In this document: in pieces, positions 1-26,491 of the stretch
Layout: each line of letters opens with the position of its first letter
Position numbering within the stretch: the stretch's first letter is position 1
The notes under the pieces: generated by a model
The model's database searches: none
Seen by the model: the letters and a program-made list of their open reading frames with translations, nothing else
What the model was told of the DNA's origin: nothing
DNA from: a virus
Length of the DNA: 26,491 nucleotides
Direction: 5' to 3' (one strand)
Virus record (IMG/VR): IMGVR_UViG_3300042905_003504
Coordinates: 1 to 26,491 of that record
Program-made: the position numbers and the translations under genes

Positions 1-30
1 CTCATCATCCGGAAGGAGGTGGAACCGTGA
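1..30 (+). CDS. 3' end of an upstream gene (partial)
   Basis: The first 30 bases read in frame 1 as nine codons ending in TGA at 28-30. That stop overlaps the GTG start of the next gene in the same GTGA arrangement used throughout the window, so these bases are probably the tail of a co-transcribed gene. Only the last residues (LIIRKEVEP) are visible. No function can be assigned, and the call rests on overlap style alone. Confidence 0.4.
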   Translation, partial: LIIRKEVEP

Positions 31-227
31 GAGACTTTCTGATCGTAGTGGCGATCCCGTTCGTGGCATTCACGGCCGCATGGGGGCTTGGGAAGCTCGT
101 GTGCAGTGACACGTACACGCCGCCCGGAGGACTGCCGATCCGTATCGAGTGCGACGGACGCGCGCGTCTCGTGGTCGAGGATAGCGGGGCGGTGCGGTGC
201 ATCTGTCCAAGAGGAGGTACGCCGTGA
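27..227 (+). CDS. small single-pass membrane protein with four cysteines
   Basis: This 66-residue protein starts at GTG behind a strong GGAAGGAGG ribosome site at 11-19. Residues 4-22 are hydrophobic with only one charged residue ahead of them (R2), which suggests an N-terminal membrane anchor or uncleaved signal. The remainder is polar and has cysteines at 26, 42, 58 and 60. If exported, these could form disulfides; if cytoplasmic, they could bind metal. The stop overlaps the next start (GTGA). I do not recognise the family. Small anchored proteins in phage early regions are sometimes exclusion or lysis accessories, but nothing here shows that. Confidence 0.6.
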   Translation: MRDFLIVVAIPFVAFTAAWGLGKLVCSDTYTPPGGLPIRIECDGRARLVVEDSGAVRCICPRGGTP

Positions 228-541
228 AGATCACATGCACCATGCAGGAGGGCTCGCGCCCAGGCGATTACGACTACGTGCACGTCGCAGCGGGCGGCGT
301 CTCGTGCGGTACGCTGGCGGTGCTCCACCCTGGCGGCGCGGAGGTCGTGCGGCGCCTTTCGACCGACCCTGCCGAGGCAGTGGCGAGCGCCCTCGACTCG
401 GCGGCGGACGCGATGCAGCGGGTGATCGACGCGATGATGGACGAGGACACGCCGCGCGACGAACTCGACGTGCGGGCGACGTGCGAGTGGGCGGCGTTGA
501 GCGGGAGGGCCCTCGCGGCCAGGAAGGCGGCGGCGAAATGA
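224..541 (+). CDS. hypothetical phage protein, 105 aa
   Basis: I place the start at GTG 224, since AAGAGGAGG at 209-217 is correctly spaced before it. An upstream in-frame GTG at 197 lies before that ribosome site and is less likely. The N-terminal half looks beta-rich (MKITCTM..., YDYVHVAAGG). The C-terminal half is Ala-rich and probably helical, with an acidic stretch around MMDEDTPRDELD. No family is recognised. The stop is shared with the following ATG (ATGA at 538-541), so translation is probably coupled to the next gene. Confidence 0.65.
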   Translation: MKITCTMQEGSRPGDYDYVHVAAGGVSCGTLAVLHPGGAEVVRRLSTDPAEAVASALDSAADAMQRVIDAMMDEDTPRDELDVRATCEWAALSGRALAARKAAAK

Positions 542-864
542 GTTGGACGGTCCGGTACTACCAGAGCATGAGCGATCATGTGTCTCTCGGCGAGGTGCGC
601 GTCGAGGGGCCTCAGCCCGACGGGTACAGGTTCTCCGATTACTGCGTGGTGGCGCAACGGGTTATCACCAAGGCCGCCGACGATTGGCGCATCGCGAAAG
701 GGATCCCGTCGACGACCACGATCGCCATCGGAGCGACGCACGACGACTACCCGCACGAGTTTCGGACTCGTGTCACGTATCGAGTCCAAATCGACATCAT
801 CTCTAGCGGGTTCCGCGTGCCCGACACGATGCCTGTTCGCGCAGGTGTGAAGGCGAGCAAATGA
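538..864 (+). CDS. hypothetical phage protein, 108 aa
   Basis: The start at ATG 538 overlaps the preceding stop (ATGA), and the stop overlaps the RecT start in the same way. The protein begins MSWTVRYYQS, is rich in Tyr, Thr and Val, and is predicted to be mainly beta (for example TRVTYRVQIDII near the C-terminus). No motif or signal sequence is visible and no family is recognised. Its position directly before RecT could mean a role in recombination or replication, but only the context supports that. Longer in-frame starts far upstream would overlap two genes and are rejected. Confidence 0.65.
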   Translation: MSWTVRYYQSMSDHVSLGEVRVEGPQPDGYRFSDYCVVAQRVITKAADDWRIAKGIPSTTTIAIGATHDDYPHEFRTRVTYRVQIDIISSGFRVPDTMPVRAGVKASK

Positions 865-1703
865 CCACCGCACTCGCTACCCTCGGCGACCGCTACAAGG
901 CGCTGTCATCCCTCCTCGAGCAGCAACGTACGGCGCTCGCCCAGGTCATCCCGCCGGCCATGGCGGGCATGACGCCGAGCCGGGCGATCCGGGTCGTGCT
1001 CGATGCGTGCTCGCGTGACCCGAAACTGCTCGAGTGCTCGCCGCGGAGCATCGTTCGCGCGGTGGTGCAAGCTGCCGAGGTGGGGCTCGAGCTAGGCTCT
1101 CCGCTCGGAGAGGCGTACCTCGTGCCGTTCTGGTCGAGCAAAAAGCAGTCGAGCGAGGCCACGTTCGTGCCCGGGTATAAGGGGCTGATCAAGCTCATGT
1201 GCCTCGACCCGAACGTGTCCCACGTGAGCGCGGAGCTCGTGCGCGCGGGCGACGTGTTCGACCACGAATTGGGGCTCACGCCGAAGCTCGTGCACCGACC
1301 AGGCCCTGGCTCCGACCGCAACCGAGGCGAGGTCACGCACGCCTACGCGGTCATCCACTACCGGCACGGCGGCGTCCCCGCGTTCACCGTCATGGACCGC
1401 GAGTCGCTCGACGCGTTGGAAAAGGACGGCAAGGCGAAGGACAAGTACAAGCGCGGGCCATGGTGGCAGCACACCGACGAGATGCGGCGCAAATGCCCCA
1501 TTCGCAGGTTGGCCAAGACGGCGCGCGTGAGCCTGCACGACCCGGCGCTCCTGTCACGAGCCATCGAGGCCGACGAGATCGGGGACATGCGCGCGACGGG
1601 GAAGCTCCCCGACGGGTTCGTTGGCCGGCGCGCGGCGGAGATGCGGGAGATGCTCGGCGCGGGCGACGCGCCTGTGGTGGTGGATGCAGAGGAGGTGGAG
1701 TGA
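861..1703 (+). CDS. recT: RecT-family single-strand annealing recombinase
   Basis: This 280-residue protein matches the usual RecT length. It would anneal complementary single strands during phage recombination, normally alongside a 5'-3' exonuclease. The family pattern is clear: the helical core around 62-90 (RAVVQAAEVGLELGSPLGEA, then YLVPF), the strand ATFVPGYKGLIKLM at 100-113, a second conserved strand around HAYAVIHY at 160-167, and the lysine/arginine-rich WWQHTDEMRRKCPIRRLAKT region at 201-220. No RecE or lambda-Exo partner is visible, so it may lie upstream or be supplied by the host. The start overlaps the previous stop (ATGA). Confidence 0.93.
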   Translation: MTTALATLGDRYKALSSLLEQQRTALAQVIPPAMAGMTPSRAIRVVLDACSRDPKLLECSPRSIVRAVVQAAEVGLELGSPLGEAYLVPFWSSKKQSSEATFVPGYKGLIKLMCLDPNVSHVSAELVRAGDVFDHELGLTPKLVHRPGPGSDRNRGEVTHAYAVIHYRHGGVPAFTVMDRESLDALEKDGKAKDKYKRGPWWQHTDEMRRKCPIRRLAKTARVSLHDPALLSRAIEADEIGDMRATGKLPDGFVGRRAAEMREMLGAGDAPVVVDAEEVE

Positions 1704-1915
1704 TGGCCCGCTACCAATTCATGACCGACGACTCCGGAACGCTGCGGCCGATGGGGCGCCCGTTCGATGCCGATGACGACCAGCTCGCTGACATCCTCGC
1801 CGTCCACGTGCGCACGTACACGGCCGACGAGGGAGACCTGGTGCACCTGCGCTGCCCCGATGGGACGGTGCGTGCGTGGCGCGTGAGCTACGAGCTTACG
1901 GAGGTGGTGCGATGA
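1703..1915 (+). CDS. hypothetical phage protein, 70 aa
   Basis: The ATG at 1703 shares its first base with the stop of recT (TGATG), and GGAGGTGG at 1691-1698 serves as ribosome site. The protein is acidic in the middle (FDADDDQLAD) and ends in a probable beta segment (DLVHLRCPDGTVRAW). No family is recognised. Tight coupling to recT suggests joint expression, not necessarily shared function. The stop overlaps the next start (ATGA at 1912-1915). Confidence 0.65.
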   Translation: MARYQFMTDDSGTLRPMGRPFDADDDQLADILAVHVRTYTADEGDLVHLRCPDGTVRAWRVSYELTEVVR

Positions 1916-2088
1916 GGATCACCGGCGTCAGGTGCCGCACGTGCGGCGCGGAGGTCTCGCACGTCGTGCCCGATACCAAGGGAGCCGACGCGTTCTTGGT
2001 GCGCCACGAGGACCAACTCGCTCGCGACCACGAGAAGACGTGCCCGGGTCCTGTGCTGAGGTTCGAGACGGGGGAGGCCGCCAAATGA
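1912..2088 (+). CDS. small CxxC...HxxxC zinc-finger-like protein, 58 aa
   Basis: Cysteines 8 and 11 (CRTC) and His40/Cys44 (HEKTC) could form one C2HC zinc site around a short helical middle (DAFLVRHEDQLARDH). This resembles small phage zinc-finger proteins that bind nucleic acid or a protein partner. The start at ATG 1912 overlaps the previous stop, and the stop overlaps the next start. It is the first of three consecutive Cys-rich genes. Zinc binding is inferred from residue spacing only. Confidence 0.6.
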   Translation: MRITGVRCRTCGAEVSHVVPDTKGADAFLVRHEDQLARDHEKTCPGPVLRFETGEAAK

Positions 2089-2432
2089 GGCGCGCCCACG
2101 TCTCCACCGCTCCGCGCCAGTCCGCCCCGGGCAAATCCTGGGGCGGCGGCATGGTCTCGCAGGTCACCGCAGCCCACCTCGGCGGCACGTGCCGCGTGTG
2201 CCTCGAGCCCGTCCCCGCGCGCGTCCCGGCCTGTCTCGTCCCGTGGCGCATGGGTATCGCCCACGAGCTCTGCGGATACCTCCGGCCCGACGAGCACGAG
2301 CCACATGAGGTGCGCGTCGAGGGGCGCCGATGGTGGGCCTGGCGCTGCCCGACGTGCCTGCGCGATGCCGCGGCGTACGAGCGCCCGGCCGACGATGCGC
2401 GCGTGTGCATGCGCTGCCGGAGCGTCACGTGA
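2085..2432 (+). CDS. Cys-rich, probable multi-zinc protein, 115 aa
   Basis: After a basic, probably flexible N-terminus (1-30), cysteines occur at 36, 39, 50 and 63 with His60 nearby. A second group lies at 88, 91, 108 and 111 (CPTC, CMRC). This spacing is what two zinc sites would need, the C-terminal one being a typical four-Cys ribbon. A Trp-rich strand (WWAW, 83-86) sits between them. The start overlaps the preceding stop (ATGA). No catalytic motif such as an HNH is visible, so a binding or regulatory role is more likely than a nuclease, though the family is not recognised. Confidence 0.6.
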   Translation: MRRAHVSTAPRQSAPGKSWGGGMVSQVTAAHLGGTCRVCLEPVPARVPACLVPWRMGIAHELCGYLRPDEHEPHEVRVEGRRWWAWRCPTCLRDAAAYERPADDARVCMRCRSVT

Positions 2433-2611
2433 TGTGCACGCGCTGTAAGGGCACGACGGTCGCACCGTTCCGGCTCTGCGAGGCGTGCCGCGAGAACCGT
2501 CGCGAGTACGCCGCCGCGCACCGAGCGCAGGGTATGTGCGCGGATTGCAACATTCCAGTCTACTCGGGCCGCTCGCGCTGCTCGCTCCACGCCGCCGCGA
2601 GGCGCAGGTGA
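2432..2611 (+). CDS. tiny double zinc-ribbon-like protein, 59 aa
   Basis: Eight potential zinc ligands are packed into 59 residues: C2/C5, C16/C19, C36/C39, C50 and H53. This is enough for two small zinc knuckles joined by a basic helix (RENRREYAAAHR). The ATG at 2432 shares a base with the previous stop (TGATG), and the GTG of the next gene overlaps its stop. The arginine content suggests nucleic-acid contact. The protein is too small for an enzyme and its family is not recognised. Confidence 0.6.
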   Translation: MCTRCKGTTVAPFRLCEACRENRREYAAAHRAQGMCADCNIPVYSGRSRCSLHAAARRR

Positions 2612-3066
2612 GCGCGCGCCTCCTCGCCGCGCTCGTGGTCGGCACCGATCGGTACCGCGAGGCGGTGCTAGCGCGTCGGGCAGAGCATGCGTGGGAGAGC
2701 TACGCGGCGACGGCGCAGGCGGTGGGGTGCTCGCCTCGCGTCGTCGTCGCCATCCTAGGCGGCGGGCGATCTCCACGCGCGGGCAGACCAGATGCGCCGA
2801 GGCCGCCCGTCGTCTCGCCACCTCGCGCGGATGCGGGGGAGTTCCTCGTGTGGGACCTGAGCGACGGGCGGCCGTACCTCGACATCGGGTACCCGACGGC
2901 GATGGCGGCATGCGCGGCGCTGCACGACCTGCTACGCCCGTACGAGCGGGGCTCGTCGTGGAGGTCGTGCCTCGTGGTGGTGAGGAGGGAGCCGCGTCGC
3001 ATCGTGCACGCGCTCGAGCGGAGAGATGTCAGGCCGACGAGGCCGATACAGGAGGTGTTGCTATGA
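2608..3066 (+). CDS. HTH-like phage protein, 152 aa
   Basis: I chose GTG 2608 because it overlaps the previous stop (GTGA) and follows GAGGCGCAG. Residues 30-50 (ESYAATAQAVGCSPRVVVAI) look like a helix-turn-helix: an alanine-rich first helix, a Gly-Cys-Ser turn and a valine-rich second helix. A basic RAGRP segment at 57-61 follows and resembles an AT-hook core. The rest (75-152) looks like a mixed alpha/beta domain. An N-terminal HTH upstream of the large terminase would suit a small terminase or a regulator, but the C-terminus shows no terminase signature that I recognise. Confidence 0.6.
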   Translation: MSARLLAALVVGTDRYREAVLARRAEHAWESYAATAQAVGCSPRVVVAILGGGRSPRAGRPDAPRPPVVSPPRADAGEFLVWDLSDGRPYLDIGYPTAMAACAALHDLLRPYERGSSWRSCLVVVRREPRRIVHALERRDVRPTRPIQEVLL

Positions 3067-3257
3067 GCGGCGGAATCTACGTGAGCGCGAACAGCATCGG
3101 AGGCGCGACGGTCCTCGTGGACGACGGCGACGGCACGCACTACCGCATCCGCATGGACCACGCCTCGGCACGGGCCCTCGTCGCGCAGCTTGAGGCGGCC
3201 ATGTCCACGAGCATCACGCTCGACACCGTGGCCGACGACACGGAGCGGCCGTCGTGA
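3063..3257 (+). CDS. hypothetical phage protein, 64 aa
   Basis: The protein starts at ATG 3063, overlapping the preceding stop. GGAGG at 3051-3055 is a suitable ribosome site. It appears to have a beta hairpin (IYVSANSIGGATVLVDD), a second strand (THYRIRM) and one helix (SARALVAQLEAAM). This compact beta-beta-alpha layout occurs in many small uncharacterised phage proteins. No function is assigned. The next gene starts inside its last codons (GTG 3254). Confidence 0.6.
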   Translation: MSGGIYVSANSIGGATVLVDDGDGTHYRIRMDHASARALVAQLEAAMSTSITLDTVADDTERPS

Positions 3258-3517
3258 GCGCGGTCGACCTTGCCGCGCTCGCCGATGCGTTCGGGATCGC
3301 CGACTTCGACGATGACGAGATGCGGTGCCTGCGCGCTGAAAACCACATCATCGAGTCACACCGAATGATGGCCGCGGAACTCTTGGCATGGCGCGAGGTT
3401 GGCGATGCCATCGCGGCTTACCGTGCGTGTCGCGAGGGAATGCAGCCTCAAAACGCCACCCTGCAACGCGAGACGCGCATTGCCCTCGACGCCGCCCTAG
3501 CTAGGGTTCCGCGATGA
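3254..3517 (+). CDS. hypothetical helical phage protein, 87 aa
   Basis: The GTG at 3254 overlaps the previous stop (GTGA). The protein is almost wholly helical by composition: an acidic N-terminal part (FGIADFDDDEMR), a middle helix rich in Glu, His and Met, and a C-terminal amphipathic helix (TRIALDAALARV). A His-Met-Met-Ala-Ala-Glu stretch is present, but no catalytic pattern is recognised. It could form a coiled coil. The stop overlaps the start of a 40-residue membrane peptide. Confidence 0.6.
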   Translation: MSAVDLAALADAFGIADFDDDEMRCLRAENHIIESHRMMAAELLAWREVGDAIAAYRACREGMQPQNATLQRETRIALDAALARVPR

Positions 3518-3636
3518 CCCCGTGGGAGTGCATCCTCGCCGTGGTCGTCATCGCGCTCTGGATGCGCACGACATTGCAGGAGGACCGGATCCGCGTGCTC
3601 GAGGTGGCGCTCGGAGAGAGGGAGGCGGAGGAGTGA
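3514..3636 (+). CDS. 40-aa single-span membrane peptide with charged tail
   Basis: ATG 3514 overlaps the preceding stop and the stop overlaps the next GTG, so the frame is held by coupling on both sides. Residues 3-17 (PWECILAVVVIALWM) form one hydrophobic span. The rest is a charged helix (EDRIRVLEVALGEREAEE) with heptad-like leucine and valine spacing. The architecture, a short anchor plus a coiled-coil tail, occurs in small phage lysis or inner-membrane accessory proteins, but the location before the terminase is not a typical lysis site. Function unknown. Confidence 0.5.
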   Translation: MTPWECILAVVVIALWMRTTLQEDRIRVLEVALGEREAEE

Positions 3637-3815
3637 CCGCGACGCTCCCGTTCTACGTGCCTACGTTCGTCGACTTCCGCGACCACCTTGGCCGCCGGTG
3701 GTGCCACCTCTACGGCTCGCGCGACCGGGCCGAGGCGTGCGCGCGCCGCGTGGTCGAGGCTCACGCGCGCGACGGCATCACGACAACCTACGTGCTTAGG
3801 GAGGCGAGGCGATGA
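3633..3815 (+). CDS. hypothetical phage protein, 60 aa
   Basis: GTG 3633 overlaps the previous stop (GTGA), and GGAGGCGGAGGAG at 3620-3632 gives a strong ribosome site. The protein has a predicted beta-beta-alpha-beta layout: FYVPTFVDF, then WCHLYGS, a helix DRAEACARRVVEAHAR, and a final strand TTTYVLREA. It is fully basic to neutral and lacks membrane segments. No family is recognised. The final codons overlap the large terminase start. Confidence 0.6.
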   Translation: MTATLPFYVPTFVDFRDHLGRRWCHLYGSRDRAEACARRVVEAHARDGITTTYVLREARR

Positions 3816-5233
3816 GCCCTCGGCGCGAGTTGAATTTCGACCCCGAGCCCCCGCGCGAGCCGACGCCTCGCGAAGAGCGCTTGTGGGAGCTTCCGCTGCT
3901 CGAGTTCATCGAGGCCGGCTCGGGCGGGCGCATCTCCTCGCCGACGCACCTCGAGGAGCCCGCGTCGCTCATCGAGGCATGGGAGCGAGGGGAGATCCCA
4001 GACCTGCGCGCCGTCGTCGATGCGCCCGTGCAGCACGGCAAGACGACCCTCCTCGAGTGGGCCGCCGCGTGGATCCTCCTGCGTCATCCCGATTGGGCGG
4101 GCATGTACATCACGTACGACGTCAGGAAGGCCGAGAAGCATAGCCGCCGCATCCGCTCGATCTTCGTCGAGAACGGCGGCCAGATCAAACCCGACTTCAA
4201 CACCATCCACCAGTGGGAGACGACGGAGAACGGCGGCCTCCTCGCGACGTCGCGCGACGGTGACCTGACCGGTAACCCGGCCATGTTCATCCTCTACGAC
4301 GACCCGTACAAATCCTACGAGGAGGCCGAGGACGCCGACGTGCGAGAACGCCTCGAGGAGAAATTCGCGAACGAGGCCATCACCCGCATGGCCCCTGGCG
4401 GCATGATCTGCATCGTCGCGTCGAGGTGGCACGAGGACGACCTGAGCGGGACCAAAATTCGCGAGGGGTTCCGGCACATCCACCTCGAGGCGATCCGTGT
4501 GGACGAGCACGGCGAGGAACATGCGCTCTGTCCGTGGGGCCCTAACCCGAGGTTCCCACGCACGCTCGAGTGGCTCCGCGAGGTGCGCCGCACGCTGGTC
4601 GAGAGCGGGCGCGAGTCGACGTGGTGGAGCCTCTACCAGGGCTCTCCGAGGCCGACGGGCGCTGGGCTGTTCGCCGATGCGACGTGGCACGAGGGGGAGC
4701 TCCCGCGCATCGTGCGGCGCGCGTGGGGCGTCGACCTCGCGTTCAGCGCTGGAGCGAAGGGCGACCGGACGGCGCTCGTGCTCCTCGGTCTCGGAGAGGA
4801 CGGCATCGTGTACGTGCTCTGGGTGTGGAGCGTGCGGAAAGGCATCGTGGAGGCTGCGCCGTCGGTACGCGCCGAAGTGTCCCGCGCGCCCGAGGCTCCT
4901 CTTTCGACCTACGCCAGCGGACCCGAGGTGGGCTCATACCAGGCGCTCGCGGTCGATCGTGACCCGATCCGCGTGGAGGTCATGCCGGCGCGGTTCTCGA
5001 AGTACGTGCGCTCGAGGCGCACGGCCGAGAGGTGGAACGCGGGCCGCGTGCGCGTGCTCGCCGGGCAGGTCTGGGGCCCGACGTTCGCGCGCCTCGTGCG
5101 AGCGTTCACCGGCGCGGACGGTGGCGTGGACGACGAGGTTGACTGCCTCGTGGCCGCGCATGACCGGCTCATGGTGCAGCGGTCGGGCGGGGATGGTCGT
5201 GGCGGGTGGACGTCAGGGAAGCGCCGCATGTAG
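3812..5233 (+). CDS. terL: terminase large subunit (packaging ATPase/nuclease)
   Basis: This 473-residue protein is the DNA packaging motor that docks on the portal, pumps DNA into the prohead and cuts it. The N-terminal ATPase shows Walker A at 72-79 (PVQHGKTT), Walker B at 159-165 (FILYDDP) and the coupling motif around 200-207 (CIVASRWH). The C-terminal RNase H-like nuclease has its first acidic residue at D308 (WGVDLAFS) and late acidic residues near 440-444 (DDEVD). The ribosome site GGGAGGCGAGG lies just before ATG 3812. The stop is TAG, unlike most neighbours. The small subunit is not recognisable nearby. Confidence 0.93.
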   Translation: MSPRRELNFDPEPPREPTPREERLWELPLLEFIEAGSGGRISSPTHLEEPASLIEAWERGEIPDLRAVVDAPVQHGKTTLLEWAAAWILLRHPDWAGMYITYDVRKAEKHSRRIRSIFVENGGQIKPDFNTIHQWETTENGGLLATSRDGDLTGNPAMFILYDDPYKSYEEAEDADVRERLEEKFANEAITRMAPGGMICIVASRWHEDDLSGTKIREGFRHIHLEAIRVDEHGEEHALCPWGPNPRFPRTLEWLREVRRTLVESGRESTWWSLYQGSPRPTGAGLFADATWHEGELPRIVRRAWGVDLAFSAGAKGDRTALVLLGLGEDGIVYVLWVWSVRKGIVEAAPSVRAEVSRAPEAPLSTYASGPEVGSYQALAVDRDPIRVEVMPARFSKYVRSRRTAERWNAGRVRVLAGQVWGPTFARLVRAFTGADGGVDDEVDCLVAAHDRLMVQRSGGDGRGGWTSGKRRM

Positions 5234-5286
5234 CGGCACGGGCACACGATTTGCGTTAGGCCGTCCGACGGTGCTACGCCCTACCC
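5234..5286 (+). promoter_or_regulatory. intergenic segment before portal with possible promoter
   Basis: This 53-bp spacer separates terminase and portal, where most neighbours overlap. It has TTGCGT at 5251-5256, a short perfect inverted repeat CCGTC-C-GACGG at 5261-5271, and a poor -10 candidate near 5274-5280. There is no purine-rich ribosome site before the portal ATG. It may be a weak promoter or operator for the structural genes; the -10 match is poor, so this is tentative. Confidence 0.25.
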
Positions 5287-6768
5287 ATGGCGCAGCGTGT
5301 GCGTGACCCTCTATCGGGCCCCGGGGTGACTCGTGTCACTCCGGCGCCGCCCGTGGTCTACGACGCGTTCGGCCGCCAGTACCAGGCCCCCGTTCCGCCG
5401 AAGCTCGAACGGTCCCACGCGGGCGTCATCTACCGCGACCTCCCCGTGGTCACGACGGGGCTCGACTGGCTCCAGGGCGACGACCCGGTGACGGCGGTGC
5501 GAGAGGCGCTCGAGGCCCACATGGCCGGGCAGTTCTCCGCGAGCGCGCTCCTCTGGGACGCGATGAGCGGGGACGACCGGATTCACGCGTCGCTCGGCTC
5601 GCGCGTCGGCGCGCTGTTCGGGTTGCCGACCATCATCGAGTGCGAGGACGAGGCGATCCGCGCGGCGTGGACGACGGCATGGGAGGCCGCGGCGCCCCCG
5701 GCGGTGCAAGCCGACGTGCAGCGCTGGGCGCTCGGCATGGGGTTCTGCATCTCCGAGCTGCGTTGGGATACCAGCGTCGAGCCGTGGCAACCCTACGTGC
5801 ACGTGTGGCACCCGACATACTCGCGCTACGACACGTTCACGCGGACCTATCGGGTCATGACGATGGACGGCGAGGTGGAGGTAACGCCGGGCGACGGCCG
5901 GTGGTTCCTGCACGCGCCGTGGGGTGCTGACCGAGGGTGGCTCTGGGGCGCGGTGCGCCCGCTCGCTCTGCCGTGGATGCTGCGTCAGTTCGCGTACCGC
6001 GATTGGGCTCGATACTCCGAGCGCCACGGCATGCCGACCATCAAGGCGCACGTGCCGATGGTGGGCGACGAGGCGGACAAAGACGAGTTTACGAGCGCGC
6101 TCCAGACGATGGGGAACGAGGCGGTCATCCGTCTCCCGCGAGGCATCGACGGCCAGGATTTCGACGTGACGCTGATGGAGGCGACGGCGAACACGTGGCA
6201 GGGGTTCCTCGCGCTCATCACGAAGTGCGACACGGCCATCACGCTCACGCTCCAGTGGCAGAACCTGACCACCGAGGTCAAGGAGGGGAGCCAAGCCGCG
6301 GCCCGTGTGCATGCCGACGTCAAGCAAACGGCGGTCGAGTTCGACGATCGCACGCTCACGCAGGCCATCGGCACGCAGGTGGCGAGGCCGTGGGTCGCCT
6401 GGAACTACGGCGAGGGCCGACCCATCCCGGTCACGAGCCACGACACGAGCGTGACCGAGGACCATGCGGCAGCGGCATCCGTGCTCGAGAGCCTCTCGCG
6501 CTCGGTCGCGTCGCTCACCGCGTCGGGGATCAACGTCGACCCGGTGGCGATCGCTCGCTCGTACGGCGTACGGCTCCCGCTGCTCGAGACCCACGCGGAG
6601 GCGCCCATCTTCGGCTACCACCTCGACGCCGGCATCATCTCGGTGGACGAGGTTCGCGCGCGGCTCGGGCTGCCTCCCCTTGGCGGAGAAGCTGGCTCGG
6701 CGCTCGTCGGCGCGGAACCTGCTACACCTCCGGGAGAGGCGCCCGCGCCTCAGGAGTCGACCGAATGA
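5287..6768 (+). CDS. portal protein, Mu gp29-like (DUF935)
   Basis: This 493-residue protein would form the dodecameric ring at the capsid vertex through which DNA passes. The family pattern is visible in DDPVTAVREALEAHMAGQF near 65-83, the strand FCISELRW, the central YRDWARYSERHGMPTIKA segment typical of DUF935, and later QNLTTEVKEGSQAAARVHADV. The C-terminus is a Pro/Ala-rich tail (from about 475). The length is close to the Mu portal. There is no clear ribosome site before ATG 5287 and other near starts are no better, so the exact start is uncertain. The stop overlaps the protease start (ATGA). Confidence 0.9.
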   Translation: MAQRVRDPLSGPGVTRVTPAPPVVYDAFGRQYQAPVPPKLERSHAGVIYRDLPVVTTGLDWLQGDDPVTAVREALEAHMAGQFSASALLWDAMSGDDRIHASLGSRVGALFGLPTIIECEDEAIRAAWTTAWEAAAPPAVQADVQRWALGMGFCISELRWDTSVEPWQPYVHVWHPTYSRYDTFTRTYRVMTMDGEVEVTPGDGRWFLHAPWGADRGWLWGAVRPLALPWMLRQFAYRDWARYSERHGMPTIKAHVPMVGDEADKDEFTSALQTMGNEAVIRLPRGIDGQDFDVTLMEATANTWQGFLALITKCDTAITLTLQWQNLTTEVKEGSQAAARVHADVKQTAVEFDDRTLTQAIGTQVARPWVAWNYGEGRPIPVTSHDTSVTEDHAAAASVLESLSRSVASLTASGINVDPVAIARSYGVRLPLLETHAEAPIFGYHLDAGIISVDEVRARLGLPPLGGEAGSALVGAEPATPPGEAPAPQESTE

Positions 6769-8114
6769 AACGCCATCGCTACACCGCTCGACAGGGCACC
6801 GCGCACGCCATCCGCCCCGACGCGTTCGGCTGGCTGTTCGACGAGCTCGACACGCCGACCGGGCCCGAGCGTGTGGGCCCGGTGGCGATCGTGTCCGTGC
6901 GCGGCTCTCTCGCGCAGCGCGGCTCGTGGTGGGCGACCGGCTACGACGACATCGTGTCCCGGTTCGAGGCGGCTCTGGCCACCGACGCGAGCACGGTCCT
7001 CCTCGACATCGACAGCCCCGGCGGCGAGGTCGCTGGCTGCTTCGCGGCGGTGCGGGACATGCGCGCGGCAGCGGCGCGGTCGGGGAAGCGCGTCGTCGCG
7101 TTCGCCGGCGAGTGCGCGGCTTCGGCGGCCTACGCACTGGCCACGGTAGCGAGCGAGGTGTACCTCCCCGAGTCGGGCATGGTCGGCAGCGTCGGCGTGA
7201 TCGGCGTGGTCGAGGACTACACCGAGGCGATGGCGATGCACGGCGTGCGAGTCGCGGTGCTCACGACCGGCGCACGCAAAGCCGATGGCAACCCGAGCAC
7301 GCCCATTACGGACGCGTCGCTCGCCTCGCTCCAGAACATGATCGACCGGCTCGGCGCGCAGTTTTTCGCCCTCGTGGCGGAGGCTCGTCCGGTGTCGGCT
7401 GAGGAGGTGCAGGCGCTTGAGGCCGCGTGCCTCATGGGACAGGACGCGGTCGACGCAGGTCTGGCGGACGAGGTGACCTCTCGCTCGGCGCTGCTCGCCA
7501 AACTCACGGGACAGGAGACCAACATGGACGACGAGAACGCGGAGAAGGCCGAAGCCGAGGAGACGACCGAGGAGGAGGCGCAGGCCGAGGAGGCCGAGTG
7601 CAAGCCCGAGGGCGAATCCTCCGAGGACATGCCCGAGGACGACGAGGAGGAGGGCGAGCCCAAGGAGAGCGCCGCGGCGGCTCACTCGTCGCGCGACATC
7701 CTCGCGGCGGTGCGCAGCATCACGGGGCAGTCGAGCCCGGCGGCGCAGATCGGCGCGCTCCACGCGCTGGCCACCGAGGCGAAGCGCGCGGGCAAGCTCG
7801 CGGCCAAGCTGGCCAAGGTCGAGGGCGAGCGCACCAAGGCGGCTCACGCGGCCAAGGTCGACGCGGCGATCAAGGCGGGCAAGCTCGCGCCGGCGCAGCG
7901 CTCGTGGGCGCTCGGCATCTCGGGCGAGGTGCTCTCGGGCTACCTCGCGACGGTCGGCAGCGTGGCCCCGAAGGCCGCGGCGCTGCCCGCCCCCAAGGCC
8001 CAGGGCCCCGAGCTCTCCGAGGCTGACCGCAGGGTCGCGGCCTCGCTCGGGCTCACGGCCGAGGCGTTCGGCAAACACAAGGCCGCGATGGCGGCGAAAG
8101 GGACGATCCAATGA
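6765..8114 (+). CDS. S49 head maturation protease fused to scaffold domain
   Basis: This 449-residue protein has an S49 (SppA/lambda C-like) serine protease at about 35-250. It shows the DIDSPGGEVAG oxyanion segment (81-91), the catalytic serine S120 in CAASAAY, and probable catalytic lysine K172 in ARKADGNPSTPIT. A very acidic linker (about 254-300) follows, then a basic, alanine-rich helical region (about 310-449) typical of capsid scaffolds. The protein would guide shell assembly and then digest the scaffold. An internal start at codon 254 probably yields free scaffold. The ATG overlaps the portal stop. Confidence 0.9.
   Translation: MKRHRYTARQGTAHAIRPDAFGWLFDELDTPTGPERVGPVAIVSVRGSLAQRGSWWATGYDDIVSRFEAALATDASTVLLDIDSPGGEVAGCFAAVRDMRAAAARSGKRVVAFAGECAASAAYALATVASEVYLPESGMVGSVGVIGVVEDYTEAMAMHGVRVAVLTTGARKADGNPSTPITDASLASLQNMIDRLGAQFFALVAEARPVSAEEVQALEAACLMGQDAVDAGLADEVTSRSALLAKLTGQETNMDDENAEKAEAEETTEEEAQAEEAECKPEGESSEDMPEDDEEEGEPKESAAAAHSSRDILAAVRSITGQSSPAAQIGALHALATEAKRAGKLAAKLAKVEGERTKAAHAAKVDAAIKAGKLAPAQRSWALGISGEVLSGYLATVGSVAPKAAALPAPKAQGPELSEADRRVAASLGLTAEAFGKHKAAMAAKGTIQ
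7524..8114 (+). CDS. nested scaffold protein from internal start (predicted)
   Basis: Within the protease gene, AGGAG at 7513-7517 sits six bases before an in-frame ATG at 7524 (Met254). This falls exactly at the junction between the protease domain and the acidic linker. Translation from here would give a 196-residue protein with an acidic head and helical basic tail, as expected of a capsid scaffold. Phage lambda makes its Nu3 scaffold in the same way from inside gene C. The start is inferred from sequence and established precedent; no expression evidence is available. Confidence 0.55.
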   Translation: MDDENAEKAEAEETTEEEAQAEEAECKPEGESSEDMPEDDEEEGEPKESAAAAHSSRDILAAVRSITGQSSPAAQIGALHALATEAKRAGKLAAKLAKVEGERTKAAHAAKVDAAIKAGKLAPAQRSWALGISGEVLSGYLATVGSVAPKAAALPAPKAQGPELSEADRRVAASLGLTAEAFGKHKAAMAAKGTIQ

Positions 8115-9178
8115 GTGCAGCTACGCAGGCCGTCGACACCCGGGAGCTCCTCGGAGACATCCTTGAGATCGGTGTCGCGGCGTCCACGACCATCTACGCG
8201 GGCACCCTCGTCGGCGTCAACGCGAGCGGCTATGCCGTCCCCGCGTCGGCCTCGTCGGCCCTCACCATCCTCGGCCGCGCGGAGTCGACGGTCATCAACA
8301 CCGCGGCGGCGGGCTTCGGCTCGGCGGGCGCTCTCCGCGTCCGCATCCGTGAGGGCGTGTTCCTCCTCACTTGCTCCGGCGCGGGCATCTCGAGCGTAGG
8401 TAAGATGGCCTACGTGGTCGACGACAACACCGTCGCGCTCACCGACGGCTCGGGCTCGCGCCCAGCTGCCGGCATGATCGTGGCGTACGACGCCGACACC
8501 TCGAGCCCCAGCTACGGCAAGGTTGCCGTCTCGATCGGGCGCCCCTCGCTCTCCGATGCCGGCTCGGCTCCTGGCTCGGTGCTCGACCTCAGCGTCGACG
8601 GCGTCGTGACGGCGAACGTCGCGGACCTCGCGGCCTTCGCCGTCGGCACCAACACCGACGGCCTGACGCACGTCGAGGGCAACGTGGTCGCGCTCGTGGC
8701 TCAGTCCACTGCGTCGCAAAACGGGCTCTACCTCGTCGGCGCCGTCTCGGGCGGCACGGCGGCGCTCACGCGCATCGGCAGCCTCGCGAGCGGTGACACC
8801 ATCGCGGCGGGCGCGGTCCGGTTCAGCGTGTCGGGCGGCACGGTGTTCGCAAACACCGACTGGAAGAACACCGCGGCCGGCACCGTCGGCACGGATGACC
8901 CCGCGTTCTACCCGGCGCGCGTGGTGCGTGAGGCCGTGCTCGTCGCGGGCACCATCACGATCTCGAACATCCCGATCCTTAGCGCGACGAAGTCCCACGT
9001 GGGTATCACGCGCAAGACGGCCAACACCACGACGAGCACGGTGCAGTACGTGACGAACGGCGCGGCAACCCCTGGCGCGCTCGGCACGGCGAGCGTGGCG
9101 GTCATGGCCGCGGTGGCCGCCGGAACCATCAACAACGCAGACATCTCGACTCTCGAAGTCTGCATCACCAACTTCTGA
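8111..9178 (+). CDS. capsid decoration protein with extra adhesin-like domains
   Basis: This 355-residue protein starts at ATG 8111, overlapping the protease stop. Residues 18-143 match small phage head decoration proteins: IYAGTLVGVNASGYAVPA, then GRAES, RVRIREGVFLLTC and YVVDDNTVAL. Residues 158-270 form a second domain containing VALVAQSTASQNGLYLVGAV and a DDPAFYPARV ending, a pattern shared with many phage surface proteins. Residues 275-355 are a third beta-rich unit. It probably binds the capsid exterior and may display the added domains. Assignment of the first domain is firm in context, the others less so. Confidence 0.8.
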   Translation: MSAATQAVDTRELLGDILEIGVAASTTIYAGTLVGVNASGYAVPASASSALTILGRAESTVINTAAAGFGSAGALRVRIREGVFLLTCSGAGISSVGKMAYVVDDNTVALTDGSGSRPAAGMIVAYDADTSSPSYGKVAVSIGRPSLSDAGSAPGSVLDLSVDGVVTANVADLAAFAVGTNTDGLTHVEGNVVALVAQSTASQNGLYLVGAVSGGTAALTRIGSLASGDTIAAGAVRFSVSGGTVFANTDWKNTAAGTVGTDDPAFYPARVVREAVLVAGTITISNIPILSATKSHVGITRKTANTTTSTVQYVTNGAATPGALGTASVAVMAAVAAGTINNADISTLEVCITNF

Positions 9179-9193
9179 CCGAGGACACCGACC

Positions 9194-10132
9194 ATGGAAA
9201 TCACTCCCTCCAACATCGCGTCGATGTTCTACGGATTCGGCGCGACGTTCTCCGAGGCCTACCAAGGCACCGAGGTCTGGGCGCCCAAGCTCGCGATGAT
9301 GCCGACCTACGGCAACGTCTCGAGCGTCGTCAACGGCTGGATGGATAAGCTCCCCATCCTGCGCCAGTGGATCGGCGACCGCGCGATCAACAACGTCGCT
9401 CTCCGCGGGCGCACGATGACGCCGCAGCCGTTCGAGCTCACCGTCGGCATCGACAAGTACGCCATCGAGGACGACTCGTACGGCCTCTACGGTCCGACCG
9501 TCTCGCTCATGGGCGAGCAGGCTGCGAAGTGGGCGGACCGCGAGATCGCCAAGCTGATCCTCGCGAACCCCACCGGGTTCGACGGCGTGGCCTTCTTCTC
9601 GGACTCGCACCCCGTCGACCTCGACGCGGGCGCGGGCGGGCCGTTCGGCACGTACGACAACAGCCTCCCGTTGGCCCTCACGGCCACCAACTTTGGCACC
9701 GCGCGCACGGCAATGCGCGGGTTCAAGGGTCGCGACGGTCAGCCGATGGGCATCCGCCCGACGCTCCTCGTCGTCCCTCCTTCGCTCGAAGACACGGCGA
9801 ACCGCATCCTCACGAGCGATTACCTCGCCACGTACATCATGGGCTCGACCTCGGCGGGGAACGTGGCACCAGAGCCGAACATCTACAAGGGGGCGTGCGA
9901 TCTCCTTGTGATCGACGAGCTCGAGAGCGACCCGACCGCGTGGTACCTGCTCGACAACCGGAAGGCGATCAAGCCGTTCCTCTGGTGGCAGCGCCAGGCG
10001 CCGCAGTTCGTGTACAAGAACAAGCCGGACGATGACAACGTGTTCTTCAACCGGCAGTTTCTCTTCGGCATCGACTGCCGCGGCGTCGCCGACGTCACGC
10101 TCCCGTTCCTCGCCCTCAAGAGCAAGCCCTGA
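9194..10132 (+). CDS. major capsid protein, Mu gpT-like
   Basis: This 312-residue protein is the shell subunit (HK97 fold expected). The gpT family pattern is visible: FYGFGATFSEAYQG near the N-terminus, the ELTVGIDKYAIEDDSYGLY stretch around 76-94, ANPTGFDGVAFFSDSHP around 126-142, RPTLLVVPPSLEDTA around 187-201, and the C-terminal NRQFLFGIDCRG. The length is close to Mu gpT. The ribosome site GAGGA at 9181-9185 precedes ATG 9194. It follows decoration and protease/scaffold genes as in Mu-like heads. Confidence 0.93.
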   Translation: MEITPSNIASMFYGFGATFSEAYQGTEVWAPKLAMMPTYGNVSSVVNGWMDKLPILRQWIGDRAINNVALRGRTMTPQPFELTVGIDKYAIEDDSYGLYGPTVSLMGEQAAKWADREIAKLILANPTGFDGVAFFSDSHPVDLDAGAGGPFGTYDNSLPLALTATNFGTARTAMRGFKGRDGQPMGIRPTLLVVPPSLEDTANRILTSDYLATYIMGSTSAGNVAPEPNIYKGACDLLVIDELESDPTAWYLLDNRKAIKPFLWWQRQAPQFVYKNKPDDDNVFFNRQFLFGIDCRGVADVTLPFLALKSKP

Positions 10133-10527
10133 TGACCACCTACGCCACCATCGCGGAGCTGTACGTGTACGGCGCCCCATCGGTGGCGTTCGGCGGCATT
10201 TCTGTCGACGTGCTGACCAACGCGCTTGCCTCGGCGAGCGCGTTGGTCGACTCGTACATCCGCTCGCGGTACACGCCCCCGCTCACCGTGTGGGGCTCGG
10301 ACGTCAAGATGGCGGTGTGCAAGATCGCCGCTTACGAGGCGCTCAGCGTGCGCGGGTACAACCCCGCCGCGGGCTCCGACCCGAACATCCTCGAGCGGCA
10401 CAACGCGGCGCTGTCATGGCTCCGCGGGGTGTCGCGCGGGGAGATCCATCTCGAGGTGACGCCGGCGCTCGCGACTGCTTCGCAGGGCTCGGCGGTGGTG
10501 TCATCGTCACGACGAAGGGGCTGGTAA
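10132..10527 (+). CDS. head-tail connector, gp36/DUF1320-like
   Basis: This 131-residue protein begins ATIAELYVYGAPSVAFGG and has helices around DVLTNALASASALVDSYIRSRY and MAVCKIAAYEALSVRGY. The ALVDSYIRSRYTPPL block and the KIAAYEAL...RG helix are hallmarks of the DUF1320/gp6-type connector family that forms a ring under the portal. The start shares a base with the capsid stop (TGATG). The stop is TAA. The C-terminal 20 residues are Ser/Arg-rich and probably disordered. Confidence 0.82.
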   Translation: MTTYATIAELYVYGAPSVAFGGISVDVLTNALASASALVDSYIRSRYTPPLTVWGSDVKMAVCKIAAYEALSVRGYNPAAGSDPNILERHNAALSWLRGVSRGEIHLEVTPALATASQGSAVVSSSRRRGW

Positions 10528-10528
10528 C

Positions 10529-10798
10529 ATGGGCTGGACGTACGAGGCGGGCGCGAGCGGAACGGTCACGGTTCCGTCGGGGGCGGTGGTGCTGTCCATC
10601 CGGGCGGAGAGCCACTCGGCCAACGGCTCCATCACGATCTTCGGGGGCGACGCCATCCCGCTCGACGGCGCGACGCCGGGCAGCGGGCACTCCATCGCGG
10701 CCCTCCAGTTCCCAAGCGGCCAGTGCGTGGCCGAGGGTGGCACCAAGACGATCGTGTTCGCGAACACGGTCTCGTATTTCGTGGAGCTCGTCACGTGA
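10529..10798 (+). CDS. small beta-rich head or neck protein, 89 aa
   Basis: This 89-residue protein is dominated by beta strands (GTVTVPSGAVVLSIRAE, GSITIFGG, KTIVFANTVSYFVELV) and glycine turns, resembling a compact sandwich. GAAGGGG at 10514-10520 precedes ATG 10529. Genes at this point between connector and gpG-like protein vary among Mu-like phages. A decoration or accessory neck role is plausible from context only. Its stop overlaps the next GTG start (GTGA). Confidence 0.6.
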   Translation: MGWTYEAGASGTVTVPSGAVVLSIRAESHSANGSITIFGGDAIPLDGATPGSGHSIAALQFPSGQCVAEGGTKTIVFANTVSYFVELVT

Positions 10799-11217
10799 GC
10801 TACAAGGGGCTCCAGCGTCTGAACGGCACCCTGCGCGCTTTGGCCGACGTGCCTGCGCGCGCGAGCCGAGCGGCTGCGGTCCGCATCGCCGACCTCATCG
10901 ACGAGTCGTTCTCCGCGGGCCTCGACCCGTACGGCCGGCCGTGGGCCCCGCTTACCGCGGCGACGCTCAAGCGGTGGCCACACCGCGGCGCACCTCCGCT
11001 CACCGACACGGGCCGGCTGCGCGCGAGCGTGCGCGTCGTGCCTCTGCCGGGCGCGGGCATCTCGGTCGTCATGGACTACCCCGGGCCGTTCCACCAGACG
11101 GGCACGAAGTGGATGGCGCAGCGCCAGATCTTCCCGCAGTCGGGCGGCATCGCTCCATCGTGGCGCGCGGCCATCCAGACGAGCATCACCGAGGCCATGC
11201 GACAGGCGGGGGTGTGA
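10795..11217 (+). CDS. phage virion morphogenesis protein, Mu gpG-like
   Basis: This 140-residue protein has the gpG (virion morphogenesis) pattern: an N-terminal helical part, ESFSAGLDPYGRPWAPL near 37-53, an ALTDTGRLRAS-like segment (PPLTDTGRLRASVRV), then YPGPFHQTGTKWMAQRQIFP, where His and Gly residues are conserved in the family. It acts in head completion and neck formation before tail joining. GTG 10795 overlaps the preceding stop. The C-terminal helix (WRAAIQTSITEAMRQAG) fits the family end. Confidence 0.85.
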   Translation: MSYKGLQRLNGTLRALADVPARASRAAAVRIADLIDESFSAGLDPYGRPWAPLTAATLKRWPHRGAPPLTDTGRLRASVRVVPLPGAGISVVMDYPGPFHQTGTKWMAQRQIFPQSGGIAPSWRAAIQTSITEAMRQAGV

Positions 11218-11218
11218 C

Positions 11219-11800
11219 GTGGGAGCCCTCGCGGACTTCATGACGGCGCTGAATACCGACGTGGTCGCTGCTCTCGCAGCGGGCGGCTATCCCGCGCTCT
11301 CGGACGGGGCGATCCTGTTCGGGCCGGCGAGCGTCTACCAGCACTCGCGGCCCCCTCGCATCATCGTCACGCCCAAGGGCGGCGCGTTCTCCGCGCCCGA
11401 CCTATACTCGCGCGGCAACGCGGCCGAGAGGCGCGAGCAGATCGGGACGCCGGTGGTGCACTCCGAGCGCGTGACGTTCGAGGTGCGGTGCTGGGGCGGC
11501 GTCGATGCGGCCTCGCAGCTCACCGACTACGACCTCACGCGGGCCCTGTACCATGCCGTGCTCGCGTCGCTCCAGCGGCTCGCCCCGAATCACGGCCTGG
11601 ACAAGGCGGGCGAGTTCACGGAGGGCGGCCCCATCGGCGCCCTCGGCGTGGAGTTCGTGTTCTCGACGTGGCTCGACATGCCCGTTCTGGACTCTCTGGC
11701 GCCGTACGATGCGGCGTCGCGCTACGCTCCGGTGGGCGTGCTACCTGTAACGACGGACACCATGACCGCCCCCACGGGCGAGACAGGATCGGGGTGCTGA
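11219..11800 (+). CDS. probable tail terminator/completion protein
   Basis: This 193-residue protein lies between the gpG-like protein and the sheath, where Mu-like phages encode the tail terminator that caps the tube and joins it to the neck. The sequence has an N-terminal helix, a strand around RIIVTPKGG, a longer strand VTFEVRCWG, a helix TRALYHAVLASLQRL, and a late strand GVEFVFSTWLDMPV, consistent with the alpha/beta terminator fold. No sequence family is recognised, so the call is mainly from gene order. Start is GTG 11219. Confidence 0.6.
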   Translation: MGALADFMTALNTDVVAALAAGGYPALSDGAILFGPASVYQHSRPPRIIVTPKGGAFSAPDLYSRGNAAERREQIGTPVVHSERVTFEVRCWGGVDAASQLTDYDLTRALYHAVLASLQRLAPNHGLDKAGEFTEGGPIGALGVEFVFSTWLDMPVLDSLAPYDAASRYAPVGVLPVTTDTMTAPTGETGSGC

Positions 11801-11801
11801 C

Positions 11802-13277
11802 ATGAGTGGTACCGGCAATGTGGAGTTGACCATTCTCGACGGGAGCTCGGGCTCCGTCAACGTGCCGCTCTCGAGCGTGTACGTCGTGATCGGCACGTCG
11901 AGCTCTGGCACGGCGGCTACCGTCGTCGCGAGCCGGAACAAAAACTCGCTTGCGAGCACGGTGGGCTACGGCCCGGCCGTCGACCTCGCGGCGATGCTCA
12001 TCGAGGCGGGCGGCACGGTGCTGTTCGTCAAGGCGGCGAGCGCGAGCGCGGGCGCTGCCTCGGCGGTGACGGCGTTCGCCACCGGGACAAGCGTCGTGAC
12101 CGTGAGCGGCACTCCGTACGATGCGTACCTCGTGAAGCTCAAGGTCGCCAACGGCGGTACCGTGGGCACCGCGGGCATCCGCATCCAGATCAGCCTCGAC
12201 GCGGGCCGCAACTACGGGCCCGAAATCTACCTCGGCACGGCCAACAGCTACGCCATGACGGGCACGGGACTGACCCTCGCGTTCGCGGCGGGCACGATGG
12301 TGACCGGCGAGACCGTGACCTTCGGCTGCACCGAGCCGCTGCCCAACACGGCCGGCGTCTCGGCATGCCTCACGGCCCTCTCGCTCTCGCCGTACGCGGT
12401 GACCGGGTGGGGCGGAATGATCATCCAGGGCGTGTGGACGGGCGCGAACGCGACGACGATCGCTGGCTACCTGACCACGCTCCAGAACGGCGAGATTTTC
12501 TCGCGCGCGTTCATGACCGCTCGCGATGCGGCGCTGCCCACGGCGTACGGCGGCGCGGGCGAGACCGAGGCAACGTGGGGCGCGGCCATCGTGGCCGACT
12601 TCGTGGCGGTCGCGGCTCCCAGGGTCTCGTTCACCGGCGGCTACTACAACATGACCACCAACTATCCGGTCGCGTGCGCAGGTGCGTCGACGCTCCGTCG
12701 TCCGGGGCTCTGGGCGTACGCGGCTCGTCGCATTGCCATCGAGGTGCAGCGTCATGCGGGCCGCGTGCAGGATGGTCCGCTCACGCAAATCGTGATCGAC
12801 CCGACCAACGACCCGACCGACGGGTTCATCTACCACGACGAGGAGACGACCCCGCTCCTCAACGTCGGGCGGTTCATCGCGATGCGATCGCGCAAGGGCA
12901 AGCCCGGTCTGTTCGTGAGCAATGACGTCACGATGGCGGCGCCCGGGAGCGTGTTCACGCTCGTTCCACGCGCGCTCGTGATGGACGTCGGCTGCACGCT
13001 GCTCACGCAGCTCGGCACCGAGGAGATCAACGCGGACATCTTGCTGAACGCGAACGGCACGATCGACGAGGGAGAGGCGCAGCGCATCGAGCGCTACATC
13101 TCCGGCGTCATGAACGAGCGCATGCTGAACGCTGGCATGCTGTCGGCCCCCGGCGTCGTCGTCGAGGTCGACCGCACCAACAACGTGCGCACCACCGAAC
13201 AGGTAAATCTCACGGCGAATCTCCACTCCAAGGGATACGTCCTCCAGGTCAACGCGACGATCGGCTACGCGCCGTGA
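11802..13277 (+). CDS. contractile tail sheath protein (DUF2586/Mu gpL-like)
   Basis: This 491-residue protein polymerises around the tube and contracts on infection. The C-terminal third is typical of sheath proteins: LVPRALVMDVGCTLLTQL, NGTIDEGEAQRIERYISGVM, and final strands ending in NATIGYAP, which link neighbouring subunits. The GLWAYAARRIA region is the core. Residues about 92-179 form a separate beta-rich insertion (TVSGTPYDAYLVKLKVANGG through TVTFGCTEP) that is not part of the minimal sheath. TAA/TGA stops and close spacing put it in the same transcript as the tube. Confidence 0.9.
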   Translation: MSGTGNVELTILDGSSGSVNVPLSSVYVVIGTSSSGTAATVVASRNKNSLASTVGYGPAVDLAAMLIEAGGTVLFVKAASASAGAASAVTAFATGTSVVTVSGTPYDAYLVKLKVANGGTVGTAGIRIQISLDAGRNYGPEIYLGTANSYAMTGTGLTLAFAAGTMVTGETVTFGCTEPLPNTAGVSACLTALSLSPYAVTGWGGMIIQGVWTGANATTIAGYLTTLQNGEIFSRAFMTARDAALPTAYGGAGETEATWGAAIVADFVAVAAPRVSFTGGYYNMTTNYPVACAGASTLRRPGLWAYAARRIAIEVQRHAGRVQDGPLTQIVIDPTNDPTDGFIYHDEETTPLLNVGRFIAMRSRKGKPGLFVSNDVTMAAPGSVFTLVPRALVMDVGCTLLTQLGTEEINADILLNANGTIDEGEAQRIERYISGVMNERMLNAGMLSAPGVVVEVDRTNNVRTTEQVNLTANLHSKGYVLQVNATIGYAP

Positions 13278-13291
13278 ATGGGTGATGCATC

Positions 13292-13777
13292 ATGACCGAC
13301 GTCCTACAATTTCCTCTCATCAACGGCCTGCGGCACTCGTTCTCGAGCATGAAGTTCGTGTTCTCGAGCACGGACGAGTACGAGGTACCGGACATCAAAA
13401 TCTTTCTCAAGTCGATCGATTACGAGCGCACGCGCGACCGTGGCGAGGTGCGAGCCAATCACCCCGACCCGATCGCCAAGACGCTCGGCGAGAACAGCTA
13501 CTCGGCGTCGATGGAGATCTACCGCGCCGAGTGGAACCTCATTCTCTCCACGTACGGCGAGGGCTACGGCGACAAGACCTTCTCGGTCCTCGTCACGTGG
13601 GGGCTCAACGGGTTCGAGACGGTGACCGACGAGCTCATCGGCTGCCACTTCGACTCGTCGGGCTCGGGCGGCGCGCAGGGCTCGGACCCAAGCGTGGTCA
13701 AGATCGACCTCGCACCGCTCAAGATCAAGTTCGCCGGCTACGACGACCTGGTCGTGCCTCTCGCGCCTCCGACCTGA
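13292..13777 (+). CDS. tail tube protein
   Basis: This 161-residue protein directly follows the sheath, as tube genes do in contractile-tail phages. It contains MKFVFSSTDEYEVPDIKIF near 20-38, a central EIYRAEWNLILST segment, and alternating beta strands to VKIDLAPLKIKFAG near the end, which suits the tube beta-barrel fold. GGTGA at 13281-13285 is a modest ribosome site before ATG 13292. The assignment rests on gene order, size and strand content. A prominent hairpin follows its stop. Confidence 0.82.
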   Translation: MTDVLQFPLINGLRHSFSSMKFVFSSTDEYEVPDIKIFLKSIDYERTRDRGEVRANHPDPIAKTLGENSYSASMEIYRAEWNLILSTYGEGYGDKTFSVLVTWGLNGFETVTDELIGCHFDSSGSGGAQGSDPSVVKIDLAPLKIKFAGYDDLVVPLAPPT

Positions 13778-13787
13778 CGGCGTGCTA

Positions 13788-13837
13788 GAGAGTGGGTAAG
13801 GGGCGTGCGGCTTTAAGCGGCGCTCCTACCCACTCTC
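13788..13837 (+). other. long stem-loop directly before chaperone ribosome site
   Basis: GAGAGTGGGTA at 13788-13798 plus GG at 13800-13801 pairs with CCTACCCACTCTC at 13825-13837, giving 13 base pairs with a single bulged A at 13799. The enclosed 23 bases can extend the stem with weaker pairs (13803-13805 with 13821-13823). No T-run follows; instead AGGAGGT starts at the very next base. It is therefore probably not an intrinsic terminator, and may be a processing, stability or translation-control element. Confidence 0.7.
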
Positions 13838-13844
13838 AGGAGGT
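13838..13844 (+). promoter_or_regulatory. strong ribosome site abutting hairpin
   Basis: AGGAGGT lies five bases before ATG 13850 and is immediately adjacent to the 3' foot of the upstream hairpin. Coaxial or steric effects of the stem could alter ribosome access. The site itself is close to the ideal anti-16S complement. Confidence 0.75.
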
Positions 13845-13849
13845 AGACC

Positions 13850-14191
13850 ATGTCCAAGTTCGTTCCGACTCCACCGCCCGACGATGCCACGCTGGAGGAG
13901 CTCGGCGCCGAGCACGACGGCGTCCACGATTTCCGTGGGCCGGAGCGCGCGCCGTTCGTGTACGTCGTGCGTCGGCCGACACCCAAGGAGCTCTCGGCGT
14001 ACAACGCGGAGAACAAGCGGGGGCGCGTGCTCGAAGCGAATCGACTCTTGCTCCTCGCCATCACGGTCTACCCCGACCGCGCGGCGGTCGACCAGCAAAT
14101 CACGCGCTGGCCTGCGAGCGCCGGCACGTGCCTCACGTCGGACGCGTTCACCGAGTTCTGCGGTGGCGTGCTGGCCGAACACCAAAAATAA
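13850..14191 (+). CDS. tail assembly chaperone, short form (G-like)
   Basis: This 113-residue protein lies between the tube and tape measure, the position of tail assembly chaperones that coat the tape measure before tube polymerisation. It has VYVVRRPTPKELSAYNAENK and a later LLLLAITVYPDRAAVDQQ stretch, then WPASAGTCLTSDAFTEFCG, a pattern common to such proteins. It ends at TAA 14189-14191 right after an A-run. A second reading frame shifted by -1 continues past the stop and gives a longer form. Start ATG 13850 has a strong ribosome site. Confidence 0.8.
   Translation: MSKFVPTPPPDDATLEELGAEHDGVHDFRGPERAPFVYVVRRPTPKELSAYNAENKRGRVLEANRLLLLAITVYPDRAAVDQQITRWPASAGTCLTSDAFTEFCGGVLAEHQK
14183..14191 (+). 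promoter_or_regulatory. predicted -1 frameshift site at chaperone stop
   Basis: The zero-frame codons CAA AAA TAA contain a run of five As (14184-14188) immediately before the stop. A lysine tRNA on AAA can slip back one base and still read AAA; the next codon is then ATA instead of the stop. The -1 frame stays open for 85 codons and ends two bases before the tape measure ATG. A 5-bp GC-rich stem (14201-14205 with 14218-14222) lies 12 bases downstream and might stimulate slippage. Similar A-runs occur elsewhere in the window, so context is the main support. Confidence 0.65.
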
Positions 14192-14445
14192 TCGGCGCCC
14201 TCCGCGCGCGCATGGCGGCGGACGCTGTAGAGCTCGGGCGAGGCCTGGCGATGATGATGCGCGGCGAGGAGAGCGACGAGGCGGAGGCCGCTACGGAGGT
14301 CGTCGCCGAGTCGCTCATCTGGTGGCGCGCCATCGCCAGGACCAAGATCCGCGTGACGGAGACGATGCCTGCGCCGCCCGATGCGGATGACGGCATGACG
14401 CCTGCGGAGCGCGCGTACTACGCGGCGAAGGCCGGGAGGCGCTGA
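14188..14445 (+). CDS. tail chaperone frameshift extension (T-like)
   Basis: This segment encodes the 85 residues added when ribosomes slip -1 at the preceding A-run, giving a 198-residue fusion (113 + 85). It is helical, acidic in the middle (RGEESDEAEAATEVV), and ends with TPAERAYYAAKAGRR. An independent ATG at 14212 has no ribosome site, so expression through frameshifting is preferred. Lambda gpG/gpGT and Mu gp41-type proteins use the same strategy; the long form recruits tube subunits to the tape measure. Confidence 0.68.
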   Translation: MIGALRARMAADAVELGRGLAMMMRGEESDEAEAATEVVAESLIWWRAIARTKIRVTETMPAPPDADDGMTPAERAYYAAKAGRR

Positions 14446-14446
14446 C

Positions 14447-16249
14447 ATGGCGGTCTACACCGAGACGATCAACATGGACGGCAACCTCGCCGAGCAGGCC
14501 GAGAAGGCCGCGAAAGAGGTGTCCGTTCTCGAGAAAGGCCTGGCGTCGGCCGAGGCCGCGCTAGTGCGGGCGAACGCCTTGGGCGACGCCAAGGGCATCG
14601 AGGCAGCGAGCAAGAAGATCGCGGCGTACGGAGACGCCATCGAGGCGGTGCCGCCGCATCTTGTCGAGGCCAAGCGCGAGGCCGACGCGTTCGGCGGCGC
14701 GATGGAGAAGGCGGGAGCGATGGCGCTCACGGGCGCGCAGGCCATCGGGGCCGCGGTGCTCGCGGTCGGGGCCGCGGTGGCGGGGCTGGCGCTCGCGGGG
14801 ATGAAGCTTGCGCTCGAGGCCGCCGACGCGAAGGGGGACCTTGCGCTCCTGTTTCAGACGTTGACGGGCGGCGCGGTCGCGGGCGACGAAGCGATCGCCA
14901 TGTTCGACCGGCTCGGCGAGGCGACCGGGCGCACGCGTGAGGAGCTCGGTGCCGCGGCACGCGCGTTCGCTCCGTTCGCGCAGAGCGCCGCGGAGCTCGA
15001 AGCGTTCACCCTCGCAGGCCTCTCGGCCGAGGCGATGGCGAAGGGTGGCGGCGCGGCGTTCGAGGAGATGACCCGCAAGATACAGGCGGCCGCGCAGGCT
15101 GGGAAGGCCTTCAAGCTCGGCGCGGAGGGACTCGCGCAGTTCGCGAAAATGGGCCTCCGCGTGGACGACGTCGCGCAGAAGATGGGCATGAGCGCGGCCG
15201 ACCTGAGCAAGCAGCTGGAGGCCGGCACCGTCGACGCGAAGCGCTTCGGCGACGCGCTGAACACGGCGCTCGTGGAGAAGGGCGCGGGGCCTGTCGCGGA
15301 TGCTGCGATGGACCTCGGCAACATGTGGGCGAAGGCCAAAGAGAGCGTGGGGAAGTTCTTCGAGGACATCAACATCGAGCCGTTCATCAAAGAGGTCAAG
15401 GCCCTGTTCGGCATCCTCGACCAGGCGAACCCGTCGGGGCAGGCGTTGAAGGCCGGCGTCGGCGGCGCGTTTCAGAAGCTGTTCGACGTCGCGACGAAGC
15501 TGGTGCCGCTCGTGCGCCGCATGTTTCTGGAGCTCATCATCTACGGCCTCAAGGCGTACATCGCGTTGAAGCCGGTCATGAAGACCATCGAGGAGTTCGC
15601 GGCGAGCACCGAGGGCGCGGCCGCGATCGACTTCCTCAAAAACGCATTGGCCGGCGTGGCCGTGGTCGCCGGCATCGTGGTCGCCGGCATCGCCGCTCTG
15701 GCCGCGACCATCGCCGTGAGCATCGGCGTCGTGGGCGCGCTCGCTCTGGCGATCGGCGCGTTCGTCACCGGGGCCGCGCAACAGTTCACCGCGTGGGTCA
15801 TGGGCGCCCCGCAGATCGCGCACGAGTTCGTGGCCGGCCTCGCGCAGGGCATCCGCGACGGGGCCGCGCAGGTGGTCGCGGCGGCGAAGGGCCTGGCCGA
15901 CTCGGCAGCGGGCGCGGTCAAGGGCGCCCTCGGCATCGCGTCGCCGTCCAAGGTCATGATGGCGATGGGCGAGCACACGGGCGACGGCATGGCGCTCGGG
16001 CTCGACGCATCGGCCGAGGGTGTGGCATCGAGCGCGACGGGCGTCGCAACGTCGGCGGTCGAGGCGGTGGCCGCGGCTCCGGCCCCGAGCGCCCCAGCGG
16101 GCGGCGGTGGGGGCGGGCTCACGGTCACGGTCGAGGCGGGCGCCATCGTCATCCAGGGCGGCTCGGCCGACTCTGTCGTCGACCTCACCGAGCAGGCTCT
16201 CGCGCAGCTACTCGAGCGCATCGCGTCTCAGCAGGGGGTGATGGCATGA
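14447..16249 (+). CDS. tape measure protein
   Basis: This 600-residue protein sets tail length and is ejected into the host envelope. It has an N-terminal helical part with coiled-coil character (about 10-88), a hydrophobic stretch at 91-122, and a tape-measure core (about 135-305) including LLFQTLTGG and FAKMGLRVDDVAQKMGM. A long hydrophobic region lies at about 399-442. The conserved C-terminal block ALGIASPSKVMMAMGEHTGD (494-513) is frequent in tape measures. A Gly/Pro-rich linker follows, then a final beta/alpha part. At about 1.5 angstrom per residue the tail would be near 90 nm. Confidence 0.92.
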   Translation: MAVYTETINMDGNLAEQAEKAAKEVSVLEKGLASAEAALVRANALGDAKGIEAASKKIAAYGDAIEAVPPHLVEAKREADAFGGAMEKAGAMALTGAQAIGAAVLAVGAAVAGLALAGMKLALEAADAKGDLALLFQTLTGGAVAGDEAIAMFDRLGEATGRTREELGAAARAFAPFAQSAAELEAFTLAGLSAEAMAKGGGAAFEEMTRKIQAAAQAGKAFKLGAEGLAQFAKMGLRVDDVAQKMGMSAADLSKQLEAGTVDAKRFGDALNTALVEKGAGPVADAAMDLGNMWAKAKESVGKFFEDINIEPFIKEVKALFGILDQANPSGQALKAGVGGAFQKLFDVATKLVPLVRRMFLELIIYGLKAYIALKPVMKTIEEFAASTEGAAAIDFLKNALAGVAVVAGIVVAGIAALAATIAVSIGVVGALALAIGAFVTGAAQQFTAWVMGAPQIAHEFVAGLAQGIRDGAAQVVAAAKGLADSAAGAVKGALGIASPSKVMMAMGEHTGDGMALGLDASAEGVASSATGVATSAVEAVAAAPAPSAPAGGGGGGLTVTVEAGAIVIQGGSADSVVDLTEQALAQLLERIASQQGVMA

Positions 16250-16812
16250 ACCCGATCGAGAACCCCGAGGCCTACCACACGTTCACCTACGGCGGGCTCA
16301 CGAGCCCCGGCGTTGTCGGCACGGTGAGCGGGTGGAAGCTCGCTTGGAAGTGGGACAAGAAAACGGGCAAGGGGAGCCGCAAGGGGACCATCACGCACAC
16401 GGGGCAGGAGCTTTCGGGCGGCTCGTTCACGGTGCAGTTGTGGCTGCCCGAGCACTTTGACGCGTGGGAGCGGTTCATCAAAGACGTCGGGTACAACACC
16501 GACAAGGCGCCCGCGGTCTCGCGCAAGCTCTACTACCCCACGGTTGGCGTCATCGGCGTGGTCGATGCCGTGCTCGAGTCGATCTCGCCCTACGAGCACG
16601 CGGGGAAGGGGCTATACAAGTCCACATTCGAGTTCAGCGAGTGGGCGCCCGCGCCCAAGAAGAACGCGACAGTCACCCCGCAGGGAAGCGCCCCGAGCCG
16701 CGGCCCGCGCGCCGTGAGCAACGACCTGTTCCCTCCCTCCGGCGGCGACCCCATCGCCGACCAGCAACAGGCGCAGATCGCCGCGCTCCTCGCCGAGGCT
16801 CAGCAGCCGTGA
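16246..16812 (+). CDS. baseplate/hub-adaptor candidate, 188 aa
   Basis: ATG 16246 overlaps the tape measure stop (ATGA). The protein is beta-rich in 10-135 (FTYGGLTSPGVV, GWKLAWKWDKKTGKGSRKG, GSFTVQLWLPEHFDAWERF). It ends in a Pro/Ser-rich and Gln-rich tail probably without fixed structure (about 145-188). It sits where contractile phages encode the proteins joining the tube tip to the hub (Mu gp43/gp44 region). The sequence family is not recognised with certainty; a LysM-free hub adaptor role is inferred from order. Confidence 0.6.
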   Translation: MNPIENPEAYHTFTYGGLTSPGVVGTVSGWKLAWKWDKKTGKGSRKGTITHTGQELSGGSFTVQLWLPEHFDAWERFIKDVGYNTDKAPAVSRKLYYPTVGVIGVVDAVLESISPYEHAGKGLYKSTFEFSEWAPAPKKNATVTPQGSAPSRGPRAVSNDLFPPSGGDPIADQQQAQIAALLAEAQQP

Positions 16813-17471
16813 CCCTGTTCGCCTCCTACGCCGGGCGTCGCATCGTGAGCGGCATCGTGTCGATCCCTTACTACGGGGCGTGGGCGGCGGACATGGTGCT
16901 CGCCGAGGGTGATGCGGTGGCGACCGGTGGCGACCTTGTGATCGGCCCGCTCACTTTTGCGCGCGCGGGGCTCGGTCGCTCCGGCTCGCTTGGTGGCTCC
17001 CGCGGCATCGCCCTCGTCGGCGGGCCCGGATGGCGCGTCGAGGTGCCCGCGCTGGGCTACAGCAACGCGGCCGGGGTGCGCCTCGCGACGGTGCTCGGCG
17101 ACGTGTCGTCGGCGGTGGGCGAGACGCTCGTTGGCGTCGACTCGTCGGCGACGGTGGGGCTCCACTACCTGCGGCGCCAGGGTCGCGCGGAGAGGGTGCT
17201 ACGCGCGCTCGCCGGTGACCTCTGGTGGGTGAGGCCGGACGGGGTGACGTCGCTCGAGGCGCGGGCTTCCACGGCCATCGTCACGCCGTTCCTCGTTGAG
17301 TCTCGCGACGGGGCGAACGGGCGCGTGCGGGTCAGCACCGAGAGCCCGGGGGACTGGATGCCCGGGCGCACGTTCGCGAGTGCTACACTCCCCGATGTGC
17401 AGACGATCGCGCACACGCAAATCACGCTCTCCGCTGCCGGGGAGATGAGGGTGGAGGTCCTGGTCACATGA
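16809..17471 (+). CDS. baseplate hub-region protein, 220 aa
   Basis: GTG 16809 overlaps the preceding stop (GTGA). The protein is mostly beta strands with many Gly and Val residues: GRRIVSGIVSIPYYGAW, GDLVIGPLTFARAG, WRVEVPALGYS, then LWWVRPDGVTSLEARAS and VQTIAHTQITLSAAGEM. A WxxRPDG-type strand and late beta structure resemble hub (gpD/gp44-like) domains, but it is shorter than typical hubs (usually above 300 residues), so it may be a reduced hub or a hub accessory. The next gene encodes the spike. Confidence 0.58.
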   Translation: MTLFASYAGRRIVSGIVSIPYYGAWAADMVLAEGDAVATGGDLVIGPLTFARAGLGRSGSLGGSRGIALVGGPGWRVEVPALGYSNAAGVRLATVLGDVSSAVGETLVGVDSSATVGLHYLRRQGRAERVLRALAGDLWWVRPDGVTSLEARASTAIVTPFLVESRDGANGRVRVSTESPGDWMPGRTFASATLPDVQTIAHTQITLSAAGEMRVEVLVT

Positions 17472-18052
17472 GCGCCCCGACGACCCTCGACCGCATGTGG
17501 GCCGCGTTCCGGCTCCTCGTCCGCGCGGAGCTCCACGAGCTCGGCTACCTCGGCATGTACACCTACGTGGTCCGCGGCTCGAGCATGGGCTACGTCGACG
17601 CGGAGCCGGCATCGCAGACGCTCGGGCTGCCCAGCGTGACGCGCGCGCCCATCCTGCCGGCCATCGGCGGCGAGACGGCCATCGCGTCGACGGGCTCCGA
17701 GTGCACCATCGCGTTCCTCGATGGCGACCCTACGCGGCCCGTGGTCGTGTCGCTCACCGAGGTGGACGAGCTTGTCATCGCGGACGGGGACGACGGCGTG
17801 GCGCGCCTCGGGGACACCATTACCCTGGGCTATTGCCTCTGGGATTCGGTGACGCGCATCCTGTATTTCTCCCCCGCTGCGCTCGGCCCGACGGCGACCG
17901 TCTATGTCCCGTGGGGGACGTTCCCCAGCGGGACGACGCTCTCACTGTTCGCGGCGAACCCGGCATCCCCTGTCGCGCCATCGCCGGGCACGCCGGGCAC
18001 CGCGTGGAGCGGCATCATCACCACGGCGTCGACGGTAGTGAGGTGCGGGTGA
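17468..18052 (+). CDS. baseplate spike protein, gpV/gp45-like
   Basis: This 194-residue protein should be the membrane-piercing spike under the hub. A helical start (7-24) leads into an OB-like fold: LGMYTYVVRGSS, GLPSVTRAPILP, and the tell-tale CTIAFLDGDPTRPVVVSLTE at 79-98, where the DGDPxRPVV motif is typical of gpV/gp45 spikes. The end is a Pro/Ser-rich section and a short strand. The His-x-His iron site seen at the tip of some spikes is absent. ATG 17468 overlaps the previous stop. Confidence 0.85.
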   Translation: MSAPTTLDRMWAAFRLLVRAELHELGYLGMYTYVVRGSSMGYVDAEPASQTLGLPSVTRAPILPAIGGETAIASTGSECTIAFLDGDPTRPVVVSLTEVDELVIADGDDGVARLGDTITLGYCLWDSVTRILYFSPAALGPTATVYVPWGTFPSGTTLSLFAANPASPVAPSPGTPGTAWSGIITTASTVVRCG

Positions 18053-18441
18053 TGGCGACGGACTACGGCCAGGATTTCACCCTCGTCACCGACCTCGAGA
18101 CGACCCTCGGCGTCACGACGGGCCCGCGCATCGTGGCCGAGGCCATCGCGCGCCGGCTCCAGACGCCGAACGGGCGGCTCATCGGGGACCCGAATTACGG
18201 GTACGACGTGACGCAGTTCGTGCACCAGGACATGGCCCCCGCCGACATCGACGACATCGAGCGGAGCGTGGCGCTCGAGGCCGAGAAGGACGAGCGCGTG
18301 GCGTCGGCCGAGGCGAGCGCCGTCCTCGATGCGGAGGGTGTGCTAGAGATCACCCTGAACGCGACGCTACTCACCGACGAGACGTTCACCCTGGTTCTCG
18401 CGGTCTCTGACGTGACGGTCGAAATCCTCAGCGTGGAGTGA
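18052..18441 (+). CDS. baseplate wedge protein, gp25/gpW-like (Mu gp46)
   Basis: This 129-residue protein has the size and pattern of the gp25/W family that joins hub and wedges: an N-terminal DYGQDFTLVTDL, RIVAEAIARRLQTPNGRLIGDPNYGYDV at about 26-53 (GDPxYG motif), then DIDDIERSVALEAEKDERVASAEAS and a C-terminal double strand (LEITLNATLLTDETFTLVLAV). The ATG shares a base with the spike stop. Order spike, gp46-like, J-like is the same as in Mu. Confidence 0.88.
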   Translation: MATDYGQDFTLVTDLETTLGVTTGPRIVAEAIARRLQTPNGRLIGDPNYGYDVTQFVHQDMAPADIDDIERSVALEAEKDERVASAEASAVLDAEGVLEITLNATLLTDETFTLVLAVSDVTVEILSVE

Positions 18442-18445
18442 CGGG

Positions 18446-19891
18446 ATGCCCATCGGAATTGACGAGCTGATTGCGCCGGTGACCGAGGACGAGGTACTCG
18501 CCTCGATGCTCTCGGTCGCCGCGTCGCTCGGGCTCTCGACCACGTCGTGGCAGAGCGGGCAGCCGTCGCACACGCTTCTTCGCATCGTAGCGCGGGCCAT
18601 CGCGTCGACGCTCTCGGTCGGCTCGACGGTGACACGTGGCGGGCTCCTCGACCTCGCCGCGACGGTCACTCCCGAGGGCGGCCCCGGGTGGCTCGACCTC
18701 CTCGTGGAAACCGGGTGGAGCGACGCGCGCAGGCCGGCCACGTACGCCACGTGTGACGTCACGTTCACGACCACGGCGGCATGTCCTGGCGGAACGTACG
18801 CGGCGGGGACGCTGCACATCGCGCGCGGCAGCATCGGTTACAGCAACGTCTCGAGCATCACGATCCCCACGGGCGCGGGCTCGGTGAGCGGCACGTTCCG
18901 GGCGGACGTCGCGGGGGCCTCGGGCTCGAGCGGCGTCGGCACCATCACCACGATGGTCACGACGATCGTCGGGTGCTCGGTCACGAACAGCACGGCGGCG
19001 GTGGGCAGCGATGCGGAGAAGAACGCGGAGCTCGTCGCGCGGTGCAAGCTCAAGTGGGCTTCGATCTCCGTCTCGGGCCCCGCGGGCGCGTACGCCTACA
19101 ACGCGATGACCATCAACGGCGAGAACCAGGTCGCCGTCACCTCGGGCGCGCTCACCGAGCCGGACTACCCCGTGACGCGCGCGACGACGGTGACCAACGC
19201 GAGCACGGGCGTTGTCACGACCTACGTCGCGCACGCCGGGGGGGCCTACGCTACGCCGCCGAACTACACGGGCAACGTCGCCAAGAGCATCGCTTCGAGC
19301 ACGAACGCGTCGCCCATCGTCGTGACCATGGCGGCGGCGCACGGGTACACCACGGGCGATACCGTCTACATCGAGGGGCACCTCGTGAACACGGCGGCCA
19401 ACGGCTCGTGGGCCATCACGGTCACGGGCGGCACGACGTACTCGCTCAACTCGAGCGTGGGCAACGGCATCGGCGGCGCGACGGGCTCGGCCTACCGGTA
19501 CAGCGACCTCGACCTCATCGACAACAGCATCCAGGCGAACACGCCACCGCTCACGGTGACGGCCTCGACGGTGAGCGCGACGCCCACCTCGGTCACGGTC
19601 GTCGGCGTCATCACGGTCACGGGCAGCGCGGCGAACAGGACCGACGCGGACCTTGCCGCGGCGGCGTCGACGGCCGTCTCTGACCTCTGCTCGACGGTGC
19701 CTATCGGCGGCATCGGCACGAGCACGTACGTCTACCTCGACACGATCCGTGCGGCCATCCGGGATGCTCTCGGCGGCATCACGCTCGTTCCCAACGTGGT
19801 GCTCTCGAGCCCTGCGGCGGACGTCGCCATCCCGGCGAACGGCGTCGCTACGGTCACGGTGGCCCCCGTGTTCACCATCGCGAGGGTGTGA
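18446..19891 (+). CDS. baseplate J-like wedge protein with inserted domain
   Basis: This 481-residue protein matches the J/gp47 family that forms the baseplate wedge. Visible are the N-terminal helical segment, GTLHIARG/YSNVSSITIPTGAGSVSGTFRAD near 121-154, SDAEKNAELVARCKLKWASIS around 188-208, and a C-terminal DLCSTVPIGGIGTSTYVY (res 416-433) with a following helix. Residues about 271-353 carry a separate beta domain (SPIVVTMAAAHGYTTGDTVY) inserted in the loop before SDLDLID. GGAG at 18435-18438 precedes ATG 18446. Confidence 0.88.
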   Translation: MPIGIDELIAPVTEDEVLASMLSVAASLGLSTTSWQSGQPSHTLLRIVARAIASTLSVGSTVTRGGLLDLAATVTPEGGPGWLDLLVETGWSDARRPATYATCDVTFTTTAACPGGTYAAGTLHIARGSIGYSNVSSITIPTGAGSVSGTFRADVAGASGSSGVGTITTMVTTIVGCSVTNSTAAVGSDAEKNAELVARCKLKWASISVSGPAGAYAYNAMTINGENQVAVTSGALTEPDYPVTRATTVTNASTGVVTTYVAHAGGAYATPPNYTGNVAKSIASSTNASPIVVTMAAAHGYTTGDTVYIEGHLVNTAANGSWAITVTGGTTYSLNSSVGNGIGGATGSAYRYSDLDLIDNSIQANTPPLTVTASTVSATPTSVTVVGVITVTGSAANRTDADLAAAASTAVSDLCSTVPIGGIGTSTYVYLDTIRAAIRDALGGITLVPNVVLSSPAADVAIPANGVATVTVAPVFTIARV

Positions 19892-19893
19892 CC

Positions 19894-20112
19894 ATGAGCG
19901 TGATCGACGCGGTGTTGGGGCTGAGGCGGAGCGAGGAGCGGGAGCGCGTGGCGCGGCTCTACGCGGACACGGCGCAGACCTACGAGCGGCACGCGCGGTT
20001 CCGGCAGCGTCTGACCACGGCGCTCGGCCACCACCTCCCCGTCGGGCAGATGCTCGATGACGATGCGCTCATCGAGATCGTGGCGCGGCTCGCGGCGGAG
20101 CGTGACCCGTGA
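19894..20112 (+). CDS. small helical baseplate-region protein, 72 aa
   Basis: I prefer ATG 19894 because GAGGG at 19882-19886 is seven bases ahead; an in-frame GTG at 19888 overlaps the previous stop but lacks spacing. The protein is almost entirely helical and charged (LRRSEERERVARLYADT, RHARFRQRLTTALGH), with a Leu-Asp-Asp-Asp-Ala-Leu ending. It lies between J-like and gpI-position proteins, so a baseplate accessory role is possible, but no family is recognised. Its stop overlaps GTG 20109. Confidence 0.58.
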   Translation: MSVIDAVLGLRRSEERERVARLYADTAQTYERHARFRQRLTTALGHHLPVGQMLDDDALIEIVARLAAERDP

Positions 20113-20882
20113 GCGGGCTGGGCAGGACCATCCGCGACGCCATCGAGGCGCAGCTCCCGCCGTGGCTCAAAGAGACCGTGGGCATCCGGCTCGTCTACTC
20201 GATGACGGTGCAGGCCGACGCGATGTGGGAGCTCTGGCGGCAAGGGGTCAAAGCGCACATGCCGGGGGCCGACGAGTGGCCCGACAGCGCGCTCCCCTAC
20301 GTGGGCTCCGAGCGGCAGCTCGACCGGTACGAGGCCGAGAGCAACGCGCAGTTCGCCGCGAGGCTCCAGACGCCGCACGACACACACCGCGGGCAGGGGC
20401 ATCCGCGCGAGCTGATCAACCAGCTTCAGACCATGGCGAGCTACCTTGGGGCGACGCCTCCGGTCAGGGCCGTGAGTAACTCGGGCGTGTGGTGGTCGCG
20501 GGCCTCGCTCGCGGCGGACTTCGTGCAGACGCACTCGAGCCCGAACAACTGGGTTTGGGACGCGCTGACCACGCGATGGTGGCGCGGGTGGGTGATCATC
20601 GACTCGAGCGCTGGGCCGTGGACGGTCGACATCTGGGGCACGCCGGGGACGTGGGGCGACGGTGGGACGTGGGGCAGCGATGCCACGGTCGCGCAGGTCG
20701 CCATGGTCGAGCGCATCGTCCGACTCTGGAAGAGCGCGCACGAGTCGATTCAGATCATCGTGTCGTTCGACTCGAGCCTCTACGAGCCCACCGACACGAG
20801 CCCGCCGAACCCCAACGGCACGAGTGACACGTTCGCATGGCAGGCCTCGCAGTCGGCCATCTTCGGGAGGACCATCACGTGA
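20109..20882 (+). CDS. baseplate protein at gpI/Mu gp48 position
   Basis: This 257-residue protein follows the J-like gene, where gpI or Mu gp48 proteins link the baseplate to the fibres. The N-terminal half is helical (LWRQGVKAHMPGADEWPD, SERQLDRYEAESNAQFAARL), a pattern common to these proteins. The C-terminal half is Trp-rich and beta-like (GVWWSRASLAADF, WDALTTRWWRGWVIID, GTWGDGGTWGSD). The last domain probably binds a fibre. GTG 20109 overlaps the previous stop. Family match is by order and general pattern. Confidence 0.68.
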   Translation: MSGLGRTIRDAIEAQLPPWLKETVGIRLVYSMTVQADAMWELWRQGVKAHMPGADEWPDSALPYVGSERQLDRYEAESNAQFAARLQTPHDTHRGQGHPRELINQLQTMASYLGATPPVRAVSNSGVWWSRASLAADFVQTHSSPNNWVWDALTTRWWRGWVIIDSSAGPWTVDIWGTPGTWGDGGTWGSDATVAQVAMVERIVRLWKSAHESIQIIVSFDSSLYEPTDTSPPNPNGTSDTFAWQASQSAIFGRTIT

Positions 20883-21589
20883 GCACCAGTTACTCGCCTA
20901 CGCCGGCCATCCTGCCGGCCTCCATCACGCTACCCCAGGACCTCGTCGACCAGCGCACGGCCGCATCGGTCAACGTGCCGTTCGCGACGTTGGCCGACGC
21001 CATCGCGTACCTCGGGGAGAGCATCACGCACACGCGCTCGATGGGGTGCGGCGCGCCCATCGGCAGGGTGCGCGCGGGCACCGAGGCCAAGACCTACGAC
21101 CTCAAGGGCAAGCGCCTCGACCCGTGGGAGGACGGCACGAACCTGCCCGTGCTCCACGTCTACGGCGAGCGTATCCGATGCTCGACGCCCGAGACCGGGA
21201 GCAACGTGGCGACCCACTTCGCGTACGACGTGACCGATCTCCTCATCGACGGGGCCACGGTCACGCGCTGCACGATCGACCTCGCGAACCCGAACACGCT
21301 CACGCTGCCGGGGATGATGCCGGCGATCGCCCTCGTGCGGTACGCGCCGAGCACGGACACGTGGGAGTCGCTGCTCGCGGCAGGCACGCAGACCGACGCG
21401 AGCGCGAACGTCGCGGCCTACAACGCGATCCACGACATCCGGTTCGTCCCCGACCAGAACGCTACGGTCGACCTCACCACGTACGCCTACTACGTCGTCG
21501 TGTGCCCCGAAGGCGGCACCAACGCGATCGAGGGGCTCTCGTTCTACCGGATCCACATCCGCCAGACGGCACGGAGGTTTGCGGGATGA
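20879..21589 (+). CDS. fibre-region structural protein, 236 aa
   Basis: GTG 20879 overlaps the previous stop (GTGA). The protein has a helical segment near 36-50 (VPFATLADAIAYLGESI) and then strands rich in Thr, Asp and Val: LPVLHVYGERIRCSTP, HFAYDVTDLLIDGATVTR, ALVRYAPSTDTWESLL, and FYRIHIRQTARRF at the end. It starts the variable region beyond the baseplate and may be an attachment or adaptor protein for fibres. No family is recognised. Confidence 0.6.
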   Translation: MSTSYSPTPAILPASITLPQDLVDQRTAASVNVPFATLADAIAYLGESITHTRSMGCGAPIGRVRAGTEAKTYDLKGKRLDPWEDGTNLPVLHVYGERIRCSTPETGSNVATHFAYDVTDLLIDGATVTRCTIDLANPNTLTLPGMMPAIALVRYAPSTDTWESLLAAGTQTDASANVAAYNAIHDIRFVPDQNATVDLTTYAYYVVVCPEGGTNAIEGLSFYRIHIRQTARRFAG

Positions 21590-22425
21590 GCGTCCTCGAT
21601 ACCCTACTCTACGGCTACCGCACGGTGCTCGCGTCGGCGGTCGCGGTCACGCAGCGCGGGAAGCTCAACTTCGGCTCCGGCTTCACCGTGGCAGACAACG
21701 CGGTGACGTCCTCGACGGACGTCACGGTGAGCGCCACGCAGAGCATCACGACGCTGACGCTCACGACGCTCCTGTCGTCCGTGCTCCGGCTCACGAGCGA
21801 GAACAACGCGCTCTCGGGCTCGCAGAACGACGTGACGATCGGGAGCAATACCATCATCCGCGTCACCGACACGAGTGCCGTCACGTGGACGGGCATCGCG
21901 GCGGACTCGGGGCGGCGCGTCCTCCTCGTCCACGCGGTCGGCGCGGGCGGCCTGACGCTCGTGCACCAGTCGGCATCGAGCGTCGCAACGAACCGGTTCG
22001 CGTTGCCGGGCAGTGCGAACGTGACTCTCTGCACGAACCAGATCGCCATGCTGCTCTACGACACGACGATGGGGCGATGGCTCTACGTCGGCAGCGTCGG
22101 CGGCGACGTCTCGCCCATCACCACCGACAGCACGAGCACGGGCACCGTCGAGGACTGGCCGCTCCCTCCTGGCATCTCGGCGGTGCGGTTCACCAACGCG
22201 GGAGGCGTGGTGTTGAGGACGGTCGCGAACGTGACCGATGGGCGCACGCTCGACATCATCAACCTCACCGGCGCGGCGCTCACCATCGTGCACGACACGG
22301 GAGCCAACGCGGCGTACCGGTTCGATCTCGGCTACGCCTCGAACCTCGTCATCAACGACCGGGTGGCCGTCCGCGCCATCTACGATGCCACCTCGGCCAG
22401 GTGGCGGATCGTGACGCAGTACTGA
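21586..22425 (+). CDS. beta-repeat tail fibre-like protein, 279 aa
   Basis: The protein has a Thr/Ser-rich strand region (35-105) followed by two related units. Unit one (about 110-168) contains GGLTLVHQSASSVATNRFAL and ends LLYDTTMGRWLYV. Unit two (about 220-276) contains GAALTIVHDTGANAAYRFDL and ends AIYDATSARWRIV. The LTLxH...YD.T...RW pattern is common in phage fibre and adhesion proteins. A fibre or fibre-tip role is likely. ATG 21586 overlaps the preceding stop (ATGA). Confidence 0.72.
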   Translation: MSVLDTLLYGYRTVLASAVAVTQRGKLNFGSGFTVADNAVTSSTDVTVSATQSITTLTLTTLLSSVLRLTSENNALSGSQNDVTIGSNTIIRVTDTSAVTWTGIAADSGRRVLLVHAVGAGGLTLVHQSASSVATNRFALPGSANVTLCTNQIAMLLYDTTMGRWLYVGSVGGDVSPITTDSTSTGTVEDWPLPPGISAVRFTNAGGVVLRTVANVTDGRTLDIINLTGAALTIVHDTGANAAYRFDLGYASNLVINDRVAVRAIYDATSARWRIVTQY

Positions 22426-22748
22426 TGGCACTCAGAGAGCTAGCGGTCGGGCCCGCGGCGTACCAGCACACGTGCACGGTCGCGTCGGGCGAGACTTGGG
22501 ACCCGACGACGGCGACGGCGGCGGAGCTCCAGTGGTACAGCGTGCCGCGCGGGGTGTCTGGCACGTGGTCGGCGACCATCTCGGGCGCGTCGGCGTCGGG
22601 GCTTGTGCTGACCCACGTGCTACAGGATGGGGACCTCCCCGTGGGCAGCGCGGGGGAAATCCGCATCCTGCCGGTGATCACGCTGCCCAGCGGTAGCATT
22701 ACGTGCGGGGCCGTCTCGCTCCGAGTGAAAGGACGTTACGAACCATGA
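22425..22748 (+). CDS. small fibre-region protein, 107 aa
   Basis: The ATG shares a base with the preceding stop (TGATG). The protein is beta-rich: GPAAYQHTCTVASGETW, AELQWYSVPRGVSGTWSATIS, GLVLTHVLQDGDLP and a final GSITCGAVSLRVKGRYEP. It has two cysteines (17 and 96) that could pair if outside the cell. It likely contributes to the distal tail or fibre. No recognised family. Confidence 0.6.
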   Translation: MALRELAVGPAAYQHTCTVASGETWDPTTATAAELQWYSVPRGVSGTWSATISGASASGLVLTHVLQDGDLPVGSAGEIRILPVITLPSGSITCGAVSLRVKGRYEP

Positions 22749-23191
22749 GCATGTCCAACGCGGCCGAGACCGCATTCCTCACGCTGCTCTTCAACAACAC
22801 GAACTGGGCGAACATCGGCGACGCGACGGGCCTGCGCTCGAGCACGACGGCCGGGTCATTTTACATCGCCTTGCACACCGCCGACCCGGGCGAGGCGGGC
22901 GACCAGACGACGAGCGAGGCGACGTACACGGGGTACGCCCGCGTGGCCGTGGCGCGCTCGGCGGGTGGGTGGACCATCTCTGGCGGCAACGCGAGCAACA
23001 CGGCGACCATCACGTTCGGCGCGTGCACGGCGGGCAGCAACACCATCACGTACGCGAGCATCGGCGTAGCGTCCTCGGGCGCCTCGCAGATCATCGGGCG
23101 CTGCGCGTTCACATCGCCGGCGTCGCTCGCGGTGAGCGCTGGCATCACGCCGAGCTTCGCGGCCGGCGAGCTCGACTTTAACATCGACTGA
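22745..23191 (+). CDS. phage fibre-region protein with LHTADPGEAG motif, 148 aa
   Basis: The protein has a helical start (AAETAFLTLLFNN), then the pattern SFYIALHTADPGEAGDQTTS (40-59) and TYTGYARVAVARS (62-74). The ALHTADPGEAG...YxGYARV pattern recurs in virion-associated phage proteins, commonly near fibres. The remainder is beta-rich with Gly/Ser turns. ATG 22745 overlaps the preceding stop; ATG 22751 is an alternative two codons later. The exact role is unknown. Confidence 0.68.
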   Translation: MSMSNAAETAFLTLLFNNTNWANIGDATGLRSSTTAGSFYIALHTADPGEAGDQTTSEATYTGYARVAVARSAGGWTISGGNASNTATITFGACTAGSNTITYASIGVASSGASQIIGRCAFTSPASLAVSAGITPSFAAGELDFNID

Positions 23192-23200
23192 GGAGCGCCC

Positions 23201-24010
23201 ATGGCCATCACCGGACTCGACGGCGTCATCGCTGGAATCCTCCCGCCGTACCCGTTCCTCAAGGTCGGCGGCACCATGGAGGCGGCCGGCGTCATGCACT
23301 CGATGGCCTACGCCACGGGCCTCCCCGGGGCGATGACGGCGCCGTCGTCGGGTCTGTCGGGCGCGGCCATCACGTCGCGCACGGGGCTCGTCTCGGTGCC
23401 GGCTCCGACGGGCGGAGACCTCTCGTACCTCGCGGGCGTCGACGCCGCCTCCTCGGTCGCGGGGCAGCTGATCATCGTCGACAGGATTTGGGACAACTCG
23501 GGCGCCGTGGTCACGACGACGACGGGGCAGACCATCAACTCGGTGACGTGGCCCGCGCGCGACCGCAACGGTTCGACCAACGGCGAGTGGGTGATGGTCG
23601 GCACCGAGGTGTCGACCGCGACGACGAACGCGTCGCCCGTCACCAACACCACGCTGACGTACACCAACAGCGGCGGCACGGGCTCGCGCACGGCGACGAT
23701 GTCCTCGTTCCCCGCGACGGCCGTTGCCGGCACGTTCGTGCCGTTTCAACTCGCGGCGGGCGATACCGGCGTGCGCAGCATTCAGACCCTCACGCTCGGC
23801 ACGAGCTACGGCGCGGGCGCCATCCACCTCGTGGCGTACCGCGAGCTTGCCCGCGTGTCGCTCCCGATCGCCAACATCGGCGCGAACCTCGACGCCATCG
23901 CGACGAGGCTCGCGAGGCTCTACGACAACACCACGCTCTCTCTCCTCTGGCTCCCGAGCGCGACGACGGCGACGACGATCGCGGGCAACATCGTGTTCAC
24001 GCAGGGCTGA
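23201..24010 (+). CDS. fibre-region virion protein, 269 aa
   Basis: This protein starts at ATG 23201 behind AGGAG at 23191-23195. Blocks recurring in phage virion proteins of this type are visible: GLDGVIAGILPPYPFLKVGG at the N-terminus, QLIIVDRIWDNSGAVVTTTT around 89-108, VTWPARDRNGSTNGEWV around 114-130, FPATAVAGTFVPFQLAAGDT around 169-188 and GAIHLVAYRELARVSLP. It is beta-rich throughout. A fibre-associated structural role is likely. Confidence 0.68.
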   Translation: MAITGLDGVIAGILPPYPFLKVGGTMEAAGVMHSMAYATGLPGAMTAPSSGLSGAAITSRTGLVSVPAPTGGDLSYLAGVDAASSVAGQLIIVDRIWDNSGAVVTTTTGQTINSVTWPARDRNGSTNGEWVMVGTEVSTATTNASPVTNTTLTYTNSGGTGSRTATMSSFPATAVAGTFVPFQLAAGDTGVRSIQTLTLGTSYGAGAIHLVAYRELARVSLPIANIGANLDAIATRLARLYDNTTLSLLWLPSATTATTIAGNIVFTQG

Positions 24011-24013
24011 CGC

Positions 24014-26347
24014 ATGAGCGCGCCGCGGTGGGCCACAAAGAGCGCGTGCGGGGCGATGCCGTGCGTCGTGCGCTCGCGCCTCACGCGCGCGGCGCTCACG
24101 TACGGCGACGCGCAGGCGATGGCGCTCGCGTGGCTCCTCGACCATCCGAGCCCACTCGACCTGCCGTGGTCGGGGTTCTGGCGCGCTGACTACACGGGCA
24201 GCCCATGGCCCGGCGTCGAGAGCCACGGGCCCACCCTCGGCCGAGACCTCTCCGACGGCGTCTCCCCTCCCGTCGGCGGCGCGACGCAGAACGGCTACAC
24301 GCCGGCCGACTTCGGCGGCGTCTCGAGCATCCTGCGCACGGCCGAGCCCGCGGAAGGCACGTACCTCGGCGCGACGACGGCGACCGTTCACGCGGTGGTC
24401 TCGGTGCGCAGCGCGCCCGCGCCTGGCACCTACGCGTTCGAGGACCCGTGCATCCTCGTCACCGAGTCGAGCGCGACCATCGCCCTCGGCGTCTCCTCGA
24501 GCGGCGTCGCCCTCGGCATCTACACCAGCGGCGGCCCTGTCCAGACGGCCTACGTCGCGCTCTCCGCCGGCTACCACGTCATCCAGGCGCGGCTCGACGG
24601 CACCAACGCGAGCGTGCGCGTCGACGGCGGCGCGTGGTCTAGCGTCTCGGCGGCCGACTTCGCCGCTGACCCAACGAACGTGCTCGTGGTCGGCGCGGAC
24701 TACACGGGCGCCGCGCAGTTCCTCGACGCCCTCGTGCTCGAGATCGGCATCACGAGCCAGGCCCTCACCGATGCGCAGCTCGACGCGGCCGAGGCTGCGG
24801 CCGTCACGCGCTACGCCCTCGGCGGCGGAACGTCGGCCATCGCGGCGAGCGGCACGGCGACCACCTCGGGCGCCGCCATCCCTCGAGGGTCGGCGGCAGG
24901 GGCAGCGGCGGCCACGGTCACCACATCGGGCGCCGCCATCCCGCGCGGCTCGGCAACGGGCTCGGCGGTGGCGACCGTCACGACGACCGGAGCGGCGATC
25001 CCCCGAGGGGCCGGAGCGTGCTCGGCTGCGGCATCGGCTGTCGTCACCGGCTCGGCCATCCCTCGGGGTGTGGGCGCGATGTCGGCGGCCGCAAGCGTCG
25101 CCTCGACGGGCGCCGCCATCCCCAGAGGCGCAGGCGCGGCGTCGGCGGCGTGCGCGGTCACGACGAGCGGCACGGCAGCGGGCCAGGCGCTGACCGCGTG
25201 CGCTGCGTCGGCGACGGTGTCCACGTCTGGCGCGGCAGTCCCGCGCGGCGCGGGGGCAATGTCCGCGGCCTCCAGCGTGGCCACGACGGGGGCCGCGGTG
25301 CCGCAGGGTGCGGGCGCGATGTCGGCCTCGGGGTCGGCTGTCACGAGCGGCACGGCCTCGGGCCTCGCCCTCGTGGCGTGCGCGGCGTCGAGCTCTACGG
25401 CCACGACCGGGAGCGCCATCCCATCTGGCTCGGCTCAGGCCTCCGCGGCCGCGAGCGTCACGACGTCGGGAACGGCCATCCCTCGGGGCTCCGGCGCCAT
25501 GTCGGCTGCGGCCTCGGTCGCCACGTCGGGCACTGCGGTACCGATCGCGGCGGGGGCCATGTCCGCCTCGGGCACGGCCACGGTCACCGGCTCGGCCATC
25601 CCGCAGGGTTCGGGGGCAGCGTCGGCGGCATGCACGGTCACCACCACCGGAGCCGCCATCCCTGCCGGATCGGGCGCCATGGCGGCCACGTGCTCTGTCA
25701 CGACGACGGGCAGCGCATCGACCGGCACGAGCTCGGCCATCGCGGCCTCGTGCACGGTCACCACCACCGGCGCGGCGGTACCCTCGGGCATCGGGCAGGC
25801 CTCGGCGAGCTCGACGGCGACGACGAGCGGGGCAGCTATCCCTCGTGGCGCTGGGGCGGCCTCGGCTGCATCGACCGTGGCGACCTCCGGCACGGCCACG
25901 CCGCAGGCCTCTGGGGCGATGTCGGCGAGCGGGACGGCCTCGACGTCGGGCACTGCGTCCGCGCGCGGCCTAGCCCCCCTCGCGGCCTATGGCGACGCGG
26001 TCACGTCCGGCTCGGCCATCCCTGCCGGCCTGGCCTACCTCGCCGCAGCGGCCGCCGTCGTGGTCACGTGCTCTGCGGTGCCATCGGGCTCGGGCGCCAT
26101 GGCCGCGGTGTGCGACGTGGTCACGAGCGGGAGCGCGGTCCCGTACATCCCACCGGCGGCCCCGGTCGTCATCGCGTCGGGCACGAGCGCCGGTGAGGTG
26201 CTCTCGGCGCGGTCGACCTCGGGCGAGGCGCGGGCATCGGGCTCCTCGGCGGGCGAGGTGTCGGCGACCGGCTCGAGCCGCGGCGAGGCGACGGCCTCGG
26301 GCACGAGCGCCGGCGAGGTCACGACGACGGCAGCATCCAGCGGATAA
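24014..26347 (+). CDS. tail fibre/adhesin: lectin-like domain plus repeats, 777 aa
   Basis: The N-terminal part (1-110) is followed by a LamG/concanavalin-like beta sandwich at about 115-267, with GYHVIQARLDGTNASVRVDG, GADYTGAAQFLDALVLEIGI and a LTDAQLD...TRY ending typical of such domains. Residues 273-712 are 22 tandem 20-residue repeats (consensus near SGAMSAAASVTTSGAAIPRG). Five 10-residue repeats (723-772) follow. The shape suggests an elongated shaft or surface-exposed adhesin with a sugar-binding head. It is the last large gene of the tail region and the likely host-contact protein. Start ATG 24014. Confidence 0.8.
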   Translation: MSAPRWATKSACGAMPCVVRSRLTRAALTYGDAQAMALAWLLDHPSPLDLPWSGFWRADYTGSPWPGVESHGPTLGRDLSDGVSPPVGGATQNGYTPADFGGVSSILRTAEPAEGTYLGATTATVHAVVSVRSAPAPGTYAFEDPCILVTESSATIALGVSSSGVALGIYTSGGPVQTAYVALSAGYHVIQARLDGTNASVRVDGGAWSSVSAADFAADPTNVLVVGADYTGAAQFLDALVLEIGITSQALTDAQLDAAEAAAVTRYALGGGTSAIAASGTATTSGAAIPRGSAAGAAAATVTTSGAAIPRGSATGSAVATVTTTGAAIPRGAGACSAAASAVVTGSAIPRGVGAMSAAASVASTGAAIPRGAGAASAACAVTTSGTAAGQALTACAASATVSTSGAAVPRGAGAMSAASSVATTGAAVPQGAGAMSASGSAVTSGTASGLALVACAASSSTATTGSAIPSGSAQASAAASVTTSGTAIPRGSGAMSAAASVATSGTAVPIAAGAMSASGTATVTGSAIPQGSGAASAACTVTTTGAAIPAGSGAMAATCSVTTTGSASTGTSSAIAASCTVTTTGAAVPSGIGQASASSTATTSGAAIPRGAGAASAASTVATSGTATPQASGAMSASGTASTSGTASARGLAPLAAYGDAVTSGSAIPAGLAYLAAAAAVVVTCSAVPSGSGAMAAVCDVVTSGSAVPYIPPAAPVVIASGTSAGEVLSARSTSGEARASGSSAGEVSATGSSRGEATASGTSAGEVTTTAASSG
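24830..26149 (+). repeat. 22 tandem 60-bp coding repeats
   Basis: The repeats encode 20 residues each with no insertion or deletion across all 22 copies. The shared core is [ST][ST]G[AST]A[IV]P followed by [RQSA]G and then [AS]GAMSA[AS][AS]. In units 6, 9 and 19 the IP-R-G end is replaced by an SGTA variant. Cysteines recur at unit positions 4 or 8 in several copies. DNA copies differ at many bases, so the array is old or diversifying and is held in length. Confidence 0.9.
26180..26329 (+). repeat. five 10-residue (30-bp) C-terminal repeats
   Basis: Residues 723-772 consist of five units resembling GTSAGEVxxx: GTSAGEVLSA, RSTSGEARAS, GSSAGEVSAT, GSSRGEATAS and GTSAGEVTTT. The first and last units are most alike. 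They follow a Pro-rich linker (PPAAPVV) after the 20-residue array. Confidence 0.85.
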
Positions 26348-26361
26348 GGATCCCATGTGCT

Positions 26362-26491
26362 ATGACACCCAGCATGAGCCGAGACATCCCCGAGCCCGAG
26401 CCCACCCGGCCGTCCCGTGCGGCCCCTCCCGCGTGCGAGACGTGCGCCAAGCCCGCCACGTTCCGCTACAGGTGGCCGACGCACGCGCGCG
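26362..26491 (+). CDS. 5' part of a small Cys-containing gene (partial)
   Basis: A new + strand frame starts at ATG 26362 or 26374 and runs off the window. It contains a Pro/Arg-rich start and a CETCAKPATFRYRW stretch with a CxxC, resembling the beginning of a zinc ribbon. AGGA at 26347-26350 could be a weak ribosome site. Another ATG at 26355 in a different frame gives an Arg/Pro-rich product without recognisable pattern and is less likely. The remainder is beyond the window. Confidence 0.5.
   Translation, partial: MTPSMSRDIPEPEPTRPSRAAPPACETCAKPATFRYRWPTHAR

Follow-up and report, generated by a model that had tools for sequence, protein, structure and literature searches.

A tetranucleotide A_AAA as the probable -1 frameshift site of a tail assembly chaperone gene in a phage family

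Results

The chaperone gene and its second frame

Two reading frames that lie between the tube and tape measure genes of a phage contig very probably constitute a single tail assembly chaperone gene of the lambda G/GT type, expressed through a -1 frameshift in which one tRNA-Lys would slip on the tetranucleotide A_AAA. The contig, 26,491 bases long and referred to here as the window, is a viral one from a metagenome, has a GC content of 70%, and belongs to a virus whose hosts are probably soil myxobacteria. According to the mechanism that we propose, most ribosomes would stop at the TAA at 14189 and release a 113-residue chaperone, while in a minority the tRNA-Lys (anticodon UUU) would leave the AAA at 14186-14188, slip one base back and re-pair fully with the AAA at 14185-14187; reading would then continue with ATA ATC GGC... 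and give a 198-residue fusion carrying an 85-residue C-terminal domain. The stop right behind A_AAA probably gives the peptidyl-tRNA time to slip. That the slip occurs we infer from the conservation of the site and of the frame and from the absence of start sites. The kind of frameshift is known; the minimal variant of the site is the new part.

The order tube, chaperone, tape measure, to which the sequence-only reading of the window had appealed, was borne out by gene calls together with PHROG and Pfam matches, and forms part of a contractile-tail arrangement of sheath, tube, chaperone, second frame and tape measure (Table 1). The gene following the sheath appears to encode the tail tube protein, judging from its place and from a homologue at the tube position of Mu-like phages (in Meiothermus MMP7, where it is annotated XkdM); relatives of this protein were found at 37-84% identity.

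Table 1 Features of the window between the sheath and tape measure genes
Feature	Position	Strand	Basis
Tail sheath protein, 491 aa, DUF2586 / phrog_907	11802..13277	+	Pfam PF10758, E 3.9e-19; PHROG tail sheath, E 3.1e-18
Probable tail tube protein, 161 aa	13292..13777	+	Position right after sheath; homology to Mu-like tube-position protein
Stem-loop between tube and chaperone genes, outside the shift signal	13788..13837	+	Fold of 13778-13849
Shine-Dalgarno AGGAGG of the chaperone gene	13838..13843	+	Sequence; anti-SD pairing -11.7 kcal/mol
Putative tail assembly chaperone, short 0-frame product, 113 aa, gpG-like	13850..14191	+	AlphaFold2 model, fold matches, position between tube and tape measure
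Putative shift site A_AAA (CAA third base + Lys codon AAA)	14185..14188	+	Invariant in 20/20 loci; codon-column test
0-frame stop TAA, adjoining the shift codon	14189..14191	+	TAA/TAG/TGA at the same place in 13/18 distinct lineages
-1 frame, predicted C-terminal extension, 85 aa, gpT-like	14188..14445	+	Conserved in all relatives; third-position excess of changes
Tape measure protein, 600 aa	14447..16249	+	PHROG tail length tape measure families, E 1.7e-11 and others

At the junction, the earlier description of CAA AAA TAA (14183-14191), with a run of five A before the stop and 85 further codons at -1 (14188-14445), was accurate. The chaperone ORF ends in CAC (14180-82), CAA (14183-85), AAA (14186-88) and TAA (14189-91), the A-run occupies 14184-14188, and the frame from 14188 on reads ATA ATC GGC GCC CTC... 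up to the TGA at 14443-14445, its 85-residue translation beginning with IIGALRARMAADAVELGRGLAMMMRGEESDEAEAATEVVAESLIWWRAIARTKIR. Between this TGA and the tape-measure ATG (14447) there is one base (14446), not the two bases originally given. An X_XXY_YYZ heptamer is lacking in the window, as the CAA tRNA in C_CAA_AAA would mismatch on CCA; the AAA tRNA re-pairs fully at -1 (AAA to AAA), in keeping with the single-tRNA pattern Z_ZZN. Since trypsin would cleave the fusion peptide ...HQK-IIGALR exactly at the junction Lys, Glu-C or Asp-N would be needed to see the junction peptide.

The 113-residue product was modelled by AlphaFold2 with a pLDDT of 91, and the top four fold matches in the PDB include 3fgx (TM 0.67-0.77), the HK97 tail assembly chaperone 2ob9 and YqbN, 3klu. 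Among the viral fold matches, several carry the name tail assembly chaperone. The window's chaperone had no family match in PHROGs or Pfam, and sequence profiles fell short of the Phage_TAC families; among the chaperones of the relatives, 7/18 match DUF6848 and four match a PHROG labelled 'minor tail protein'. Since the E-values of the PDB matches are modest (4e-3 at best), we base the identity of the chaperone on fold, gene position and frameshift together. The features expected of a lambda G/GT-type chaperone, namely the gene position, an extending frame at -1, a conserved slippery site and a chaperone fold, are all present, and the two products would by this reasoning have a G/GT-like function.

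The gap between the tube and chaperone genes holds a very stable stem-loop (-41 kcal/mol, z -5.1, for the fold of 13778-13849), with no T-run behind it. Strong folds occur at the same gap in five relatives (z -3.1 to -5.2 in L003 and L005-L008); in three of these, L005-L007, the AGGAGG-like ribosome site of the chaperone is itself base-paired within the fold. Possibly, the stem-loop lowers chaperone expression relative to that of the tube. The surroundings of the gene vary in other ways among the relatives. In L011, an additional small ORF of about 70 aa (4562-4771) separates tube from chaperone, and the chaperone starts with GTG after a strong ribosome site, AAGGAGG. In L041 (4377-4802), L042 and L043 (7681-7965), the frameshifted chaperone is followed by an inserted tail-completion-like gene, which in L043 lies between the chaperone and the tape measure.

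Conservation of the site and of the -1 frame

In the window, the -1 frame is already open from 13792 on, upstream of the chaperone stop. Long open frames are common in DNA of 70% GC, so that openness by itself is weak evidence, and we therefore searched for relatives and compared them. With the chaperone as bait no relatives were found, and its C-terminal domain retrieved only one locus, L002. Since the chaperone is too divergent, the tube and then the sheath were taken as bait. The resulting set comprises 19 loci besides the window, 17 of them distinct, from viral contigs and one Myxococcales MAG (L011); counts below refer to 20 loci including the window, to 18 distinct lineages, and, for the codon-column test, to 16 non-redundant members.

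A_AAA is found at the same place in the chaperone ORF in 20/20 loci, representing 18 distinct lineages, and reading at -1 beyond AAA gives the same C-terminal domain in all 20 (Table 2). The alignment of related phages, which had been named as a check on the proposed -1 frameshift joining the two chaperone frames, thus found both the A_AAA and the -1 frame conserved throughout; the observation was confirmed, and it is the relatives that decide in favour of its interpretation. The stop follows AAA directly in 13/18 distinct lineages and one codon later in three, and tandem heptamers at the shift site are confined to L047, L048, L009 and L010. In a tree of sheath and tube, the window falls within a group of eight with direct A_AAA-stop junctions (support 100/100), and the three G_GGA_AAA lineages group together (97/98).

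Table 2 Sequences at the end of the chaperone ORF in the 20 loci
Junction	Loci	Remark
CAA AAA TAA	Window, L004	
CGA AAA TAG	L003, L011	
GAA AAA TGA	L005, L006	
GAA AAA TAG	L007	
CTA AAA TAA	L008	
GTA AAA TAA	L040, L043	
TCA AAA TAA	L044	
GTA AAA TGA	L049, L050	
AAA AAA TAA	L048	Tandem heptamer A_AAA_AAA
GTA AAA CCA TAA	L041, L042	
TCA AAA CAG TAG	L046	
G_GGA AAA GCC TAG	L047	Tandem heptamer
G_GGA AAA GGC	L009, L010	Stop far off; distant; classic tandem heptamer G_GGA_AAA

Across the 16 non-redundant members, eight amino acids occur at the position preceding the Lys, yet their codons all end in A, and the Lys is without exception encoded by AAA. When 99 gapless codon columns from the chaperone and 151 from the tube were compared, an invariant A at the third base was seen in the two shift-site codons and nowhere else; the invariant Lys codon of the tube is always AAG. 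The script anchors the columns on the last A_AAA, yet this anchor lies 0-1 codon before the stop in all 16, so that little freedom was used in the anchoring. Codons ending in A make up 3-20% of the chaperone frames of the GC-rich members (40% in the AT-rich L048), and AAA is usually the minority Lys codon in these genomes.

The ability of the 5' codon to re-pair is not kept across the family (C_CAA, C_CGA, G_GAA, C_GAA, G_CTA, C_GTA, C_TCA, T_TCA, T_GTA), whereas A_AAA is invariant, which argues for a slip of a single tRNA-Lys on this tetranucleotide. The earlier preference for single-tRNA over tandem slippage was thereby upheld.

Downstream of the site, nearly every pair that we compared has an excess of changes at the third positions of the -1 frame (17, 14 and 32 changes by codon position between the window and L003), and by this measure the -1 frame is under purifying selection. 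Upstream of the site, this frame is short in four relatives: it extends back only 9 nt in L040, 27 nt in L009 and 33 nt in L049/L050 and contains no start codon there, which confines the frame change to the last few codons. Within these codons A_AAA is the sole element that permits re-pairing in every locus. We also considered a better slippery heptamer further upstream, where the -1 frame of the window is open over a long distance, and rejected it because the relatives pin the shift to the last codons.

Alternative readings of the junction

Instead of shifting, ribosomes might finish the chaperone at its stop and restart on an overlapping ATG or ATA (ATGA / ATAA), making the second domain a separate protein. 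The -1 codon over the stop is indeed ATG in L005, L006, L049 and L050, and in the distant Meiothermus phage MMP7 a TTG start with TAAGGA sits right at the stop. In the window and most other relatives this codon is ATA, a very poor start codon, so that the window has no start-stop overlap of the ATGA type, and neither ATG nor ATA lies over the stop in L046 (GTA), L047 (CTA), L009 and L010, all of which keep A_AAA. The junction of the window has no ribosome site (anti-SD pairing of -1.5 kcal/mol vs -11.7 at the chaperone start and -10.3 at the tape measure), and reinitiation would leave unexplained why the A before AAA is constant while the residue varies. We therefore consider termination followed by reinitiation improbable. 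Homologues with the two frames as separate genes, which had been named in advance as evidence against a shift, were seen only in the Meiothermus phages, distant relatives with about 34% identity in the tube whose second frame lies at +1; none were seen in the window's clade.

Independent initiation inside the second frame, whether at the ATG at 14212 or at a GTG further upstream in this frame, is less probable again. An ATG does occupy the same place in L003, L011 and L004, but it has no ribosome site in the window, as the sequence-only reading had stated (anti-SD pairing of -1.5 kcal/mol), L005-L008 and most other relatives lack its equivalent, and the frame has conserved residues ahead of its position. 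Moreover, L008, L043, L044 and L009 have no start codon in the first 110 nt of the second frame. Transcriptional slippage, by which mRNAs with an altered number of A would let the fusion be read normally, would apply to long A-runs, of more than about 7-8, which are prone to polymerase slippage (PMC3711429); the run here is too short, with five A in the window and only four in L003, L008, L011, L040 and others, and slippage of the transcript would not constrain the variable base before it, making this a very unlikely source of the fusion. Although the window is a metagenome contig, a once-joined frame split by sequencing error or decay is already refuted by conservation, as 20 loci, each assembled separately, share the split at one and the same position, and the -1 frame is under purifying selection.

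Stimulators and the choice of lysine codon

A common 3' RNA structure or other conserved stimulator of the -1 shift was sought across the relatives and not found. The window contains no convincing SD-like element or hairpin, and its 3' fold is unremarkable (z +1.4 over 70 nt, -1.15 over 92 nt). Strong SD-like sequences precede the site only in L004, L008, L044 and L046 (GAGGAG in the latter two), and strong downstream folds or hairpins occur in L007, L040, L044 and L050. The stop directly behind AAA in 13/18 lineages may itself act as a stimulator; it is not indispensable, since some lineages have one more codon before it. The adjacent stops in this family are followed by T, which is a strong termination context in E. 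coli and would count against a slip there, although this T can be explained by conservation of the protein (I/V).

Counting against the proposed site, a survey of all Z_ZZN tetramers in E. coli found A_AAA barely above background when no stimulator was present and, with the IS3 pseudoknot, the weakest of six active tetramers; A_AAG shifted far better than A_AAA (PMC4066793). Two tail-chaperone cassettes shifted at 6-7% (PMC3711429). In the family described here AAG is the usual Lys codon, yet the shift site is always AAA. In the Myxococcales MAG that carries L011, a close relative, there are two distinct tRNA-Lys genes, one with the anticodon CTT and the other with TTT. Slipping back onto AAA would leave a CUU anticodon incompletely paired, so that slipperiness would be limited to AAA codons, decoded by the UUU tRNA. 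Two such genes, which belong to the L011 MAG and may not be those of the window's host, would explain the use of AAA instead of the commoner AAG.

It is also possible, though somewhat less likely than not, that the site works as a -1 'shifty stop'. With the stop in the A site and termination slow, the peptidyl-tRNA-Lys would slip on A_AAA, and competition with the release factor would set the ratio of the chaperone products; the arrangement would have been kept across the clade and tuned to hosts whose second tRNA-Lys (CUU) makes AAG non-slippery. Shifty-stop cases have been mentioned before (PMC5009743).

Discussion

Most searches for frameshifted tail chaperones target heptamers, while the function here would rest on four bases. 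A family that has only A_AAA in common makes two questions testable, namely whether a stop can stimulate a -1 shift and how few bases a programmed shift needs. It also seems feasible to chart the types of shift site along a single phage family. Gene callers will split the chaperone gene in two, and the fusion should be annotated in this clade.

The -1 frameshift of lambda gpG/gpGT, with counterparts in other long-tailed phages, was reportedly described by Xu, Hendrix and Duda in 2004, and the lambda slippery site is G_GGA_AAG. The gene studied here resembles lambda G/GT in its place before the tape measure, in the -1 direction and in joining an N-terminal chaperone to a C-terminal extension, and its fold resembles that of the HK97 tail assembly chaperone. 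It differs in its site: lambda-type tandem heptamers lie some codons before the stop, whereas here the tetranucleotide A_AAA usually abuts it. Frameshifts of the lambda type in long-tailed phages have been reviewed (PMC5009743).

With Mu-like phages (Mx4, MMP7/MMP17 and Mu) the window shares the gene order and a homologous sheath and tube. The cultured Mu-like Myxococcus phage Mx4 ends its chaperone with GAA AAA AAA GAC CTC TGA, containing the tandem A_AAA_AAA, and Mu itself uses a -2 shift (PMC5009743). The Meiothermus phages MMP7/MMP17 differ in that their second frame, at +1, begins with its own TTG; in MMP7 (L013, 4764-4776) the chaperone stop TAA overlaps an SD-like TAAGGA ahead of the TTG. 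Because these distant phages have a separate start, the wider family can evidently switch its mode of expression.

More distant prophages in Myxococcota genomes have varied chaperone ends, many of which, on a rough reading, resemble -1 sites. L016-L020 and L022 appear, from their translations only, to carry other -1 sites, examples being G_GGA_AAG before TAG, G_GGG_AAA before TAG, and A_AAA_AAA; in L021, L024 and L030 the chaperone seems to be one uninterrupted frame of about 230 codons, and the shift may be absent.

The PRFect motif classes named twofive and twoonefour, predicted and unexplained, derive from annotations of tail-chaperone frameshifts in actinobacteriophages (PMC10885494). Their names would fit CCAAAAA in the window and CCGAAAA in L003 and L011, respectively; unlike these motifs, the window's family holds only A_AAA constant. 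Shifting of a single tRNA on A_AAR is established for B. subtilis cdd (A_CGA_AAG) and IS1222 (G_CGA_AAG) (PMC5009743). As in those two cases, the Lys tRNA alone would re-pair, and the 5' codon ends in A, being even CGA in L003 and L011. In contrast to them, the sites here have AAA and not AAG as the Lys codon, mostly abut a stop, and lie in a tail chaperone gene.
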